Origin: Amorphoplanes friuliensis DSM 7358
GTDB taxonomy: Bacteria > Actinomycetota > Actinomycetes > Mycobacteriales > Micromonosporaceae
Assembly: GCF_000494755.1 (NCBI RefSeq)
Contig: NC_022657.1
Coordinates: 3,262,001 to 3,326,000, forward strand
DNA: 64,000 bases
Direction: 5' to 3'
Shown here piece by piece: positions 1 to 64,000 of the stretch. The number at the start of each line of letters is the position of its first letter. Position 1 is the stretch's first letter. The notes under the pieces were generated by a model. That model was not told the DNA's origin. It worked only from the letters and a program-made list of their open reading frames with translations, and searched no databases. The position numbers and the translations under genes were made by a program.

Positions 1-2090
1 ACCGCAAGCTCGTCAGTGTCCCGAAGGGCTGGGGCGGCAAGCGGGTCAAGCTGAACTTCGGCGCCGTCGACTACCAAGCGAAGGTCTGGGTCAACGGCAA
101 GCTGGTCACCGAGCACACCGGCGGCTACACCGCGTTCACGGCCGACATCACCGACGCGCTCACCCGGCGCGGCCAGCAGGAGATCATCGTCGGGGTCACC
201 GACGTCACCGGCCCGAACCAGCCCAAGGGCAAGCAGTCGCTGAACCCGGGCGGCATCGTCTACGAGCCCTCGTCGGGCATCTGGCAGACCGTCTGGCTGG
301 AGCCCGTCGCCACCGCCTCGATCGACCAGGTCGTCTCCACTCCGGACGTGGCCACCGGCTCGGTCGTCGTGCAGGTCAAGTCGGCCTCGACCTCCCGCGT
401 CACCGTCACCGCCCTGGACAAGAAGGGCAAGAAGGCCGGCACGGTCACCGGTGCGGCCAACACCGATCTCCGGCTCAAGATCGCGAATCCGCACCTCTGG
501 AGCCCGGACGACCCCTACCTGTACGACCTCGACGTCAAACTGGGCAGCGACAGGGCCCGCAGCTACTTCGGTCTGCGCTCGGTCGCCGTGCAGAAGGTCG
601 GCGGCTTCCCGAAGCTCGTCCTGAACGGCAAGCCGATCTTCTCGCTCGCCACGCTGGACCAGGGCTTCTGGCCCGACGGCCTCTACACCCAGCCCAGCGA
701 CGCGGCGCTGAAGTTCGACCTCGTCGAGACCAAGAAGCTCGGCTTCAACGCGGTCCGCAAGCACATCAAGGTCGAGTCCGCCCGCTGGTACAGGCACGCC
801 GACGAACTCGGCCTGCTGGTCTGGCAGGACTTCGTCTCCGCCGACATCGACAGCCCGGCCGGCCAGCAGGCGTGGCTCAGCCAGGGCCAGGAGATGATGA
901 AGCAGCTCCACAGCTACCCGTCGATCATCGGCTGGGTCGTCTTCAACGAGGGCTGGGGCGAGTGGAACAGGGAAGAGACCGGCCGCATCGCCGAGCAGCT
1001 CAAGGGTGAGGACCCGTCCCGCATCCTCAACGCCCACAGCGGCGTGAACTGCTGCTCGTCCAAGGGCGACTCCGGCAAGGGTGACGTGATCGACCACCAC
1101 GACTACGTCAACAACGACCCGGCCTACCCGGACGCCACCCGCATCGCGATGGACGGCGAGCACGGCGGCTTCACCCTGCGGACCCCCGGGCACATGTGGC
1201 CCGGCCCGCCGGCCGCGATCTACAGCGGTGTCGCCGACAAGGCCGCGCTGACGGCCAAGTACGTCGACAACACCGAGCGCTTCTACCTCGAAGCCGCCGG
1301 CGCGGAGCTCTCCGGTTCGGTCTACACCCAGATCACCGACCTGGAGACCGAACTCAACGGTCTCTGGACCTACGACCGGCGCGAGATCAAGGTCGACCCC
1401 GCCCCGGTACGCGCGATCAACGCCAAGGTCATCGCCGCCGGCGCCGCCGCTGGTGCCGACGCGTCCTTCCCGGGCCGCGGCGACTGGAGCCTGGACGAGG
1501 GCACCGGCACGAAAGCCGCGGACAGCAGCGGAAGCGGCGCCGACCTGACGCTCGCCGGCAACACCGCCTGGGCACCCGGCGCCAAGGGTTCGGCCCTGAA
1601 GTTCGACGGTGACGGCGACTCGGCCGACACCGCGGCACCGGTCCTCGACACCACCAAGGACTACACGGTGTCGGCGTGGGTGACCCTCGACAAGCTGCCC
1701 GGCAACTACGCATCGGTGGTCAGCCAGGACGGCCGTGCCACGGAGAACCCGTTCTACCTCCAGTACGGCCAGGGCGCGTTCGCCTTCAGCACCCCCGGTG
1801 GCAACCGGGCACGGCTGGCGGTCACACCCGACCTGAACCGCTGGTACCACCTGACCGGCGTCCGCGACCACACCAGCGGCGAGGTCCGGCTCTACGTCGA
1901 CGGTCAGCGCGCAGCCGCTGTCCCGGCTGGCCCGGACGTCATCAGCACCGGCCCGCTGTCGATCGGCCGCGCCAAGTACGCCGGTAACCGGACCGACTAC
2001 TGGTCCGGCTCGATCGACCAGGTCCACGCCTACAACCGCACCTTGACGGACGCCGAGGTCGCAGCGCTCTACGCGGCCGAGAAGCCCTGA
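1..2090 (+). CDS. Glycoside hydrolase family 2 protein with C-terminal LamG domain (5' end outside window)
   Basis: The reading frame is open from base 3, so the gene starts upstream of the window; 696 codons are visible. The N-terminal part reads as a GH2 sugar-binding jelly roll (VNGKLV, GGYTAFTADIT), followed by an Ig-like domain and a TIM barrel. The barrel carries VFNEGWGEW, the usual acid/base glutamate context of GH2 enzymes. From about base 1455 the protein becomes a LamG/concanavalin-like domain (WSLDEGTGTKAADSSG, YTVSAWVTL, LYVDGQ, SIDQVHAYNRTL), typical of secreted actinobacterial carbohydrate-active enzymes. Substrate is not decidable from sequence; beta-galactosidase- or glucuronidase-like activity on plant or fungal polysaccharide is an inference. 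The signal peptide, if any, lies outside the window. A strong terminator follows 11 bases after the stop. Confidence 0.88.
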   Translation, partial: RKLVSVPKGWGGKRVKLNFGAVDYQAKVWVNGKLVTEHTGGYTAFTADITDALTRRGQQEIIVGVTDVTGPNQPKGKQSLNPGGIVYEPSSGIWQTVWLEPVATASIDQVVSTPDVATGSVVVQVKSASTSRVTVTALDKKGKKAGTVTGAANTDLRLKIANPHLWSPDDPYLYDLDVKLGSDRARSYFGLRSVAVQKVGGFPKLVLNGKPIFSLATLDQGFWPDGLYTQPSDAALKFDLVETKKLGFNAVRKHIKVESARWYRHADELGLLVWQDFVSADIDSPAGQQAWLSQGQEMMKQLHSYPSIIGWVVFNEGWGEWNREETGRIAEQLKGEDPSRILNAHSGVNCCSSKGDSGKGDVIDHHDYVNNDPAYPDATRIAMDGEHGGFTLRTPGHMWPGPPAAIYSGVADKAALTAKYVDNTERFYLEAAGAELSGSVYTQITDLETELNGLWTYDRREIKVDPAPVRAINAKVIAAGAAAGADASFPGRGDWSLDEGTGTKAADSSGSGADLTLAGNTAWAPGAKGSALKFDGDGDSADTAAPVLDTTKDYTVSAWVTLDKLPGNYASVVSQDGRATENPFYLQYGQGAFAFSTPGGNRARLAVTPDLNRWYHLTGVRDHTSGEVRLYVDGQRAAAVPAGPDVISTGPLSIGRAKYAGNRTDYWSGSIDQVHAYNRTLTDAEVAALYAAEKP

Positions 2091-2101
2091 CCTGAGCACT
2101 G

Positions 2102-2135
2102 CAGAAAGGCCCACCCCGCGGGGTGGGCCTTTCTG
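2102..2135. terminator. Intrinsic terminator, long perfect hairpin
   Basis: A GC-rich hairpin with a near-perfect 17-base inverted repeat (core GGCCCACCCC/GGGGTGGGCC flanked by CAGAAA and TTTCTG). It lies between the converging GH2 gene and the LysR gene and should stop transcription from both sides. No long U tract is needed in GC-rich actinobacteria. Confidence 0.85.
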
Positions 2136-2150
2136 TCTGTCCCCGGCCCT

Positions 2151-2990
2151 TCAGACGCGCGTGGCGACACGGACCAGGTCGGCGAGAGCGCGGGAACGGC
2201 TGTGGGGTGGCCACGCGATCACCGTTGTCACGGTCGGTGCGTCCGGCACCGGGACAGCGGTCAGGCCTTCGAGCAGGTTGACGCGGCAGGACTCGGGCAT
2301 GATCGCCGTGGTGCGCCCGAGTGCGATCAGCTGGAAGAGTTGCGTCTGGTTGTGTACCTCGGCGCCCGGTCCTTCGGGGTAGACGCCGTCGGGGCCGGGC
2401 CAGCGGGCGAGCGGGAGCTCCGGCAGGGAGTTGACCTCCGCCGTACGCAGCTGGGCCCGTCCGGCGAGGGGATGCGAGCTCGGCAGGATCGCGACCTGCC
2501 CCTCGGTGCTCAGCACCTCGGTGTCGAGCCCGGCCGTCGCCTCGAACGGCTGATGCAGCAGCGCCACATCGGCGCGGCCGTTGTGCAACATCTGCTGAGG
2601 CTGCGACTCGCACAGCAGCAGGTCGACGGTGACCGCACCCGGCTCGGCGGCGTAGGTGCCGAGCAGCTTCGCCAGCAACTCGCCCGACGTCCCGGTCTTG
2701 GTGGCCAGCACCAGCGAGGGCCTGCTCGTCGCGGCGTGCTGCGTGCGCCGCTCGGCCGCGGCCAGCGCGCCGAGGATCGCCCGTCCCTCGGCCAGCAGCA
2801 CGGATCCGGCCTCGGTCAGCGTGACCCTGCGGCTGGTGCGTTCCAGCAGGGCGACGCCGAGCCGCTGCTCGAGCTGCGCGATCGTGCGGGACAGCGGCGG
2901 CTGGGCGATGTCCAGCCGGCGAGCAGCCCGCCCGAAATGCAACTCCTCGGCGACCGCAACGAAGTACCGCAACTCCCGCGTCTCCACCAT
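2151..2990 (-). CDS. LysR-family transcriptional regulator
   Basis: 279 aa. An N-terminal winged helix-turn-helix occupies residues 1-60 (ELRYFVAVAEELHFGRAARRL, then QPPLSRTIAQLEQRLGVALLERTSRRVTLTEAG), a textbook LysR DNA-binding domain. The remainder is a periplasmic-binding-like effector domain. The gene is divergent from the DUF2255 gene at 3082, the classic LysR arrangement, so that gene and the regulator itself are its likeliest targets. A T-N11-A box sits in the intergenic space 21 bases upstream of the start. The effector is unknown. Confidence 0.9.
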   Translation of the reverse strand: MVETRELRYFVAVAEELHFGRAARRLDIAQPPLSRTIAQLEQRLGVALLERTSRRVTLTEAGSVLLAEGRAILGALAAAERRTQHAATSRPSLVLATKTGTSGELLAKLLGTYAAEPGAVTVDLLLCESQPQQMLHNGRADVALLHQPFEATAGLDTEVLSTEGQVAILPSSHPLAGRAQLRTAEVNSLPELPLARWPGPDGVYPEGPGAEVHNQTQLFQLIALGRTTAIMPESCRVNLLEGLTAVPVPDAPTVTTVIAWPPHSRSRALADLVRVATRV

Positions 2991-3010
2991 CCCAGGCTAC
3001 CGCCGGACCG

Positions 3011-3025
3011 ATACCGGCCAGGTAT
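3011..3025. promoter_or_regulatory. Candidate LysR box (ATACC-N5-GGTAT)
   Basis: Perfect 5-bp inverted arms around 5 bases, fitting the LysR T-N11-A pattern (T at 3012, A at 3024), between the divergent LysR gene and the DUF2255 gene. A second palindrome, CCGCCGG-T-CCGGCGG, lies at 3030-3044. Binding by this LysR protein is inference from position. Confidence 0.5.
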
Positions 3026-3081
3026 TGATCCGCCGGTCCGGCGGTGTTGGTCCCGCGCCGACGCCCGGTCACGATCACGTG

Positions 3082-3429
3082 ATGACCCCCGAAGAGCTGA
3101 CACTCGTCTGCGCGGCCGAAGAACTCGAGATCGCGGCCCGGCGCTGGACCCCGATCTGGGTCGTCTGCGTCGGCGCTCACCCTTACGTCCGGTCCTGGTA
3201 CCGCCGCGACACCGGCTGGTTCGCCCACGTCCTGAAGGCCGGCCGCGCGGCCGTCCGCGTTCCCGGCCTGCAGATCGACGTGACCGTGGAGGACATCGGT
3301 GCACTGCCGGCCGGGCTCCGCTCGGACATCGACGCCGCCTACCGCACCAAGTACGGCCGGTACGGCGCCGGAGGGGTCGGCCCGATGGTCACCGACGCGG
3401 CTGCGGCCACCACCCTCCGGCTCAGCTGA
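3082..3429 (+). CDS. DUF2255 family protein
   Basis: 115 aa starting at ATG 3082; an in-frame GTG directly before it at 3079 is an alternative start, and no clear Shine-Dalgarno is visible. The sequence resembles DUF2255: an N-terminal E-L-x-I segment, then WTPIWVVCVGAHPYVRSW and WFAHVLKAGRAAVRV. Family members are small cytoplasmic proteins of unknown biochemical role, possibly a split-barrel fold. It is divergent from the LysR regulator and is probably its target. It meets the next gene tail to tail with one base between the stops. Confidence 0.7.
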   Translation: MTPEELTLVCAAEELEIAARRWTPIWVVCVGAHPYVRSWYRRDTGWFAHVLKAGRAAVRVPGLQIDVTVEDIGALPAGLRSDIDAAYRTKYGRYGAGGVGPMVTDAAAATTLRLS

Positions 3430-3430
3430 G

Positions 3431-3775
3431 TCATCGGCCGGAGGCGCCTGCCGCCTCGGCGAGGACGGTGGTGAGCCGGCGCAGCAGCCCCTCGATCTCT
3501 CCGCAGGCGTCGAACATGTCGGCTCGCTCGTCGATCTCGCCCGCGGACTCCCAGTCCCACTGGCCGTGGGCGACGTTCATGACGAACCAGAGGTGGTCGT
3601 TGTCGGGGTGGAGGAACAGGGCGCAGGCCCATTCCTTGACCAGCAGGGTCACGGGCTGGGTGGAGCAGGTCACCAGGCACTTGCAGCTCGCGCTGGTGTA
3701 GGCCAGCCGCAACGAGCCGGAATGGGCCGGGCAGTGGCAGTCGCAGAGCCGGTCCGGCCGGCGTGTCAGGTTCAA
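3431..3775 (-). CDS. Cysteine-rich hypothetical protein
   Basis: 114 aa. The start is TTG at 3775, chosen because GAGGGG lies 7 bases upstream and no earlier Met exists. The N-terminal third holds a cluster CDCHC followed by SCKCLVTC, that is six cysteines and a histidine within about 30 residues, suggesting a bound metal or an Fe-S cluster. The C-terminal part is acidic and helical (EIDERADMFDACGEIEGLLRRL). I do not recognise a family; it lacks the WhiB spacing and turn. There is no operon partner: the neighbour converges and the upstream amidase gene diverges. Confidence 0.6.
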   Translation of the reverse strand: MNLTRRPDRLCDCHCPAHSGSLRLAYTSASCKCLVTCSTQPVTLLVKEWACALFLHPDNDHLWFVMNVAHGQWDWESAGEIDERADMFDACGEIEGLLRRLTTVLAEAAGASGR

Positions 3776-3848
3776 GGCGGTTCCCCTCGTCGGGCTGGGT
3801 GAGCTGGCCCGCTGATAGTGGCGAAAGAACGGCCGGCGTGCTCCAGGG

Positions 3849-3876
3849 CTGTGGACAGTCCAGCCGTTGTGGACAA
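3849..3876. promoter_or_regulatory. Two DnaA-box-like sequences
   Basis: TTGTGGACAA at 3867-3876 is the complement of TTGTCCACAA, matching the actinobacterial DnaA box; CTGTGGACAG at 3849-3858 shares the 8-base core. They lie 18 bases apart in the 230-bp gap upstream of the amidase gene. Two boxes do not make an origin; a role in titration or regulation is speculative. Two CGTTACGG direct repeats (3966-3973 and 3987-3994, 21 bases apart) lie nearer the amidase start. Confidence 0.3.
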
Positions 3877-4006
3877 CGCCGCTGCCATGCGTGCGGGGTG
3901 GTAGGCGGGTTGGGAGTTCCGCCGGTTTTTCTGCCGGTCACGCCTGGTCCTCGGGTCGGGCGCGTCGTTACGGTTCCGGCTCGATCCGTTACGGCAAAGG
4001 GTGATG

Positions 4007-5146
4007 ATGAGAGTTTCGCGGCGTGTTCTTCTGGCTGGTGCGGGCGGTCTGGCTGCGGCCGTTCCGTTGTCGGCGGTGGTCGCCGCGGCGGCTGATGTCC
4101 GTCCCGGCGCGGCCGTGCGCCGGGTTCCGCAGACGCAGCTGCACTCGCGGCCACGTGCTCGTGGCGGCGCGAAGGTGGGCACGGCGGCTTTCCCGCTCAG
4201 CCACGTCGGTCTGTCGTGGACCGGTGGTGCTGCGGCCGTGCGGCTGCGGACGCGGGACGGCTGGGGTGACTGGCAGCCGGCTCGGGGGTGTGCGCCCGCG
4301 GGTGGCGGCAGCGCGCTGGTGAATGCGCGTGACGCGATCGGTTACGAGGTGCAGGCCGACGGTGGGTCGGTGGCGGCTGTCGAGCTCAACACCGTGGACG
4401 GGCCGCTGCGTGCGGTGGCCGCGGCGCCCGGGGTGCTGCCGGCGGCGATCGTCGACGACGGGCCGCGGTACCTGTCGCGGGCGGCGTGGGGTGCCGAGGA
4501 GAGCCGGCGGATCACGACCACGCCGTTGTCGTTCTTTCCCGTTTCCGTGCTGACCGTGCATCACGAGGGCGGCACGTACGACCCCAGCCGCGAGGAGGCG
4601 CACGTTCGTGCCCTGTACGCGTACCAGACGACCCCGGCCGCGCAGGGTGGGTCCGGGCTGGACGATCTCGGGTATCACCTGCTGATCGGGGCCGCGGGCA
4701 CGGTGTACGAGGGGCGCTGGTCCGGCACCGACCTCGTCCCGGTGTTCGGGCCGGGGGCGGGGCCGGACGGCGGGCCGCGGATGGTCAACGGCGGGCACCT
4801 GGCCGGGTTCAACGCCGGCAACGTGGGTGTCTGCCTGCTGGGCGACTACACCACCGCCGCGCCCGCGGAGTCGGTGTACCGGTCGCTGGCCGCCGTCCTG
4901 GCGACGCTGGCCGATGCGTGCCGGCTCGACCCCGCCGCCACCACGCGCTACGTGAACCCGGCGGACGTGGCGAACCCGGCGCGCACCGAGCCGCCGCGGA
5001 GCGCCACGATCCGTACCGTGACGAGCCACCGGGACTGGCACGCGGCGAACCCGGCGGCCGGGAGCACCGACTGCCCGGGTGCCGCGTTCCATCCCGGCAT
5101 GGACCGCGTCCGTCAGGACGTCGCGGCGCTGATCACCACCATCTGA
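4007..5146 (+). CDS. Secreted N-acetylmuramoyl-L-alanine amidase (PGRP/amidase_2 domain)
   Basis: 379 aa from ATG 4007, chosen because AAAGG at 3996-4000 is well spaced for it; GTG 4001 and ATG 4004 are in-frame alternatives. The N-terminus (RVSRRVLLAGAGGLAAA) is a twin-arginine-like signal peptide. The C-terminal half is a zinc amidase of the peptidoglycan-recognition type: TVHHEGGTY and NGGHLAGFNAGNVGVCLLGDY supply histidine ligands, and STDCPG near the end supplies the cysteine ligand. It should cleave the bond between muramic acid and L-alanine of peptidoglycan outside the membrane, for remodelling or lysis. The first 150 residues form a separate beta-rich domain of unknown role. It converges with the DUF808 gene, 16 bases apart. 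Confidence 0.9.
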   Translation: MRVSRRVLLAGAGGLAAAVPLSAVVAAAADVRPGAAVRRVPQTQLHSRPRARGGAKVGTAAFPLSHVGLSWTGGAAAVRLRTRDGWGDWQPARGCAPAGGGSALVNARDAIGYEVQADGGSVAAVELNTVDGPLRAVAAAPGVLPAAIVDDGPRYLSRAAWGAEESRRITTTPLSFFPVSVLTVHHEGGTYDPSREEAHVRALYAYQTTPAAQGGSGLDDLGYHLLIGAAGTVYEGRWSGTDLVPVFGPGAGPDGGPRMVNGGHLAGFNAGNVGVCLLGDYTTAAPAESVYRSLAAVLATLADACRLDPAATTRYVNPADVANPARTEPPRSATIRTVTSHRDWHAANPAAGSTDCPGAAFHPGMDRVRQDVAALITTI

Positions 5147-5162
5147 GGGGCGTGCCCCGAGG

Positions 5163-6104
5163 TCAGTGGGCCTCGGCGGCCGGCTCCGGCTTGCGGCGGT
5201 GGATCGTGAAGGTCATGACCACGACGACCAGCGCGCCGACGATGAGGCCGAGGATGGCGCTGGCGATCGTGTTGACGAGCCAGCCGACAACACCGCCGAG
5301 GGCGCCGGTAGCGTCGTGGGCTGCTTCCTCCAGGTGGTGCACGGCCTCGTAGAGGAAGTGCAGGCCCAGCTCGTCGGTGCCGACCAGCAGGATGTGGCCG
5401 CCGACCCACAGCATCGCCGCGGTGCCGATGATGGTCAGTGCGGTGAGGACGATGGGCATCGCCTTGACGAGGCCGCGGCCGAACTTCGCGATGGCGCCGG
5501 GGAGCTGGGCCAGGCGCAGACCCGCGTCGTCCATCTTGACGATCAGGGCGACCGCGCCGTACACGAGGACGGTCATGATCACCGCGACGACGGCGAGGAT
5601 CGCCAGGCGGGACCAGAAAGGCTCGTCGATCACCTCGTTGAGGGTGATCACCATGATCTCCGCGGAGAGGATCAGGTCGGTGCGGACGGCGCCGGACACC
5701 AGGGTCTTCTCGTCCTTGGCGCCCTCGTCCTCGCCGTGGGCGTCGTGGTGGGCGATCTTCGCCCAGACCTTCTCGGCACCCTCGAAACAGAGGTAGGCGC
5801 CGCCGAGCATGAGGATCGGGGTGAGCAACCACGGGACGAACTGGCTGAGCAGCAGGATCGCCGGCAGGATGATCAGGAACTTGTTGCGCAGGGAGCCCAG
5901 GGCGATGCGCTTGATGATCGGCAGCTCGCGGTCGGCGGCGAGGTCCCGGACGTACTGCGGCGTGACGGCGGCGTCGTCGATGACCACACCCGCCGCCTTG
6001 GCGCCGGCCTTCGCGGCAGCCGCCCCGATGTCGTCGACGGACGCGGCGGCGGCGCGAGCCAGCACCGCCACGTCATCCAGCAGGGCTACGAGTCCACCGG
6101 CCAA
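5163..6104 (-). CDS. DUF808 family inner-membrane protein (YedI-like)
   Basis: 313 aa. The start is TTG at 6104, supported by GGAAGGA six bases upstream. The N-terminus GGLVALLDDVAVLARAAAASVDD and the following VIDDAAVTPQYVRDLAADRELPIIKRIALGSLRNK segment are characteristic of DUF808. Several hydrophobic helices follow (ILPAILLLSQFVPWLLTPI; around 190-215; near the C-terminus), ending in a basic tail HRRKPEPAAEAH. The family is widespread in bacteria; its biochemical role is unknown. The next gene upstream on the same strand is 54 bases away and may share a transcript. Confidence 0.85.
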   Translation of the reverse strand: MAGGLVALLDDVAVLARAAAASVDDIGAAAAKAGAKAAGVVIDDAAVTPQYVRDLAADRELPIIKRIALGSLRNKFLIILPAILLLSQFVPWLLTPILMLGGAYLCFEGAEKVWAKIAHHDAHGEDEGAKDEKTLVSGAVRTDLILSAEIMVITLNEVIDEPFWSRLAILAVVAVIMTVLVYGAVALIVKMDDAGLRLAQLPGAIAKFGRGLVKAMPIVLTALTIIGTAAMLWVGGHILLVGTDELGLHFLYEAVHHLEEAAHDATGALGGVVGWLVNTIASAILGLIVGALVVVVMTFTIHRRKPEPAAEAH

Positions 6105-6158
6105 GGCATGTCCTTCCAGAGGTCGGGCAATGTCCGCCCCATTGTCGCCTATGAGCTG

Positions 6159-6620
6159 CTAGTCGGCAGGTGGGTGTCCCGGCGCCCACTGCATGGCCGG
6201 GGCGGGCTTGCGCAACAGGTGATCGCGGACGCTGCGCGGCACGGTCAGGGTCAGCAGTGCGGCCAGGGAGAACAGCACGACGCCGATGCCCGCGAACGGG
6301 ACCATGTCGTTCAGTGCGGTGATGAGCAGGAGCAGACCGCCGAAGAAGATCGTGAACGGCAGCAGCACGAGACTGACGACCCAGGCCCACGTCCGGCCGC
6401 GGCGCACCTGCCATGCGAGCACCAGGATGAAGAGCGCGAAGATCAGCACGATGGCGTTGAGGACCAGGAAGACCCCGCGGGCGCCGGTGCTCCAGCCGTT
6501 CTGGCCGAGGTTGGTCACCACGCCGTACGCGACCCGGCCGGCGCTGAACACACCGACGACCGCGAGCAGGCTGGCACCGGCCTCCAGCATCGGTGGCCTG
6601 TCAGCAGCGGAGTTGATCAT
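6159..6620 (-). CDS. Small integral membrane protein, four predicted helices
   Basis: 153 aa with hydrophobic segments near residues 13-33, 45-65, 75-97 and 103-125 (for example LVLLPFTIFFGGLLLLITAL), a basic cytoplasmic tail and no catalytic motif. I do not recognise a named family; similar DUF-type membrane proteins are common in actinobacteria. It may be co-transcribed with the DUF808 gene downstream (54-base gap). The 18-bp hairpin just upstream separates it from the PEBP gene, so it probably has its own promoter. Confidence 0.7.
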   Translation of the reverse strand: MINSAADRPPMLEAGASLLAVVGVFSAGRVAYGVVTNLGQNGWSTGARGVFLVLNAIVLIFALFILVLAWQVRRGRTWAWVVSLVLLPFTIFFGGLLLLITALNDMVPFAGIGVVLFSLAALLTLTVPRSVRDHLLRKPAPAMQWAPGHPPAD

Positions 6621-6628
6621 TGCGGCAT

Positions 6629-6669
6629 CGTAGGGCAGGGGGCAGCCGCGCGCTGCCCCCTGCCCTACG
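6629..6669. terminator. Intrinsic terminator, 18-bp perfect stem
   Basis: Arms 6629-6646 and 6652-6669 are perfectly complementary (CGTAGGGCAGGGGGCAGC and its reverse complement) around a 5-base CGCGC loop. It lies just after the leftward PEBP gene stop and before the leftward membrane-protein gene, so it should end the PEBP transcript. Confidence 0.85.
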
Positions 6670-6674
6670 AGCGT

Positions 6675-7217
6675 TCAGGCGGGGATCTCGGCTGTGGCGG
6701 TGAGGACGGCGCGGCCGAGGACGTGGCCGAACATGGTGAAACCGAGGACCGCGGGGGTGGCGTCGGCGGGGATGCCGATGTTCTCGACGTCGAGGGCGTG
6801 CACGACGACGAAGTAGCGGTGCGGGCCGTGGCCGGCGGGCGGGGCGGCACCGACAAAGCGGGCCGCACCGGCGTCGCCGCGCAGCTGGAAGGCACCCTCG
6901 GGCAGGCCCGAGCCGGTGTCGTCGCCGGCGCCCTCGGGCAGGTCGGTGACCGTGGCGGGCAGGTCCGCGACGGCCCAGTGCCAGAAGCCGGAGCCGGTGG
7001 GGGCGTCCGGGTCGTACACGGTGACGGCGTAACCGCGGGTGCCGTCGGGGGCACCGGTCCAGGACAGCTGCGGGGAGATGTCCTTGCCGCCGGGAACGCC
7101 GAAGAGGCCGGACATCTGCTCGGCCGGCAGGACACCGCCGTCGGTGATCGTGCTGCTGGTGACGGTGAAGCTCGCGGCCTCGGGGAGCCGGGCGAAGGGA
7201 TCGTTGAGTGTGGTCAT
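6675..7217 (-). CDS. YbhB/YbcL family Raf-kinase-inhibitor-like protein (PEBP fold)
   Basis: 180 aa, a usual length. The PEBP signature is clear: [42 protein letters not shown], then [20 protein letters not shown]. Bacterial members are small cytoplasmic or periplasmic proteins with a ligand pocket for phosphate-like groups; their role is poorly known. No signal peptide is seen. It is divergent from the GntR gene with a 12-bp palindrome between them, so it is a likely target of that regulator. Confidence 0.92.
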
Positions 7218-7236
7218 GGGATCGACAGTAACAGCA

Positions 7237-7248
7237 ATAATCGATTAT
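7237..7248. promoter_or_regulatory. Palindromic operator candidate ATAATCGATTAT
   Basis: A perfect 12-bp palindrome, strikingly AT-rich for this genome, in the 57-bp gap between the divergent PEBP and GntR genes. A -10-like TACGAT at 7262-7267 lies 14 bases further on. Size and symmetry fit a GntR/FCD operator; binding is inferred. Confidence 0.55.
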
Positions 7249-7274
7249 CGGCCAAATGGTCTACGATGACGTGC

Positions 7275-7940
7275 GTGACGATGCTCTCCACCCAGGTCTA
7301 CGCGGAGCTCCGGGACGCGATTCTGCGCGGTGACTTCGCGCCGGGTGACGCCCTCAAACCCCAGGAGCTGGCGCACCGGCACGGGGTGAGCCTCGCCGTG
7401 GTCCGCGAGGCCCTGACCCGGCTGGTCGGTGACGGCCTGGCCGACCGGCTCGTCAACCGCGGATTTGCCGTGCCGCTGCAGTCCGACCAGCGCTGGCAGG
7501 ACATCGCCGAGGCCCGGCGCACCGTCGAGCCGGTGATGCTGCGGATGGCCATCGACCGTGGCGACCTCGACTGGGAGGCCCGCGTCCGGGCGGCGCACCA
7601 CCGGCTGGCACGGACGCCACCGCTGCAGCCCGGCGAAGGACCGCACGTCAGTGCCGAGTGGTCCCGCGCGCATCACGACTTCCACCGGGCGCTGCTCGAG
7701 GGCTGCGGCAATCCGGTCTTGCTGGAGACCTTCGACCGGCTGTGGCTCGCCAGTGAGCTCAGCCGTCGCTGGTCGGGCGCCGGCAACCCGCACCGCGACT
7801 ACCTCGAGGAGCATCGTCTGCTCGAAGAGGCTGCTCTGGCCCGTGACGCGGGCGCGGCGGCCGGCCTCCTCGAACGCCACGTGACCAGGACCGCCGCAGC
7901 GCTGGTCGCGGGGGAAGCGTCAGGACGGCCGGTCGGCTGA
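7275..7940 (+). CDS. GntR-family regulator, FCD subfamily
   Basis: About 221 aa. The N-terminal winged helix (STQVYAELRDAILRGDFAPGDAL, then HRHGVSLAVVREALTRLVGDGL) is a GntR DNA-binding domain; the C-terminal all-helical FCD domain (RTVEPVMLRMAI, AHHDFHRALLEGCGNPVLLETFDRLW) would bind a small organic acid, often through a metal held by Asp and His. Starts at ATG 7266, GTG 7275 or ATG 7281 are all possible. No Shine-Dalgarno is visible, and TACGAT at 7262-7267 would place the transcript start at or next to GTG 7275, suggesting a leaderless mRNA. Its last 21 bases overlap the converging WYL gene. Confidence 0.88.
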   Translation: MTMLSTQVYAELRDAILRGDFAPGDALKPQELAHRHGVSLAVVREALTRLVGDGLADRLVNRGFAVPLQSDQRWQDIAEARRTVEPVMLRMAIDRGDLDWEARVRAAHHRLARTPPLQPGEGPHVSAEWSRAHHDFHRALLEGCGNPVLLETFDRLWLASELSRRWSGAGNPHRDYLEEHRLLEEAALARDAGAAAGLLERHVTRTAAALVAGEASGRPVG

Positions 7941-8876
7941 GGCTCGCAGCCGGTCGGCGAGAGCGATGACGCGGGCGCGGAGCTCCTCCGGGCGTTCGAT
8001 GACAAACGGCAGGTCGAGCGCGGCGAGCACCCCGGGCAGCCAGTCGAGGCTCTCCGCCCGGATCTCCACCCGCGCCCAGCCGTCGGAGTCGCGGTCGCCC
8101 ACCTCGGCGACGGTGGCCGGCAGCTGCCGGCGGATCTGGTCGAGTGTCCCCGCGACACGCAGGGTCACCTCGTGGCGGTACGCAGCACGGGCCATCGACG
8201 TGAGCACCCGTTCCGCAGGGTCGAGCCCGGCCGGCGGTACGAACGAGCCGGGCAGCACCCGCGCGTCCACGATGCGGTCGAGGCGGAACGTCCGGTCCTC
8301 ACCGAGGCCGGTGTCGACCCCGGTGACGTACCAGCGGCCGGAGTGGTTCACCAGCCCGTACGCGTGCAGGGTGCGGCCGGGGCCGGCGGCGTACCGGATG
8401 AGGAGGGGCCGGTGGTGCCGGACGGCGTCGGCCACCGTGAGCAGGATCCCGGTCGCGGGGGTGGGTGTGTCGCGGGGCTCGCTGGTGAAGGCCAGCGTGG
8501 TGAGGACGGAGTCCAGCCGGTCGGCGAGGCGCGGTGGCAGCACCCGCCGGATCTTCGCGGCCGCTGTCTCGCTCGCCGTGCCCGTTGCGGTGGCGAGTCC
8601 GGCGCGGCGGCCGGCGATCAGGCCGAGCAGCACGGCCAGCGCCTCGTCGTCGCTGAGCATGAGCGGTGGCAGGCGGTGGCCGGCCGCGAGCCGATATCCG
8701 CCGTACCGGCCGCGGACCGACTCGACCGGGATGTCGAGGTCGATCAGGTGGCCGACGTAGCGCCGGACGGTGCGCGGCTCGACACCCAGGCGGCCGGCGA
8801 GCTCGGTCATCGTCCGGACGCCGCCGGACTGGAGAAGTTCCAGCAGCGTGAGCACCTGTGCCGTGGATCGCACCAT
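7920..8876 (-). CDS. WYL-domain transcriptional regulator (YafY/DeoR-type)
   Basis: 318 aa from ATG 8876. An N-terminal HTH_11 domain (RSTAQVLTLLELLQSGGVRTMTELAGRLGVEPRTVRRYVGHL) is followed by a WYL domain (VRHHRPLLIRYAAGPGRTLHAYGLVNHSGRWYVTGVD, with the RTFRLDRI motif) and a WCX C-terminal segment. Such proteins sense ligands or nucleic-acid damage products and often repress a divergent neighbour. Here the neighbour is a VOC-family gene at 8971, with a large inverted repeat between them. The reading frame is also open upstream to 9011, but that extension would cross the operator and is not family-like. Confidence 0.9.
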   Translation of the reverse strand: MVRSTAQVLTLLELLQSGGVRTMTELAGRLGVEPRTVRRYVGHLIDLDIPVESVRGRYGGYRLAAGHRLPPLMLSDDEALAVLLGLIAGRRAGLATATGTASETAAAKIRRVLPPRLADRLDSVLTTLAFTSEPRDTPTPATGILLTVADAVRHHRPLLIRYAAGPGRTLHAYGLVNHSGRWYVTGVDTGLGEDRTFRLDRIVDARVLPGSFVPPAGLDPAERVLTSMARAAYRHEVTLRVAGTLDQIRRQLPATVAEVGDRDSDGWARVEIRAESLDWLPGVLAALDLPFVIERPEELRARVIALADRLRASADRPS

Positions 8877-8887
8877 GGTTCGAGACC

Positions 8888-8930
8888 CTAGCGAGAATAC
8901 TGGACCATTTCTGACCAGTATTGGTTCTAG
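8888..8930. promoter_or_regulatory. Operator-like inverted repeat between WYL regulator and VOC gene
   Basis: AATACTGG (8896-8903) and CCAGTATT (8915-8922) are perfect inverted arms with an 11-base spacer; CTAG at both outer edges (8888-8891, 8927-8930) extends the symmetry to 12 of 16 positions per arm. Arm length and central position between divergent genes indicate a dimeric repressor site, presumably for the WYL protein. Confidence 0.65.
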
Positions 8931-8970
8931 CGTCGATCCCGTCAGCAACCGACGATCAAGGAGCGACCCC

Positions 8971-9375
8971 ATGAACCTCGTCTCGATCCGCATCATCACC
9001 GGTGACATCAAGCGGCTCGTCGGCTTCTACGAGCAGGTCACCGGCGTGCAGGCCGCCTGGGGGAACGAGGAGTTCGCCGAGCTGCGTACCGGGCAGGGGA
9101 CGCTGGCGATCGGCAGCGAGCGCACGGTTCCGCTGTTTGCTCCCGGTGCCGCCCGGCCGGCCGACAACCACACCGCGATCATCGAGTTCCTGGTCGACGA
9201 CGTGGACGCCCGGTACGAGGCGGTGCGCGGCATCGTGACGGACTTCGTCAACGAGCCGACCACGATGCCGTGGGGAAACCGCTCCCTGCTCTTCCGCGAC
9301 CCCGACGGCAACCTGATCAACTTCTTCACGCCGGTGACCGCGGAGGCGCGGCTTCGTGCGGGCGCGACGATCTGA
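8971..9375 (+). CDS. VOC-family (glyoxalase/bleomycin resistance) protein
   Basis: 134 aa starting at ATG 8971, with AAGGAG upstream at 8958-8963. Two beta-alpha-beta-beta-beta modules are visible (SIRIITGDIKRLVGFYEQVTG; AIIEFLVDDVDARYEAV) ending in LLFRDPDGNLINFFTPV, the usual VOC close. Members bind a metal and act as isomerases, dioxygenases or antibiotic-binding proteins; the substrate cannot be read from sequence. Divergent expression with the WYL regulator across a strong inverted repeat suggests induction by a toxic small molecule. Confidence 0.88.
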   Translation: MNLVSIRIITGDIKRLVGFYEQVTGVQAAWGNEEFAELRTGQGTLAIGSERTVPLFAPGAARPADNHTAIIEFLVDDVDARYEAVRGIVTDFVNEPTTMPWGNRSLLFRDPDGNLINFFTPVTAEARLRAGATI

Positions 9376-9447
9376 CTTCACGGCGATGTTGCCGGCACAT
9401 CACCTGGTAGGCGCCCCGGAGTCGGCCGGCACGGGTTGGGTGGCGAC

Positions 9448-10902
9448 GTGCCCACCTCTCGTCGTACCTTCCTGGCCGGCGGCGCTGCTGCCGGTGTCGG
9501 TCTCACTGTTGCCGGTGCTGTCCCGTCCCTGGCGCAGGCCAGCCCGGGCCGCCCGCACCGGCCGGTCGCCAACGGCTCCGTGCCCTTCCCGCCGCTTGTC
9601 GACGACCCCGACGGCATCCTGGCCCTGCCCGAGGGTTTCAGCTACGCCGTCGTCACGCGGACCGGCGTCACCAAGCTCGACCGGGGCCAGGGCGTGACAC
9701 CGTCCGACCACGACGGCATGGCGGCCTACGACGCCGGTCGCGGCCGGTACACGCTCATCCAGAACCACGAGATCGACCCGGGCGCCGAGTTCGGTGTGCC
9801 GCACATCAAGGGCACGGTGTACGACCCGGGCGCCGTCGACGCCGGCGGCTGCACGGTGATCACCACCGACCGGACCGGCCGCAACCTCGGCGAGTTCGTC
9901 GCCCTCTCCGGCACCGCGTCCAACTGCGCCGGTGGCCCGACCCCGTGGGGCACCTGGCTGACCTGCGAGGAGACCGAGGACCGCGCCGGTGACCGGTGGG
10001 AGGAAGGCGATCGGGCCGGCGTCTTCCAGAAGGACCACGGCTACGTCTTCGAGGTCCGGGCCGACGGCACCGCCGACCCGCGGCCGATCAAGTGCCTGGG
10101 CCGGTACGCCCACGAGGCCCTGGCCATCGACCGGGACCGCACGCACATCTACCTGTCCGAGGACGCCGACCAGCCCAACGGCCTCTTCTACCGGTGGACC
10201 GCACCGCGCGGCGTCAAGGTCGGCCCCGGCGTGCTCACCCGGCTCGCCCCGACCGCCGGTGTCCTCGCCGCCATGCAGATCATCATGGACGACGGATCCG
10301 TCCTGCCGGACGTCGCCTATCTGACCTCCGCCCAGCTCGGTCGGCCCTTCCCCGTCCGCTGGATCGACGTTCCCGAGCGCGACGCGAAGACCACTCCGGT
10401 ACGCGAGCAGTTCGCGAACGACAAGGTCACGCGCGGTCGCAAGTTCGAAGGCGTGTGGGGCACCGACGAGGGCGTCTACGTCGTCAACTCGTACGCGTGG
10501 GAGGACGGCGAGCTGCCGGCCGACGCCGCCCCGCACGACGGCATGGTCTGGTTCTACAACTACAGCGCCGAGACGATCCAGCTGGTGACCTACTTCCCGC
10601 ACCAGGCCACGGCCGAGGAGGGCGCGCCGGCGAAGTACACCGACCTGACCTTCGACGGCCCGGACAACGTGACCGTGACGCCGTGGGGGAGCCTCGTGCT
10701 CGCCGAGGACGGTGCCGGAGCATCGCACGTCCTGAGCTCGTTCCCGGGTGGCCCGACGTACGCCATCGCCCGCAACCAGCTCAACGACTCGGAGTTCTGC
10801 GGCCCGACGTTCACCGCCGACGGCAAGGTGCTCTTCGTCAACATGCAGGACCCCGGTCTCACCCTGGCCATCACCGGCCCGTGGCAGAAGTACCTGGGCT
10901 GA
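9448..10902 (+). CDS. Secreted PhoX-type alkaline phosphatase (DUF839)
   Basis: 484 aa from GTG 9448, chosen because GGGTGG precedes it and it begins directly with the twin-arginine motif SRRTFLAGGAAAG; an in-frame TTG at 9436 is less likely. The body matches the PhoX/DUF839 beta-propeller: SDHDGMAAY, TLIQNHEIDPGAEFG, GGPTPWGTWLTCEETED, YAHEALAIDRDRTHIYLSEDAD, and the C-terminal FVNMQDPG. PhoX enzymes are Tat-exported, use calcium and iron, and release phosphate from phosphomonoesters. The secreted phospholipase C nearby would feed the same phosphate-scavenging role. It converges with the patatin gene. Confidence 0.88.
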   Translation: MPTSRRTFLAGGAAAGVGLTVAGAVPSLAQASPGRPHRPVANGSVPFPPLVDDPDGILALPEGFSYAVVTRTGVTKLDRGQGVTPSDHDGMAAYDAGRGRYTLIQNHEIDPGAEFGVPHIKGTVYDPGAVDAGGCTVITTDRTGRNLGEFVALSGTASNCAGGPTPWGTWLTCEETEDRAGDRWEEGDRAGVFQKDHGYVFEVRADGTADPRPIKCLGRYAHEALAIDRDRTHIYLSEDADQPNGLFYRWTAPRGVKVGPGVLTRLAPTAGVLAAMQIIMDDGSVLPDVAYLTSAQLGRPFPVRWIDVPERDAKTTPVREQFANDKVTRGRKFEGVWGTDEGVYVVNSYAWEDGELPADAAPHDGMVWFYNYSAETIQLVTYFPHQATAEEGAPAKYTDLTFDGPDNVTVTPWGSLVLAEDGAGASHVLSSFPGGPTYAIARNQLNDSEFCGPTFTADGKVLFVNMQDPGLTLAITGPWQKYLG

Positions 10903-10918
10903 CCGCTTCCGCGGTGGG

Positions 10919-11752
10919 TCAGCCGAGCCAGACGGCGGCGACCTCGGGTGCCACACGGTGGCCCTGAGCGATCGCCGCCTCGATGGCCGGCTCCCACCGC
11001 GTCGCGTCGAACGGGTTCGGTCCGAGTGCCGCCAGAGCCAGGTCGTCCGGGGCCACCAGGGCGACCTTCGACCGTTGCCGCAGACCGTCGATCTCGGCCG
11101 CCGGAGCACCACGCATCCGGACCGGGGCCAGCGGCGCCAGCACCACTACCCGCCGTGCCTCGGCGGCGAGGTCGGCGTTGGTCCCGGACCGGACCCCGCC
11201 GTCCATGTACGGCCTGCCGTCGATCGTCACCGCCGGGAAGATGCACGGCACCGCACAACTCGCCGCGACAGCACGGCGCAGCGACACCCCGGACGACCGG
11301 TCCCACACCACCGGCTCCCCGCTCCCGGCATCCACCGCCGTGATCAGGAGGCGTCGCTCGGGCCACTGCTGCACCGGCAACCGCCGCGCCAGCGACTCCA
11401 CGTACGGCTCCTCCGCGATGACGTTCGCGCTCACGGCGAGAGCACCCACCGCCGCGCGGATCGCCGCCGGGTCGCGCTCCTCGTCGTTGAGCAGGGCGTA
11501 CGCCTGCGCCCCGCGAGCCCAGTCGGGCCGGATCGGCGGATCGGAGGCGCCCAGCCGCGCCTCGAGCCGCTGCGCGTCGACCGGATCGACGCCGGCCGTG
11601 ATCAGGGTGCCGGTCACCGAACCGGCCGACGTCCCGACAACCAGGCCGGCGTCCGTCAGATCGACGCCGGCCTCGCGCAGCCCGGTGATCAGACCCAGGT
11701 GCCAGGCAATTCCCGTGATGCCGCCGGCACCGAGCACAAGTGCGGTTTCCAT
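10919..11752 (-). CDS. Patatin-like phospholipase (RssA type)
   Basis: 277 aa. The oxyanion-hole motif GAGGITG (residues 8-14), the nucleophile elbow GTSAG with Ser42, and the catalytic aspartate in MDGGVRSG make a complete Ser-Asp dyad. It should hydrolyse acyl ester bonds of lipids in the cytoplasm; no signal peptide is present. Bacterial relatives of this size are called RssA-like, with physiological substrates unknown. It follows the leftward phospholipase C gene after 35 bases, so the two could be co-transcribed in a lipid-turnover unit. Confidence 0.88.
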   Translation of the reverse strand: METALVLGAGGITGIAWHLGLITGLREAGVDLTDAGLVVGTSAGSVTGTLITAGVDPVDAQRLEARLGASDPPIRPDWARGAQAYALLNDEERDPAAIRAAVGALAVSANVIAEEPYVESLARRLPVQQWPERRLLITAVDAGSGEPVVWDRSSGVSLRRAVAASCAVPCIFPAVTIDGRPYMDGGVRSGTNADLAAEARRVVVLAPLAPVRMRGAPAAEIDGLRQRSKVALVAPDDLALAALGPNPFDATRWEPAIEAAIAQGHRVAPEVAAVWLG

Positions 11753-11787
11753 GATCTAACCCTGACACGCCGTCCGGCGGTGGTGCC

Positions 11788-13857
11788 TCACACCAGGCCG
11801 CCCATCGCGGGATCACTGATGCTGTCTCGACCGTTCTCCAGGTGCCCCGCGTACTGCCTGCGCAGCGTCCGGCCGGAGATCGTCAGGTCGTACCAGCCGC
11901 GGGTGCGGGTGGTGCTCCACGTCCGGGTGGCCGACTGTCCCCGGCGCAGGGTCAGCCTGGTCTGCCGCCCCGTGTACGCGTCGAGGACGGTGACCTGCGC
12001 CGAACGGTCCCCGGGGTTCCGCAGCACCAGGGTGATCTTCTCGCCGGCGCTGTCGTCCAGGGCCGTGACGTCGATCTCGGTGTCGCGCGCCGCGCCCCCG
12101 AAGGCGCGGTGAAAGCCGTTGGGCCCGTGCACCGCGACGTCGTAGCCGTCCGCGGCGGCCCAGGTGCCGGTCAGCGTCTTGCCGGGCTCGACCGTGTAGG
12201 TGCGCGGCTCCTCGCCGTCCGCGGCGGACCGGGCCAGGAAGACCGCGGCAGCACGCCCGGTGTTGCGGAACGTCACGGTGAGCGTGTTGTTGTCGGCGGT
12301 GGCGTCGGCGTGCAGCGTGTACGGCAGGGCGCGCGCCGGGCGTACCCCCGGCTCCTGCTGTGGCACCTGCTGGTCGACCGGCGGGACCGGCGGCTCGTCG
12401 GGATGCCGGACCAGCTCCTCGGGCTGGAACTCCACCGTGCCCGGCAGTCGCACCGGCCGCCGGTTCGGTGCCCGGAAGTCGAAGGCGCCGGTGAGATCGC
12501 CGGTCACCGCGCGCCGCCACGGCGTGATGTTGGATTCGACGAGGTCGGCGTTCCCACCGGCGAAGCGCGCCTCCAGGAACCGGATCAGCGAGGTGTGGTC
12601 GAAGAGCTGAGAGTTGACCCAGCCGCCCCGCGACCACGGCGACACCACGATCATGGGCACGCGTACGCCCAGCCCGTACGGTCCGGCACCGTTCGCCGGG
12701 TCGCCGGGGTAGATCTCATGCGTGGTGGGAACCGTCGAAGCGCCCTGCGCAGCCGACACGGGCGGTGTCGGCGGCACGAGATGATCGAAGAAGCCACCGT
12801 CCTCGTCGTACGTGATGAACAGGGCCATCCTGCTCCACACCTCGGGATGGGCGGCCAGGATGTCGATGACCTGCGAGATGTACCAGGCGCCGTAGGACGG
12901 TTCCCAGTTCGGGTGCTCGGTGTAGGCCTCCGGTGCGACGATCCAGGACACCGACGGCAGCCGGCCCTGCTCGACGTCGGCGCGGAAGTCGCTCAGCAGC
13001 GCCAGCGGGTCACGGCCCAGGGCCTTGACCTCGGTGCCTCGCTTGGCCCTGTCCGCCAGCGGCTGACCCGGCGCGGCGTTCTGATACTGGTGGAAGTACA
13101 GCAGCGAGTTGTCGCCGTAGTTGCCGATGTACGGATCCCGCGTCCAGCCCCACGATCCCGCGGTGTTCAGGCCGTCGCCGATGTCCTGGTAGACCCGCCA
13201 GGAGACGCCGTTGCGCTCCAGCCGTTCCGGGTAGGTGGACCAGTCGTACCCGGCCTCGGCATTGTTGATCACTGGGCCGCCGCCGCGGCCGTCGTTGCCG
13301 ACCCACCCCGACCACATGTGATAGCGGTTGGGGTCGGTGGGTCCGAGCAGCGAGCAGTGGTAGTTGTCGCACACGGTGAAGGCATCCGCCAGCGCGGACT
13401 GGTACGGCAGGTCCTTGCGCGTGTGGTAGGTCATCGTCGTGACGCCCTTGCTGGGCACCCACTGGTCGTACCGGCCGTTGTTCCAGGCCGCGTGGCCGTC
13501 GTTCCAGCCGTGCGGCGGGTCGGGCAGGTAGGTCTGGCCGAGGTCGGGCACCTCCGGCCGGAACGGCAACAGTTCTTTGCCGTCGGCCCCGGCCGGCTGG
13601 TGCCACACGCTGCGACCCGACGGCAGCCGGACCGGGTGCGGGTCGGCGAAGCCCCGCACACCGCGTAGGGTGCCGAAGTAGTGGTCGAACGAGCGGTTCT
13701 CCTGCATCAGGATGATGACGTGCTCGACATCGGCGATCGAACCGGTGCGGTTGTTCGCCGGGATGGCCAGAGCTTTGCTGAGGTCCAGCGGCAGCGCCGC
13801 GGCGGCGGCCGGCAGACCGGCCATTCTCAGGAACGTGCGGCGATCGACGGTACCCAT
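11788..13857 (-). CDS. Secreted phospholipase C, phosphocholine-preferring type
   Basis: 689 aa from ATG 13857, with GAAGGG upstream. The N-terminus DRRTFLRMAGLPAAAAALPL is a Tat signal. The phosphoesterase domain shows HVIILMQENRSFDHYFGTLRGVRGF, PNRYHMWSG, and FITYDEDGGFFDHLVPP, the residues that hold the catalytic metal centre. Two C-terminal beta-sandwich domains (DUF756-like) follow after about residue 500. It should cleave phosphatidylcholine or related lipids outside the cell to diacylglycerol and phosphorylated head group, often induced by phosphate shortage. Longer in-frame starts up to 13965 do not add a better signal peptide. Confidence 0.93.
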   Translation of the reverse strand: MGTVDRRTFLRMAGLPAAAAALPLDLSKALAIPANNRTGSIADVEHVIILMQENRSFDHYFGTLRGVRGFADPHPVRLPSGRSVWHQPAGADGKELLPFRPEVPDLGQTYLPDPPHGWNDGHAAWNNGRYDQWVPSKGVTTMTYHTRKDLPYQSALADAFTVCDNYHCSLLGPTDPNRYHMWSGWVGNDGRGGGPVINNAEAGYDWSTYPERLERNGVSWRVYQDIGDGLNTAGSWGWTRDPYIGNYGDNSLLYFHQYQNAAPGQPLADRAKRGTEVKALGRDPLALLSDFRADVEQGRLPSVSWIVAPEAYTEHPNWEPSYGAWYISQVIDILAAHPEVWSRMALFITYDEDGGFFDHLVPPTPPVSAAQGASTVPTTHEIYPGDPANGAGPYGLGVRVPMIVVSPWSRGGWVNSQLFDHTSLIRFLEARFAGGNADLVESNITPWRRAVTGDLTGAFDFRAPNRRPVRLPGTVEFQPEELVRHPDEPPVPPVDQQVPQQEPGVRPARALPYTLHADATADNNTLTVTFRNTGRAAAVFLARSAADGEEPRTYTVEPGKTLTGTWAAADGYDVAVHGPNGFHRAFGGAARDTEIDVTALDDSAGEKITLVLRNPGDRSAQVTVLDAYTGRQTRLTLRRGQSATRTWSTTRTRGWYDLTISGRTLRRQYAGHLENGRDSISDPAMGGLV

Positions 13858-14028
13858 GCCGGACCCTTCGGTGGCGTCAGTTGCTTCCTGCAAACGCAAG
13901 CTGACGTCCCGAACGCGGGCGGCGGCGAAATGGTGAGCGACATCGAAGCAAAGCGATGCCGACAACCTGACCCACGCCGTCGCCCGATCAGGCTGTCCGG
14001 CAGATCGGTGATCGCTGATACGGGGGCG

Positions 14029-15213
14029 TCAGGTCCAGTAGAGGATGCGGCAGGACGGCAGGCGGGTGGCGAGTTCGGTGTGGAAGAAGGTGCGCAGCTC
14101 GGCCATGGTGGCGGCCGGGTAGACGTACTTCACCGCGCCGAACTTGCCGTGTTTGCGGCTGCGGGACTCCTCGTCCATCTCCAGCTTGGTGCGGGGGTAC
14201 CAGCCCAGCAGCACCTCCTTGCTGCCCGGGGTGAAGCGGTGGGTGATCAGCTCGGCGGTCAGGTCCAGGCCGGGGACGTCGCGGACCGCGTCGGCGATGC
14301 CGTCCAGCAGTTCGGTGTAGTGGTCGCGCCAGTCCGGGACGGCGATGATCGGGGCGATCGTGACGCCGACCGGGTAGCCGTCCCGGGCGAGGCGGCGCAG
14401 CGCGGCGAGGCGGTCCTCCAGGCGGCTGGTGCCGCCCTCGACCCGGGTGGTCACCGGCTTGCAGTTCACACTGAGCCGTACCCGGGTACGCCCGTGGTGC
14501 GGCAGCCCGACGAAGGTGTCCACGTCGTCGAACTTGGTGGTCCAGCGCAGTTGCACCGGGGCGTCCCAGGCGCCGAAGTGCTCGACCGCGCGCCGCCAGC
14601 TGCCGGTGAGGTGCTCCAGGGCCAGCGGGTCGGTGTAGCAGGACGCCTCGAACGTGGTGCCCTCGTCGCGGCGAGCGTCCCGCCGGCTGGTGATGGTGCC
14701 GCGACCTTCGTAGTCGGCCAGTCCGGCGAGGATGTCGTCGAGGTCGGCGTACACGCGGGTGACCGGTGGCCCGGACAGTGAGCCGGCGAGATAGCAGTAC
14801 TGGCAGTGCGCCGGGCAGCCCTCGGCCAGGTCGAAACGCCAATCGGCGCTGGGTGCGATGGGCTGCAGTTTGCGGCGGGACGGCGGGCTGACCACGATCG
14901 CCATGGTGGCTTTGGCCCGGGCGTACGTTTCACGGTCGGTCTCGCCGCGCAGACCGGTGAGCCGGTTGCTGCGCAGGCGCTCGACCTCGATGCCCTGGCT
15001 CTCGACCAGTTCCATGATCCGCCGGCCGTGCGCGTGGTCGTAGGCGGCCGGGGTGGCCACCACCCGTTTCGGTGTCCATCGCCGGGCCGGGCGCGCGGGT
15101 GGCGCCACCGCCGCCAGGTCGTGGGTGGCGGCGGCCTCCCCGCTGGCGCTGTGGGGTGCTGCCGGTGCGGCGGGCGCCAGCGGCTGGTTCAGGTCGATCC
15201 CGGTGAGCGGCAC
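14029..15213 (-). CDS. splB: Spore photoproduct lyase family radical SAM protein
   Basis: 394 aa from GTG 15213. The cluster motif CPAHCQYCY gives Cys133, Cys137 and Cys140 (CxxxCxxC) for the [4Fe-4S]/SAM centre. FEASCYTDPLALEHLT (Cys192) aligns with the hydrogen-donor cysteine region of Bacillus SplB, from memory of that enzyme. NCKPVTTRVEGGT and the C-terminal LPSCRILYWT also fit the family. SplB repairs the thymine dimer called spore photoproduct. Compared with Bacillus SplB (about 342 aa) the protein has an extra proline/alanine-rich N-terminal stretch of about 45 residues. Presence of the presumed catalytic cysteine argues for a real lyase rather than only a fold relative. Confidence 0.82.
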   Translation of the reverse strand: MPLTGIDLNQPLAPAAPAAPHSASGEAAATHDLAAVAPPARPARRWTPKRVVATPAAYDHAHGRRIMELVESQGIEVERLRSNRLTGLRGETDRETYARAKATMAIVVSPPSRRKLQPIAPSADWRFDLAEGCPAHCQYCYLAGSLSGPPVTRVYADLDDILAGLADYEGRGTITSRRDARRDEGTTFEASCYTDPLALEHLTGSWRRAVEHFGAWDAPVQLRWTTKFDDVDTFVGLPHHGRTRVRLSVNCKPVTTRVEGGTSRLEDRLAALRRLARDGYPVGVTIAPIIAVPDWRDHYTELLDGIADAVRDVPGLDLTAELITHRFTPGSKEVLLGWYPRTKLEMDEESRSRKHGKFGAVKYVYPAATMAELRTFFHTELATRLPSCRILYWT

Positions 15214-15291
15214 CGCTGAGGACTACCCTGACCTGGACCGATCTACCGTGCGCCGGCAATTCGGTGGTCAGGGGCGGCTGCGCGGGCGAGC

Positions 15292-16227
15292 ATGGTCGCC
15301 ATGGCGAAGCCTCTGCAGGGTGGTCTGCCGCCGGTGGGGGCGGTGACCGGGCCCGTGGTGGAGATCGCCTGTGACGAGTCCGGCTTCTCCGGCACCAACC
15401 TGCTCGACCCGGTCACCCCGGTGATCACACACGCGAGTGTCGACCTGGGTGTGGGCGAGGCCGTTGCCCTGATCGACGAGCTGCGGTCGCGGTTCGGCTA
15501 TTCACCGGACGAGCTCAAGTCGGGGCGGTTCCTGCGCGGCCCGTACGCGGGTGAGGCGCTGGACCGGTTTGTCGCAGCGTTGGACGGGCGGGCGCACGTG
15601 CACCTCGTCGACAAGGAGTTCTTCCTGGTCACCCGGCTGGTCGACCTGTTCCTGGCCGAGCCGTCCTACGGCGCCGGGACGAGCCTGACCGGGGACCAGC
15701 GGGCAGCGGCCCACACCCTGCACCGCGCCGGCCGCGCGGCCGGTCCGGCCTGGGACGCCTTCCTCGTGGCCTTCGTCGAGATGGTCCGGACCAAGCACCG
15801 CCGCCGGCCCGACCGCCGTTCCTTCGAGCTGTTCTTCCAAGCCAGGGACGCGCTGGCCGAGACCGCGCCGGCCTGGGAGGACGAGCTCGACCGCGCCCAC
15901 GTGTGGCACGTCCTGAACCGTCTCTACGACGATCCGTCCGTGCCGCCGCCCCTGGAACCGCTGCTCCCGGCGCTGGCCGAGACGGTGCTGTTCTGGAGCG
16001 CCGGGCAGCGGCGGGTCCTGGTCTTCCACGACGAGCAGAGCGCCCTCACGGCGGGCAGGTTGCGGCGGCTGCAGCAGGCGCTCGCCGACGACACCGGGGT
16101 GTCGCCGCTGGCCGGCCTGGTGTCCGTCGACTCCCGCGACGATCCCCGGGTGCAGGTCGCCGACCTCCTCGCCGGGGTGGCCCGGCGGCTGCCGCGGACC
16201 GTCGGCTCCCTGAGCGACCAGCGGTGA
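15292..16227 (+). CDS. DUF3800-like protein (RNase H-like fold predicted)
   Basis: 311 aa; ATG 15292 or ATG 15301. VEIACDESGFSG near residue 24 supplies the N-terminal acidic D-E pair, VLVFHDEQSAL around 240 a second acidic site, and the C-terminal PRVQVADLLAGVARRL matches the family ending. DUF3800 proteins have a predicted RNase H-like core and are found near mobile and defence genes, but the activity is not known. It is divergent from the spore photoproduct lyase gene with a 78-base gap. Nothing else nearby suggests defence, so no such role is claimed. Confidence 0.6.
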   Translation: MVAMAKPLQGGLPPVGAVTGPVVEIACDESGFSGTNLLDPVTPVITHASVDLGVGEAVALIDELRSRFGYSPDELKSGRFLRGPYAGEALDRFVAALDGRAHVHLVDKEFFLVTRLVDLFLAEPSYGAGTSLTGDQRAAAHTLHRAGRAAGPAWDAFLVAFVEMVRTKHRRRPDRRSFELFFQARDALAETAPAWEDELDRAHVWHVLNRLYDDPSVPPPLEPLLPALAETVLFWSAGQRRVLVFHDEQSALTAGRLRRLQQALADDTGVSPLAGLVSVDSRDDPRVQVADLLAGVARRLPRTVGSLSDQR

Positions 16228-16269
16228 CAGACCCCGACCTGCACGGCATGCGCCTCGGCCAGGCGACCG

Positions 16270-17166
16270 TCAGCTGCCCGCCGACGGCCGTCCCTGACCG
16301 GTGAGCCGGATGGCGATCATGTGGCCCTCGTGGGCGTTCTTGCGGGCGCTCTCGTGGAAATCCGGTGCGGCGCAGGCGAAGAGCGTTGCACCGTCGTCCC
16401 CGCCGAGGGCGCAGGCGTAGACCGGGGTGCCCGGTTCGATCTCGTCGGTGATGGTCCCGTCGTCGAGCACGCGGACGAGACGGCTGCCGAGGGCGTCGGC
16501 GATCCACAGGCCGCCGTCCGCGTCGAGGCAGACGCCGTCGGGGGCGAGTGACAGCTCGGCCAGCGTGTCACCGAGGTTCCGGCTCTGCGGCAGCGGGCCG
16601 AAGGTCGCCCAGGGCCGCCGGTTGACGAGCTCGCCCTCGCTGGTGAGGTCGAACGCGGTGACACGGTTGCCGAACGTCTCCGCCACGACGAGCACGTTGC
16701 CGGCGGTGATGGCACTGCCGTTGGGGAACCAGAGGTCGTCGGCCACCTGCGTGACGGTTCCGTCGGGATCCACCCGGTGCAGGCCGGCGGTTCCCACCGG
16801 AGCGCCGCCCATCAGGTCGAAACCGAAGTTGCCGACGTACGCCCGGCCCTGAGCGTCGACGACCATGTCGTTGGTGTGCCCGGTGGCGTGGTTGCCCAGG
16901 TCGCCGTGGACGACCAGGGTGCCGTCCTCCTCGCGGCGCAGCAGCTTGCGGTCGCGCATCGAGACGACGAGCAGCCGGCCGTCGGGCAGCCAGCCCAGAC
17001 CGGCGGGCTGCCCGGGGACGTCGGCCTCGACCCGGCGGTCCGAGCCGTCCGGGAGCATCGAGTGGACCTGCAGGCCGTAGAAGTCGGAGAACCAGAGCCG
17101 GCCCTCACGCCAGCGCGGTGCCTCCAGGAAGTGGAAGCCGTCGGCCACCGTCTTGATCTGTGTCAT
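16270..17166 (-). CDS. SMP-30/gluconolactonase/LRE family protein
   Basis: 298 aa six-bladed beta-propeller. Diagnostic parts are HFLEAPRWREGRLWFSDFYG with the metal-binding glutamate, HTNDMVVDAQGRAYVGNFGFD and FPNGSAITAGNVLVVAETFGNRVTAFD with the conserved Asn residues, and APDGVCLDADGGLWIADALG. These enzymes hydrolyse lactones using one divalent metal. No signal peptide is seen. Its first 62 bases overlap the end of the LtrA gene, so it is the last gene of a leftward operon and is probably translationally coupled. Confidence 0.88.
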   Translation of the reverse strand: MTQIKTVADGFHFLEAPRWREGRLWFSDFYGLQVHSMLPDGSDRRVEADVPGQPAGLGWLPDGRLLVVSMRDRKLLRREEDGTLVVHGDLGNHATGHTNDMVVDAQGRAYVGNFGFDLMGGAPVGTAGLHRVDPDGTVTQVADDLWFPNGSAITAGNVLVVAETFGNRVTAFDLTSEGELVNRRPWATFGPLPQSRNLGDTLAELSLAPDGVCLDADGGLWIADALGSRLVRVLDDGTITDEIEPGTPVYACALGGDDGATLFACAAPDFHESARKNAHEGHMIAIRLTGQGRPSAGS

Positions 17167-18331
17167 GTCCGTCTCCCCGGGCTCGGCTGATCTCGACGGT
17201 AATGAGCCCGGCCAGGATCGTCACCAGGCCGATCAGTCCGACTATCGGGGGAGCGGCGGCGACCAGCGGCACCGCGGCCAGCAGAACACCGGTGGTCACG
17301 AGGCGGGTGACTCCGAGCGAACGGTGCATCCGGGCCTGGAACAGCACGTGTCCGGCCAGGTAGACCGCCGCGCCGCCGAACAGTGCCGACGCGGAGAAAT
17401 ACCCCAGCGGTGTGCTCTCGCCCGCGTGGGCGACCACACCCTCGACACCCAGCGCGGCGAGCAGGATGCCGGCGATCAGCGGGAAGTGCCCGTACGTGTA
17501 CGCCTCGACGGCCAGCCTGACTCTGCTCTCACCGGGTGCACCGGCGAGGCGTCGCTCGGCTCTTGTCGCGACCACGTCGAAGTACAGCCACCAGAAGCAC
17601 ACGGCGACACCCACGCCGAGGACGGCGACGACCACCAGCGACAGGCTGATCGGACGGCCCGCGGCGCCGACACCGATCGCGACGACCGACTCGCCCAGCG
17701 CCAGGATGACGAACAGCCCGTGCCGCTCGGTCAGATGGGTGGTGCTGTGCAGCCGCCAGTCCCCGTGCCGGGAGGTGAGATAGATGCCGGCCCAGTCCAC
17801 CACGAGCGCCGGCGTGAACAGCAGCAGCTGGACCCACCCGCCGGCGAGCGCCCCGCCGATCAGCAGACCCGCACTGCCCAGCAGGGGGATCCAGGTCACC
17901 GTGATCTGACGTCGCAGCCCGGCGTCACCGGTCGCGGCCACGGCGTACACCGCGAGGTGCACCCACCGCACCAGCAGGTACGCCGACACGAGCACGACGG
18001 GCCCGCGCAGGCCGCCGGGCGCGTCGTGCCACGCCTCCGGAATGGTCAGGGCGACCACGAACATCGCCGCCATCGCCACGACCATCCCGGCCCGCAACGG
18101 ACCCCGGTCGGCGCGCGAATGGTTGCCCAGCCACGTGTACCCGGACCACGTCCCCCACAGCAGCGCCACCATCAGCAGCCCCTGCACCACGCCGGACACG
18201 CTGTGCTCGTGGGCCAGGTAACCGATGATCTGCGTGGTCGCGAAGACGTACACGAGGTCGAAGAACAGCTCGAGCGGCGTGGCGCGATGGTCCTCGCCGG
18301 CGGGGTGCACACCCCGCGGTAATCGATCCAC
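17105..18331 (-). CDS. Low-temperature-requirement protein A (LtrA) family membrane protein
   Basis: 408 aa from GTG 18331, with GAGGAG 7 bases upstream. The opening EDHRATPLELFFDLVYVFATTQIIGYLAHE is the LtrA signature; about ten hydrophobic helices follow, with HLTERHGLFVILALGESVVAIG in the middle and a final YTYGHFPLIAGILLAALG region. The molecular role of the family is unknown; the name comes from Listeria growth in the cold. It starts 11 bases after the methyltransferase gene and overlaps the SMP-30 start, placing it inside one transcription unit. Confidence 0.9.
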   Translation of the reverse strand: MDRLPRGVHPAGEDHRATPLELFFDLVYVFATTQIIGYLAHEHSVSGVVQGLLMVALLWGTWSGYTWLGNHSRADRGPLRAGMVVAMAAMFVVALTIPEAWHDAPGGLRGPVVLVSAYLLVRWVHLAVYAVAATGDAGLRRQITVTWIPLLGSAGLLIGGALAGGWVQLLLFTPALVVDWAGIYLTSRHGDWRLHSTTHLTERHGLFVILALGESVVAIGVGAAGRPISLSLVVVAVLGVGVAVCFWWLYFDVVATRAERRLAGAPGESRVRLAVEAYTYGHFPLIAGILLAALGVEGVVAHAGESTPLGYFSASALFGGAAVYLAGHVLFQARMHRSLGVTRLVTTGVLLAAVPLVAAAPPIVGLIGLVTILAGLITVEISRARGDGHDTDQDGGRRLPLPGGTALA

Positions 18332-18342
18332 CGGGCAACTCC

Positions 18343-18942
18343 TCAGGCGGGGGAGAGAGCCGGCACGCGGGGGCGGCGGCAGAAGTAGACGAAGGCCGGC
18401 GGCAGGTTCGCCCACACCGTCCGGCCGGTGACGACCTCCTCGAACCGGTCGTTCAGCGAACCCCGCAGGCGGCGGGCCGGCGAAGCCCAGCGGCTGAACG
18501 TGTACCCGAAGGTCGTGAACACCCCGCCCGGGGCGAGGACACCGGTGACCGCGTCCAGCAGGTCGTCCTGCCGGTGCGGTGCGAACGCCACCCACGGCAG
18601 CCCGCTGACGATCACGTCCGCCCGCTGGTGCCCGCGGTCCGCCAGCACCTCACGGAGGTGGCGGGCGTCGGCCACGGCCACGTCGAGCCGCGGATAGCGT
18701 GCGGCCAGCGGGCGGGCGAAGCGCTCGTTGACCTCGACGGCGAGGTGGTGCCCGCGGCCGGTGAGCCGGTGCTGGACGGCGGCGGTGAACGCTCCCGTGC
18801 CCGGCCCGAGCTCGACGACCACCGGTGCGCCCTCCCGCGGTACGGGTGAGGTGATCACGGTGGCCAGCGAAGCGCTGCTCGGCGCGATGGCGGCGACCGT
18901 GAACGGGTCGCGCAGGAACTCCCGCAGGAACGTGCCCCTCAT
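18343..18942 (-). CDS. Class I SAM-dependent methyltransferase, phospholipid N-methyltransferase-like
   Basis: 199 aa. Motif I VVELGPGTGAFT, the acidic end of beta-2 in HLAVEVNERFA, and the post-core VSGLPWVAFAP identify a class I Rossmann methyltransferase. The N-terminus FLREFLRDPFTVAAIAPSSASLA closely resembles bacterial phospholipid/ornithine-lipid methyltransferases (PmtA-like), so a membrane lipid amine is a plausible substrate; this is inference. The start codon overlaps the stop of the upstream hydrolase in an ATGA, a sign of translational coupling. Confidence 0.83.
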   Translation of the reverse strand: MRGTFLREFLRDPFTVAAIAPSSASLATVITSPVPREGAPVVVELGPGTGAFTAAVQHRLTGRGHHLAVEVNERFARPLAARYPRLDVAVADARHLREVLADRGHQRADVIVSGLPWVAFAPHRQDDLLDAVTGVLAPGGVFTTFGYTFSRWASPARRLRGSLNDRFEEVVTGRTVWANLPPAFVYFCRRPRVPALSPA

Positions 18943-19901
18943 CGCCCGGTTTCCAGGGTGCGGGCGAGCCATTCGGTACGCGTACGGCGCGCCGCCTCGG
19001 ACAGGCCTGCCTGCGGGAAGAGCGCGTCGAAGCCGTGGAACCCGCCGGCCCAGACGTGCAGGTCGGCGCGTCCGCCCGCCGCCCAGATCCGGGACGCGTA
19101 CTCGACGTCCTCGTCGCGGAAGACCTCGGCCGTGCCGGCGTCGACGTAGGTCGGCGGCAGGTTCGAGAGGTCGTCGGCCACGGCCGGTGAGGCGTACCCG
19201 GAGACGGCCCGGCCGGGGTTGTCGCCGAGCACCGATTCCCAGCCGAACGCGTTCATCTCGCGGCTCCACACGCCCGGCCCGCCGGCGAACTGCTCGCTGG
19301 AGGTGGTGGCGTTGCGGTGGTCGAGCATGGGACAGATCAGCAGCTGGGCGGCGATCTCCGGGGTGCCTTGGTCGCGGGCCATCAGGGTGAGCCCGGCGGC
19401 CAGACCACCACCGGCGCTGATGCCGGCGACCACGATGCGGGCGGGGTCGATGCCGAGTTCGGCGGCGTTCGCGGCGATCCACCGCAGGCCCTGGTAGCCG
19501 TCGTCGACCAGGGTCGTGCCGGTGACTTCGGGCGCCAGGCGGTAGTCGATGGTGACGACCACGGCGCCGAACCGGTCGAGCCATTCCAGGGGGATGTCGA
19601 GCTGTGAGAAACGGTCGCCCATCACCATTCCGCCGCCGTGCAACCAATAGACACAGGGCGCCCCGGGTACGCGGTCAGCGGCCGCCGGGCTGAAGATCGA
19701 CAGGGGGAGTGGTGTGCCGTCGGACGCGGGGACGGTGACCTCGCGGCGCTCGACGGTGCGTCCTTCGAGGAGCGGCTCCACGGGCACGTGCGAGTAGGGG
19801 CGGATCTGGGCGAGCATGTCGCGGTCTAGCGCGGGTACGGGCGGCAGGCCGGCGAGCAGCGCGCCGAGCTCGGGATCGAACGGGGGCCGGACCGTGGTCA
19901 T
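18939..19901 (-). CDS. Alpha/beta hydrolase, hormone-sensitive-lipase family
   Basis: 320 aa. The oxyanion motif HGGGMVMG and the nucleophile elbow GISAGGG are diagnostic of the HSL (family IV) esterases; an aspartate in YVDAGTAEVFRDED and a histidine in WAGGFHGFDALFP complete the triad. It is cytoplasmic, with no signal peptide, and should hydrolyse short-chain esters of an unknown substrate. It lies second in the leftward operon after the ABM gene (32-base gap) and overlaps the methyltransferase start by 4 bases. Confidence 0.9.
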   Translation of the reverse strand: MTTVRPPFDPELGALLAGLPPVPALDRDMLAQIRPYSHVPVEPLLEGRTVERREVTVPASDGTPLPLSIFSPAAADRVPGAPCVYWLHGGGMVMGDRFSQLDIPLEWLDRFGAVVVTIDYRLAPEVTGTTLVDDGYQGLRWIAANAAELGIDPARIVVAGISAGGGLAAGLTLMARDQGTPEIAAQLLICPMLDHRNATTSSEQFAGGPGVWSREMNAFGWESVLGDNPGRAVSGYASPAVADDLSNLPPTYVDAGTAEVFRDEDVEYASRIWAAGGRADLHVWAGGFHGFDALFPQAGLSEAARRTRTEWLARTLETGR

Positions 19902-19933
19902 GAACAGGTTCCTGTCGTCGGAGGAGGGGGAGC

Positions 19934-20239
19934 TCAGAGGGCGGCTTTACCGCCGACAGGGACCTCGTCGGTGTAGACCGACTCACCGGCGAGCAGCGGC
20001 TGGAGCTGCGCGACCAGGGCCTGCGCCTCGGCGGTGGCGAAGAACGCGCTGTGCGCCTCCGGTGTCGTCCAGCCCTCGGTGACGTGCACGACGTCGCTGT
20101 CCGAGGCCGACCGGCCGACCAGGAAGACGACGCAGTCCTCGTTCTTCAGCGACGGCGCCGCGAGCAGCAGGCGGATCAGCTCGTCACCCCGGCCCGGCTG
20201 CGCGGTCATGGTGGCGTGGAAGCCGTGGTCGATGGTCAT
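19934..20239 (-). CDS. Antibiotic biosynthesis monooxygenase (ABM) domain protein
   Basis: 101 aa ferredoxin-like dimeric alpha-beta barrel. The pattern HATMTAQPGRGDELIRLLLAA, then VVFLVGRSASDSDVVHVTEGWTTPEAHSAFFATAEAQALVAQ, is a typical stand-alone ABM/YgiN-like protein. Members oxidise quinols or aromatic substrates without a metal or flavin cofactor, or act in signalling; the substrate here is unknown. It heads the leftward run of five genes ending in SMP-30, with GAGGAG upstream of the start. The AraC gene lies upstream in the same direction. Confidence 0.83.
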   Translation of the reverse strand: MTIDHGFHATMTAQPGRGDELIRLLLAAPSLKNEDCVVFLVGRSASDSDVVHVTEGWTTPEAHSAFFATAEAQALVAQLQPLLAGESVYTDEVPVGGKAAL

Positions 20240-20326
20240 GAAAGGTCTCCTCGCCCGGGCGCAGCCCTCCCGCCGGTACCGGCCAGGGAATGATCGACTT
20301 GCCCACAGCCGGGGAGGCTAATGGCG

Positions 20327-20351
20327 AAAAACCCGCGATCGGGCCTGCGGG
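20327..20351 (-). terminator. Small U-tailed terminator after the AraC gene
   Basis: Read leftward: CCCGC, a 10-base loop, GCGGG, then TTTTT. The five-base stem is short but is followed by a true T tract, rare in this window. It lies 36 bases after the AraC stop and before the ABM gene, suggesting that the AraC gene is transcribed separately from the ABM operon. Confidence 0.45.
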
Positions 20352-20387
20352 CAGGATCGAGCAAGAGGTCGCCAGTTTCGGACGATC

Positions 20388-21287
20388 TCAGCCCGCTGCG
20401 GCCGTCCGGGTGCGCCGGTGGAAGCGGCCCGCGTCGCGGCTGGGCGGACCGCCGAACTGCCGCCGGTAGTCGCGGCTGAACTGCGACGGGCTCTCGTACC
20501 CGACACGGCGGCTGACACCGGCGATGTCGGTGGGGTCGGCGGCCAGCAGGAGCCGGGCGTGCTGCAGGCGGATCTGCTTCTGGAACTGGATGGGACTCAT
20601 CGCGGTCACGGCCTGGAAGTTGCGATGGAACGCGGAGACGCTCATGCCCGCCAGCTGCGCGACGTCCTCGACCCGGAACGCCTGCGCGTAGTGGTCGCGG
20701 ATCCACTGCACCGCACGGGCGACGTGACTCAGATTGCTGTCCGGCAGGCCGAACTGCCGCAGCATCGCCCCCTGGTCACCGGTGATCAGCCGCCAGAGGA
20801 TCTCGCGCTTGATCAGCGGCGCCAGCACGGCGATGTCCCGGGGCTGGTCCAGCAGCCGGACGAGCCGGGTGAAGGCCTCGATCAGGTCGGTGGAGGCGGT
20901 GCTGACGGCCAGACCCGGCGGGGTGTCCGGCCCGGCCGCGGGCAGGTCACCCGGACCCGCCTGCAGCACGATCTCCGCGATGGCGGACGGGTGCAGATTG
21001 AGCCCCACACCGAGCCCGGGCAGGCCCGGAGCGGCCTCACTGAAGTACGCCGTCACGGGCAGGTCCACGGAAGCGACGAGGAACTGCCCGGCCCGGTACT
21101 CGTACAGGCGGTCGCCGAGCGCGAACCTTTTGGTGCCCTGGGCGACCAGAGCCAGGACCTTCCCGTACGTGGTCGGCCGGGGCGGGAACGGGCGGTCGGC
21201 CCGGAAGATGAGCACATCCTCGATCGGTGTGCTGACGTCGGGCCGCGCATGGCGGGCGAGCAGACCACGGAGTTCGTCGAGGGGCAT
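20388..21287 (-). CDS. AraC-family regulator with AraC_N cupin domain
   Basis: 299 aa from ATG 21287. The N-terminal part (TPIEDVLIFRADRPFPPRPTTYGKVLALVAQGTK, then GQFLVASVDLPVTAYFSEA) is the AraC_N ligand domain. The C-terminal 100 residues hold two HTH motifs (FRVEDVAQLAGMSVSAFHRNFQAVTAMSPIQFQKQIRLQHARLLL; DIAGVSRRVGYESPSQFSRDYRRQFG). Relatives control oxidoreductase and efflux genes. The ABM-to-SMP-30 series starts 148 bases downstream on the same strand and is the obvious candidate target. An in-frame extension to 21416 has no family support. Confidence 0.9.
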   Translation of the reverse strand: MPLDELRGLLARHARPDVSTPIEDVLIFRADRPFPPRPTTYGKVLALVAQGTKRFALGDRLYEYRAGQFLVASVDLPVTAYFSEAAPGLPGLGVGLNLHPSAIAEIVLQAGPGDLPAAGPDTPPGLAVSTASTDLIEAFTRLVRLLDQPRDIAVLAPLIKREILWRLITGDQGAMLRQFGLPDSNLSHVARAVQWIRDHYAQAFRVEDVAQLAGMSVSAFHRNFQAVTAMSPIQFQKQIRLQHARLLLAADPTDIAGVSRRVGYESPSQFSRDYRRQFGGPPSRDAGRFHRRTRTAAAG

Positions 21288-21354
21288 GGGGTCGATTGAA
21301 GCACCCGCCGGCCGGGTGCCGCATCGAGCGGCGCCCGGCCGGGTCAGTGCACAC

Positions 21355-22578
21355 TCAGCGTTCGCACCTCCAGCTGATGGCGCCGGAGCTGCCGTCGAAC
21401 GGCAGGCCGACAACAACGCCGGTGTCCGAGACCGCGATCGGCTCGCCCTTGACGTCGTCGTCGGCGAGCTGCAGTTCGACGTTGGCGTCGTCGCGCATGA
21501 TCGTGCCGGCCGAGGCGATCCACCCCGAGGCGTTGATGCTGTTGCCGGGGGCGTCGACGGCCACCTCGGTCACCTCACCCGTCTTGAGGTTCCAGCGGGC
21601 GACCGCACCGGCGGGCCACAGGTTCCCGGTGGCCCAGTCGCCCCTGGCCTCGTACACGGAACCGTTCTGGCCCTGGGGGTTCTCGAGCTTGGTGCCCTTG
21701 CCCTGCGGGGTCCAGACGTAGGAATTCAGGTCCGAGATCTGCGAGCCCTTGGCCAGGACACCGACGATCCGGTCGTCGTCGAGGATGCTGCGGGCCTCGG
21801 CGCCGAGGGGCAGCGGCAGCTTGGTGGCCGTCTGCGCGCCGGCTTTCCAGAGCATGACGGCGTCGATGCGATTGCCGGCGGTGCTCTGACGGGTGGCGTT
21901 GGCGACGATGTCACCGGCCGTGTTGATCTCGGCCGATTCGAAGGTCCACTTGCCCGTGAGCGGGGTCAGCTTGTGCGGGACACCCCCGGTGTAACGGATG
22001 ACGGCGTCGGCCCACTTGTCCTTGGGGCCGGCGATGGCCGCCACCACACCGTCGGCGTTGACCGCGGACGCCGAGACCCAGTCACCCAGTTTGGGCAGGG
22101 CCTGCGGGGTGCCGTCGGTCCACAGGATCGCCTGGGAGTCACCGACACCGGCCACCTTGCCCTCTGGGGTGTCGAGCTCACTCATGCGTACGTCGTTCCC
22201 GACGATGTACCGGCCGCTCGTGTCCACCGCCACGGGCTGCACCGTGGTCATCCCCGCCGGCACCGCCAGCATCTTCCCGGCACACCGCACGGTCGGCAGC
22301 CCCGGAACCGCCGTCGGCTCCCGCGGCCCCTCCGCCGACGCGCTGGACGCCGGCTCGTCACCGATCGGGTTCGTCGTCCCGCCGCCGCCGGGGTTGAGCA
22401 GCACCGACGGCACCCCGACCAGCAACCCGGTCGCCAGCGCCACCCCGCAGGCAGCCCGCACCGTGCGCCGCTGCAGGACCCGCTTGCGCCCCTGGGCGAC
22501 CAGCGTCTCCACCCGCAGCCCGGTCGGGGGCACGTCGACGGCGTCCAGCCGGTCCCGCAGGTCGTTCTCGCTGATCAT
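21355..22578 (-). CDS. Membrane-anchored HAF-repeat protein, likely anti-sigma partner
   Basis: 407 aa. A cytoplasmic N-terminus of about 40 residues (SENDLRDRLDAVDVPPTGLRVETLVAQGRKRVLQRR) precedes one membrane helix (about 42-62). The outside part is beta-propeller-like with HAF-type repeats (AILWTDGTPQALP, SASAVNADGVVAAI, ESAEINTAGDIVANAT, NSINASGWIASAG). The start overlaps the sigma-factor stop by 4 bases (ATGA), so the two are translated as a pair. Position and topology suggest it senses an external signal and restrains the sigma factor, but no zinc anti-sigma HxxxCxxC motif is present, so that role is inference. Confidence 0.7.
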   Translation of the reverse strand: MISENDLRDRLDAVDVPPTGLRVETLVAQGRKRVLQRRTVRAACGVALATGLLVGVPSVLLNPGGGGTTNPIGDEPASSASAEGPREPTAVPGLPTVRCAGKMLAVPAGMTTVQPVAVDTSGRYIVGNDVRMSELDTPEGKVAGVGDSQAILWTDGTPQALPKLGDWVSASAVNADGVVAAIAGPKDKWADAVIRYTGGVPHKLTPLTGKWTFESAEINTAGDIVANATRQSTAGNRIDAVMLWKAGAQTATKLPLPLGAEARSILDDDRIVGVLAKGSQISDLNSYVWTPQGKGTKLENPQGQNGSVYEARGDWATGNLWPAGAVARWNLKTGEVTEVAVDAPGNSINASGWIASAGTIMRDDANVELQLADDDVKGEPIAVSDTGVVVGLPFDGSSGAISWRCER

Positions 22579-23105
22579 GATGCGTCCCTCATTCCCTGTA
22601 CGGTGCCGACGTGGCCTTCCTGGTGAAGCGCCGCTCGCAGAGTCGCCAGCCCCCGCGCACACTGGCTCTTGACGTTGCCCACGGAGCACTTGAGTGCCTC
22701 CGCGGTGGCTTCGACCGACAGATCGCCGAAGTAGCGCAGCACCACGACGGCCCGCTGCCCCTTCGGCAACGCCCGCAACGCTGTGATCAGCTCTTCCCGC
22801 TCGGCGAGCCCGTGATCCGCCGAGTCGGCGGTGGCCGCCTGCACCGGGGCGTCACTCAGACGGACGCGTGACCAGCGCAGCCGCCGCTCGTCCAGGTAAC
22901 GCCGGACCAGGATGGTGTGCACGTACGCGTCGACGTTGTCAGCCGCGGTGACCCGCTTCCACTGCACGTAGAGCGACGTCAGCGTCGCCTGGACGATGTC
23001 GTCCGCCCGGTGCGCGTCACCGCAGAGCATGTACGCCGTGCGGTGCAGGCTGTGCAATCGCCCGCTGACGTACTCGATGTATTCCCGTTCCTGCTCGGGC
23101 CGCAT
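22575..23105 (-). CDS. ECF RNA polymerase sigma factor, SigE family
   Basis: 176 aa from ATG 23105, chosen because GAAGGGAG lies just upstream and a likely promoter start falls near 23130, inside the longer 185-aa reading. Region 2 reads HRTAYMLCGDAHRADDIVQATLTSLYVQWKRV; region 4 reads LPKGQRAVVVLRYFGDLSVEATAEALKCSVGNVKSQCARGLATLR. These match the actinobacterial SigE-type ECF group. It would direct a small stress or envelope regulon, and it is coupled to the membrane HAF-repeat protein. Confidence 0.92.
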   Translation of the reverse strand: MRPEQEREYIEYVSGRLHSLHRTAYMLCGDAHRADDIVQATLTSLYVQWKRVTAADNVDAYVHTILVRRYLDERRLRWSRVRLSDAPVQAATADSADHGLAEREELITALRALPKGQRAVVVLRYFGDLSVEATAEALKCSVGNVKSQCARGLATLRAALHQEGHVGTVQGMRDAS

Positions 23106-23136
23106 CCCGCTCCCTTCACCGGCCGCATTCACTCCT

Positions 23137-23165
23137 CAGTCGCGCCCGGCCGTCAGAAGGGTTGC
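23137..23165 (-). promoter_or_regulatory. Candidate ECF-type promoter of the sigma gene
   Basis: Read leftward: GCAACC (-35, 23160-23165), 17 bases, CGACTG (-10, 23137-23142), resembling the GCAAC/CGTC pattern of SigE-group promoters. Transcription would begin near 23130, downstream of the alternative upstream start codon, which supports the start at 23105 and suggests autoregulation. Confidence 0.5.
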
Positions 23166-23297
23166 ACGCGTCGTCACGCGGGTTCGGAAAACGGTGCGTC
23201 CACCGGGCTTCGCCCACTGTTCATCCCGATCAGCAGGTGGCCACCGGCCGTCTTCACCACACTGGGAGCAACAAAATCGCGACGAAAGGTGACGGCG

Positions 23298-23474
23298 ATG
23301 ATCGTCGCAGAGGTGGTTGTCCTCCTGCTGTTCGGAACCACGACCTGGCTTGCGCAGGACAGATCGCCCACACGGCACGAGAAGCGGCGTAACCGGCTGA
23401 CAGTGGGGGCGCTGGCCCTGAGCGCCGCTGTTGTCGTGAGCGCCGCTGTCGGTGTCGCGTTGACCTGGTCGTGA
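23298..23474 (+). CDS. Putative 58-aa membrane protein
   Basis: ATG 23298 is preceded by GAAAGG with good spacing. Two hydrophobic helices (IVAEVVVLLLFGTTTWLA; VGALALSAAVVVSAAVGVAL) flank a basic loop DRSPTRHEKRRNR, which fits a two-pass small membrane protein with its loop in the cytoplasm. I recognise no family. The ribosome binding site and membrane pattern are the only support. It lies divergent from the sigma gene in a gap that otherwise holds only the sigma promoter. Confidence 0.45.
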   Translation: MIVAEVVVLLLFGTTTWLAQDRSPTRHEKRRNRLTVGALALSAAVVVSAAVGVALTWS

Positions 23475-23498
23475 CGAGCGCCCGTCCGAGGCCGCGGG

Positions 23499-23780
23499 TC
23501 AGTCGGCCCGGTCGGCCGGGGGGAGTTCGAGGGCGCTGCTCATCCGGCTGACGTACTGCGCGGCGAGCGCCACGCTGTCGGCGGCGAGGGTCAGCCGGTG
23601 GCCGGCGCCGATCGGGCGGCCCGCCGAGAGGTGACCGCGGATGCGCTCGAACGCGGCGATGTGGTCGTCGACGGTGGCGAGCACGAAGACCGAGAGGTCC
23701 ACGGCCGGGGCCGGTAGCGGTCGGGTTTCCATGGCGGCGGCTCCCTGGGCGGCGTGCGGTGCCCGATCATCGTCGGTCAT
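23499..23780 (-). CDS. Hypothetical 93-aa protein
   Basis: A short, mostly helical protein with a hydrophobic strand VDLSVFVLATVDDHIAAFERIRGHLSAGRPIGAGHRLTLAADS and an acidic end. No catalytic or binding motif and no signal peptide. I do not recognise a family. It stands alone between the small membrane ORF (convergent) and the furA promoter region, where it is divergent from furA. Codon use fits the genome and third-position GC is high, so it is probably real. Confidence 0.5.
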   Translation of the reverse strand: MTDDDRAPHAAQGAAAMETRPLPAPAVDLSVFVLATVDDHIAAFERIRGHLSAGRPIGAGHRLTLAADSVALAAQYVSRMSSALELPPADRAD

Positions 23781-23940
23781 CGCGGGAGCTGCGGGTGCAC
23801 TTATCGAGCTTTGTCGGGTGAAGCCCGACCAGGCAGGTCAGCCCGGCAGGGGCCGCACGGCCTGGAGTGACAGGTGAGGTCGCCGGGTGGGGGCGGAGCG
23901 TCGGTGAGGCGTACGGGAAAGGTTCTTGTCTCGGCCAAAC

Positions 23941-23970
23941 TTGAATTGTTCCAGAAAAGTCGACTATGTT
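23941..23970 (+). promoter_or_regulatory. furA promoter with AT-rich FurA-box-like sequence
   Basis: TTGAAT (-35, 23941-23946) and TATGTT (-10, 23965-23970) are 18 bases apart, with TTCCAGAAAAG between them. This resembles the mycobacterial furA-katG promoter and FurA operator as I recall it. The transcript would begin about six bases after the -10, at the GTG start itself. Confidence 0.6.
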
Positions 23971-23976
23971 GGTCCG

Positions 23977-26702
<2,726 letters not shown>

Positions 26703-26717
26703 GCCGTCCCGTGTGAC

Positions 26718-26751
26718 CGAGCCCGGCCGATCCGTTGATCGGCCGGGCTCG
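26718..26751. terminator. Intrinsic terminator after katG
   Basis: Perfect 15-bp stem (CGAGCCCGGCCGATC and its complement, 26718-26732 and 26737-26751) with a CGTT loop, between the converging katG and hydrolase genes. It should serve both directions. Confidence 0.88.
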
Positions 26752-26761
26752 TCCCGTCGAG

Positions 26762-27562
26762 TCACTCCCCGAGGAGCAGTCCGGCAACGGCGTCCGGGCG
26801 GTCGAGCGGGACCAGATGCCCGCTGCGCGGAACCAGCTCACTGCTCAGCCGGTCGGCGACCGGCACCAGCTGCCGGTGCAGCAGGTCGCCGACCGTGTTG
26901 CCACCGACGGCGACCGTGGGCACGGTGAGCCGCCCGGCCGCGACGATCGCCGCCGCGTTCTGCTCCGCCGCCCGGTAGTAACCGAAACCGCACCTCAAGG
27001 CCTCACGACCCGTGTACGACCGCACGAACGCCTCGCGGATCTCGGGCGGCACGCCGCGCTGCTCGTACGTCCCGGTCCGGAGGAAGTGGTCGACGTAGGT
27101 GCCCTCGTGCCCCTGCAGCACTGTCTCGGCCAGCCCCGGCACGGCGTGGAAGCCGAACCACCACGGCGGTGCGGGAAAACCACCGGGCAGCCCGGGCAGC
27201 GTCGCCTCCATCAGCACCAGGCGCCGAACCCGGTCCGGATGCAGCGCGCCGAGCAGGAAAGCGGCGGGCACACCGGCGTCGAGGGCCACGACGTCGGCAC
27301 GGTCCACACCCAGGGCGTCGAGCAGCCCGGTCAGATCACCGGCGCCGGTCGCGGCATCGAACCCGCCCGCCGCACGAGCGCTGTCACCGAGCCCGCGCAG
27401 GTCCGGCGCGATGACCCGCCGCCGCCCGGCCAGCAGCGGCAGCACCAGCTGCCAGACCTGCCAGGTGTGCGGCCAGCCGTGCACCAGCAGCACCGGTGGC
27501 CCGGCCCCGTCCAGCGCGACGTTCAGCTCGGTGCCGTTCGCCCGGATCCTGCGGAGTTCCAT
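26762..27562 (-). CDS. Alpha/beta hydrolase, epoxide hydrolase/dehalogenase-like
   Basis: 266 aa from ATG 27562. The fold starts with VLLVHGWPHTWQVW (oxyanion HGWP) and IAPDLRGLGDS. The nucleophile elbow is VVALDAGVPAA, placing Asp95 where serine esterases have Ser, as in epoxide hydrolases and haloalkane dehalogenases; the catalytic His is in RSGHLVPLDRP near the end. Substrate unknown. It diverges from the HxlR gene across a 54-bp gap with GGTTACC repeats, a common layout for redox or electrophile-responsive detoxification. Confidence 0.85.
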   Translation of the reverse strand: MELRRIRANGTELNVALDGAGPPVLLVHGWPHTWQVWQLVLPLLAGRRRVIAPDLRGLGDSARAAGGFDAATGAGDLTGLLDALGVDRADVVALDAGVPAAFLLGALHPDRVRRLVLMEATLPGLPGGFPAPPWWFGFHAVPGLAETVLQGHEGTYVDHFLRTGTYEQRGVPPEIREAFVRSYTGREALRCGFGYYRAAEQNAAAIVAAGRLTVPTVAVGGNTVGDLLHRQLVPVADRLSSELVPRSGHLVPLDRPDAVAGLLLGE

Positions 27563-27576
27563 GTGTCCCCCTGGGT

Positions 27577-27593
27577 GGTTACCATCGGTTACC
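27577..27593. promoter_or_regulatory. GGTTACC direct repeat between hydrolase and HxlR genes
   Basis: GGTTACC occurs at 27577-27583 and 27587-27593, ten bases (one helical turn) apart, in the short divergent gap. It is a plausible HxlR operator; binding is inferred from position only. Confidence 0.45.
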
Positions 27594-27616
27594 TGCTCAA
27601 GGGTGGAGATCATGCG

Positions 27617-28018
27617 ATGGCCGGACAAGACAGCACTTCGGTGTCACCAGGTGAGCCCGGGGTAACCGGCGACCTCTTCAGCCCGGCCTGCCCGACCCGG
27701 CAGCTGCTCGACCGCATCGGCGACAAATGGACGTCGATGCTGGTCAAGGTCCTGGCCGAGGCGCACCCGGGCGAACTCGGCTTCGCGGAGCTGCGCCGCC
27801 GCACGCCCGGCGTGTCCCACAAGATGCTGTCGCAGACCCTGCAGAGCCTCCGCCACGACGGCCTCGTCGAACGCCGCGTCGACCCCGTCGTCCCACCCCG
27901 CGTCTACTACTCGCTCACCGACCTCGGCCTCTCCCTGGACGCGCCGCTGGCCGTGGTCCGCGCCTGGGCCGAGCAGCACATCAGAGCCATCGAGGAAGCC
28001 CGACGCCGGCCGGATTGA
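27617..28018 (+). CDS. HxlR-family transcriptional regulator
   Basis: 133 aa from ATG 27617, with GGTGGAG upstream. The pattern CPTRQLLDRIGDKWTSMLVKVLAE, FAELRRRTPGVSHKMLSQTLQSLRHDGLVERRVDPVVPPRVYYSLTDLG is a canonical HxlR winged helix. The Cys in FSPACPTR just before the HTH is where many HxlR proteins sense aldehydes or disulfide stress. It likely controls the divergent hydrolase. It converges with the next gene. Confidence 0.92.
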   Translation: MAGQDSTSVSPGEPGVTGDLFSPACPTRQLLDRIGDKWTSMLVKVLAEAHPGELGFAELRRRTPGVSHKMLSQTLQSLRHDGLVERRVDPVVPPRVYYSLTDLGLSLDAPLAVVRAWAEQHIRAIEEARRRPD

Positions 28019-28026
28019 TCCCGGCG

Positions 28027-28314
28027 TCAGTCCTGCAGGTCGCGCAGGCCCTGCTCCCAGCGTTCGCGGCGTTGGGGGAGGGTCTGGTCCCACCACGGGG
28101 TGCCGCGTTCGCCGAGGGCGACCTTCGCCAGTTGCACCCGGGCGCGGGCCGGCGCCGGGTCCTCGTCCGCGCGCAGCAGCTTGCCGACGTCCCGGCGGGC
28201 GGACATCAGTGCCTTGCGGAGCTCGGCGGCCACGTCCTCGGGGATCTCGGGGTCGGTCGCGCGCCAGCGGCGGCCGTTGATGACGACGAAGTGGCCGTCC
28301 TCGGTGGTCTCCAT
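28027..28314 (-). CDS. Conserved small actinobacterial protein
   Basis: 95 aa, all alpha and charged. FVVINGRRWRATDPEIPEDVAAELRKALMSARRDV followed by RARVQLAKVALGERGTPWW is a pattern I recall from many actinobacterial proteins, sometimes labelled biopolymer transporter Tol without basis. No membrane segment or catalytic motif is present. Its function is unknown. It lies alone between the HxlR gene (convergent) and the end of the mannan locus. Confidence 0.7.
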   Translation of the reverse strand: METTEDGHFVVINGRRWRATDPEIPEDVAAELRKALMSARRDVGKLLRADEDPAPARARVQLAKVALGERGTPWWDQTLPQRRERWEQGLRDLQD

Positions 28315-28375
28315 CAGCCCATTCTGGCCAGGGAGGAGCGGGGCCGCCCGGGAAAGGACGACCCCGCGAGGGTGA

Positions 28376-29377
28376 TCAGCCTCCGATACGGACCTCGCCC
28401 TGGTTGAGGACGCGGGGGTGGTAGTACGCGGCCTGGATCTCCGCGTTCGTGTTGCTGCCGCGGAGCTGTTCGGACCAGATCATGAAGTACGCCCACCGGG
28501 GCTGGCTCGTCAGCAGGCTGCTGTTCGGGGCCTTGCCCAGCTCGGCGATCGCGATCGGCTTGCCCGCGGCGATCGTCTGCAGCTGCTGGTAGTCCGCCGC
28601 CGACGGGTAGCTCTTGTACCAGGCGTCCAGCGAGGCCACGTCGACGTAGCCGGCGCCGGGGTAGTACGACGACCAGCCGCCGGCCGGGTTGTCCTGGACG
28701 TTCCAGACCCAGATCAGGTTGTCGAGGCCCTGGCTGTCGAAGTAGTCCTTCATCTGCTGGAAGATCTTCGACCCGCCGTTGGCACCGGGGCGGCCGCCCC
28801 ACCAGTTCCAGGTCTCGTTCATCTCGTGGAAGGGACGCCAGAGCACGGGTACGCCGGCGTCCTTGAGCTGCCGCAGGTACGGGACGACCTCGGCCATCCG
28901 GGCGCGCCAGGTCTGGTTGAGAGCGGTGCCGCCGGTGACGACCTGCTGGAACTGGGCGTCGGTGATGCGGGTCTTGACGCCACCCTCGAACTCGCACGTG
29001 CGGCCGACCGTGGGGGAGCAGGCGTGCCAGGTCAGCGCGACCATCGAACCGTTGCGCCACTCTGTCTTGGCCTGGTCGACGACCCGCTGCCGGTTGTTGA
29101 CGTCGTCGGCGCGGAACATCATGTCGCCGCCCCACAGGCCGGGCCACTGGCCGGTGACGTCGTGAACCTGCTGGGTGTACTGGCCGGGGGAGGTTGCGGG
29201 TTCCTTGTTGTGCTGGCCGGAGACGATCGACGTGCCGCTGATCGACCGCAGGTAGTTGATGACGGTGGTCCGGGACGTGGCCGCGAACGCCGACGAGCTC
29301 GTGGCGTTGTAGACCATGCCCGCGCCGAGCAGCACCAGGGCGGTGCTCAGGGCGAGAGCGGGACGGGGGACTCTCAT
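28376..29377 (-). CDS. Secreted GH26 endo-beta-mannanase
   Basis: 333 aa. A Sec signal peptide of about 32 residues ends at AFAATS. The catalytic domain shows SIVSGQHNKEP, VALTWHACSP, and WRPFHEMNETWNWWG with the acid/base glutamate; the nucleophile is in PIAIAELG. This matches GH26, whose main activity is endo-cleavage of beta-1,4-mannan. No carbohydrate-binding module is attached. The gene begins 12 bases after the beta-mannosidase stop, so it is the last gene of the leftward mannan operon. Confidence 0.92.
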   Translation of the reverse strand: MRVPRPALALSTALVLLGAGMVYNATSSSAFAATSRTTVINYLRSISGTSIVSGQHNKEPATSPGQYTQQVHDVTGQWPGLWGGDMMFRADDVNNRQRVVDQAKTEWRNGSMVALTWHACSPTVGRTCEFEGGVKTRITDAQFQQVVTGGTALNQTWRARMAEVVPYLRQLKDAGVPVLWRPFHEMNETWNWWGGRPGANGGSKIFQQMKDYFDSQGLDNLIWVWNVQDNPAGGWSSYYPGAGYVDVASLDAWYKSYPSAADYQQLQTIAAGKPIAIAELGKAPNSSLLTSQPRWAYFMIWSEQLRGSNTNAEIQAAYYHPRVLNQGEVRIGG

Positions 29378-29389
29378 CGGGGGGAACTC

Positions 29390-32122
29390 CTAACTATGGA
29401 GGACCGACGCGAGGTCGGTGAGGACCCAGGGGGACTTGACCGAGGCGGGGTCGAGCTCGGCCGGGCAGCGCACGGCGAAGGTGGTGCTCTCGCCGGGAAG
29501 CAGGGTCACGAAGCCGCGGTCCACCACGGCGTCGGGGTGGATCCGGTCGGGCTGGAGGAGAAGGTCGCGGGCGAGCCCGGCCGACCGCACGTGCACGTCG
29601 AGGCCGCCGGGCACCGGGGTGGCGGTGACGGTCAGCCCCGGGTCGCCCGAGGTTTCCGCGGCGAACCACACGTCGCGCACGTCGTCGAGCCGAGCCACGA
29701 GAAAGTCGGACGGCACCAGGTCCGCCGGCACCGGGACGACCGACACCGAACGGGGTGACACAGAGATCGGTGTTGTCATCGCAGCGATCTCCAGCGACCC
29801 GGCCCAGGGGGCGTCGGTGTCGTTCATGACTGCGACGACCAGTCCGCCGTCACGCGGCTCGATCGACAGCAACCGGTCGGCGTAGAGCGACGTGAGCGCG
29901 AAGTAGAGCGGCTTGAACCGCCCGGCCCCGTCGATCGCCGCCCAGGACGTCACCGGCCACAGATCGTTGAGCTGCCAGAGGATCGTCCCCGCGGTGTGCG
30001 GCCAGTACGACCGCCAATGAGCGATCCCGGTACGCACCGCGCGTACCTGGTTGAGCTGGGTCAGGTAGTGCCAGGCCTCGACGGAATCCGGCGCGGGGAA
30101 GTGGGGCGCGAGTCCACGGGCGAGTTTGCCGTTCCCGTCGTCGGCTTTCTGGTGGTGCAGCACGCCGGGGGAGTCCGGCAGCAGCGGCTCGTCCGACACC
30201 GCGTCACGCAGCGTGCGCCACGCCGGCGGCGCCTGCCAGCCGAACTCGGCCACGAACCGCGGTGTGGAGTCGCGATAATGCACGTAGTCCTGGCGGTTCC
30301 ACACCTCCCACGAGTGGAACGTCTGATGCTCGGGCGAGTTCGGCTCGTGCTCCCACGACCCCGACCACGGGCTCCCCGCCATGTACGGCCGCGACGGATC
30401 CAGCTCGGCGACGATCTCCGGCAGCGTCTCGAGGTAGTACCTCTCACCCCACGTGCTGTCGCCGCCGGGTTCGGTGTCCCAGCCGCTCGCCCGGTACAGC
30501 CAGAGGTTCTCGTTGTTGCCGTTCCACGCGACCAGGCTCGGGTGGGATGACAGCCTGCTCACGTTCTCGCGGGCCTCGGCGACCACTTCGGAGTACAGCG
30601 GCTCCTCCTCGGGATAACAGGCGCACGCGAAGAGGAAGTCCTGCCACACCATCAGCCCGAGCTCGTCGCAGACCTCGTAGAAGTCGCGGCTCTCGTAGAT
30701 GCCGCCGCCCCAGACCCGGATCATGTTCACACCGGCCGCGGCCGCCTGCCCGAGCCGCAGGGCGTAGCGTTCGCGGGTCATCCTCGACGGGAAGATGTCG
30801 TCCGGGATCCAGTTGACGCCCTTGACCAGGACGGGTTTTTGGTTGACGTGGAACACGAAGCCGTCGCCGGACCGGTCGATCTCGACGGAACGGAATCCGG
30901 TGCGCCGTTCCCAGCGGTCCAGTTCAAGGTCGCCGTCGCCGTCGCCGTCGAGCAGCACAACGGTCAGGTCGTAGAGGTTGGCAGCGCCCGGATTCCACGG
31001 CTGCACACCGGGAACGTCGATCCGCACAGGCCCAACTTCCTTGAAGTCGGGCTGTCGCTCGGCCTGCCCGGGCCCAATTTCCTTGAAGTTGCCCATGGGC
31101 TCGCTCGGCTCAGGCCCGACTTCCTTGAAGTTGGGCCTTCGCTCGCCCTGCCCGGGCCCGACTTCCTTGAAGTTGGGCCTTCGCTCATCCGGCACAGGCC
31201 CAACTTCGTTGAAGTTGGGCTGTCGCTCGTCCTGTCCGGGCCCAACTTCGTTGAAGTCGGGCTGTCGCTCTGCCTGCCCAGGCCCAACTTCCTTGAAGTC
31301 GGGCTGTCGCTCAGCCTGCCCGGGCACAACTTCCTTGAAGTCGGGCCTTCGTTCACCCGGCACGGGCACCACCGCGAGTTCGCGGCCGTCGAGCAGCACC
31401 CGCAGCCGCAGCGGCCGGGCCTGAGTGCGTTCCAGGTCAACATCAAGGTCAAGGACACCGACCCCGTCCCGGTACGTGGTGAGCGCACGCACCGACCCGA
31501 GTCGCGCCGTGCTCCAGCCCTCGAGGCGCACCGGGCGCCAGATGCCCGCCGTGACCAGCGTCGGACCCCAGTCCCAGCCGAAGCTGCAGGCCATCTTGCG
31601 GACGTAGTTGAACGGCTCGGGGTACGCGTTGGGCCGGGGGCCGAGCTGTGTCCGTACCGCCTCGGCCTCGGTGTAGGCGGAGGTGAACCGGACCTCGAGC
31701 GGCACCGGATCCGCGCCGACCAGGGAGGTGACGTCGAAGCGGTAGCTGCGGTGCATGTTGCGGGTGGATCCGAGCGCCACCCCGCCGAGCGAGATGTCCG
31801 CGACCGTGTCGAGGCCGTCGAAGACCAGGTCGATGCGCTCGGGCCGGGGCCCGTCCCAGCTGATGTCGCGGGTGTAGGTCCAGTCGGCGCGACCCACCCA
31901 GGCCGCGGCCTTCTCGTTGTCGTCCAGGAACGGGTCGTCGAGCCGACCGGCGTTCATCAGATCGACATGCACGCACCCAGGAACGACCGCCGGAAGGCCC
32001 TCGTCCCCGAGCGACGGCCCACTGAGCGCCGGCCCACTGAGCGCCGGCCCACTGAGCGACGGCCCGCTCAGCGACGGCCCGCTCAGCGTCCACGCCCCGC
32101 CCAGGTCTGCGACCTTGATCAT
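29390..32122 (-). CDS. Beta-mannosidase (GH2) with two internal repeat insertions
   Basis: 910 aa, no signal peptide, so probably cytoplasmic. GH2 beta-mannosidase landmarks are VPGCVHVDLMNAG, MACSFGWDWGPTLVTAGIW, WNGNNENLW (acid/base Glu) and FVAEFGWQAPPAW (nucleophile Glu). Two additions are unusual: residues about 13-38 contain five SGPSL-type repeats, and residues about 253-365, inside the Ig-like domain 2, contain eight 14-residue repeats with an FKEVG core. Relatives normally have a short loop at both places. The start overlaps the permease stop by ATGA. The enzyme would remove terminal beta-mannose from imported manno-oligosaccharides. Confidence 0.92.
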   Translation of the reverse strand: MIKVADLGGAWTLSGPSLSGPSLSGPALSGPALSGPSLGDEGLPAVVPGCVHVDLMNAGRLDDPFLDDNEKAAAWVGRADWTYTRDISWDGPRPERIDLVFDGLDTVADISLGGVALGSTRNMHRSYRFDVTSLVGADPVPLEVRFTSAYTEAEAVRTQLGPRPNAYPEPFNYVRKMACSFGWDWGPTLVTAGIWRPVRLEGWSTARLGSVRALTTYRDGVGVLDLDVDLERTQARPLRLRVLLDGRELAVVPVPGERRPDFKEVVPGQAERQPDFKEVGPGQAERQPDFNEVGPGQDERQPNFNEVGPVPDERRPNFKEVGPGQGERRPNFKEVGPEPSEPMGNFKEIGPGQAERQPDFKEVGPVRIDVPGVQPWNPGAANLYDLTVVLLDGDGDGDLELDRWERRTGFRSVEIDRSGDGFVFHVNQKPVLVKGVNWIPDDIFPSRMTRERYALRLGQAAAAGVNMIRVWGGGIYESRDFYEVCDELGLMVWQDFLFACACYPEEEPLYSEVVAEARENVSRLSSHPSLVAWNGNNENLWLYRASGWDTEPGGDSTWGERYYLETLPEIVAELDPSRPYMAGSPWSGSWEHEPNSPEHQTFHSWEVWNRQDYVHYRDSTPRFVAEFGWQAPPAWRTLRDAVSDEPLLPDSPGVLHHQKADDGNGKLARGLAPHFPAPDSVEAWHYLTQLNQVRAVRTGIAHWRSYWPHTAGTILWQLNDLWPVTSWAAIDGAGRFKPLYFALTSLYADRLLSIEPRDGGLVVAVMNDTDAPWAGSLEIAAMTTPISVSPRSVSVVPVPADLVPSDFLVARLDDVRDVWFAAETSGDPGLTVTATPVPGGLDVHVRSAGLARDLLLQPDRIHPDAVVDRGFVTLLPGESTTFAVRCPAELDPASVKSPWVLTDLASVLHS
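31029..31364. repeat. Eight tandem 42-bp units with internal palindrome, translated in the beta-mannosidase
   Basis: Units begin at 31029, 31071, 31113, 31155, 31197, 31239, 31281 and 31323, exactly 42 bases apart, so the frame is kept (14 residues, typified by PGQAERQPDFKEVG). Each unit begins with a hairpin: arms GGCCCAACTTC and GAAGTTGGGCC around a 3-base loop in the best copies. Unit 2 (31071) is the most diverged (MGNFKEIG). Confidence 0.95.
32009..32083. repeat. Five tandem 15-bp units near the beta-mannosidase start
   Basis: Five copies of a 15-base unit (consensus GAGCGACGGCCCACT on the plus strand) encode SGPSL or SGPAL. They fall between the first strand (AWTL) and GLPAVVPGC of the sugar-binding domain. 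Copies differ by one or two bases. Confidence 0.92.
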
Positions 32123-32940
32123 TTGGTGGCTCCTTCGGTGATGCCGTTGTAGATGAAGCGCTGGAGCAGCAGGAAGATCACGACGGTCGGCAGGATGACG
32201 ATCATGGTGCAGGCGGCGATGGTCTCCCACTGCGCGCCGTAGGGGCCCTTGAAGCGGAACAGCGCCGTCGAGATGACGTTCAGGTCGGGGGATCGCAGGT
32301 AGAGGAACGGGATGTAGAACTCGTTGTAGATCGCGATGCCCTTGATGATCACCACGGTGGCGATCGCCGGGCGCATCAGCGGGAGGATGATCCGCCGGTA
32401 GACCGTGAAGCGGTTTGCGCCGTCGATCAGTGCGGCCTGGTCGAGGCTGCGCGGGATCGACTCCATGAACTGGATGAAGATGTAGATCGACACGATGTCG
32501 GTGCCGAGGAACAGCACGATCGCCGACCACGGGGTGTTCACCAGCCCCATCGACTTCACGATCTGGTACGTCGCCACCTGCGTTGTCACCCCGGGGACGA
32601 GCGCGGCGACCAGGAACGAGCCCAGCACCAGACGCTTCAGGCGGAACGAGAAGCGGCTGATCGCGTACGCGGCCAGGGTGCCAACCGCAACAGTCCCGGT
32701 CAGCGAGACCACCAGGATGACCGTGGTGTTCCAGAAGCCTCGCAGCATGTTGCCGTTGGTCCAGGCGGTCGCGAAGTTGTCGAAGTTGAGCCAGTTGCGC
32801 GGCGGCGTCAGCGGTCCGGAGGTGGTGTATTCGCTGTGCGTCTTGAACGCTGCGAAGAGGACCACGACCAGCGGGACGAGCACCACCAGCGAGGCGAGGA
32901 TCAGGGAGGCGTACTTCGCGGAGCGGGCCAGGTGGGTCAC
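32119..32940 (-). CDS. Carbohydrate ABC transporter permease, MalG type
   Basis: 273 aa from GTG 32940, whose GTGA overlaps the stop of the other permease. Six membrane helices are visible, with the EAA loop SIPRSLDQAALIDGANRFTVYRRIILPLMRPAIATVVI that contacts the ATPase. The family (CUT1, MalG/SugB-like) pairs with a MalF-type partner to import oligosaccharides. The stop overlaps the beta-mannosidase start by 4 bases. No ATP-binding gene is nearby, so a shared MsiK-type ATPase elsewhere in the genome is likely. Confidence 0.93.
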   Translation of the reverse strand: MTHLARSAKYASLILASLVVLVPLVVVLFAAFKTHSEYTTSGPLTPPRNWLNFDNFATAWTNGNMLRGFWNTTVILVVSLTGTVAVGTLAAYAISRFSFRLKRLVLGSFLVAALVPGVTTQVATYQIVKSMGLVNTPWSAIVLFLGTDIVSIYIFIQFMESIPRSLDQAALIDGANRFTVYRRIILPLMRPAIATVVIIKGIAIYNEFYIPFLYLRSPDLNVISTALFRFKGPYGAQWETIAACTMIVILPTVVIFLLLQRFIYNGITEGATK

Positions 32941-33800
32941 GTCAGGGTCACCTCCTCGTCGGGCAGCAGCCGGCGCTGGATCCAGGTGACCAGCAGGACG
33001 ATCAGCAGCAGGACCACGGCCATTGCGGAGGCGAGCCCGATCTGCCGGAATTGGAACGCCGTCTCGTAGGCCTGGATGACAAAGGTGCGCGTGCCGTTCG
33101 CGCCGCCGGTCATGATGAACGGGATCTCGAAGACCGCCAGGCTGCCGGAGATCGCCAGGATGAAGGACAGGCTGATGATGCGGCGGATCCCCGGCGCGAT
33201 GATGAAGCGGAACTGGTGCCACCGGTTGGCGCCGTCGAGGTCCGCAGCCTCGTAGATCTCGCCCGGGATGGACTGGATCGCGCCCAGGAACAGCACGAAG
33301 CTGAGCCCCGTGAACCGCCACACCGACGTGCCGGCCAGCGAGATGTTCGCGACGTCCGGATCACCCAGCCAGTACTGCGTGTGCCCGCCCAGGCCGACCA
33401 GTCTGAGGACACTGTCGAGAGTGCCGTCCGGCTGGAAGAGATAGAGGAAAACGAACCCCACCGCGACCCCGTTGAGCAGGTACGGGAAGAAGAGGATGCC
33501 CTTGAACAGGTTGCGGAACCGGGTGCTGAACGACAGGACGACCGCGAAGTACAGGGCGATCGCGATCTGCGCGAACGACGCCACGAAGTAGTAGAGGCTG
33601 ATCAGGAAGACCCGCCAGTACCGCTCGTCGGTGAAGACACGGACGTAGTTGTCGAGGCCCGCCGGCTCCATGACCGGGTCCAACCCGTCCCACTGGTGGA
33701 AGCTGTACCAGACCATGTTCCCGACCGGGACGTAGGTGAAGGTGATCAGCAGGGCCAGCGCGGGGGCGAGATAGAACCAGTGGGCGTTCCGGCCCCTCAC
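32937..33800 (-). CDS. Carbohydrate ABC transporter permease, MalF type
   Basis: 287 aa from GTG 33800, chosen because it gives a 4-bp GTGA overlap with the binding-protein stop, matching the other junctions; an in-frame ATG at 33830 would run inside the upstream gene. Six helices begin with HWFYLAPALALLITFTYVP. The EAA motif is SIPGEIYEAADLDGANRWHQFRFIIAPGIRRIISL. It should form the membrane channel with the MalG-type partner for manno-oligosaccharides. Confidence 0.92.
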   Translation of the reverse strand: MRGRNAHWFYLAPALALLITFTYVPVGNMVWYSFHQWDGLDPVMEPAGLDNYVRVFTDERYWRVFLISLYYFVASFAQIAIALYFAVVLSFSTRFRNLFKGILFFPYLLNGVAVGFVFLYLFQPDGTLDSVLRLVGLGGHTQYWLGDPDVANISLAGTSVWRFTGLSFVLFLGAIQSIPGEIYEAADLDGANRWHQFRFIIAPGIRRIISLSFILAISGSLAVFEIPFIMTGGANGTRTFVIQAYETAFQFRQIGLASAMAVVLLLIVLLVTWIQRRLLPDEEVTLT

Positions 33801-35092
33801 TTCATGACCTGTGCCTGCGCCTTGCCCCACCGCTCGTTCAGCTCGGCGAAGTAGGAGTCCTTGTCACCCTTGGCCGCACCGCGGGCGATGTCGACGAGCT
33901 TCTGCCGGTAGATGTTGCCGGCCAGGTCGATCTCGGACTCCTTGATGATCTGGTCCTCCTTGCCGGCGTTGGTGGTCGCGGCCGGCAGCTCGACCAGCTC
34001 GACACCGGTGTCCTGGAAGTCCTGCAGTGCCCTCGGCAGCGGCTGCCCGACGGCCGGGGGGATGGCCTGCTGGTCGGCGGCGAAGCCCGACTCGGTCACG
34101 AACCAGTCGAGCCACGCCCGCGCGGTGGCCTTGTTCTCCGAGGACTTGCTGACCCCGGCCTTGTAGTCGCCCTCGATGCGGGAGTGGAACTTGCCGCCGG
34201 TCTGCACCGGGAACGGCCAGAAGGCGATGTCCTCCGGGTTCGCGCCGGCGGCCTTCGCGGCGTCCCGCATCTGCGGAACGGCCCACGAGCCGAGCAGCAT
34301 GGTCGCCACCTTGCCGGTGGCGATCATCGGCTTGGAGCCTTCCCAGTTGGTCGTCAGCGGGTCCTTCTCGCTCAGTCCGGCGTGGACGAGGTCGAAGAGC
34401 AGTCCGTCGGTGACGTACTCGACCTTGCCGGGCTGCCAGGGCGCCGGATCGGCCGGGAACTTCTCGTTGATCGCCGGGTCGGCCAGGATCGCCCGCTGGC
34501 TGTTGAAGAAGCTCAGCGGCCAGCCGTCCTTGTAGTTGGTGTAGAACGGCACCGCCTGCGTCTTCGCCTTGACCGCCTGCAGTCCGGCCAGGAACTCCTC
34601 GGGTGTCTTCGGCGGCGCGGTGATGCCGGCTTCCGCCCAGACGCGCTTGTTCACCACCAGGCCGTTGGCCACGCCGCCGATCGACAGGCCGTAGACCTGG
34701 CCGTCGTAGGCCTTCTCGTCGACGAACCTGTACTTGGCCTTCAGCTCCTCGGTGCCGCCCAGTGGCTCGAAGAACTGCGCCAGCTGGCCGACCGCGACGG
34801 TGTTGGGGATCAGCAGCACGTCGCCGTAGTCACCCGAGCTGAGCTGGGTGGTCACGTCACCCTCGTAATTGGTCACCGCCTCGAAACTGACCTTGGTACC
34901 CGGGTACTTCGCCTCGAACTTCTTCGCGTACGCGGGGAGGGCGCCGGTCGCCAGGTCGGTGCGGTTGGTCAGGACCGTGATCGCGCCGGTCACCTCACCG
35001 CTGTCGGCGGGATCGTCGCCCGCGCCGCCGGTGCACCCGGCCAGGAGGGCGACCGCCGCGAGGGAGCCCAGGAAGTTCCTTCTCTTGATCAT
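33797..35092 (-). CDS. Sugar ABC transporter substrate-binding lipoprotein
   Basis: 431 aa from ATG 35092. The N-terminus KRRNFLGSLAAVALLAGCTGG has a lipobox LLAGC for lipid anchoring at the outer face of the membrane, with arginines resembling a Tat signal. The mature part is a CUT1 solute-binding protein (ITVLTNRTDLATGALPAYAKKFEAKYPGTKVSFEAVTNYEGDV; GKVATMLLGSWAVPQMRDAAKAAG). It begins the leftward operon and probably binds manno-oligosaccharides released by the GH26 enzyme; the sugar is inferred from the neighbours. Confidence 0.92.
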   Translation of the reverse strand: MIKRRNFLGSLAAVALLAGCTGGAGDDPADSGEVTGAITVLTNRTDLATGALPAYAKKFEAKYPGTKVSFEAVTNYEGDVTTQLSSGDYGDVLLIPNTVAVGQLAQFFEPLGGTEELKAKYRFVDEKAYDGQVYGLSIGGVANGLVVNKRVWAEAGITAPPKTPEEFLAGLQAVKAKTQAVPFYTNYKDGWPLSFFNSQRAILADPAINEKFPADPAPWQPGKVEYVTDGLLFDLVHAGLSEKDPLTTNWEGSKPMIATGKVATMLLGSWAVPQMRDAAKAAGANPEDIAFWPFPVQTGGKFHSRIEGDYKAGVSKSSENKATARAWLDWFVTESGFAADQQAIPPAVGQPLPRALQDFQDTGVELVELPAATTNAGKEDQIIKESEIDLAGNIYRQKLVDIARGAAKGDKDSYFAELNERWGKAQAQVMK

Positions 35093-35152
35093 GCCGATAT
35101 CCGTCCGCTCATCGATCGTCTGCGGCACAGCATGGGACGGCTGTAACGACGG

Positions 35153-35182
35153 TGTCAACCTTAGATTAATAATTTATGTAGT
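35153..35182 (-). promoter_or_regulatory. AT-rich promoter/operator region of the mannan transport operon
   Basis: Bases 35161-35180 are almost pure A/T (TTAGATTAATAATTTATGTA) in a genome above 70 percent GC. On the leftward strand TTGACA (35153-35158) follows it and can serve as -35. The AT-rich block just upstream is where a ROK or LacI-type regulator would act. No perfect symmetry is present. Confidence 0.45.
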
Positions 35183-35220
35183 CAGGAGCGAGCACGTCAT
35201 CGCTGTTGAGCAGGCATTTC

Positions 35221-36048
35221 TCAGCGGGTGCTGGCGCGCGTCACGATGTGGGCGGCCGGTGCCTCGTAGACGACGGGCGCGGCCCCGGCCATCGCGTCGA
35301 GCATCGCGCCCGCGGCCAGCTCACCGATCCGGCCCACGTCGTGGCTCATCGCCGACAACGCCGGCGTGGCCAACTGGCAGAGCGGGGAGTCGTCCCAGGC
35401 GACCACCGAGACGTCGTCCGGCACCGACTTGCCGCGTTCGCGCAACGTGTCCAGAGCGGCCAGGGCCATCAGGTCGTTGTCGCAGAAGATCGCGGTCGGG
35501 CCGGCCCCGATCAGCTCCACCGTCGCCGCGCGGCCCGACTCGTACGAGTAGTCGCCCTCGGCGTGCAGCAACTGCAGACCCAGCGCCTCGGCCTCGGCTG
35601 CCGCTCCCGAACGGCGCAACTGGGTGTGCGCGAAGCTCACCGGACCGCTGATGTGCCCGATCACCTCGTGCCCGCGCCCGGCCAGGAAACGGACGGCCTC
35701 GTGGGCGAACCCGGCGTCGTCGGTCCACACCGTCGGCAGACCCGAGGCCGTTGACGGGGCGCCGAGCACCATCGCGGGCAGACCGAGGCTGTTGACCAGG
35801 GCGACCCGGTCGTCGCCGGGCGCCAGATCGACGAGCACCACACCGTCGACGTGCCTCCGGGCGGCCCAGCGCTCGTAGGTGTCGCTCTCCGCCTGCCGGT
35901 CGGTGACTACCTTGACCAGCACCGAGACCCCGGCCGGGGTGAGCACACGCTCGAGCCCCTCGAGGAACTCGTGGTAGTAGGGCTCCTCGCCCAGCACCCG
36001 TGAGGCGCGCGCGAGCACCAGCCCGACCCGTCGCTGTGCCTCGGTCAC
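35221..36048 (-). CDS. LacI-type sugar-sensing protein without DNA-binding domain
   Basis: 275 aa from GTG 36048, supported by GAGGAAG upstream. It begins at once with the LacI effector domain: QRRVGLVLARASRVLGEEPYYHEFLEGLERVL, VDGVVLVDL, GHEVIGHISG, AIFCDNDLMALAALDTLRERGKSVPDDVSVVAWDDSPLCQLATPALSAMSHDVG. The usual 60-residue HTH plus hinge helix is absent, and the upstream in-frame sequence is antisense to the ROK gene and not HTH-like. It may be a sensor that acts through another protein, or a truncated repressor. It is divergent from the ROK gene, 42 bases away. Confidence 0.82.
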   Translation of the reverse strand: MTEAQRRVGLVLARASRVLGEEPYYHEFLEGLERVLTPAGVSVLVKVVTDRQAESDTYERWAARRHVDGVVLVDLAPGDDRVALVNSLGLPAMVLGAPSTASGLPTVWTDDAGFAHEAVRFLAGRGHEVIGHISGPVSFAHTQLRRSGAAAEAEALGLQLLHAEGDYSYESGRAATVELIGAGPTAIFCDNDLMALAALDTLRERGKSVPDDVSVVAWDDSPLCQLATPALSAMSHDVGRIGELAAGAMLDAMAGAAPVVYEAPAAHIVTRASTR

Positions 36049-36073
36049 CGCTTCCTCCGGTTCTTCCTGCCCA

Positions 36074-36090
36074 GGCGATACGGTACCGCC
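36074..36090 (+). promoter_or_regulatory. Inverted repeat and -10 element abutting the ROK gene start
   Basis: GGCGATAC (36074-36081) and GTACCGCC (36083-36090) are inverted arms with 7 of 8 pairs matching around one base. The -10-like TACGGT (36079-36084) lies inside. A start of transcription six or seven bases later would coincide with ATG 36091, so the mRNA may be leaderless and autoregulated. Confidence 0.45.
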
Positions 36091-37266
36091 ATGGCACGAC
36101 GAGAAACGCCGGCTGCGGGGCCGGGCAGTCGCGCCCTCGTCGTGGACGTGATCCGCTCGGCCACGACGATCAGCCGCGTCGAGCTCGCCGAGCTGACGGG
36201 CCTGACCCAGCCGTCGATCTCCAACATCGTGCGCGACCTGATCGCCGACGGGGTCATCCACGAGACCGGCTCGGCCGACTCCATCCGCGGCAAGCCCCGC
36301 AAGCTGCTCGCCATCAACGCCGCCAACCGCTTCGGGATCGGCTTCCAGGTCGGCGCCGAGTCGCTGACCTGCGTGGCCATCGACCTCACCGGCGGGGTGG
36401 TCGGCCGCGAGGTGGTCCCGCTGACCACCGCCGACCTGCCGGCGCAGCTGGCCGAACGCTTCGACGACTTCACGGACGGTCTCGACCTGCCCCGCGACCG
36501 GGTCGAGGGCCTGGCCATCGTCGCGCCGACCGCCCGGCCCGGCCACGAGTCGGCCGCCCCGGAGTGGGGCGTGGTTCGCGCTGATCTGGCCGACCACCTG
36601 AAGATCCCGGTGCTGGTCGAGAACGACGCCGCCGCCGCGGCCCTGGGGGAGTTCTGGACCCGGCGTGTCTCCCGCGAGCAGTCGTTCGGCAGCGTCTACC
36701 TGTCCACCGGCATCGGCGCCGGCCTCGTCTTCGGCGGCGCCCTCTTCCGCGGCGCGAGCTTCGACGCGGGCGAGCTCGGACATTCGTCGATCCGGTACGA
36801 CGGCCGGCCCTGCCCGTGCGGCAACCAGGGCTGCGTGGAGCGGTACGCCTCGATGGCGGCCACCGTGGACGAGGCGCGCGCGGATCCCGCCCTGACCTCC
36901 CGTCTGCGCCTCGACGGGACGGTCTCCTCCGCGTACGACGCCATCGCGCGCGCCGCCGTCCGGGGTGACGCGGACGCCTTTGCCCTGGTGGACCGGGCGG
37001 CCGGCTATCTCAGCGTTGCCGTGACCTCCATGGTGAACCTGCTCGACCTGGGCCGCCTGGTCCTGACCGGCCCGGGTGTCGCGGTCGCGGGCTCCATCTA
37101 CGCCCGCCGGTTGCGGGCCCACCTGGCCCGGACCGCGCACGCCCGGCGCCGCCACGAGATCGTCGTCGAGCTGTCCGCCCAGCCCCGCGACGCGGCGAGC
37201 ATCGGCGCCGCGGCCCTGGTGGTGCAGGCCTCCATCGCCCCCGGTCACACCCTGGGAGTCCACTGA
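36091..37266 (+). CDS. ROK-family transcriptional repressor
   Basis: 391 aa. An N-terminal winged helix (ALVVDVIRSATTISRVELAELTGLTQPSISNIVRDLIADGVIHETGS) precedes a ROK sugar-kinase-like domain with GIGAGLVFGGALFRGASFDAGELGHSSI and the zinc motif CPCGNQGCVERYAS. These repressors sense sugars or sugar phosphates (NagC/XylR-like). The gene is divergent from the LacI-type sensor and next to the mannan operon, making it the best candidate regulator of that operon. No Shine-Dalgarno is visible; a leaderless transcript is likely. Confidence 0.92.
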   Translation: MARRETPAAGPGSRALVVDVIRSATTISRVELAELTGLTQPSISNIVRDLIADGVIHETGSADSIRGKPRKLLAINAANRFGIGFQVGAESLTCVAIDLTGGVVGREVVPLTTADLPAQLAERFDDFTDGLDLPRDRVEGLAIVAPTARPGHESAAPEWGVVRADLADHLKIPVLVENDAAAAALGEFWTRRVSREQSFGSVYLSTGIGAGLVFGGALFRGASFDAGELGHSSIRYDGRPCPCGNQGCVERYASMAATVDEARADPALTSRLRLDGTVSSAYDAIARAAVRGDADAFALVDRAAGYLSVAVTSMVNLLDLGRLVLTGPGVAVAGSIYARRLRAHLARTAHARRRHEIVVELSAQPRDAASIGAAALVVQASIAPGHTLGVH

Positions 37267-37272
37267 CCACCC

Positions 37273-37322
37273 GTGTCAGCTGCGGTTGACGGATCCGCCG
37301 GCTGTCAACTACGGTTGACAGC
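37273..37322 (+). promoter_or_regulatory. Double operator overlapping the DUF998 promoter
   Basis: A perfect inverted repeat with 9-bp arms (GCTGTCAAC 37301-37309, GTTGACAGC 37314-37322) touches the ATG; a weaker copy starts 29 bases earlier at 37273 (GTGTCAGC-TGCG-GTTGACGG). TTGACG (-35, 37286-37291) lies in the first copy and TACGGT (-10, 37310-37315) in the second, 18 bases apart. Repressor binding would block polymerase, and the transcript should be leaderless. Confidence 0.65.
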
Positions 37323-38009
37323 ATGACGACGGTGCTGATCGCGGCTGCGGCCGCCCCGGCCAGGCCACCCTCCCGCCCCAGCCGGTTGCTCGCCGCCGGT
37401 CTGGTCGCGGGTCCACTCTTCACCGCGGCGTACCTGGTGGAAGGTGCTCTTCGAGGTGACGGATACTCGGCGATCCGGCATCCGGTCAGCTCCCTCGCCC
37501 TCGAAGCGCACGGCTGGCAGCAGATCGTGAACTTCGTCGTCTGCGGCCTGCTGGTCATGCTCTTCTCTGCCGGCCTGCGCCGGACCCTGCGGGGCGGCCC
37601 GGGGGCGGTGGTCGTGCCGCTGCTCGTGGCCGTCTGGGGTGCGGGCCTGATCGGCGCGGGAGCGTTCCTGACCGATCCGGTGGGTGGTTACCCGACATCG
37701 ACCGGACCGGCCACCTGGCACGGTCAGGTGCACGATCTGGTCTTCTCATTACCGGGCTTTGCCGCCCTGTTCCTCGCCATGGTGACCTTCCCGCGGCGCC
37801 GCTCGGGCCGGTTCGCGCTGTACTCGGCGCTGAGTGGCATCACGTTCGCCGTCTTCTTCACCTTCGCCACGGTGGGCTTTGCCGGCACCGATCCGTGGAC
37901 CTCCACGGCCGGGCTGTGGCAGCGGCTGTGCGTCTCCGTCGGTTGGCTCTGGCTGGCCGCGCTAGCGGCACTGTGCCGCCGGATGACCCAGGTTCACGAA
38001 TCTCTCTGA
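37323..38009 (+). CDS. DUF998 family membrane protein
   Basis: 228 aa with six predicted helices: LLAAGLVAGPLFTAAYLVEG, then IVNFVVCGLLVMLFSAGL, VVPLLVAVWGAGLIGAGAFL, LVFSLPGFAALFLAMVTF, LSGITFAVFFTFATVGFAG and LCVSVGWLWLAALAALC. YSAIRHPVSSLALEAHGWQQ in the first outside loop is typical of DUF998. Function unknown. There is no room for a Shine-Dalgarno between the operator and the ATG, so translation probably starts on a leaderless mRNA. The repressor for the operator is not adjacent. Confidence 0.85.
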   Translation: MTTVLIAAAAAPARPPSRPSRLLAAGLVAGPLFTAAYLVEGALRGDGYSAIRHPVSSLALEAHGWQQIVNFVVCGLLVMLFSAGLRRTLRGGPGAVVVPLLVAVWGAGLIGAGAFLTDPVGGYPTSTGPATWHGQVHDLVFSLPGFAALFLAMVTFPRRRSGRFALYSALSGITFAVFFTFATVGFAGTDPWTSTAGLWQRLCVSVGWLWLAALAALCRRMTQVHESL

Positions 38010-38033
38010 CGCCTTTAAGGCTCTCTTATGAAA

Positions 38034-38068
38034 GTCGGGGCTACCGTCCTGCCATCAGTAGCCCCGAC
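38034..38068. terminator. Hairpin with 11-bp perfect stem downstream of DUF998
   Basis: GTCGGGGCTAC (38034-38044) pairs perfectly with GTAGCCCCGAC (38058-38068) across a 13-base loop. It starts 25 bases after the DUF998 stop and ends 18 bases before the next start. Most likely a terminator; it could alternatively be a leader structure of the DUF6188 gene. Confidence 0.55.
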
Positions 38069-38086
38069 GAGCCGAACGAGGTCGAC

Positions 38087-38512
38087 ATGTTGCCAGTCAT
38101 GGTCGCCGACATGGACGCCGGACGGCGTCCCCGGCAAGCCCGGTCCCTGGACCTTCTGGTCGGCCGGAAGCTCGAGTACGTGCGGCTGGGTCACGCCGTC
38201 GTCCTGAGCTTCTCCGGCAGCTGCCAGGTTCTCATCGAGACCCTCACCCACCTGGACGGTCCGGCCGGCCGGGTCGCCATCGAGCCGGGTGAGAACCCCT
38301 CCGACATTCTCGCCACGCTGCTCGGCGACGTCGTCCGGGAGGCGCGGGCGCTCGACCACGGTGAACTCGAGCTCGTCTTCCGCAGCGGAGCGCGGCTGGT
38401 GGTCTGTGTCGACGCCGACTTCGAGTCCTGGGCGGTCGCCGGCCCGGACGGTTTCCTGGTCGTCTGCCTGGCCCGCGGTGAGATCGCCGTGTGGGGTGAC
38501 GGCACATCCTGA
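38087..38512 (+). CDS. DUF6188-like hypothetical protein
   Basis: 141 aa from ATG 38087. The pattern SLDLLVGRKLEYVRLGHAVVLSFSGSCQVLIET, a middle segment with GDVVREARALDHGELELVFRSGARLVVCVDADFESWAVAGPDGFLVVC and an ending GEIAVWGDG matches DUF6188 as I recall it: a small all-beta protein common in Micromonosporaceae and Streptomyces. The closing SWAVAGPDGF-plus-GEIAVW pattern is the family signature. Function unknown; some members lie near polymorphic toxin loci as immunity-like proteins, but nothing here supports that. Confidence 0.6.
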   Translation: MLPVMVADMDAGRRPRQARSLDLLVGRKLEYVRLGHAVVLSFSGSCQVLIETLTHLDGPAGRVAIEPGENPSDILATLLGDVVREARALDHGELELVFRSGARLVVCVDADFESWAVAGPDGFLVVCLARGEIAVWGDGTS

Positions 38513-38594
38513 AGTCGCTCAGGCGGTTTCGCAGCGGCCGGCCGGGGAACTCGGGACGAACGCTGTTGTGAAGCCGAGATTCGAGGAGTGCGGG

Positions 38595-39014
38595 ATGAAG
38601 GTTGTGAAGCTGGCCGCCGGTATGGCGATCGGGTACGTGCTCGGGAGCCGCGCCGGCCGCGAGAAGTACGAGCAGATCGTGGAGACCGTGCGGAAGGTGA
38701 ACAACCAGCCGGGTGTGGTCCGCGCGAAGGAGAAGGCCACGGAGGAGGTCGGCGCGAAGCCGGCCGGCAGCACCCCCGAGCCCAAGGCCGCGACCCCGTC
38801 CGAGCCGAAGCCGGCACCGACGTCCGAGCCCAAGGCCGCGACCACGTCCGAGCCCAAGGCAACGTCCGAGCCCAAGGCTACGTCCGAGCCGAAGTCGACG
38901 ACCACGTCCGAGCCGAAGGCCGACGCCGTTCCGCGGCCGCCGCGCCGTAAGCCGGCGGCGGCGACCACGACGACCACGGTCGTCACCCCCGCGGACGCCT
39001 CACCCCTGGTCTGA
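38595..39014 (+). CDS. YtxH-like protein with EPK-repeat tail
   Basis: 139 aa from ATG 38595 with GAGGAG upstream. The first 30 residues (KVVKLAAGMAIGYVLGSRAGREKYEQIVETVRKV) are a glycine-rich amphipathic or membrane-inserting helix seen in actinobacterial YtxH-like stress proteins. Residues 61-109 hold seven EPK units (bases 38775-38921), mostly spaced 6 or 8 residues apart. The tail is rich in Pro, Arg, Ala and Thr. It may anchor to the membrane and extend through or along the wall; this is inference. It converges with the regulator at 39016. Confidence 0.6.
   Translation: MKVVKLAAGMAIGYVLGSRAGREKYEQIVETVRKVNNQPGVVRAKEKATEEVGAKPAGSTPEPKAATPSEPKPAPTSEPKAATTSEPKATSEPKATSEPKSTTTSEPKADAVPRPPRRKPAAATTTTTVVTPADASPLV
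38775..38921. repeat. Degenerate Pro-Lys-rich repeat in the YtxH-like gene
   Basis: Seven copies of the triplet EPK embedded in TSEPKA or TPSEPK units, with codons drawn from ACGTCCGAGCCCAAGG and close variants, a region prone to slippage. Confidence 0.75.
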
Positions 39015-39015
39015 C

Positions 39016-39891
39016 TCAGGGCCGGCGGACGGGGATCCTGGCCGGTGCCGGTGTGTCGACGAGGCGGGCCAGCAACTGGAGTCGCTCGCTGTCGGCGCTG
39101 CCCTCCGGGGCTGTGTAAGCGACGATCATCGGCCCGGGTGCCGCCCCGGGCAGCCGGTAGGCGTCCCAGTCCAGCGTGAGCTCACCCACGAGCGGGTGGA
39201 CGACACGCATCCGCCCGCGGGTGGTCTCCTCGATGTCGTGGCGGCCCCAGAGCGTACGGAACTCGACGCTGTGGACCGCGAGCTCGCCGACCAGCTCGAC
39301 CGCCCGCGGGTGTCCGGGGTCGGCGGCGACCGCGGTGCGCAGCATCGCCGTCAGCTCACCCACCGTGCCCGCCCGGTCGGGGCAGGTGAGGTCGGCGTCG
39401 GGGTGCAGCAGGAGCCAGAGCATGTTGCGGGCGGGCCGGGGCAGGTCGGCGAACTGCCCGAGCAGGGCACCCGCCAGCGGGTTCCAGGCGAGCAGGTCGA
39501 GGTGCCGCCCGACCACCATCGCGGGCCCGGTCATCGTGCTCAGGAGCCTCAGGGTGGTCGGCGGCACGACCTCCGGGGGCCGCTGCCGGGTCCGGCGAGC
39601 CGGCCGCCGTGCCGTGGCGGCGAGTTTGTGCAGGTGGCGGGTCTCCTCCGCGGTGAAGCTGAGGGCCCGGGCCAAAGCGTCGAGAACCTCCTCGGACGGC
39701 CGCACGCCGCGTCCCTGTTCCATCCGCTGGTAGTAGTCCGGGCTCACCCCGGCCAGCAGGGCGAGTTCCTCCCGCCGCAGCCCCTGCACGCGGCGCCGCG
39801 GACCCGGCTCCAGCCCGACGTCCTCGGGCCTGATCCGGGTACGCCGGGCCTTGAGGAAGTCGGCGAGTTCACGGCGCGGATCTTCGTCCAT
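39016..39891 (-). CDS. XRE-family regulator with MmyB-like ligand domain
   Basis: 291 aa. An N-terminal HTH (LADFLKARRTRIRPEDVGL, RRRVQGLRREELALLAGVSPDYYQRMEQGRGVRPSEEVLDALARAL) is followed by the MmyB-type domain (VVGRHLDLLAWNPLAGALLGQFADLP, RNMLWLLLHPDA, RTLWGRHDI, MRVVHPLVGELTLDWDAYRLPG). In actinobacteria such regulators commonly repress a divergent oxidoreductase, as here. A second protein of this architecture is encoded at 46608. An inverted repeat lies in the divergent gap. Confidence 0.93.
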   Translation of the reverse strand: MDEDPRRELADFLKARRTRIRPEDVGLEPGPRRRVQGLRREELALLAGVSPDYYQRMEQGRGVRPSEEVLDALARALSFTAEETRHLHKLAATARRPARRTRQRPPEVVPPTTLRLLSTMTGPAMVVGRHLDLLAWNPLAGALLGQFADLPRPARNMLWLLLHPDADLTCPDRAGTVGELTAMLRTAVAADPGHPRAVELVGELAVHSVEFRTLWGRHDIEETTRGRMRVVHPLVGELTLDWDAYRLPGAAPGPMIVAYTAPEGSADSERLQLLARLVDTPAPARIPVRRP

Positions 39892-39925
39892 GGCCCCAGT
39901 ATGCGGCGGGTCCCCGCGGCGATGG

Positions 39926-39942
39926 TGGGTCTCGCAGACCCA
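39926..39942. promoter_or_regulatory. Operator candidate TGGGTCT-CGC-AGACCCA
   Basis: Perfect 7-bp arms around three bases, in the 101-bp gap between the divergent MmyB-type regulator and the oxidoreductase gene. Likely bound by the regulator; inferred from position. Confidence 0.55.
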
Positions 39943-39992
39943 GGAACAACTGGCCGACCACGGTGACGTTCCCGCCGCCCACGATCAACGGC

Positions 39993-40949
39993 ATGAAGGC
40001 CACACAGTTCTTTTCGTACGGCGCCCCGGGCGTCCTCCGCCTGACCGACGTCGACCGTCCCGAGCCGGGAGCCGGACAGGTGCTCGTCCGTGTCGGCGCG
40101 TCCAGCGTGAACGGCCACGACGCCCTGCTCCGCTCCGGCGGCATGAAGATCGTCTCGGGTCGTCGCTTCCCGATCGGCTCCGGCCTGGACTTCGCCGGTG
40201 TGGTCGCCGCGACCGGCCCTGGCACCACCCGGGTGGCGGTCGGTGATGCGGTGTGGGGGACCGTGCATCCCCGCGAGAAGCACGTCGTCGCGGGTGCGGC
40301 CGAGTACGTCCTGGTCCGCGCCGACCGCATCGGGCCGGCACCGGCGGGTCTCTCGGCGGTGGAAGCCGCCGCGCTGGTCGTGCCCGGTGTCACCGCCCTG
40401 GCCGCTCTGCGCGACGCGACCGTCCTGACCGCGGGGGAGAGCGTCCTGGTCCGCGGGGCGGCGGGTGGTGTGGGTACGGCCATGGTCCAGCTCGCGCACG
40501 CGTTCGGCGGCCGGGTCACCGCACTGGCCCGTGACCGGCACACGAAGGCCCTGACCGACCTGGGTGCGACCACCGTCGTCGACTACCGGCGGACCGCCCC
40601 GGAGGATCTCGGCCCGTTCGACGTCGTCCTGGACACGGTCGGCACCGACCTGGGGCGTTACCGCCGCCGGCTGGCACCGGGCGGCCGGATGGTCACCGTG
40701 GGTCTGTCCGGTCCCGCCATCGCCGCGGTCGCCGCGTCCACGGTGCACGGCAGCCGCCGCATCCGCACCTTCAGCGTCAACCCGCTGACCCCGCACCTGA
40801 TTCGCCTAGCCGAACAGGTCACCGCGGGTGCTCTCCGCCCGGTGATCGACGGCGTGTACCCGCTCGCGGACATCGCCGCGGCCCACGAGGCCTTCGAGCG
40901 GGGTGGCGCACTGGGTAAGCAGGTCGTCGAGGTCAGTCACCCGGCGTGA
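39993..40949 (+). CDS. NADP-dependent medium-chain oxidoreductase (quinone-reductase-like)
   Basis: 318 aa from ATG 39993. It lacks catalytic zinc ligands and carries the nucleotide motif VRGAAGGVGTAMVQLAHAFGG plus FPIGSGLDFAGVVAATGPG, placing it in the zinc-free QOR branch of the MDR superfamily. It should reduce quinones or enones using NADPH in the cytoplasm. The divergent MmyB-type regulator is the probable controller. Its 3' end overlaps the converging helicase gene by 17 bases. Confidence 0.9.
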   Translation: MKATQFFSYGAPGVLRLTDVDRPEPGAGQVLVRVGASSVNGHDALLRSGGMKIVSGRRFPIGSGLDFAGVVAATGPGTTRVAVGDAVWGTVHPREKHVVAGAAEYVLVRADRIGPAPAGLSAVEAAALVVPGVTALAALRDATVLTAGESVLVRGAAGGVGTAMVQLAHAFGGRVTALARDRHTKALTDLGATTVVDYRRTAPEDLGPFDVVLDTVGTDLGRYRRRLAPGGRMVTVGLSGPAIAAVAASTVHGSRRIRTFSVNPLTPHLIRLAEQVTAGALRPVIDGVYPLADIAAAHEAFERGGALGKQVVEVSHPA

Positions 40950-43674
40950 GCTCGGTGGTCGCTTTCAGCTGGGCGAGCTCGAGGGCGGCCCGGCGGGGGT
41001 CGCCCGCCCAGCGGCTGGCGAAGGCATCGGCCAGGCGCCACCCGGCACGGTGCAGTGCCTGCCGGCGGGCGAGATGGGCGCCGGTGCCGTCGGGATGAAC
41101 CTCGCAGAAGACGCCGATCGGTGCCTCCGCCGGGCCGATGCACAGATCGATCGTCCACGGTCCCACCGCATAGCGGGGACGGACCTCCACCTCGAGGCGC
41201 CGCAGTTCCTCGTGCAGGGCGGCCGGCCACGGGTTCGCCTCGACGACCTCCTGACCCGCGGGCCCGGGTGGGGTGTCCGCGTAGGTCAGGTAGTCGGCGA
41301 GCAGGCCGTCCGGCGTACCGAGGGAGGTGACCACGACCATGCGGTGACGCGCCCGGGTGACCATCACGTTGAACAGGTGGGGGTCGGCGACGAAACGGCG
41401 CCGGCCGGCCGGGTCGCCGGGCAGCAGGCCGAGGGAGACCACCACCACGTCGGCCTCGCTGCCCTGGAAGGCGTGCACCGTGCCGACCCGCAGGCCCAGC
41501 TCCTCGATGCGGTCCACCGGGTACGCCGCGACCAGCGCGGCTTCGAGGGCCTCGGCCTGGGCGCGGAACGGCGAGATGACCGCGATGCTGCGCGTTCCCG
41601 CCCCGGCCTGGGCGGCGACGACCTCCAGGACCGCCGCGACCTCGGCCGCGAGTGATCCCGGGGCGGGGACCCGGACCACGTCGATCCCGTCCGCGACCTC
41701 GGCCGCGAGTGATCCCGGGGCGGGGACCCGGACCACGTCGATCCCGTCCGCGAGCTCGGCGGCCGGTGTCCTGGTCATCACCGCGACCCGGTCGTCGTAG
41801 AAGCGGCGGGCCGAGAAGCCGATCAGATGCGGCGTGCTGCGGTGGTGCTCGGCCAGCCAGGTGGCCGGTGCGGCCGCCGTGGCCAGGTCGTAGGTGCTCA
41901 CCCGGCGGACGTCCAGCCGGTCGTCGGCGTCGTGGCGGGCGAGGACCTCGTTGATGTCGACGGTGCTGACGAACGACACGAACCGCAGCTGGCGGGGGTC
42001 GCCGACGATCAGCGCACGCCGGGCGCGGGCCAGCACCGGGGCTGCGCGCACCTGGTCCACGTGGGAGGCCTCGTCGATCACCACCAGGTCGAACAGGCCG
42101 GGCGCGGCGGGCAGCAGGTCCTCCACGTCGGCGACCGTGCCGATCCACAACGGCAGTGCGCGGACCAGCGGCGCGGCGTCCATGCGGGCGAGCAGTTCGC
42201 GGCGCTGGTTGCGCCCGGCCCGCAGCGCCGTGGCCAGTGCGGCGACCCCGCGCCGCGCCTCGCGGTCCCAGCGTTTCTCGCTGCGGGCGGCGCGGCGCAT
42301 CGCCTCACCGGCGGTCCGGGCCAGTCCGTCCTCGAGGTACCGCAGCGTGCTCCAGCGCCGGTCCAGGTCGGTGCCGCCGGTCGCGGCGAGACGGGCGGCG
42401 GACAGCTGGGCGGCGGCCGCGGTGAGCGCCGCACGCACTCTCTCCGCCGGCACCCCACCGCGTACGCCCAGACGGCGCCTCGCCCACCAGCCGCGCAGCC
42501 CCGGGCGGTCGAAGTCGTCCGTCCGCACACCGGTGAACGCGCCGGGCACGTCGGCGGCCAGCTCGGGCAGCAGCGGCTCCCAGCGCGGGAGGGCGGCCGC
42601 CCGGACCTCCTCGTCGAGGGCTTCGGTGATGCGGGCGCGTTCCTGGCCGACGCCCCTGAGGGCGAGCTGGACGCTGTCGGCATCCGCGCGCAGCTCCCGG
42701 TCGCTGTAACCACGGTCGGCGCCGGCGGCGAGCTGGGCGGCGAGGTCGTCGCGGCGCTGCGCGTCGCCGAAGAGGACCGGAACCGGGCCCGGGTACCGGC
42801 CCAGCAGGGACGCCAGCACCTCGGCGGCGTGCGGCGACTGCGTCGCGACCAGCACCGATCCGCCGCGGTGCACCACCTCCAGGGCCGCGGCGACCACGGT
42901 GTGGCTCTTGCCGTTGCCGGGCGGCCCGGAGACCACGGTGACCGGCGCCGTCCGGACCCGGGCGACCACCCGCGCCTGCGCTTCGGTGAGCGGGAGCGGT
43001 GAGACCACCGGGGTGTCGTCGCTGCGATCGGTGCGCTCGTCGCCGTAGACGGCGGCCAGCGCCGTGCCGCTCAGGTCCCGCCGGGACCAGGTGCGCAAGC
43101 TGTCGGCCAGGCCGGGCCCGTACACGTCGCGCACCACGAAGAGGCCGGCCGTCGCGACCAGCACGATCCGGTCGTTCGGGAGCTTGCGGCGGTCCGCGAC
43201 CACCGCGTCGACCGGCAGCCCGGTCGCTTGGGCAGCCGACCACAGCCAGGCCCGGCTGCCGATGGCGTCGAGCCACCCCGGCGCGGCCAGCCCCGGCGCC
43301 GCCTCGAACGCGGCGGCCAGTTGCCGGTCGGCGACCAGCGGGGTGATCTCGACGTCACCGATCGGCACCACGCGGTACCCGGTGAGTCCCCGTTCGAGCT
43401 GGACCGGCTGGCTCATCAGGGGCACCCGGACCTTGCGGACCTTGCCGTCGACCTCGGTCCGGCCGGCGAGGAAGCCCCAGCCGCGGCGCAGGATCCGTTC
43501 GTCGCGGTGCAGGGCCGCCAGGGCGGCCAGGCGGTCGGTCTCGGCCCGGCGCGGCGCCCGCTCGGCGTCGTCGAGCCAGGCGAGCGGCTGCCCGCCGCGG
43601 GTCACGTCCAGCACCCGGTCGGCGCCGGCCGGTGCCAGCTCGGCCAGGACGGCGAGAACGGTGGACGGCAGCAT
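40933..43674 (-). CDS. SF1 helicase (Dna2/NAM7 type) with C-terminal Vsr/MTES_1575-like nuclease domain
   Basis: 913 aa from ATG 43674. Walker A GPPGNGKSHT, motif Ia VLVATQSPHAAEVL, Walker B DLVVIDEASHVDQ, motif III IVGDPRQLRFV, motif V VGTVHAFQGSEADVVVVSL and motif VI VMVTRARHRMVVV make a complete UPF1-like SF1 motor. The last 90 residues (YAVGPWTIDLCIGPAEAP, GVFCEVH, RRQALHRAGWRLADAFAS) look like a Vsr/DUF559-type PD-(D/E)xK nuclease. The first 200 residues are an unrecognised domain. The combination is frequent in anti-phage proteins such as Hhe, but no partner gene is present. A 57-bp duplication sits inside. Confidence 0.82.
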   Translation of the reverse strand: MLPSTVLAVLAELAPAGADRVLDVTRGGQPLAWLDDAERAPRRAETDRLAALAALHRDERILRRGWGFLAGRTEVDGKVRKVRVPLMSQPVQLERGLTGYRVVPIGDVEITPLVADRQLAAAFEAAPGLAAPGWLDAIGSRAWLWSAAQATGLPVDAVVADRRKLPNDRIVLVATAGLFVVRDVYGPGLADSLRTWSRRDLSGTALAAVYGDERTDRSDDTPVVSPLPLTEAQARVVARVRTAPVTVVSGPPGNGKSHTVVAAALEVVHRGGSVLVATQSPHAAEVLASLLGRYPGPVPVLFGDAQRRDDLAAQLAAGADRGYSDRELRADADSVQLALRGVGQERARITEALDEEVRAAALPRWEPLLPELAADVPGAFTGVRTDDFDRPGLRGWWARRRLGVRGGVPAERVRAALTAAAAQLSAARLAATGGTDLDRRWSTLRYLEDGLARTAGEAMRRAARSEKRWDREARRGVAALATALRAGRNQRRELLARMDAAPLVRALPLWIGTVADVEDLLPAAPGLFDLVVIDEASHVDQVRAAPVLARARRALIVGDPRQLRFVSFVSTVDINEVLARHDADDRLDVRRVSTYDLATAAAPATWLAEHHRSTPHLIGFSARRFYDDRVAVMTRTPAAELADGIDVVRVPAPGSLAAEVADGIDVVRVPAPGSLAAEVAAVLEVVAAQAGAGTRSIAVISPFRAQAEALEAALVAAYPVDRIEELGLRVGTVHAFQGSEADVVVVSLGLLPGDPAGRRRFVADPHLFNVMVTRARHRMVVVTSLGTPDGLLADYLTYADTPPGPAGQEVVEANPWPAALHEELRRLEVEVRPRYAVGPWTIDLCIGPAEAPIGVFCEVHPDGTGAHLARRQALHRAGWRLADAFASRWAGDPRRAALELAQLKATTELTPGD
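41641..41754. repeat. 57-bp tandem duplication inside the helicase gene
   Basis: Bases 41641-41697 and 41698-41754 are identical except for the final base (C versus G). In frame it gives two copies of a 19-residue unit, ADGIDVVRVPAPGSLAAEV. Near-identity at DNA level means a recent event. Confidence 0.95.
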
Positions 43675-43708
43675 GGCGCCCCACGCTACCGCCACCGTGC
43701 ATCCGGGG

Positions 43709-46456
43709 TTACCAGCCCAGGTAGCTGCGGGTCAGCGCGGCGACCTGCTCGACGACCTTGATGCCGTCGGCCTGGGTGGGGTGGCCGTGCGACAGGACCG
43801 TCACCGCGGTGTCGGTCTTGTCGCCGCTGATGCGGCCGGTGCTGTTGACGATCCAGCGACCCTGCTCGGTGGAGCGCGAGAGCCAGCCGTTCTTCAGCGA
43901 GGTCCGCTCGCCGGAGAACGCCGTGGCGCTGACACCCCAGCTCTGGTCGGCGTTGACCGAGGCCATGAGCTGAAGGATGTAGTCGCGGGAGGACTCCTTC
44001 AGCGGGCTGTCGGCCGCGGTGAGCGCGGCGATCATCCTGTTCTGGTCCTTGGCCGTCGTGCGGGTCAGACCGAACGACTCGTCGGCGTCGGTGTCGTCAA
44101 GACCGAGCTCGTGGCAGGCCAGGCGCAGCCCGTCGGCGCCCCCGACGGCGGCGTACATCTTCACCGCCGCGTCGTTGTCACTCGCCTTGATCATCTTTTC
44201 GGCCCGTGTCCGCTCCTTGGCGGTGAGCTGACGCCCCTGGACCTGGGCCTGGAGCAGCAGCGCGGCCAGCAGCTCGACCTTCACCACGCTGGCCGCCTCG
44301 TACCGGCGGTCGCCCCGGAAGTCGAACCGGCGGCCGGTCCTGCGGTCGGTCACGGCGACCGAGAAGTCCGGCACCTTGGTCGCGTACAGCTCGAGCTCCG
44401 CGGTCAGGCGCGCCACCCGCTCCTGCCAGGAGCCGGTCGCCTTCGACTTGTCGACCAGATCGCCCTTCTGCGGCCCGGGATAGACGACGCCGGGGGCACG
44501 TTTGGCGTCGGGACCGAGGGTCCGCAGGTCGGCGGACTCGGGCCGGCCGACCTCCGCGGCCGGTGCCAGCGCCGGCGACCGGCCGCGGAGCGCCCCGGCG
44601 AGGAACTTGCGCCAGATCTCGTACGGCATCCCGTCGCCGTTGATGGCCTTGCCGTTCTTCAGGCGGATGGGTCCCGGCTTGTCACGGCCGACCCACGTCA
44701 CGGCGGCGAGCCCGGACGCCCAGCCCGCCGTCCAGGCGTCGGACGAGTCGCCGGTGTCGGACCACTGCTGCGAGCCGGTCTTGGCCGCCGCGGGCACACC
44801 GGGGATCGGGCCGTCGTGCTTCACCACCTGCGCCAGGACGGCACCGACGTCCGCGGCCACGGCGCTCGAGAGCACCTCCACGGGCTCCGACTGGTGCTTG
44901 AACAGGGGTGAGCCGTTGGCCCGGGTCACCGTCTCGACGAAGTGCCGTTCCGTCCTGAGCCCACCACCGGCCAGGGTGGCGTAGAGCGTCGCCAGGTCGG
45001 CCGGGGCCACCGGATAACGGCCCAGAGCGATGTCCGAGCGAGTCTTTCCGGGCGCGGGCTCGCCCTTCACGTCGACCAGCGTCGGCTGCTTCCCGTACTT
45101 CTCGGGTACGCCCAGCCGCAGCGCGAGCTTGCGGACGCTGGCCGGGCCGATCTGCTCGGCCAGGGCGTAGTACGGGGTGTTGAGCGAGTGCACCATCGCG
45201 ATGTCGAGCGGGCAGATCGGGCACTGCAGGTTGTCCTGGTTGTAGAGCGGCGCGCCACCGCGGTCGGTGAACTGCCGCGGCGAGGTTCCGTTGTAGAGCG
45301 ACTGGTAGCCGATGTTTTGTTCCTCGGCGGCGGCGAGGACCACCGGCTTGAACGTCGAGGCGGGTGGCCGGGCGGCCAGCGCGTCGTCGAAGTAGCCGCG
45401 GCCACGGTCGCCGCCGTAGTAGGCGCGGACGCCGCCGTTCTGCGGGTCGAGGGCGACCAGCGCGGTCCGCAGCTCCTTCGGCTGGCCGCGCAGGGCCGTG
45501 CCGATCGCACCGGTGGCGGCCGCCTGCGCGGTGGCGTCGATCGTGGTCGTGACACGCAGCCCGCCCGTACGGATCTGCTGGCGGCTGATGCCTGCGGCCA
45601 GCAGCTCGTCCTCGACCCGGTCGGCGATCAGCCCCGCGGGGCCGCCGATGGTGCTCGCGGTGACCGATTCCGGCGCGACGGCCGGGTACGGCGTACGGTC
45701 GGCCGTGCCCTCGGGCAGCCAGCCCTGCTCGCTCATCGCCCGCAGGATCCACTTCCACCGCGTCTGTGCCCACTCGGGATCCGCGGCCGGGTCACCGCGC
45801 GTCGGGTCCTTGACCATCGCGGCGAGTACGGCCCCCTGGAAGCCCGTCAGCCGGTCGACCCCCGTGCCGAAATAGGCGCGGGCCGCGGCCTCGATGCCGT
45901 ACGCGCCGCGCCCGAAGTAGATGGTGTTGAGGTAGCGCGAGAGGATCTCGTCCTTGCTGAACCGGTGCTCGACCTTCAGGGCGAGGGCGGCCTCCCGGCT
46001 CTTGCGGCTCACCGTCCGCTCCTGCGTCAGGTACGCGTTGCGGACGTACTGCTGGGTGATGGTGGACGCGCCCTGGCCGTCGTCGTGGACGATGTTCGTC
46101 CACAGTGCCCGCAGCAGCCCGCGGACGGAGACGCCGGAGTGCCCGTAGAAGCCGCGGTCCTCGGCGGCCAGGAACGCCTGCCGCACCGCCAGGGGTATCT
46201 TGTCCAGCCCGACGTCGGTGCGGTCGGTGGTCCCGATCCGGGCGAGCACGGTACGGCCGTCGCGGTAGTACAGCACCGACGCCTGTGGTGGCACCGGGTC
46301 CGGCGGCAGGTCCACACTCACCACGTACCCGGCGGCGGCGACGGTCAGCGACACCGTCAGCACCACGACGACGGCGACGGCCCGGCGGTACCACCGGGGT
46401 ATTCGGACCCACCAGCTCAGGTAATTCCGCGGCTTGCGCTGTCCGGCTGACGGCAT
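43709..46456 (-). CDS. Class A penicillin-binding protein fused to a beta-lactamase-like domain
   Basis: 915 aa. After a membrane anchor (about 25-47) comes a GT51 transglycosylase (Glu100 in AAEDRGFYGH; GASTITQQYVRN) and a transpeptidase with Ser367 (STFK), SLN at 424-426 and KTGS at 559-562. Residues about 690-915 form a third catalytic domain of the class A beta-lactamase fold: SVVK (Ser723, Lys726), SDN (759-761) and KNG (855-857). The first two domains polymerise and cross-link peptidoglycan outside the membrane. The extra serine domain may act as a carboxypeptidase or sense or hydrolyse beta-lactams. AAGGGACTC precedes the start; no partner genes lie nearby. Confidence 0.9.
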   Translation of the reverse strand: MPSAGQRKPRNYLSWWVRIPRWYRRAVAVVVVLTVSLTVAAAGYVVSVDLPPDPVPPQASVLYYRDGRTVLARIGTTDRTDVGLDKIPLAVRQAFLAAEDRGFYGHSGVSVRGLLRALWTNIVHDDGQGASTITQQYVRNAYLTQERTVSRKSREAALALKVEHRFSKDEILSRYLNTIYFGRGAYGIEAAARAYFGTGVDRLTGFQGAVLAAMVKDPTRGDPAADPEWAQTRWKWILRAMSEQGWLPEGTADRTPYPAVAPESVTASTIGGPAGLIADRVEDELLAAGISRQQIRTGGLRVTTTIDATAQAAATGAIGTALRGQPKELRTALVALDPQNGGVRAYYGGDRGRGYFDDALAARPPASTFKPVVLAAAEEQNIGYQSLYNGTSPRQFTDRGGAPLYNQDNLQCPICPLDIAMVHSLNTPYYALAEQIGPASVRKLALRLGVPEKYGKQPTLVDVKGEPAPGKTRSDIALGRYPVAPADLATLYATLAGGGLRTERHFVETVTRANGSPLFKHQSEPVEVLSSAVAADVGAVLAQVVKHDGPIPGVPAAAKTGSQQWSDTGDSSDAWTAGWASGLAAVTWVGRDKPGPIRLKNGKAINGDGMPYEIWRKFLAGALRGRSPALAPAAEVGRPESADLRTLGPDAKRAPGVVYPGPQKGDLVDKSKATGSWQERVARLTAELELYATKVPDFSVAVTDRRTGRRFDFRGDRRYEAASVVKVELLAALLLQAQVQGRQLTAKERTRAEKMIKASDNDAAVKMYAAVGGADGLRLACHELGLDDTDADESFGLTRTTAKDQNRMIAALTAADSPLKESSRDYILQLMASVNADQSWGVSATAFSGERTSLKNGWLSRSTEQGRWIVNSTGRISGDKTDTAVTVLSHGHPTQADGIKVVEQVAALTRSYLGW

Positions 46457-46607
46457 CGTGAGTCCCTTCGGAGTGGGTCATGCACCCTAAGGACGTACGA
46501 AGACGTGATTTGGTGTACAAAAACGACGAAAAACTTTCCAGTCGTCCCAGGGCAGCCGCCAGCCTTGCGCACGAATGTCAGGTAAGTGTCAGATCAGCCG
46601 GACCGGT

Positions 46608-47450
46608 TCAGGGCGACTCGCGCACGGCCGGGGGCAGCATCGCGGACCCGAGGAGGGCCAGCTTGTCGGCGGCGTCCGTGCCGGGGTCCGGGTGGTAGAC
46701 GACGAGCATCATGCCGTCGGTCCCGGTGACGGCCAGCTTCTCCCTGTTGAGCCGGAGCTCGCCGACCTGCGGGTGATGGAAGGGCACCACCGCGCTGCCC
46801 CGGGACCGCACGTCGTGGCGGGCCCAGAGCTGACGGAAGAGCGGGCTGGCCAGCGACAGCTCGCCGACCAGCTCGATGAACCGGGGATCGCCGGTGTCGG
46901 TGCCGACCGCCTCACGGAAACCGGCGACCAGCCCGGCGGCGGCCTCCTCGAAATGCGGGAAGAAAAGGTCCTGCTCGCCCGGGTCCAGGAACACGTCCCG
47001 CAGCCGGTTGCCGCCCGGCACGAGACGGGGCGACAGTGCGCCGGCCGACGGGTTGGCGGCGAGGACGTCGAGGTAGCGGCCCTCGACAAACGCGGGCAAC
47101 GGCAGCATCGCGACCAGTGCGGCCGTACCGGAAGGGAGGATCTCCTTGCGCGGCCGGCGGGACCGGCGGGGTCTGTCCGCCGCAAGACCGAGCAGGTACG
47201 CGGTGGAGACGTCGTCGAGGCGCAGGACCCGGGCGAGGGACTCGAGGACCTGCACCGACGGGTGGCGGTCGCGACCGCGTTCCAGGCGCAGGTAGTAGTC
47301 GGCGCTGATGCCGGCCAGCATCGCGACCTCCTCGCGCCGCAGGCCCGGCACCCGCCGCACACCGACGACGGGCACACCCGCCTCCTCGGGGGTGACGAGC
47401 TCACGGCGGGCGCGCAGAAAGGCGCCCAGCAGGTTCGGCTCCGCGGTCAT
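46608..47450 (-). CDS. XRE-family regulator with MmyB-like ligand domain (second copy)
   Basis: 280 aa. HTH region: LGAFLRARRELVTPEEAGV, RVPGLRREEVAMLAGISADYYLRLERGRDRHPSVQVLESLARVLRL; MmyB domain: FVEGRYLDVLAANPSAGALSPRLVPGGN, RQLWARHDVRSRGSAVVPFHHPQVGELRLNREKLAVTG. It shares architecture with the protein at 39016 but is clearly diverged. There is no divergent partner; upstream lies the hemerythrin gene on the same strand behind a terminator. Its target is unknown. Confidence 0.92.
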   Translation of the reverse strand: MTAEPNLLGAFLRARRELVTPEEAGVPVVGVRRVPGLRREEVAMLAGISADYYLRLERGRDRHPSVQVLESLARVLRLDDVSTAYLLGLAADRPRRSRRPRKEILPSGTAALVAMLPLPAFVEGRYLDVLAANPSAGALSPRLVPGGNRLRDVFLDPGEQDLFFPHFEEAAAGLVAGFREAVGTDTGDPRFIELVGELSLASPLFRQLWARHDVRSRGSAVVPFHHPQVGELRLNREKLAVTGTDGMMLVVYHPDPGTDAADKLALLGSAMLPPAVRESP

Positions 47451-47479
47451 GTCTTCACGGTAGGCGCGGGGAGGCGCTT

Positions 47480-47507
47480 CTGAGGGGGTCCTGCCGGACC
47501 CCCTCAG
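47480..47507. terminator. Intrinsic terminator after the hemerythrin gene
   Basis: Perfect 12-bp stem CTGAGGGGGTCC/GGACCCCCTCAG (47480-47491, 47496-47507) with a TGCC loop, six bases beyond the hemerythrin stop in the leftward direction. Confidence 0.85.
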
Positions 47508-47513
47508 CGGTGG

Positions 47514-48077
47514 TCACTTCGTGGCGCGGCCGGTGAGCTTGTCACGGAGGCGGTCGACCAGACCGACGCCGGGGCCGACGAGCTTGTGGAAGAGCTCGTT
47601 GTTCGGTGCCGCGGGGTGCGGCCGGGTCGGCGCCAGCTTCTTGGCCGTCTCGACCTTGCCGGCGATCTCGACGAGCTCCTCGCGCGGCACCCGGCGGCGC
47701 AGCTCGGGGAACTGCTCGGACTCCTCGTCCTGGACGTGGTCGGCCAGGATCGTCTCGAGCTTGCGCAGCGCCTCGTCGAACTCGGTGCTGGAGACGTCGA
47801 CGTCCTCCAGCCGCTTCATCGTCTCCTCGAGCTCCTTGTGCTCCTCGACGTCGTGCTCCACCGACTTGTCACCGTCCGGCAGGTACTTGCGCATCGCCGG
47901 GTAAACGTACATCTCCTCGGCGACCGCGTGGCGGACGAGCTCGCTGATCGCGGTGTCGGTCAGGTCCCGCCGGACCATCGGGTCGCGGACCGACCAGATC
48001 TCCGCGATCAGGGCCGTGACGTCGCGGTGGTCACTGGTCAGGACGTCCACCACGTCACCGGCAGGGGTACTCGTCAT
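47514..48077 (-). CDS. Hemerythrin HHE domain protein
   Basis: 187 aa from ATG 48077 (GAGGAG five bases upstream; GTG 48080 is too close). The HHE helices show VLTSDHRDVTALI, HAVAEEMYVYPAM, VEHDVEEHKELEETM and LADHVQDEESEQFPEL, supplying the His and Glu ligands of a di-iron site. Actinobacterial members respond to oxidative or nitrosative stress and bind oxygen or peroxide. It is cytoplasmic. The tail after residue 140 is basic and flexible. Single-gene unit with its own terminator. Confidence 0.92.
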   Translation of the reverse strand: MTSTPAGDVVDVLTSDHRDVTALIAEIWSVRDPMVRRDLTDTAISELVRHAVAEEMYVYPAMRKYLPDGDKSVEHDVEEHKELEETMKRLEDVDVSSTEFDEALRKLETILADHVQDEESEQFPELRRRVPREELVEIAGKVETAKKLAPTRPHPAAPNNELFHKLVGPGVGLVDRLRDKLTGRATK

Positions 48078-48147
48078 CACTGCTCCTCGAAAGCTCGTTC
48101 GTGCACAACTTCCGCCGACTACCCCGGTCCCCGCGATGTATGCGTCG

Positions 48148-49752
48148 TCAGTCCGCGGTGGAGAGAAGATGGCTGACCTCGGGCGGGCCGTCGGCGAGGG
48201 CCCGCGCCCGCTCCTCGGTGGCCTGGTCGGCGCCCGTCAGCCGGCCGGTGTGCTGGCGCAGGTGCTCGTCCCAGCTGGGCACCAGGTACACCTCGACGAA
48301 GCGTCCCGGATCCTCCCCGTCGCGGAACAGTCCCCACTGCACCGCGCCGGTCTGGAGCCGCGTACGGCGTACGCCCTGCATGGCCTCGACGAAAGCGTCC
48401 TCGTGTTCCGGGCTCACCGGATAGCCGGCGGTGACCAGGACCGGGCCGTCGTACTTCGCGGGCTCCAGCTCCAGGTGCGGCTCGGGCCAGTAGACGGCCG
48501 GCTCCCTGTTCAGCGAAGTGGTGTCCTTCAGCGGCCACCAGCGCAGGGTCAGCGCGCCGGCCAGCATCAGCGCGGCCGCCACCAGGTGCGCGGTGACCAG
48601 CCCGGCGCCGTCGGAGAGCGCACCCCAGGCCAGCGCCCCGGCGGCCTGCGCCCCGGCGAAGATCATCTGGTAGACGGCCAGACCACGGGCCCGGACCCAG
48701 TTCGGCAGGAACAGCTGCATGGAGGCGTTCACACTGGAGAGCACCATGACCCAGGCGATGCCGGCCGGCAGCAGCGCCGCGACGACGACGGCCTCCGAGC
48801 GGCCCAGCGCGAGCACGGTGAGCACCACGGCAAAACCGATGCCGGCCACCAGCAGCAGGCGGTTCAGCGACCAGCGGGCCCGCAACTGCGGGAGCAGCAG
48901 CGCGCCCGCCACGGCGCCGACACCGACCGCGCCGAGCAGGACGCCGTAACCGCCGGAGCCCAGACCGAGGCGGCGGCTGGCGACCAGCGGGAGCAACGCC
49001 CAGAGCGCGCTGCCGGGGACCAGGAACAGCGCCGCGCGCAACAGGATGCGCCGGACCACGGGGGAGTGCCGCACGTACCGGCTGCCGGACCGGACGGCGG
49101 CCGTGAAGCGCTCGGGCACGATGCCCGGGTCCGCCGCCGCGCGCCGCCAGCGCAGCAGGACGAGGGCGAAGACCACGAACGACAGCGTGTTGAGCGCGAA
49201 GACCACCCCGGCGCCGGTCCGCGCGATCAGCAGACCGGCCACCGCGGGGCCGACCGCCCGGGCCAGGTTCATGCTGATCGCGCCGAGGGCGGAGGCCGAC
49301 GCGAGCTGATTGCGCGGGACCAGCTCGGGAATGACGGCCTGCCACGCCGGTCCGGTCAGCGCCTGACCGGCACCGAGGACAAACGTCAGGGTCAGCAGGA
49401 GCGTCGCCGGCATCCGGCCGGTCAGGGTGAGCACGGTCAGCACCACACCCACGGCGACCAGGAACGTCTGGACGGCGATCAGCAACCGGCGCCGGTCGAA
49501 GGTGTCGGCCAGCGCACCGGACGGCAGCGCGAGCAGGACGATCGGCAGCGTGCTGGCGGTCTGCACGATCGCCACCAGCGTGTCCGAGCCGGACTCCTCC
49601 ACCAGCAGCCATTGGGCGCCGACGGTCTGCATCCAGGTGCCGATGTTGCTGGCCAGCAGGGCCAGCCACAGACTGCGGAACGCGGCGATACGCAACGGTC
49701 CCCACGCCGTCGGGGCGGTGGCGGGGACGGTGGCAGGACCGGCGCTCATCAT
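48148..49752 (-). CDS. MFS exporter, EntS-like (MFS_3), with C-terminal soluble domain
   Basis: 534 aa; two tandem ATGs at 49752 and 49749 follow a GGGGG stretch. Twelve helices fit the enterobactin-exporter-like family (SLWLALLASNIGTWMQTVGAQWLLVEES, ALPSGALADTFDRRRLLIAVQ, NQLASASALGAISMNLARAVGPAVAG). The last 120 residues form a soluble ABM-like fold (GPVLVTAGYPVSPEHEDAFVEAMQGVRRTRLQTGAVQWGLFRDGEDPGRFVEVYLVPSWDEHLRQH), known in this MFS family. It should export a small molecule by proton exchange; the substrate is unknown. No regulator lies next to it. Confidence 0.9.
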   Translation of the reverse strand: MMSAGPATVPATAPTAWGPLRIAAFRSLWLALLASNIGTWMQTVGAQWLLVEESGSDTLVAIVQTASTLPIVLLALPSGALADTFDRRRLLIAVQTFLVAVGVVLTVLTLTGRMPATLLLTLTFVLGAGQALTGPAWQAVIPELVPRNQLASASALGAISMNLARAVGPAVAGLLIARTGAGVVFALNTLSFVVFALVLLRWRRAAADPGIVPERFTAAVRSGSRYVRHSPVVRRILLRAALFLVPGSALWALLPLVASRRLGLGSGGYGVLLGAVGVGAVAGALLLPQLRARWSLNRLLLVAGIGFAVVLTVLALGRSEAVVVAALLPAGIAWVMVLSSVNASMQLFLPNWVRARGLAVYQMIFAGAQAAGALAWGALSDGAGLVTAHLVAAALMLAGALTLRWWPLKDTTSLNREPAVYWPEPHLELEPAKYDGPVLVTAGYPVSPEHEDAFVEAMQGVRRTRLQTGAVQWGLFRDGEDPGRFVEVYLVPSWDEHLRQHTGRLTGADQATEERARALADGPPEVSHLLSTAD

Positions 49753-49853
49753 CCCCCGTTACCCCGGGGCCGCTCGATCTACCGTGACGATCTCGTCCCC
49801 GCGCCGGCTCGAGGGGCGGCGCGACGTGACAACGGCTGCCATGATGACGCGCG

Positions 49854-50753
49854 ATGATCGAGCTGATCGGATTGACCAAGTCCTACGGGCGGGTCCGTGC
49901 CGTCGACGACGTGACGTTCTCGGCCGTGCCCGGGCGCGTGACCGGCTTCCTCGGGCTCAACGGGTCCGGCAAGACGACCACACTGCGGATGCTGCTCGGC
50001 CTGACCCGGCCGACCTCCGGCGTCGCACTGATCGACAAGGTGCGCTTCCAGAAGCTCAGCCACCCGGCCCGGCAGGTCGGTGCCGTCCTGGAGCAGGGCA
50101 TCGCCCACCCCGGGCAGAGCGGCCGGGCCCACCTGACCACCCAGGCCATCCTCGCCGGCACCGGCCGTGACCGGGTCGACGACCTGCTGGAACAGGTGGG
50201 ACTCGGCGACGCCGCCGAGCAACGCTGCGGTGAGTACTCGCTCGGCATGCGACAGCGGCTCGCGGTGGCGACGGCCCTGCTGGGCGACCCGTCGGTGCTG
50301 ATCATGGACGAGCCGGCCAACGGTCTTGATCCCGAGGGCATCGCCTGGCTGCGGGAGCTGCTGCGCGAGCACGCGCACGGCGGCGGCACGGTGCTGATCT
50401 CCAGTCACCTGCTGGCCGAGCTGGCCCAGCTCATCGACGACGTCGTCATCATCGCGGACGGCTCGATCCGGTACGCCGCGCCGCTGGACGAGCTCTACGG
50501 CTCCACGTCGGCCCGCCTGCGCGTCCGCGGCCGTGACCCGGAGACGCTGCTGCGGGTGTACGAGGAGGCGGGGGCGACGGTGGGCACGGACGGTGAGGGG
50601 CTCGAGGTGGTCGGTCTGACACCGGAGGACGCCGGTGAGATCGCCTTCGAGGCCGGGGTGCCGCTCTACGAGCTGGCGGTCGACGCGCCCAACCTCGAGC
50701 AGATCTTCCTCGACCTGGTGAGCACCGCCCCGGCCGCGGAGCCCGTCCGATGA
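49854..50753 (+). CDS. ABC transporter ATP-binding protein (drug/bacteriocin export type)
   Basis: 299 aa. Walker A GLNGSGKTTT (34-43), signature YSLGMRQR (128-135), Walker B VLIMDEPANGLDP (148-160), followed by an H-loop in SSHLLAEL. The C-terminal 90 residues resemble the regulatory extension of BcrA/NatA-like exporters. It overlaps the membrane partner by 4 bases (ATGA), so the pair forms a two-gene export system, probably for peptides, lipids or a drug. No clear Shine-Dalgarno precedes the start. Confidence 0.93.
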   Translation: MIELIGLTKSYGRVRAVDDVTFSAVPGRVTGFLGLNGSGKTTTLRMLLGLTRPTSGVALIDKVRFQKLSHPARQVGAVLEQGIAHPGQSGRAHLTTQAILAGTGRDRVDDLLEQVGLGDAAEQRCGEYSLGMRQRLAVATALLGDPSVLIMDEPANGLDPEGIAWLRELLREHAHGGGTVLISSHLLAELAQLIDDVVIIADGSIRYAAPLDELYGSTSARLRVRGRDPETLLRVYEEAGATVGTDGEGLEVVGLTPEDAGEIAFEAGVPLYELAVDAPNLEQIFLDLVSTAPAAEPVR

Positions 50754-51352
50754 TCGAGGTCGTGCGCAGCGAGCTGTACCGCATGTCGACCGTCCGGTCC
50801 AGCGCGATGTCGCTCGCGGTCTTCACCGCCGCCGGCATTCTCCTCAGCCTGGTCGGTTCCGACTTCTGGGCGCTGCTCGCGGGCGTGGGGGCGTTCGGGT
50901 TCGGGGTCACCGGCGTCTCGCAGCACTATCAGCACCGGACGGCAGTGCTGCTCTACCTGGCCCGGCCGCGGCGGCTGCGGGTGCTCCTCGGCCAGCTCGT
51001 CACCGCCCTGATCGTGAGCGTCGGATTCACCGCTGTCAGCGGTGGCGTCGTGTTCGTCCAGGGCAGCCGTGAACGGTTCCTGATCACCCTGGTCGTCGCC
51101 CCGATCCTGGCCCTGCTGGGCGCCGCGGCCGCGGCCATCGTGCGCAGCGCGACGTTCCTCTTCGTCGGCTTCGCGGTCTGGGTCATCTTCGTGGAAGCCA
51201 TGTACGGCAAGATGCAGGAGCCGCTGCCGTTCTCGGCCTACCTGGACGCGGCCACCGGCGACGTGAAAAAACTCCTGATCCTCCTGGGCTGGACCCTCGC
51301 CACGATCGTCGGCGCCGCGTTCGCGATCAGGCGGGACCTGAACAGCGACTGA
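50750..51352 (+). CDS. ABC-2-type permease partner
   Basis: 200 aa with about six hydrophobic helices (MSLAVFTAAGILLSLVGSDFWALLAGVGAFGFGVTGV; LVTALIVSVGFTAVSGGVVF; LVVAPILALLGAAAAAIV; FLFVGFAVWVIFVEAMYG; LILLGWTLATIVGAAFA). It is short for the family and lacks a large outer loop. The 4-bp overlap with the ATPase gene defines the pair. It meets the DUF389 gene tail to tail, with two bases between the stops. Confidence 0.87.
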   Translation: MIEVVRSELYRMSTVRSSAMSLAVFTAAGILLSLVGSDFWALLAGVGAFGFGVTGVSQHYQHRTAVLLYLARPRRLRVLLGQLVTALIVSVGFTAVSGGVVFVQGSRERFLITLVVAPILALLGAAAAAIVRSATFLFVGFAVWVIFVEAMYGKMQEPLPFSAYLDAATGDVKKLLILLGWTLATIVGAAFAIRRDLNSD

Positions 51353-51354
51353 GG

Positions 51355-52284
51355 TCAGCGGGCCCGGTGGGTCCACTTCCACACCGTCTGCTGCACGATC
51401 AGGGTCAGCACACCGGCGCTGATGATCGCCGCGAGGTTGATGACCAGCTGCAGGGCGGACCCGGAGGCCTCGCTGCGCACGCCGTAGGCGACCGCGACCG
51501 CGACGTTGGCCGCGGCGGGCACGGTGGTCACCGAGATCAGCACGCCGACGAGGGTGCCGGCCTTCGCGGAGGTCAGCGACAGGATCCCCGCGACACCGCC
51601 GAGGAAGCCGACCACCCACGACAGCGCGTCCGGCCGCCAGATGAAATCGGTCAGGGGCCGCTCGTCGAGCAGCATCGACTTGTCGACGAGCCCGGCCGCG
51701 GTCAGCAGCCACACGGCCAGCACGGTGACCGCCATGCCGACGGGGAAGCCGACGCCGAGCGCGAGCAGGGAGTTCCGGACCAGCACCGTCTTGCGCTGCA
51801 CGACACCCACGCAGAGTGCGGCCAGCGGGCCGAACTCCGGTCCGACGACCATCGAGCCGACGATCAGGATCGGCTGGTCGAGCAGCACCCCGATGCCGGC
51901 GATCACCGTGGCGATGATCATGAAGGCCAGGAACGACGCCGACAGGGTCGTCTCCTCGCCCGTCTGCTGCTCGATCTCCTCCCACACCACCGCGTCGACG
52001 CCCAGGCCGGGAGTGTCGCGGGCAGCCGCGTCGGCGGAGGCGGACAGAGACGTCTGCACGCGCTCGACCACGATGGCGCCGTCGCGGTCCAGCCCCAGCT
52101 CCTGGAGCTGATCGAGCACCGTGCTGGCGCCCTCCCGGACGACGTCGAACTCCAGCACGTCACCCTGCGGCGAATGCGCGGCGCCGGCGAGGACCACGAC
52201 GTGCGTGACGGCAGTGTCGGCGGTCAGCAGGCTCAGCACCTCGGGTGTGCGCTCGCCGGGGGCGATTACACGTACGTGCAGCAT
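51355..52284 (-). CDS. DUF389 family membrane protein (TIGR00341-like)
   Basis: 309 aa from ATG 52284, preceded by GGGAGCACCG. The N-terminal 110 residues are a soluble alpha/beta domain (HVRVIAPGERTPEVLSLL, VTHVVVLAGAAHSPQGDVLEFDVVREGASTVLDQLQELGL). The rest carries six helices with VIAGIGVLLDQPILIVGSMVVGPEFGPLAALCVGV and FLGGVAGILSLTSAKAGTLVGVLISVTTVPAAANVAVAVAYG, the DUF389 signature. Function unknown; a role as a transporter or channel has been guessed for the family. Confidence 0.9.
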   Translation of the reverse strand: MLHVRVIAPGERTPEVLSLLTADTAVTHVVVLAGAAHSPQGDVLEFDVVREGASTVLDQLQELGLDRDGAIVVERVQTSLSASADAAARDTPGLGVDAVVWEEIEQQTGEETTLSASFLAFMIIATVIAGIGVLLDQPILIVGSMVVGPEFGPLAALCVGVVQRKTVLVRNSLLALGVGFPVGMAVTVLAVWLLTAAGLVDKSMLLDERPLTDFIWRPDALSWVVGFLGGVAGILSLTSAKAGTLVGVLISVTTVPAAANVAVAVAYGVRSEASGSALQLVINLAAIISAGVLTLIVQQTVWKWTHRAR

Positions 52285-52346
52285 CGGTGCTCCCATGATC
52301 ACGGTGAATCGTGAGTGTAAGACTCAGGTTCCGGGGCGCCGCGCCG

Positions 52347-53834
52347 ATGAAGGCAGGCGTGGAGACCACGAAGCGGCCTGGGTGGGACACCCTCGGCCTG
52401 ATGGTGCTGCTGGTGCTGGGGATCATCGCACTCGCGGCGATCCCGCTGTCCGGGGCGTCGGACTCGCTCGTGTTCGTCACCATCACCGGCTTCTCCCAGC
52501 TGGTCTTCGCGACCCTCGCCCTGGGATTTGCCGTCCGGACCGCCCGGCTCAAGACCCTGACCCCCCGCGTACGCCGCGCCTGGCTGCTGATGCTGCCCTC
52601 GTACGCGCTGTGGCCGGTCACCATCGTCCTGTACGGGATCTTCCCGGGCCAGGAGTTCCCCAGCCCGCCGGACGTGCTGCGGCTGCTGATCCCGCCCGCC
52701 ACGCTGATCGGCATCCTGTCCTTCGCGCGGATCCCGGCCGCCCCTGCCGAGCGGGCCAAACTGCGCCTGGACGCCGGGCTCGTGGGTGTCGGATCGGCCA
52801 TGGTGCTGTGGTACCTGATGGTCAGCCCCGCCCTGGCGGACAGCTCGGTCGGCTGGCGTGAGCTCGTGCCGAGTGTGATCCACCCGCTCACGGGAGCCGC
52901 GCTCCTCTTCGGGATCGGCGTCGTGCTGATGCGGGGCCCGCAGGCCGCCGCGTCCCGCCGGCCCCTGCTCGCCATCGTCGCCGCGACCCTGCTCATCCTG
53001 ACCGGGGACGCCGTACGGGCGTACACGCTCAACAGCGGCGGCCCGGTGATCCCGACCGTGCTGCAGAGCAGCCTGTGGACCGGCGGCGTTTTTGTCCTCA
53101 TGCTCGCGCCCTACGTGCAGGCCTGGTACGCCCGCCGCCCCGAGGCGAGCCGCTCCGGTACGGACCTGCGGGCCACGCCGCGCCCGCCGCGGTGGCCCTA
53201 CCTGACCGTGCTGCCCGGGTACGCCCTGCTGTTGATCACGGTCGGCATCCGGGATCCGTTCCCGGCCGGCGGTCTCATCGTCGGCGCGCTGATCGTCTCG
53301 ACGCTCGCCTTCGCCCGGCAGATGGTGTCCGCCCAGGAGAGCCGCCGCCTGGCCGTGACCGACGGCCTGACCGGGCTGGCCAACCGCGTCCAGCTCTACG
53401 AGGCACTGCCCCGCGCCCTGGCCCGGGCCGGCCGCAACGGCACCCGCGTCGGCGTGCTGATCATCGACATGAACGGCTTCAAGCAGGTCAACGACACGCT
53501 CGGCCACCAGGCCGGCGACCAGTTGCTGATCGGCTTCGGCGAGCTGCTCCGCCGCTGCGTGCTGGGTTCCGACCTGGTGGCCCGGCTCGGCGGTGACGAG
53601 TTCACCGTGGTGCTGCCGGACATCAGCGACGAGGTGCAGGCCCAGGCCGTGATCAGGCGCATCCGTGCCGCCATGGCCGAACCGATCGACGTCGGCCCGA
53701 CCATGGTCCAGCCGAACGCGAGCATCGGCATGGCCATCTCCGCACCCGGCGAACTGGCCATGGACGAGTTGCTCCACCGCGCCGACCTCGCCATGTACGA
53801 GACGAAGAACAGCAGGAACGCCGTTCGGCCCTGA
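52347..53834 (+). CDS. Membrane-bound GGDEF diguanylate cyclase
   Basis: 495 aa from ATG 52347 (GTG 52311 also possible). About nine hydrophobic helices occupy residues 20-330 with no recognised sensor family. The C-terminal GGDEF domain reads DGLTGLANRVQLYEALPRALARAGRNG, IIDMNGFKQVNDTLGHQAGDQLLIGF and ARLGGDEFTVVLPD. The GGDEF motif is intact, so it should make c-di-GMP from GTP. The inhibitory I-site RxxD is replaced by LGSD before the motif, so product inhibition is probably lost. No EAL domain and no partner gene. Confidence 0.92.
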   Translation: MKAGVETTKRPGWDTLGLMVLLVLGIIALAAIPLSGASDSLVFVTITGFSQLVFATLALGFAVRTARLKTLTPRVRRAWLLMLPSYALWPVTIVLYGIFPGQEFPSPPDVLRLLIPPATLIGILSFARIPAAPAERAKLRLDAGLVGVGSAMVLWYLMVSPALADSSVGWRELVPSVIHPLTGAALLFGIGVVLMRGPQAAASRRPLLAIVAATLLILTGDAVRAYTLNSGGPVIPTVLQSSLWTGGVFVLMLAPYVQAWYARRPEASRSGTDLRATPRPPRWPYLTVLPGYALLLITVGIRDPFPAGGLIVGALIVSTLAFARQMVSAQESRRLAVTDGLTGLANRVQLYEALPRALARAGRNGTRVGVLIIDMNGFKQVNDTLGHQAGDQLLIGFGELLRRCVLGSDLVARLGGDEFTVVLPDISDEVQAQAVIRRIRAAMAEPIDVGPTMVQPNASIGMAISAPGELAMDELLHRADLAMYETKNSRNAVRP

Positions 53835-53887
53835 CTCTCGTTGATCACGGTAGGAACACCCACGCCTACCGTCCTCAGGAGTACGAC

Positions 53888-54472
53888 ATGCTCTCGCGCT
53901 GCCTTTCCCGGCTCGCCGCAGTGGCCGCCACGACGTTCGTGGCCGGCGCCGGTCTCACGACCCCGGCGTCCGCGGCGGTCACCTACGACCCCGGGACCAA
54001 AGCGGGCTTCGTCGCTCGAGCCGACGTGCAGAAGGCCTTCGGCTGGAGCAGCGCGAAGCTGACCTCGCGGGCGCCCGGTGTCGTCTTCGCCCACGAGTTC
54101 TGGACCGACGACACCTACACCGCGTCGTGCGGCAAGAAGCCCTTCCCGGTCGTGCACCACAAGCAGTACGGCCGCTTCGAACTGGCCGGCACCGTCACGT
54201 ACGCCGGTGACCGCGGCGCTGCGGCGTACCGGGGGAAATTGATCGGTTTCCGGATCACGGGCCCCCGCTTCGGCATCTCGGGCACCTCCGTGCCACCCGC
54301 CGTCGGCCAGCCCTGCCCCCGCGGCCACACCCCGGGCGCCACCATCGACAAGATCCGCCTCGTGTCGTCGGCGACCGGCTGGTCCCTCGTGGCCACCTCC
54401 GGCACCACCAGCCGCGTACTCACGGCGAAGCAGACACCGCCCGCCCGGCCGGCGAGTCCTCGGCCGGCCTGA
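53888..54472 (+). CDS. Secreted hypothetical protein
   Basis: 194 aa with AGGAG upstream. A Sec signal peptide (CLSRLAAVAATTFVAGAGLTTPASA) with AXA cleavage near residue 29 leads to a small beta-rich mature protein containing two cysteines (SCGKKP, GQPCPRGH) that could form a disulfide. KAGFVARADVQKAFGWSSAKL recalls a family of actinobacterial secreted proteins of unknown function. It ends in a proline-rich tail that overlaps the converging VOC gene by 53 bases. Confidence 0.65.
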   Translation: MLSRCLSRLAAVAATTFVAGAGLTTPASAAVTYDPGTKAGFVARADVQKAFGWSSAKLTSRAPGVVFAHEFWTDDTYTASCGKKPFPVVHHKQYGRFELAGTVTYAGDRGAAAYRGKLIGFRITGPRFGISGTSVPPAVGQPCPRGHTPGATIDKIRLVSSATGWSLVATSGTTSRVLTAKQTPPARPASPRPA

Positions 54473-54803
54473 TCACACAGAACTCGTTGCCCTGCGGATC
54501 GGCCAGGACCGCGGTCAGGAAACCGTCGTCGTCGTGCGCGGGATCGACGACCCGGGCCCCGGCCGCGACCAGCCGCCCCACCTCGGCGTCGACGTCACGC
54601 ACCTGCAGATCCAGATGCATGCGGTTCTTGCCGGCCTTGGCCTCGGGCACCTGCTGCAACAGCAGATCGGGCCACCGCCCACCGGGGTCGCTGAGCCGCA
54701 CATAGGGCACCTCGAACCGGTGGCGCTCATAACCGAGGGCGGCCGTCCAGAAACCCGCGAGCGCGTCCGCATCAACACAATCCAGCACCATCACGAGGCG
54801 CAT
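54420..54803 (-). CDS. VOC-family protein (glyoxalase_6 type)
   Basis: 127 aa. RLVMVLDCVDADALAGFWTAALGYERH, then MHLDLQVRDVDAEVGRLVAAGARVVDP and FLTAVLADPQGNEFCVIRP, match the two-module VOC fold with the short glyoxalase-like form common in actinobacteria. It is cytoplasmic and the substrate is unknown. Its 3' end overlaps the preceding secreted-protein gene on the opposite strand. Confidence 0.88.
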   Translation of the reverse strand: MRLVMVLDCVDADALAGFWTAALGYERHRFEVPYVRLSDPGGRWPDLLLQQVPEAKAGKNRMHLDLQVRDVDAEVGRLVAAGARVVDPAHDDDGFLTAVLADPQGNEFCVIRPAEDSPAGRAVSASP

Positions 54804-54856
54804 GACTCCCCCTCCCGAGGCTGTTTCGCCTGCACGCTATCGGGAAGGCGCGGGCG

Positions 54857-55668
54857 ATGCGCGTGCTGACGTACAACCTCTGGGGGAGGCGCGGGGACTG
54901 GCCGGCGCGGCGTGCTGTCATGGCCGCCGAGCTGCGGCGTCTGCAGCCGGATCTGGCGGTGCTGCAGGAGACGGTGGTGCTGGACGGCTACGACCAAGTT
55001 GTCGACCTGCTCGGTGCGGACTACCACGTCGTGCACCAGCAGGGCCGTACCGCGGACGGCACGGGCGCCTCGATCGCCAGCCGCTGGCCGGTGACCGACG
55101 TCCGCCAGCACTATCTCCACGTCACCTCGCGGGTCGACACCGCCGAGCCGTGGATCGGCAGTGTCGTGCTGGTGGACGTCGAGGCGCCCCCGCCGTACGG
55201 GCGGATTCTCCTGACGCACTTCAAGCCTTCGTGGCAGTTCGCCCTGGCCCACGAGCGGGAGCTGCAGGCGGTGGCGCCCGCCCGCCTGGTGGAGCAGGCG
55301 GTGGCCGCCGACGCACCCGATCATGTGATCCTCGCGGGTGACTTCGATGCCGCCCCGGAGTCGTCGATGGTCCGTTTCTGGTCCGGCCGGCAGTCGCTGG
55401 GGGAGACCAGTGTGGCGTACCGCGACGCCTGGGAGGACGCGAACGGTGTCGAGGGCGGTCTCACCTTCGTCCCGGAGAATCCGCTGCGGGAGCAGGGCGA
55501 CATCCGGTTCGAAATCGGCCGGCGCATCGATTACGTCTTCGTCCGGGCCGATCGGTGGGGCCGACGCTGAGGGTCGCCGAATGCTCCCGGGTGCTGGTGG
55601 AAGCGGTCGACGGCGTCTGGGCCAGTGACCACTTCGGTGTCAGCGCGCGGCTGGAAGCGCCCGTTTGA
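54857..55668 (+). pseudogene. Endonuclease/exonuclease/phosphatase family gene with C-terminal frameshift
   Basis: The first frame (54857-55570, 237 aa) holds the EEP start MRVLTYNLWGRRGDWPARR, the metal glutamate in LAVLQETVVLDG, LTHFKPSWQFALAHE, LAGDFDAAPESSMVRFW, and RRIDYVFVRADRW before stopping. The missing last motif is in the +1 frame: LRVAECSRVLVEAVDGVWASDHFGVSARL, ending at the stop at 55666-55668, with the catalytic SDH. Joining needs one extra G in the GGGG at 55557-55560, giving about 270 aa. The shift is either a sequencing error or a disabling mutation. If intact, the product would be a Mg-dependent phosphodiesterase of unknown substrate. Confidence 0.78.
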
Positions 55669-55685
55669 GCGGGGGGTAAGCGGGA

Positions 55686-56054
55686 ATGCGTGCCGCCATG
55701 GTGAGTCGATTCGAGCAATGGACGTTGGATGTCCACGATGTCGAACGTCAGGCGGCTTTCTGGTCGGCGGTGCTGGGTTATCGCATCGAGCGCGGTGATG
55801 ACGGGGACGCCCATCTGTGGCCGCGGGACGGTGGTGGGCTCAGTGTGTGGCTGCAGCCGACCGACGCCCCGAAGGCCGGGAAGAACCGTGACCATCCTGA
55901 CCTGGTCGTCGCCGACGGGGACCTCGAGGCCGAGGTGGACCGCCTGCTGGCTCTCGGCGCGACGCGGGCCGACGTGGGTCAGAAGGGCGACGAGGGCTTC
56001 ACGGTGCTCGCCGACCCCGAGGGCAACGAGTTCTGCCTGCTGCACCGGCGCTGA
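55686..56054 (+). CDS. VOC-family protein
   Basis: 122 aa from ATG 55686 (ATG 55698 also possible). VSRFEQWTLDVHDVERQAAFWSAVLGYRIERG, a middle LWPRDGGGLSVWLQPTDAPKAGKNRDHPDLVVADGDLEAEVDRLLALGATRAD and VLADPEGNEFCLLHR form a glyoxalase_6-type fold. It is related to the VOC protein at 54420, 1.3 kb away, and both may stem from an old duplication; they flank the frameshifted nuclease gene. An 18-bp palindrome follows just after the stop. Confidence 0.87.
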   Translation: MRAAMVSRFEQWTLDVHDVERQAAFWSAVLGYRIERGDDGDAHLWPRDGGGLSVWLQPTDAPKAGKNRDHPDLVVADGDLEAEVDRLLALGATRADVGQKGDEGFTVLADPEGNEFCLLHRR

Positions 56055-56057
56055 CGA

Positions 56058-56075
56058 GGTACAGCTAGCTGTACC
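56058..56075. promoter_or_regulatory. Perfect 18-bp palindrome GGTACAGCTAGCTGTACC
   Basis: It lies four bases past the VOC stop and 58 bases before the EF-hand hydrolase start. The symmetric, loop-free form fits a TetR-type operator rather than a terminator. No TetR gene is visible in the window. Confidence 0.55.
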
Positions 56076-56132
56076 AAGGTCGGGTAGTTGCCGGGATCGA
56101 TGCCTGCGGCCTGGGAAAATAGCGTTGTTCCC

Positions 56133-57344
56133 ATGACGACGACAAAGAAGTTCCGGAACGTGACGGTCGCTCTCGGCACCGCGGTGGTGCTCGTGGCAGG
56201 TGCGGGGGTCGCCGACGCCGCGGTGACGGAGAAGCCCGTGACGGCGACGCAGCAGGCCGGCTGGCACGGCATCACCCGGGAGGCGGTCCGGATCGACTTC
56301 GGGCAGGGCTGGGTCACCGAGGGTGAGCTCACCTACCCGACCCGGTCCAAGGGCCGGCTGCCGGTGGTCGTGATGCTGCACGGCAGCGGGCACAACGACA
56401 TGAACCAGACGCTGCCGGAGGGCGGCTCGACGTTCGTGCCGCTGGCTCAGGCGGCCGGTCGTGAGGGCTTCGCGACGCTGCGCTTCAACAAGCGGGGTGT
56501 GACCGGTATCGGCCCGGTGGAGAGCACCGACCCGGCCCAGCTGGCGCCGAAGAACCCGTACAACCGGATCCAGCAGGACGCGTCGGCGGCGATCCGGTTC
56601 GCGGCGAAGTCGCCGCACGTCGACCCGTCGAAGATCTTCCTGCTCGGGCACAGCGAGGGCACCAACGTGGCCGCGAACCTCGCGTCCGATCCGAAGAAGT
56701 ACGGCATCCCGAAGCCGGCCGGTGTCATCGAGATGGGTGTGGTCGGCCTCGACATCAAGAACCTGCTGACGCTGCAGATCTTCGGCCGCCTGCTGCTGCA
56801 GATGCACGACGAGTTCGACGTGGACGCCGACGGGCAGCTGACGGCCACCGAGGCGGTCAACGGTCTCGCCGCCCAGCCGAAGGAGCTCGCCGACCAGTTC
56901 CGTACCGTGCTGCTCGACGGCAAGAAGGTCCTGGCCTCGACCGACACCAACCACGACGGTCAGGTCGCCATCGACGCCGAGGCCGGCCCGGTGCTGCGCA
57001 AGTCCACCGGCATCGACGCCTACCCGAACGTCCCGGGTCTGGACCAGGCGCTGGTCGACTACCTCAACGACATCGCCCGGTTCCCGACGGTCTCGCAGGC
57101 TCTGCCGAAGTTCTCCGGCCCGACGCTGCTGCTCAACGGTGAGAACGACCTCCAGACCCCGGCGCGTGCCGCCCTGGTCGCCGACGCCGCCATCGCCAAG
57201 GCCGGCAACAAGGACCACAAGATCGTCATCTACCCGGGCATGGCCCACACGATGAACATCACCCCGAAGTTCACACCGGTCTTCGGTGAGCCCGACCGCC
57301 AGGTCGTCACCGAGATCCAGGGCTGGCTCAAAGCCCGCCGCTGA
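56133..57344 (+). CDS. Exported alpha/beta hydrolase with inserted EF-hand segment
   Basis: 403 aa from ATG 56133. A signal peptide (VTVALGTAVVLVAGAGVADA) precedes an alpha/beta hydrolase: VVVMLHGSGHND, FLLGHSEGTNVAA (nucleophile Ser174), LLLNGENDLQTP (Asp339) and PGMAHTMNI (His372). The cap region between strands carries an EF-hand loop, Asp229-Glu240 (DVDADGQLTATE), with all calcium ligands, and a weaker one from Asp271 (DTNHDGQVAIDAE) whose last ligand is one residue off. Calcium control of an esterase or peptidase-like hydrolase outside the membrane is inferred. Confidence 0.85.
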   Translation: MTTTKKFRNVTVALGTAVVLVAGAGVADAAVTEKPVTATQQAGWHGITREAVRIDFGQGWVTEGELTYPTRSKGRLPVVVMLHGSGHNDMNQTLPEGGSTFVPLAQAAGREGFATLRFNKRGVTGIGPVESTDPAQLAPKNPYNRIQQDASAAIRFAAKSPHVDPSKIFLLGHSEGTNVAANLASDPKKYGIPKPAGVIEMGVVGLDIKNLLTLQIFGRLLLQMHDEFDVDADGQLTATEAVNGLAAQPKELADQFRTVLLDGKKVLASTDTNHDGQVAIDAEAGPVLRKSTGIDAYPNVPGLDQALVDYLNDIARFPTVSQALPKFSGPTLLLNGENDLQTPARAALVADAAIAKAGNKDHKIVIYPGMAHTMNITPKFTPVFGEPDRQVVTEIQGWLKARR

Positions 57345-57361
57345 TCCCCGGGCACATGCAG

Positions 57362-57395
57362 CGAGGGCGGCCACCGATGTCGGTGGCCGCCCTCG
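57362..57395. terminator. Bidirectional terminator
   Basis: Perfect 15-bp stem CGAGGGCGGCCACCG (57362-57376) with 57381-57395 and an ATGT loop, between the converging hydrolase and PepSY genes. Confidence 0.88.
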
Positions 57396-57410
57396 GGTGT
57401 GTCCGGTGGA

Positions 57411-57938
57411 TCAGTTGTCGGCGTTCTTGGTCAGGACCTTGAACGCGGAGTCGAGCTCGACGTCGTACTCGACGTTGTCCGCGCCACGGACCTCGACCTC
57501 GTAGGCAGCGCCGTCGTCGCCCGCCTCGACCTGCAGGACCGTTCCGCCGCTGACGGCACCCAGAGCGGCCTTCTCGGCCGAGGTCCGCTCGGTGTCCGAG
57601 AGCACCCGGTCGGGGGTGTCGGTGCCGTCCTCGGTGTCGGCCTTCTGCGTGACCACGGCAAGGTTCTTGTCCAGCGCGACGTCCACCTCGGTGCCGTCGG
57701 CCTTACGGACCTCGACCTCGTACGCCTGACCGGCGTCGTCACTGGTCTCGACATCGGTCGCGGTGCCGCCACCGGCCGCCTGCACGGCCGCCGCGGCGAC
57801 ACGGTCGCGGTCGCCGCCCTGGACGTCGGCGTCGGCGCTGGCCGCGGTGGCCCACACGGTGCCGCCCACGCCCAGGAGAGCCGCGGCGGCGACGGTGGTG
57901 ACGATGACGCGCTTGCTGCGGAGCTTGGCGGTGTTCAT
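57411..57938 (-). CDS. Secreted PepSY-domain protein
   Basis: 175 aa. An N-terminal signal (RVIVTTVAAAALLGVGGTVWATAASA) is followed by two PepSY modules: AAVQAAGGGTATDVETSDDAGQAYEVEVRKADGTEVDVALDKNLAVV and AALGAVSGGTVLQVEAGDDGAAYEVEVRGADNVEYDVELDSAFKVL. PepSY domains inhibit peptidases or act as signal-input modules near the envelope. It lies downstream of the kinase gene, with three TTCAG repeats in the gap, and is the likely target of the response regulator. Confidence 0.9.
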   Translation of the reverse strand: MNTAKLRSKRVIVTTVAAAALLGVGGTVWATAASADADVQGGDRDRVAAAAVQAAGGGTATDVETSDDAGQAYEVEVRKADGTEVDVALDKNLAVVTQKADTEDGTDTPDRVLSDTERTSAEKAALGAVSGGTVLQVEAGDDGAAYEVEVRGADNVEYDVELDSAFKVLTKNADN

Positions 57939-57992
57939 GGAGTGACCTCTCTCGGTTCGGCTGGTGACAAGAGGCAGCTTGCCGGGAGGTCC

Positions 57993-58018
57993 CTGAATCT
58001 CACCTGAACGCCGCTGAA
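57993..58018 (-). promoter_or_regulatory. Three TTCAG direct repeats upstream of the PepSY gene
   Basis: On the leftward strand TTCAG occurs three times (plus-strand CTGAA at 57993, 58004 and 58014), 10 and 11 bases apart, the spacing preferred by OmpR-type regulators. The same repeat occurs upstream of the response regulator gene. Confidence 0.6.
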
Positions 58019-58025
58019 AGGCCGT

Positions 58026-59288
58026 TCAGGCGGGCAGCCGGACCACGAACCGCGCGCCCCCGGAGACGGTGACACTGCCGTCGTGAGCAGCAACGATCTC
58101 CTTGACGATGGCCAGGCCGAGACCGCTGCCACCGGCATCACGGGCCCGGGCCTCGTCCAGCCGGACGAACCGTTCGAAGACCCGTTCGCGCTGGTCGGCG
58201 GGGATGCCGGCGCCGTCGTCCTCGACGACGAGCTCGGCGTGGCCGCCGGTGCTGCGCGTCGAGACGGTCACCTTGCTCGTGGCGTGCCGGGCGGCGTTGT
58301 CGACGAGGTTGCGGACCACCTGGGCGAGGGCGAGCTGGTCACCGCGTACGCGGGCGCCGCTGATCCCGGAGGTGTCGATCACCAGGCCGGACCGGCGGAC
58401 CCGGCGGGCCTCGGCCAGGGCCAGGTCGTCGAGGTCGACGTCCTGACGTACGCGGGTGACAGCACCGTCGTCGGCCCGGGTGAGCAGCAACAGCTGATCG
58501 ACGAGCCGTTGCATGCGCGCGGACTCCTCCAGCACCGCGGCGGCCAGCTCGCCCTCGGGCAGGGCGCCGGGATGGGCGGTGGCGACCTCGGCGACCTGAC
58601 GGATGCCGGCCAGGGGTGAACGCAGCTCGTGGGAGGCGTCCGCAACGAACCGCTGCTGCCGGACGCGTGAGCTTTCCAGCCGGCCCAGCATCTGGTTCAT
58701 GGTCCGGGCCAGCCGGTGGATCTCGTCGCGGGTGTGCGGCTCGGGCACCCGGCGTTCCAGGCGGTCACCGGTGATGTCCTCGACCTCGCGCCGGATGCGT
58801 TCGACCGGGGCCAGTGCTCGCGTCACCACCACCCAGGTCGTACCGCCGACCAGGACGAGGAGCAGGGGCAGGCCGATGAGCAGCGGAGGGATCAGCGCGG
58901 AGGTGGTGTCACCTACCTCCTCGAGGGAGGCGCGCACCGTGATCGTGTAGTCCGCGGCGTCCTCGGTCGCCTCGACCGAGGCCTGGTCACCGTCGAGCGG
59001 CGGCGAGGACCGCACGACCGTGCCGGCGGCGTCGGTGATCTGCCACGAGACGTCCTCGTCGTCGCTGTCGTCGGCCTGCTCCTGCGGCGGCAGCCCGGTG
59101 GTTTCCACCTGCGCCGCCAGGTCGGAGGCGCGCTGCTCGGCGGTGGCTTCCACGCCGTCGCGGAGCGAGCCGCGTACCAGAAGGACCAGGGTGAAGGCTC
59201 CCGCCAGCAGGGCGGCGGCGACCACGAGGACGGCCGCGGCTGTGGTCCGCAGCCGGACCGAGGCCCGGCCCGCCCGGCCGTCAGCCAC
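58026..59288 (-). CDS. Two-component sensor histidine kinase
   Basis: 420 aa from GTG 59288. Two membrane helices (about 17-38 and 133-155) enclose an acidic outside sensor region (QADDSDDEDVSWQITDAAGT). HAMP follows (RALAPVERIRREVEDITGDRLERRVP), then HisKA with His220 in FVADASHELRSPLAGIR, and HATPase with VVRNLVDNAARHA, VEDDGAGIP and GGSGLGLAIVKEIVAAH. The start overlaps the response-regulator stop by 8 bases. The acidic sensor patch could bind cations; this is inference. Confidence 0.95.
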   Translation of the reverse strand: MADGRAGRASVRLRTTAAAVLVVAAALLAGAFTLVLLVRGSLRDGVEATAEQRASDLAAQVETTGLPPQEQADDSDDEDVSWQITDAAGTVVRSSPPLDGDQASVEATEDAADYTITVRASLEEVGDTTSALIPPLLIGLPLLLVLVGGTTWVVVTRALAPVERIRREVEDITGDRLERRVPEPHTRDEIHRLARTMNQMLGRLESSRVRQQRFVADASHELRSPLAGIRQVAEVATAHPGALPEGELAAAVLEESARMQRLVDQLLLLTRADDGAVTRVRQDVDLDDLALAEARRVRRSGLVIDTSGISGARVRGDQLALAQVVRNLVDNAARHATSKVTVSTRSTGGHAELVVEDDGAGIPADQRERVFERFVRLDEARARDAGGSGLGLAIVKEIVAAHDGSVTVSGGARFVVRLPA

Positions 59289-59958
59289 CGTCGCTCGCCA
59301 ACCGGTAACCCGCGCCCCGCAGGGTCTGGATCGCCTCGCGGCCGAACGGGCGGTCGACCTTGTTGCGCAGGTGCCGGATGTAGACCTCGACGATGTTCGG
59401 GTCGCCGTCGAAGTCCGCGTCCCACACCGCGTCGAGGATCTGCCGCTTCGAGACGACGTCCCCGGTGTTCCGGGCCAGATAGAGGAGCAGCGAGAACTCC
59501 CGGGCGGTCAGATCGAGCTCGGTGTCACCCCGCCGGACCCGCCGCGCGGCCGGATCGATCCGGATGTCACCGGCCTCCAGCTGCGTCGGCCGCTCCCGCG
59601 CGCCGCGCCGCGACACCGCCCGCAGCCGGGCCACGAGCACCGGGAACGAGAACGGCTTGGTCAGATAGTCGTCGGCGCCGGTGTCGAGCCCCTCCACCTG
59701 ATCCCACTCGCCGTCCTTGGCGGTGAGCATCACGATCGGCGTCCAGTCCTTCTCCTCGCGCAGCGTCGAGCAGATGCGGTAGCCGTTCAGGCCCGGCAGC
59801 ATCAGATCGAGCACGATCACGTCGTACTCGTTCTCGCGGGCGAGCCAGAGCCCGTCGATGCCGTTCTCGGCCAGATCGACGGCAAAACCCTCGGCCTCCA
59901 GCCCCACCCGCAGGGACCAGCCGAGCCGTTTTTCGTCCTCGACCACGAGTACGCGCAT
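59281..59958 (-). CDS. OmpR-family response regulator
   Basis: 225 aa from ATG 59958, preceded by GGGAGGA. The receiver shows RVLVVEDEKRLGW, phospho-acceptor Asp51 (VIVLDLMLPG), VMLTAKDG and DYLTKPF. The winged-helix C-terminus shows ELDLTAREFSLLLYLARNTGDVVSKRQILDAVW and VEVYIRHLRNKVDRPFGREAIQTLRGAGYRL. It is first in the leftward unit RR-HK-PepSY. Repeats in its own leader and ahead of the PepSY gene suggest autoregulation. Confidence 0.96.
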   Translation of the reverse strand: MRVLVVEDEKRLGWSLRVGLEAEGFAVDLAENGIDGLWLARENEYDVIVLDLMLPGLNGYRICSTLREEKDWTPIVMLTAKDGEWDQVEGLDTGADDYLTKPFSFPVLVARLRAVSRRGARERPTQLEAGDIRIDPAARRVRRGDTELDLTAREFSLLLYLARNTGDVVSKRQILDAVWDADFDGDPNIVEVYIRHLRNKVDRPFGREAIQTLRGAGYRLASDGG

Positions 59959-59981
59959 CCGGCCATCCTCCCGCACCCGAA

Positions 59982-59997
59982 CTGAACGCCCGCTGAA
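59982..59997 (-). promoter_or_regulatory. Two TTCAG direct repeats upstream of the response regulator gene
   Basis: Plus-strand CTGAA at 59982-59986 and 59993-59997, 11 bases apart, 24 bases upstream of the regulator start, inside CTGAACGCCCGCTGAACGG. Nearly the same 19-base sequence lies ahead of the PepSY gene (58004-58021). Confidence 0.6.
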
Positions 59998-60021
59998 CGG
60001 TGCGCGGTCTAGGGTGGGCGG

Positions 60022-60327
60022 ATGTTCGCGTTAGTGGTGCGGTTCGACTGCCGGGACGAGGCCGCCGCGGTGCGGTTCGACGAGCTCACGGCGGTGGCCG
60101 TCCGTGAGATCACCGAGCTGGAGCCGGGCACCCTTGTCTATGCGACCTCGGTCGTGGACGGCGAGCCGCTCGCCCGGGTCTTCTACGAGGTATACCGGGA
60201 CCGGGACGCCTTCCGGGCGCACGAGGAGGCCGACCATGTGCGGCGCTTCCACGCGCTCAAGGATCCGCTGCTGACGGGCACCCGGGTCGAGTTCCTGACG
60301 CCGGGTGCCGCCAAGGGTCTGCCCTGA
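60022..60327 (+). CDS. ABM-type monooxygenase/dimeric alpha-beta barrel protein
   Basis: 101 aa with GGGTGG upstream. ALVVRFDCRDEAAAVRFDELTAVAVREITELEPGTLVYATSVVDGEPLARVFYEVYRDRDAFRAHEEADHVRRFHA matches the putative quinol monooxygenase (YgiN-like) form of the ABM fold. No cofactor site is expected. It diverges from the response regulator gene and ends exactly next to the stop of the converging esterase gene (no bases between), so transcripts from the two sides may interfere. Confidence 0.8.
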   Translation: MFALVVRFDCRDEAAAVRFDELTAVAVREITELEPGTLVYATSVVDGEPLARVFYEVYRDRDAFRAHEEADHVRRFHALKDPLLTGTRVEFLTPGAAKGLP

Positions 60328-61584
60328 TCAACGCCGTTGACGGGCCATCCACTGCCAGACGCTGGTGCCGTTGATCTTCGGGTCGTTGCGGGCGAGGTAG
60401 ATCCAGGACCAGTGGCCGGGGAACTGGTAGCCGTTCCAGACGACGTGGTCGTAGAGCGACATCAGCGAGCCGGGAATCAGGTCGTGCGCGTGGATCGTGT
60501 TGGGCTCCGGCGGCACCGTCGTGTCGTCGCGTGAGGTGACCAGCCAGGTGGGTGTGCGGATCTGCGTCAGCTCGGCGTCGGTGATCAGCCTGCCGCCGCC
60601 GGGCTGGAGGGAAGCGACCACCCCGCAGACGGGTACGGACGCGGCGAAGAGGTCCGGGTAGAGGTTGGTCATCTCCAGGCTCATGTAGCCGCCGTTGCTG
60701 CACCCGGCGACGTAGATCCGGTCCTGGTCGACGTGGTGCCGCCGCGCGACGTCGCGGACGATCTCGCGGATCAGCGGGGCGAAGCGGGGACCGTCCTCCA
60801 TCCAGTACGAGGTGCTCTGCGGGGCCACGACGAGGGCGCCCGCGAAGATCCGCTGGGCCTCCGGGGTGGCGAAGCCGAGCGCACCGCGGTTGGCTCGCAG
60901 CGTGGTCTCGTTGTCGTAGTAGTTGTCGGGCAGCGAGGCGCCCTCACCACCACCGTGCAGCCACACGATCAGGGGCCGCTTGTGGCTGCGCCCGGGGGAG
61001 TAGAGCCGGTATTTCATGCCCGACCCCGAGACGTGGTAGCTGAACGCGTCCACCTCGGGGTTGGACAGCCGGCCCTGCACAAAATTCCTGATCGTGACCG
61101 GGCGGCCGTGCCGCAGGACGATCGGGGCGTTCTGCGTGACGGTGTAGACGAGGTTGAGCTGGACGTTGCGGCCCCGGCTGGCGATGTAGCCGAGCGTGCC
61201 CCCGCCGGTCTGGCCCTCGCCGTGGCTGAGCTCGAGCACGATGTTGCCGCGCCGGTCGAGCCGGGCGGCGGTCACCACGCGGTCGAGGTCGTACTCGCTG
61301 TAGATGGCGTCACCGGGCGCGATCGGGATCGGGCTCGTGGCCTTGGCGTGCACGGTGAAGGTGCCGGTGGTCAGGCTCGCCGGGTCGATCCGGCCGAGCC
61401 GGGACGTGTCGAGGGTGATCGAGGTGACCTGCTCACCGCCGTCGAGCACCTCGGCGTCGAGGGTGAAACCCACGCGGGTGGCCGAATGACCACCGGCCTG
61501 AGCGGCGACGCCCGGGAGGGTCAGCCCGGCGGCGGCACCCGCGCCGACGGCCAGAACGGTGCGACGGCTGAGGGTCGAGGCCAT
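60328..61584 (-). CDS. Tat-exported esterase (PHB depolymerase/feruloyl-esterase-like)
   Basis: 418 aa. SRRTVLAVGAGAAAG is a Tat signal. Residues 35-165 form an Ig-like N-terminal domain (TLDAEVLDGGEQVTSITLDTSRLGRIDPAS). The catalytic domain has LIVWLHGGGEG (oxyanion), YVAGCSNGGYMS (Ser296), WLVTSRDDTTVPP (Asp353 or Asp354) and FPGHWSWIYLARN (His391). This architecture is shared by secreted bacterial EstA-like esterases. Substrate may be a polyester or acylated polysaccharide; not decidable here. Confidence 0.87.
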   Translation of the reverse strand: MASTLSRRTVLAVGAGAAAGLTLPGVAAQAGGHSATRVGFTLDAEVLDGGEQVTSITLDTSRLGRIDPASLTTGTFTVHAKATSPIPIAPGDAIYSEYDLDRVVTAARLDRRGNIVLELSHGEGQTGGGTLGYIASRGRNVQLNLVYTVTQNAPIVLRHGRPVTIRNFVQGRLSNPEVDAFSYHVSGSGMKYRLYSPGRSHKRPLIVWLHGGGEGASLPDNYYDNETTLRANRGALGFATPEAQRIFAGALVVAPQSTSYWMEDGPRFAPLIREIVRDVARRHHVDQDRIYVAGCSNGGYMSLEMTNLYPDLFAASVPVCGVVASLQPGGGRLITDAELTQIRTPTWLVTSRDDTTVPPEPNTIHAHDLIPGSLMSLYDHVVWNGYQFPGHWSWIYLARNDPKINGTSVWQWMARQRR

Positions 61585-61709
61585 ACGGGACTCCTCTGTT
61601 TCGGCTCCGTTTCCAAGTTCTTACAACGATGTCGGTCTATCACAGATGCATCATCCAGCGGAAGGCCGCACCGCCCGGGCCCGGCCGTCGGCTCGACGGA
61701 AAGCGCTGG

Positions 61710-62798
61710 TCAGGGAAGGAATGTGACCTCCGGGAAGGCCGGGCTCGGGCCGTCGAGGAGGTGGCCGCGGCGGTGGCGGAGGTGGAGGTCGAAGAAGGCG
61801 AGCGGGTACGCCTGCTGGATGCGGACCGCGCGGACCGGGTCGAGGGTGCCGATCCAGCTGCGGAGCTCTTCGTCGGTGAGGTTCGCGGCCTCCGCGAGCT
61901 GGGGGATCAGCACCTGGTAGTCCATGTACGAGGAGTGGATCGCGCCGTCGGCCTGGATGTTTCGGCGCCAGCCGCGCAGGTGGGACCAGAACTCGGCGAC
62001 GGCGGGTTCCGCGGCGCGGGTGTTCTCCGCCGTGATCAGCAGGAACGGCCGATCGAGGTCGGCGGGGAGCGGCGGCAGCATCGGGGCGTCGAGGCTCAGG
62101 CCGGCTCTGATGCGGCGGTCCTGGACCATCAGGCGCGCGGTTGCCGTGCCGCCCTTGGACCAGCCGAACATGCCGATGCGGTGCAGGTCGAGCGCGCGGC
62201 CCAGGCCGGCCGGAAGGGTCAGGTGCCCGAGCTGGTCGAGGACCGAGCGGACGTCGTCGGCGAAGTCCTGCGGCCCCATCGGGCGGTCCTCGCTCGGGAC
62301 GATGACCTGTCCGTCGCTCAACTGGCTGTAGGCGTCGTCCGTGTGATCCACCGTGACCACGGCGTACCCGTGGCTGGCCAGCTCTTGCACGATGACGGTG
62401 GTGTCGGCGCGGTGGTCGTGGGCGCCGTGCGAGTAGAGGACGACGGGGAAGCGTCCCGGCGCCGCGGGGGCGCCCAGGTGGCCGGCCGTCAGAGGTGACA
62501 CGGCCACGTCGGCCGCGAACCCGGCCGACTCGAGCAGGGCCGGCAGGACCGCGGCGGACAGCCAGCGGGCCCGCGGGAAGCCGGCGACGTGCCGGGCCGG
62601 GTACCAGACGCTGACCATCAGTGGGCGCTGTTCCGGACCGGGCAGCTGCATCTGCACGGTGCCCAAGGGGTGCGGGCCGGTGGGCCGCGGTAGCCGGAGC
62701 CGCGCGGTGGCCGGTGCGGCCGATGCCGGACTGCTCGGCAGGGTCGCCGCAACGGCCAGTGCGGCCAGAGCCAGTTCGCGACGGGTCAGGGAAACCAT
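61710..62798 (-). CDS. Exported alpha/beta hydrolase, PAF-acetylhydrolase-like
   Basis: 362 aa from ATG 62798 with GAGGCGCC upstream. A signal peptide (RRELALAALAVAATLPSSPASA) precedes a hydrolase: VSVWYPARH, FPVVLYSHGAHDHRAD, MFGWSKGGTATA (nucleophile Ser in GWSKG) and a C-terminal part with AIHSSYMDY. The fold resembles the platelet-activating-factor acetylhydrolase and dienelactone hydrolase-like groups. The strong GTATAC palindrome upstream suggests repression by a TetR-type protein. It converges with nothing; the esterase gene lies next on the same strand, 126 bases away. Confidence 0.85.
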   Translation of the reverse strand: MVSLTRRELALAALAVAATLPSSPASAAPATARLRLPRPTGPHPLGTVQMQLPGPEQRPLMVSVWYPARHVAGFPRARWLSAAVLPALLESAGFAADVAVSPLTAGHLGAPAAPGRFPVVLYSHGAHDHRADTTVIVQELASHGYAVVTVDHTDDAYSQLSDGQVIVPSEDRPMGPQDFADDVRSVLDQLGHLTLPAGLGRALDLHRIGMFGWSKGGTATARLMVQDRRIRAGLSLDAPMLPPLPADLDRPFLLITAENTRAAEPAVAEFWSHLRGWRRNIQADGAIHSSYMDYQVLIPQLAEAANLTDEELRSWIGTLDPVRAVRIQQAYPLAFFDLHLRHRRGHLLDGPSPAFPEVTFLP

Positions 62799-62826
62799 GG
62801 CGCCTCCTCGGTGGTGTGCGCCGAGC

Positions 62827-62845
62827 GTATACGCTGAGCGTATAC
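62827..62845. promoter_or_regulatory. 19-bp palindrome GTATACGCT-G-AGCGTATAC
   Basis: Perfect 9-bp arms around one central base, 28 bases upstream of the hydrolase start; the same bases can be read as two GAGCGTATAC direct repeats 13 bases apart. The form is typical of TetR operators. It lies between the SDR stop and the hydrolase start. Confidence 0.6.
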
Positions 62846-62888
62846 CGGGCAAGAAGCGGTGAAGAGCCCGAGCTCTCCACCGCGGTGC

Positions 62889-63761
62889 CTAGATCGACAG
62901 CAGCGACTCGTACCCGACGGCGCGGTAGAAGTCGCGGCGGATGCGGTCGCCGATGCGGAACACTTCCTCGGCGCCGTCCTGGGCCGGGTCGATGAAGACC
63001 CGGAACGGCCGCTCGCCGCGGGGCAGGCCCACGATCCGCGTGATCTCCCGGGCGACCTCGGCCGGGTCGGCGTCCGGCGGGGTCAGCGCGGCCTGCTTGC
63101 CCAGCAGGTCGTCCATCACCCCGGGATAGACCTCCTCGTACGCGTCGCGGGTCGCGGTGTCCTCGGGGTGACCGGCGTGGGCGTAGTGGTTGGTGCCGGT
63201 GGTGAACGAGCCCGGCACGACGATCGACGTCTCGATGCCGAAGCGCGACACCTCGGCGGCGTAGCTGACGGCGAGCGCGTCCTCGGCGGCCTTCGCGGCG
63301 AAGTACGGGCCCAGGTACGGCGGGGTGCCACCGCGGGCACTGCTGGAGCCGACCCAGATCAGCAGGCCTGCCCGCTGACGGCGCAGGTGGGGCAGCGCCG
63401 CACGGTTGACCCGCTGGGTGCTCAGCACGTTGGTGTCGTAGACCGAGGCCAGCTGCTCCACGGTGAACGCCTCGACCGGGCCGAGGGTCATGTGACCGGC
63501 GTTGTGGATCACCACGTCGAGGCGGCCGGACTCGTCGACGATGCGGGCGATCCCGGCGTCGACCGACGCCTGGTCGGACACGTCCAGCTCGACGCTGTGC
63601 GCGGTCCCGGCGTACGCGTCGAACTCCTTGGCGGCGGTGGCGTTGCGGCCGGCGATGTCGCGCATGCCGGCGTAGACGGTGTGACCGGCGTCGGCGAGCG
63701 CGCGGGCGGACATCGCGCCGAAGCCGCTCGACGCACCGGTGATCACGATCGTGCTGCCCAT
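62889..63761 (-). CDS. SDR-family oxidoreductase
   Basis: 290 aa from ATG 63761, with GGAGGG upstream inside the previous gene. Cofactor motif TIVITGASSGFG, NAGHMTLGPVEA, catalytic Ser in GSSSARGG and the YFAAK segment. In that segment the usual YxxxK reads YLGPYFAAK, so Tyr and Lys are present. The long C-terminal part (VFIDPAQDGAEEVFRIGDRIRRDFY) fits classical SDRs of this length acting on ketones or alcohols with NAD(P). TGATG overlap couples it to the upstream SDR. Confidence 0.9.
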   Translation of the reverse strand: MGSTIVITGASSGFGAMSARALADAGHTVYAGMRDIAGRNATAAKEFDAYAGTAHSVELDVSDQASVDAGIARIVDESGRLDVVIHNAGHMTLGPVEAFTVEQLASVYDTNVLSTQRVNRAALPHLRRQRAGLLIWVGSSSARGGTPPYLGPYFAAKAAEDALAVSYAAEVSRFGIETSIVVPGSFTTGTNHYAHAGHPEDTATRDAYEEVYPGVMDDLLGKQAALTPPDADPAEVAREITRIVGLPRGERPFRVFIDPAQDGAEEVFRIGDRIRRDFYRAVGYESLLSI

Positions 63762-64000
63762 CAGATGATCCCTCCGTTGGTGTAGATGATCTGCCCGTTG
63801 ACCCACCGGGCCGGACCGGCGAGGAACGCCACGGTCTCGGCGATGTCCTCCGGGCGGCCGAGGCGTTCCAGCGGTGACATGGCGGTCAGGTGGTCGACGA
63901 CGGCCTGCGGTTTGCCGTCGAGGAAGAGCGGGGTGGCGGTCGGGCCGGGAGCGACGGCGTTGACGGTGACGTCGCGCCCGCGCAGCTCCTTGGCGAGGAT
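63761..64000 (-). CDS. SDR-family oxidoreductase (C-terminal part, runs off the window)
   Basis: The last 79 codons are visible: ILAKELRGRDVTVNAVAPGPTATPLFL, then MSPLERLGRPEDIAETVAFLAGPARWVNGQIIYTNGG. This is the classical SDR ending (NAVAPGPT, GQxIxxNGG) of the 3-oxoacyl-reductase-like type. Catalytic residues are beyond the window edge. The stop overlaps the start of the next SDR, so both are likely made from one mRNA and may act in one pathway. Confidence 0.85.
   Translation of the reverse strand: MLAKELRGRDVTVNAVAPGPTATPLFLDGKPQAVVDHLTAMSPLERLGRPEDIAETVAFLAGPARWVNGQIIYTNGGII

Follow-up and report, generated by a model that had tools for sequence, protein, structure and literature searches.

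The genome of Amorphoplanes friuliensis DSM 7358 (G000) carries a dispersed family of oriented palindromes, present mainly as tandem arrays between genes, and we consider it likely that one of them was captured in a loop of a GH2 beta-mannosidase, where it grew in frame and was tolerated. Such in-gene arrays are a direct case of mainly non-coding palindromes turned into protein, and the dozens of intergenic arrays, being free of frame constraint, are ready-made controls for them. The window, i.e. the whole stretch of DNA that was analysed, is 64,000 nucleotides long, and coordinates given without a locus name refer to it.

The array in the beta-mannosidase gene

The beta-mannosidase gene (29390..32122) lies on the minus strand, starts with an ATG at 32122 downstream of AAGGAG, ends at 29390 and encodes a protein of 910 amino acids. 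The Pfam domains Glyco_hydro_2_N2 (residues 42-196), Glyco_hydro_2 (362-411) and Glyco_hydro_2_C (423-579) give it a three-domain GH2 architecture. Both catalytic Glu motifs are present, NGNNEN at 534 and AEFGWQ at 625, which we take to be the acid/base and the nucleophile, respectively.

The array (31029..31364, minus strand) consists of eight 42-bp units, starting at 31029, 31071, 31113, 31155, 31197, 31239, 31281 and 31323 according to the sequence and to TRF, which by itself reports 7.6 copies with 82% matches. A preliminary description of this DNA had reported eight in-frame units of exactly 42 bases and amplification with retention of the frame; both are borne out, as all seven unit-to-unit intervals are exactly 42 bp and the units are read in the minus-strand frame of the GH2 protein, each encoding roughly E-R-[RQ]-P-[DN]-F-[KN]-E-V-G-P-x-x-x. 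The same description gave every unit a pair of hairpin arms. The units are indeed palindromic, but the 11-nt arms represent a consensus, and in none of the eight units are all 11 positions paired. Pairing (the palindromes being given without strand) extends to 10 of 11 positions in units 3 (31113..31137), 4 (31155..31179) and 5 (31197..31221), the latter containing the exact core CCCAACTTCGTTGAAGTTGGG, to 9 of 11 in units 1 (31029..31053), 6 (31239..31263), 7 (31281..31305) and 8 (31323..31347), and to 7 of 11 in unit 2 (31071..31095), the most decayed. The predicted fold of the array RNA has a free energy of -197.6 kcal/mol (z = -11.3 against 100 shuffles), so that the influence on mRNA folding suggested in the preliminary description is a predicted one.

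In the protein the insert covers approximately residues 254-366 (about 112 amino acids), with the N-terminal sugar-binding domain (42-196) before it and the TIM barrel (from 423) after it. It interrupts the Ig-like domain, for which the Pfam Glyco_hydro_2 match at 362-411 covers only positions 68-109 of the 109-position profile. The best solved relative, the beta-mannosidase 5n6u, has 41 residues at this place compared to 136 in the GH2 protein, as estimated from two aligned stretches. A GH2 match is present in all 67 genomes of the genus, G000 included. Orthologues were aligned from 39 of the 66 other genomes, one from each (L072-L110), the 27 lower-scoring matches being left out, and all 39 have a short loop instead of the array. 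The location in an Ig-like domain where relatives have a short loop was thus correctly described. The neighbourhood of the enolase gene is too poorly conserved for a synteny test.

A dispersed palindrome family

The core CCCAACTTC-NNN-GAAGTTGGG was found at 607 sites in the 9.38-Mb G000 genome when up to 2 mismatches were allowed, compared to 0 sites for the reversed control, so that the family to which the array belongs is not confined to the gene. With up to 5 mismatches, 640 core sites were found in 822,546 bases of G000, window included, and the same DNA reversed gave 11, all with 5 mismatches; because of this difference, the recurrence of the family exceeds chance. It is therefore highly improbable that the array is an ordinary tandem repeat private to its locus and palindromic by accident. 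Tandem repeats inside genes are frequent in this genus, accounting for 17 of 47 arrays in 400 kb sampled from G170 and for 11 of 19 in 300 kb sampled from G000, but the same core lies at hundreds of sites in G000 and at very few elsewhere, and the genome-wide count contradicts a private repeat.

The usual unit is 41-42 bp long with the core CCCAACTTC-AAG-GAAGTCGGG. In 1,191,534 bases of G000, which hold 501 of the 607 core sites, cores with up to 5 mismatches make up 54 clusters of at least 4 units (28 in the largest), and another 31 sites stand alone. Outside the two genes that contain arrays, there are 440 intervals of up to 60 bp between neighbours; 227 of them measure 41 bp and 150 measure 42 bp. 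In 11 loci the cores were common to different arrays and the spacers specific to each array, and in some of these loci alternating units are visible by eye. The central triplet tracks the fourth core position, A..C going with an AAG-type triplet (159 vs 36) and G..T with a CTT-type triplet (57 vs 30); because of this association, the unit is regarded as an oriented and imperfect palindrome. Double changes at the fourth core position within arrays are fewer than expected (28 vs 42.5, none of 2000 permutations being as low). Selection of a protein half-site was considered for this shortage and dropped, the orientation of the unit being the simpler reading. No Rfam family was found on the arrays of the 4 loci tested. 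CRISPRs were rejected as well, as the spacers measure approximately 12-20 bp and are often common within an array, while the cores vary.

The arrays are strongly over-represented between convergent genes. Across 47 loci, array-bearing gaps comprise 31 convergent, 23 tandem and 2 divergent ones, and the other gaps 26, 207 and 127, respectively, which corresponds to an odds ratio of 15.9 (p = 2e-16) for the convergent excess. These counts rest on our own codon-based gene models rather than on the official annotation, with gaps below 30 bp left out and lone matches with more than 2 mismatches excluded beforehand. The 56 array-bearing gaps compare with 2 clear in-gene arrays in the same 47 loci, and five further array loci consist of four convergent gaps and one same-direction gap (L268). 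In G000, a 1.5-kb stretch downstream of a sigma gene of the principal type (matching Pfam sigma-70 regions 1.2-4) contains 15 core sites; the core is absent from the stretch examined downstream of this gene in all 29 relatives considered (of 66), some of which have other tandem repeats there.

The palindrome family is nearly private to one species. The search for the core in genomes of the bacterial family, run on 300 of them with at most 1 mismatch, gave sites in only 5, namely 335 in G000, 10 in G005, 5 in G001, 2 in G174 and 1 in G266, so that G000 accounts for 335 of the 353 sites. The exact core was also found in 13 stretches of a collection of 84,980 species, in which the own genome may be left out; they belong to scattered phyla, and the 41-bp spacing is absent from those examined. 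Spread by phages or plasmids was rejected, viral contigs containing 0 exact cores and plasmids no match to the array, as was a 42-bp intergenic array of G230 as a dispersed family, since it is confined to a single locus.

In the sister species G164, the gap next to the sigma gene contains a different palindromic unit of 63-64 bp, which has 123 matches in G164 and 0 in four other relatives. Of the 24 arrays of G164 with a period of 55-70 bp (20 regions), 13 are in convergent, 8 in tandem and 3 in divergent gaps, compared to 14, 77 and 37 for its other gaps (p = 7e-6 for the convergent bias); after removal of two probable unrelated repeats the array-bearing gaps are 12, 8 and 2 (p = 1.3e-5). Landing sites common to G000 and G164 were also considered. 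Among 19 regions, from which the sigma-factor gap, chosen beforehand, was left out, there is one clear case (L223/L030), which by a rough estimate is no more than chance. A weaker pair (L215/L033), with 57% identity and not directly adjacent in L033, was left out of the count. For G170 a dispersed family was rejected, as only 3 cross-locus links were seen among the 47 arrays of the 400-kb sample. The pattern of private palindromic arrays thus recurs in the genus but may not be general.

This distribution may be viewed in terms of function. The intergenic arrays might be selected as repeated binding sites, putatively for gyrase or a nucleoid protein, as proposed for BIMEs (mosaics in which REP types alternate and which bind gyrase, IHF or Pol I), with the in-gene copy as a by-product. 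The regular spacing of 41-42 bp, which corresponds to about four helical turns, would suit such a role, as would the recurrence of cores between differing spacers and the convergent bias of unrelated units in two species. However, the same bias is expected if insertions are merely tolerated away from promoters, the conservation of the core is inflated because the sites were chosen by it, and families private to a species are unlike a fixed protein site. We regard binding sites as unlikely.

The arrays could also act as RNA hairpins, i.e. as putative terminators or 3' stabilisers of the mRNAs of flanking genes. Their intergenic location with few arrays at divergent starts is consistent with this, as is the stable predicted fold. 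One of 13 arm positions, lying outside the 21-bp core, has 55 double changes compared to 39.7 expected, 38 of them paired, but the other 12 show no clear compensatory excess over 640 sites and the fourth core position falls below expectation, so that compensatory changes would lend the hairpin at best weak support. On the transcript side G-U exceeds A-C in same-direction contexts (95 vs 54 units), but units of one array are not independent, and by array the ratio becomes 13 vs 8, with both in-gene arrays included. Together with the negative Rfam result for 4 loci, this makes RNA hairpins an unlikely explanation.

With the arrays taken as a dispersed, mainly intergenic family, it is possible, and we propose it tentatively, that species of this genus can carry a fast-replaced 'satellite' DNA, with one private palindrome each, spread without a RAYT to dozens of gene ends in the form of tandem arrays. 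Sister species would have unrelated families in some of the gaps, and now and then a gene would capture the DNA in frame as a new protein loop. Since two species of the genus have private families that are unrelated but share the convergent bias, relatives could be used to follow how bacterial repeat families turn over.

Probable growth in place and maintenance of the frame

The in-gene units have a mean best identity to each other of 0.89, with unit 2 reaching only 0.74. When 63 other arrays were compared with them in both orientations, the best identity was 0.82 (L052) and the median 0.70; single units of L052 reach 0.857, its 27-bp period inflating the 42-bp comparison. Since the in-gene units are on average more similar to each other than to outside units, the window array has probably arisen by local expansion of a captured unit. 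One palindrome unit or a short run of units would have landed in the loop of the Ig-like domain of the beta-mannosidase, in the frame reading P-N-F-x-E-V-G-P, one of the two stop-free frames of the palindrome. Unequal recombination or replication slippage would then have expanded the captured unit in place to eight. Only units with lengths divisible by three would have survived selection for an intact enzyme, and the insert would have been tolerated as a flexible loop. We infer the order of these events, the growth by recombination or slippage, the surface position and the neutrality of the insert. The evidence distinguishes growth in place only in part from gene conversion and from the import of an array that had already formed.

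A second array (L059:7690-7860), with spacings of 36, 39, 36 and 39, lies inside a predicted gene. This is an ORF of 468 codons in which the array is flanked on either side by sequence with coding signal, and its tail resembles CysS_C, although below the cut-off of Pfam. Like the window array, the L059 array gives P-N-F-x-E-V-G-P, which is one of the two frames of each strand that lack stops. All intervals are multiples of 3 in both in-gene arrays, compared to 4 of the 45 other arrays that comprise 4 or more intervals (p = 0.014). These four, none of which is placed in a gene, are L052, L057, L063:8726 and L065, the last with a frame open over more than 330 codons and located between two genes, to neither of which it could be assigned. 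The case for frame selection is limited by numbers, there being 2 clear in-gene arrays.

The changes at codon positions 1, 2 and 3 amount to 0.153, 0.071 and 0.122 in the window array and to 0.143, 0 and 0.157 in L059, compared to 0.162, 0.117 and 0.178 in 44 other arrays. The comparison of both with the 44 arrays reveals no clear selection on the array peptide; the low rate of second-position changes in both genes is at most a hint of it. Structure prediction of the array peptide alone, from a single sequence, gave no secondary structure (mean pLDDT 60), and the model is uninformative.

These data bear on the possibility that the enzyme gained the 14-residue repeat as an adaptation, such as a linker or a binding module. 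The frame is retained over eight units, second codon positions are the least variable, and two orthologues have different in-frame repeats in a nearby GH2 loop (G222, 30-bp period; G194, 51 bp). Against it, the palindrome yields the same peptide in an unrelated gene and in frames between genes, none of the 39 aligned orthologues has the array, the changes are not concentrated at third positions, and the single-sequence prediction gives no structure. An adaptive role has little probability in our judgement. Repeats unrelated to the palindrome are present in frame elsewhere in the GH2 gene in three species, as G222 has further repeats of 15, 30 and 60 bp near the C terminus and G230 a 60-bp repeat near the C terminus, in addition to the repeats of G222 and G194 mentioned above. 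The GH2 gene is thus tolerant of tandem repeats in general, and among the orthologues looked at the dispersed palindrome is their source only in the G000 gene. We favour the view that the array is a tolerated passenger, its frame being maintained by selection on the enzyme, because selection on the peptide is not clearly evident from the codon positions and no structure is predicted for it.

Relation to REPs and other repeat systems

The preliminary description had interpreted the unit as a REP-type element captured by a gene. A REP-like palindrome does lie in the gene, the core has 607 sites and the arrays are mostly intergenic, but a standard REP is not supported, as there is no general GTAG/CGTC tag and no intact RAYT was found. 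In size and copy number the family resembles REPs, which are palindromes of 20-40 bp with many, mainly intergenic copies; the two REP/REPIN features that were looked for and not found are a general unpaired GTAG or CGTC tag at one end of the stem and an intact cognate RAYT flanked by repeats. For 551 units, GTAG was found beside the core 31 times on the left and 6 times on the right (13 expected), CTAC 10 and 47 times (14 expected), CGTC 26 and 26 times (65 expected) and GACG 37 and 23 times (64 expected). On either side, the GTAG/CTAC tag thus stands beside fewer than 1/10 of the units, whose CGTC counts are lower than expected.

Searches for PF01797 (Y1_Tnp) gave no intact RAYT in G000. They yielded 4 partial matches at 3 places, truncated or split between frames and without cores in the 3-kb loci; there was no match at all in G001, G005 (69% complete), G174 and G230, and 4 partial matches in G266, which has one core. 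A RAYT/Y1 transposase was therefore rejected as the mobiliser, and these searches in G000 and its relatives gave no mobilising enzyme for the unit.

G005, which is from another genus, has the same 14 arm bases in a REPIN layout of 17 inverted doublets at 41-42 bp, self-complementary at 0.68-0.81, and G001 has a few at 42 bp. Among 438 neighbouring pairs in G000, 35 are self-complementary at 0.68 or more, the level of the least G005 doublet, and in 17 the spacer is more than 60% self-complementary. Because of the G005 doublets and these 35 pairs, the unit may go back to an older doublet, from which the tandem arrays of the G000 species would have arisen. The same observations could indicate a strict REP/REPIN family, i.e. 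an inverted doublet moved by a RAYT, the arrays being secondary expansions. GTAG and CTAC beside the core in 31 and 47 of 551 units, with 13-14 expected, would agree with this, as would the bias in gene orientation and the in-gene cases, similar to those in the portions of PMC3733652 considered here. The low frequency of the tag, the deficit of CGTC and the partial, core-free PF01797 matches argue against it, and we think a strict REP/REPIN family quite unlikely. The family was not filed as a REP member because it has no general tag and no intact RAYT was found. In our view it most probably works in the manner of a REP/BIME system that depends on an activity other than an intact RAYT in this genome, and would represent a REP-like system with tandem arrays as its main form and no recognised mobiliser.

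No report of the palindrome family was found in the open-licence articles surveyed. Among actinobacteria, the mycobacterial interspersed repetitive units (MIRU) are a tandem repeat family present at many intergenic loci, with units that are not known to be palindromic and are located mainly between genes of the same direction. The closest likeness is to REP, REPIN and BIME elements, which in the sections of PMC3733652 and PMC3116915 consulted are likewise short palindromes, present in hundreds of copies, private to one species or a few related ones, intergenic and sometimes located in genes; here most units lie in tandem arrays (up to 28 units) of 41-42 bp, with no general tag and no intact RAYT found. 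According to the same portions of PMC3733652, REPs are intergenic, biased to convergent and same-direction gene pairs and sometimes clustered, and in-gene REP clusters encode 43-82 amino acids, less than the approximately 112 encoded by the array described here; that text nowhere mentions Actinobacteria, Streptomyces or Frankia by name. The RPE of Rickettsia, as described in the accessible part of PMC10969869, are also palindromic DNA inserted in frame and translated in ordinary genes, as are the arrays in the GH2 gene and in L059. They measure approximately 150 bp, with 44 insertions in genes of R. conorii, whereas the present family has 41-42 bp units in arrays, with 2 clear in-gene cases and 56 array-bearing gaps. 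PARCELs, in the excerpts of PMC2996958, are tandem repeats as well, encoded by DNA with dyad symmetry, but their repeats are amphipathic, comprise 25 residues and lie in ORFs of many clades, whereas the repeat described here has 14 residues and belongs to a mainly non-coding family nearly private to one species.

Further palindrome arrays in the source genome, in frame or possibly coding

The beta-mannosidase gene is not the only one in the A. friuliensis genome to hold an array of the palindrome in frame. A second predicted gene (L059:6832-8235, minus strand) carries five units in frame. At a third locus of this genome (L065:7998-8984), 22 units were detected, every spacing being 42 or 84 bp. 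The frame encoding the PNFxEVGP peptide is open there on the plus strand, and the flanking genes both lie on the minus strand; this may be a coding array so far unrecognised.

Repeats in the beta-mannosidase and other features

The GH2 beta-mannosidase gene of the window contains a further in-frame tandem repeat (32009-32088, 15 bp × 5.3) encoding SGP[SA]L, located in the N-terminal region ahead of the sugar-binding domain. In-frame tandem repeats of a different kind were found in the beta-mannosidases of other species of the genus, at L101:6023-6259 and 7732-7935, L102:6494-6854 and L103:6682-6943. The enzyme may be a hot spot of loop expansion. Other tandem repeats of the window lie inside a large predicted gene on the minus strand (57 bp, 41610-41760) and a short predicted gene on the plus strand (18/24/42 bp, 38762-38921). 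Rfam identified a c-di-GMP-II-GAG riboswitch at another locus (L049:1383-1467, plus strand).

Palindromic arrays in other genomes

The sister species (G164, loci L212-L231) harbours a separate dispersed family of tandem arrays with a nested-palindrome unit of 63-64 bp, none of which was found in the four other genomes tested. In a Candidatus Kuenenia MAG (L113 and L118), CAACTTC/CAGCTTC palindromes recur every 146-169 bp, a further array of palindromes and one from a phylum that is not related. In a Nitrospinales MAG (nzgw265), the same palindrome lies close to the ends of four contigs (L114, L115, L121 and L123), the placement that a dispersed repeat would produce by interrupting the assembly.
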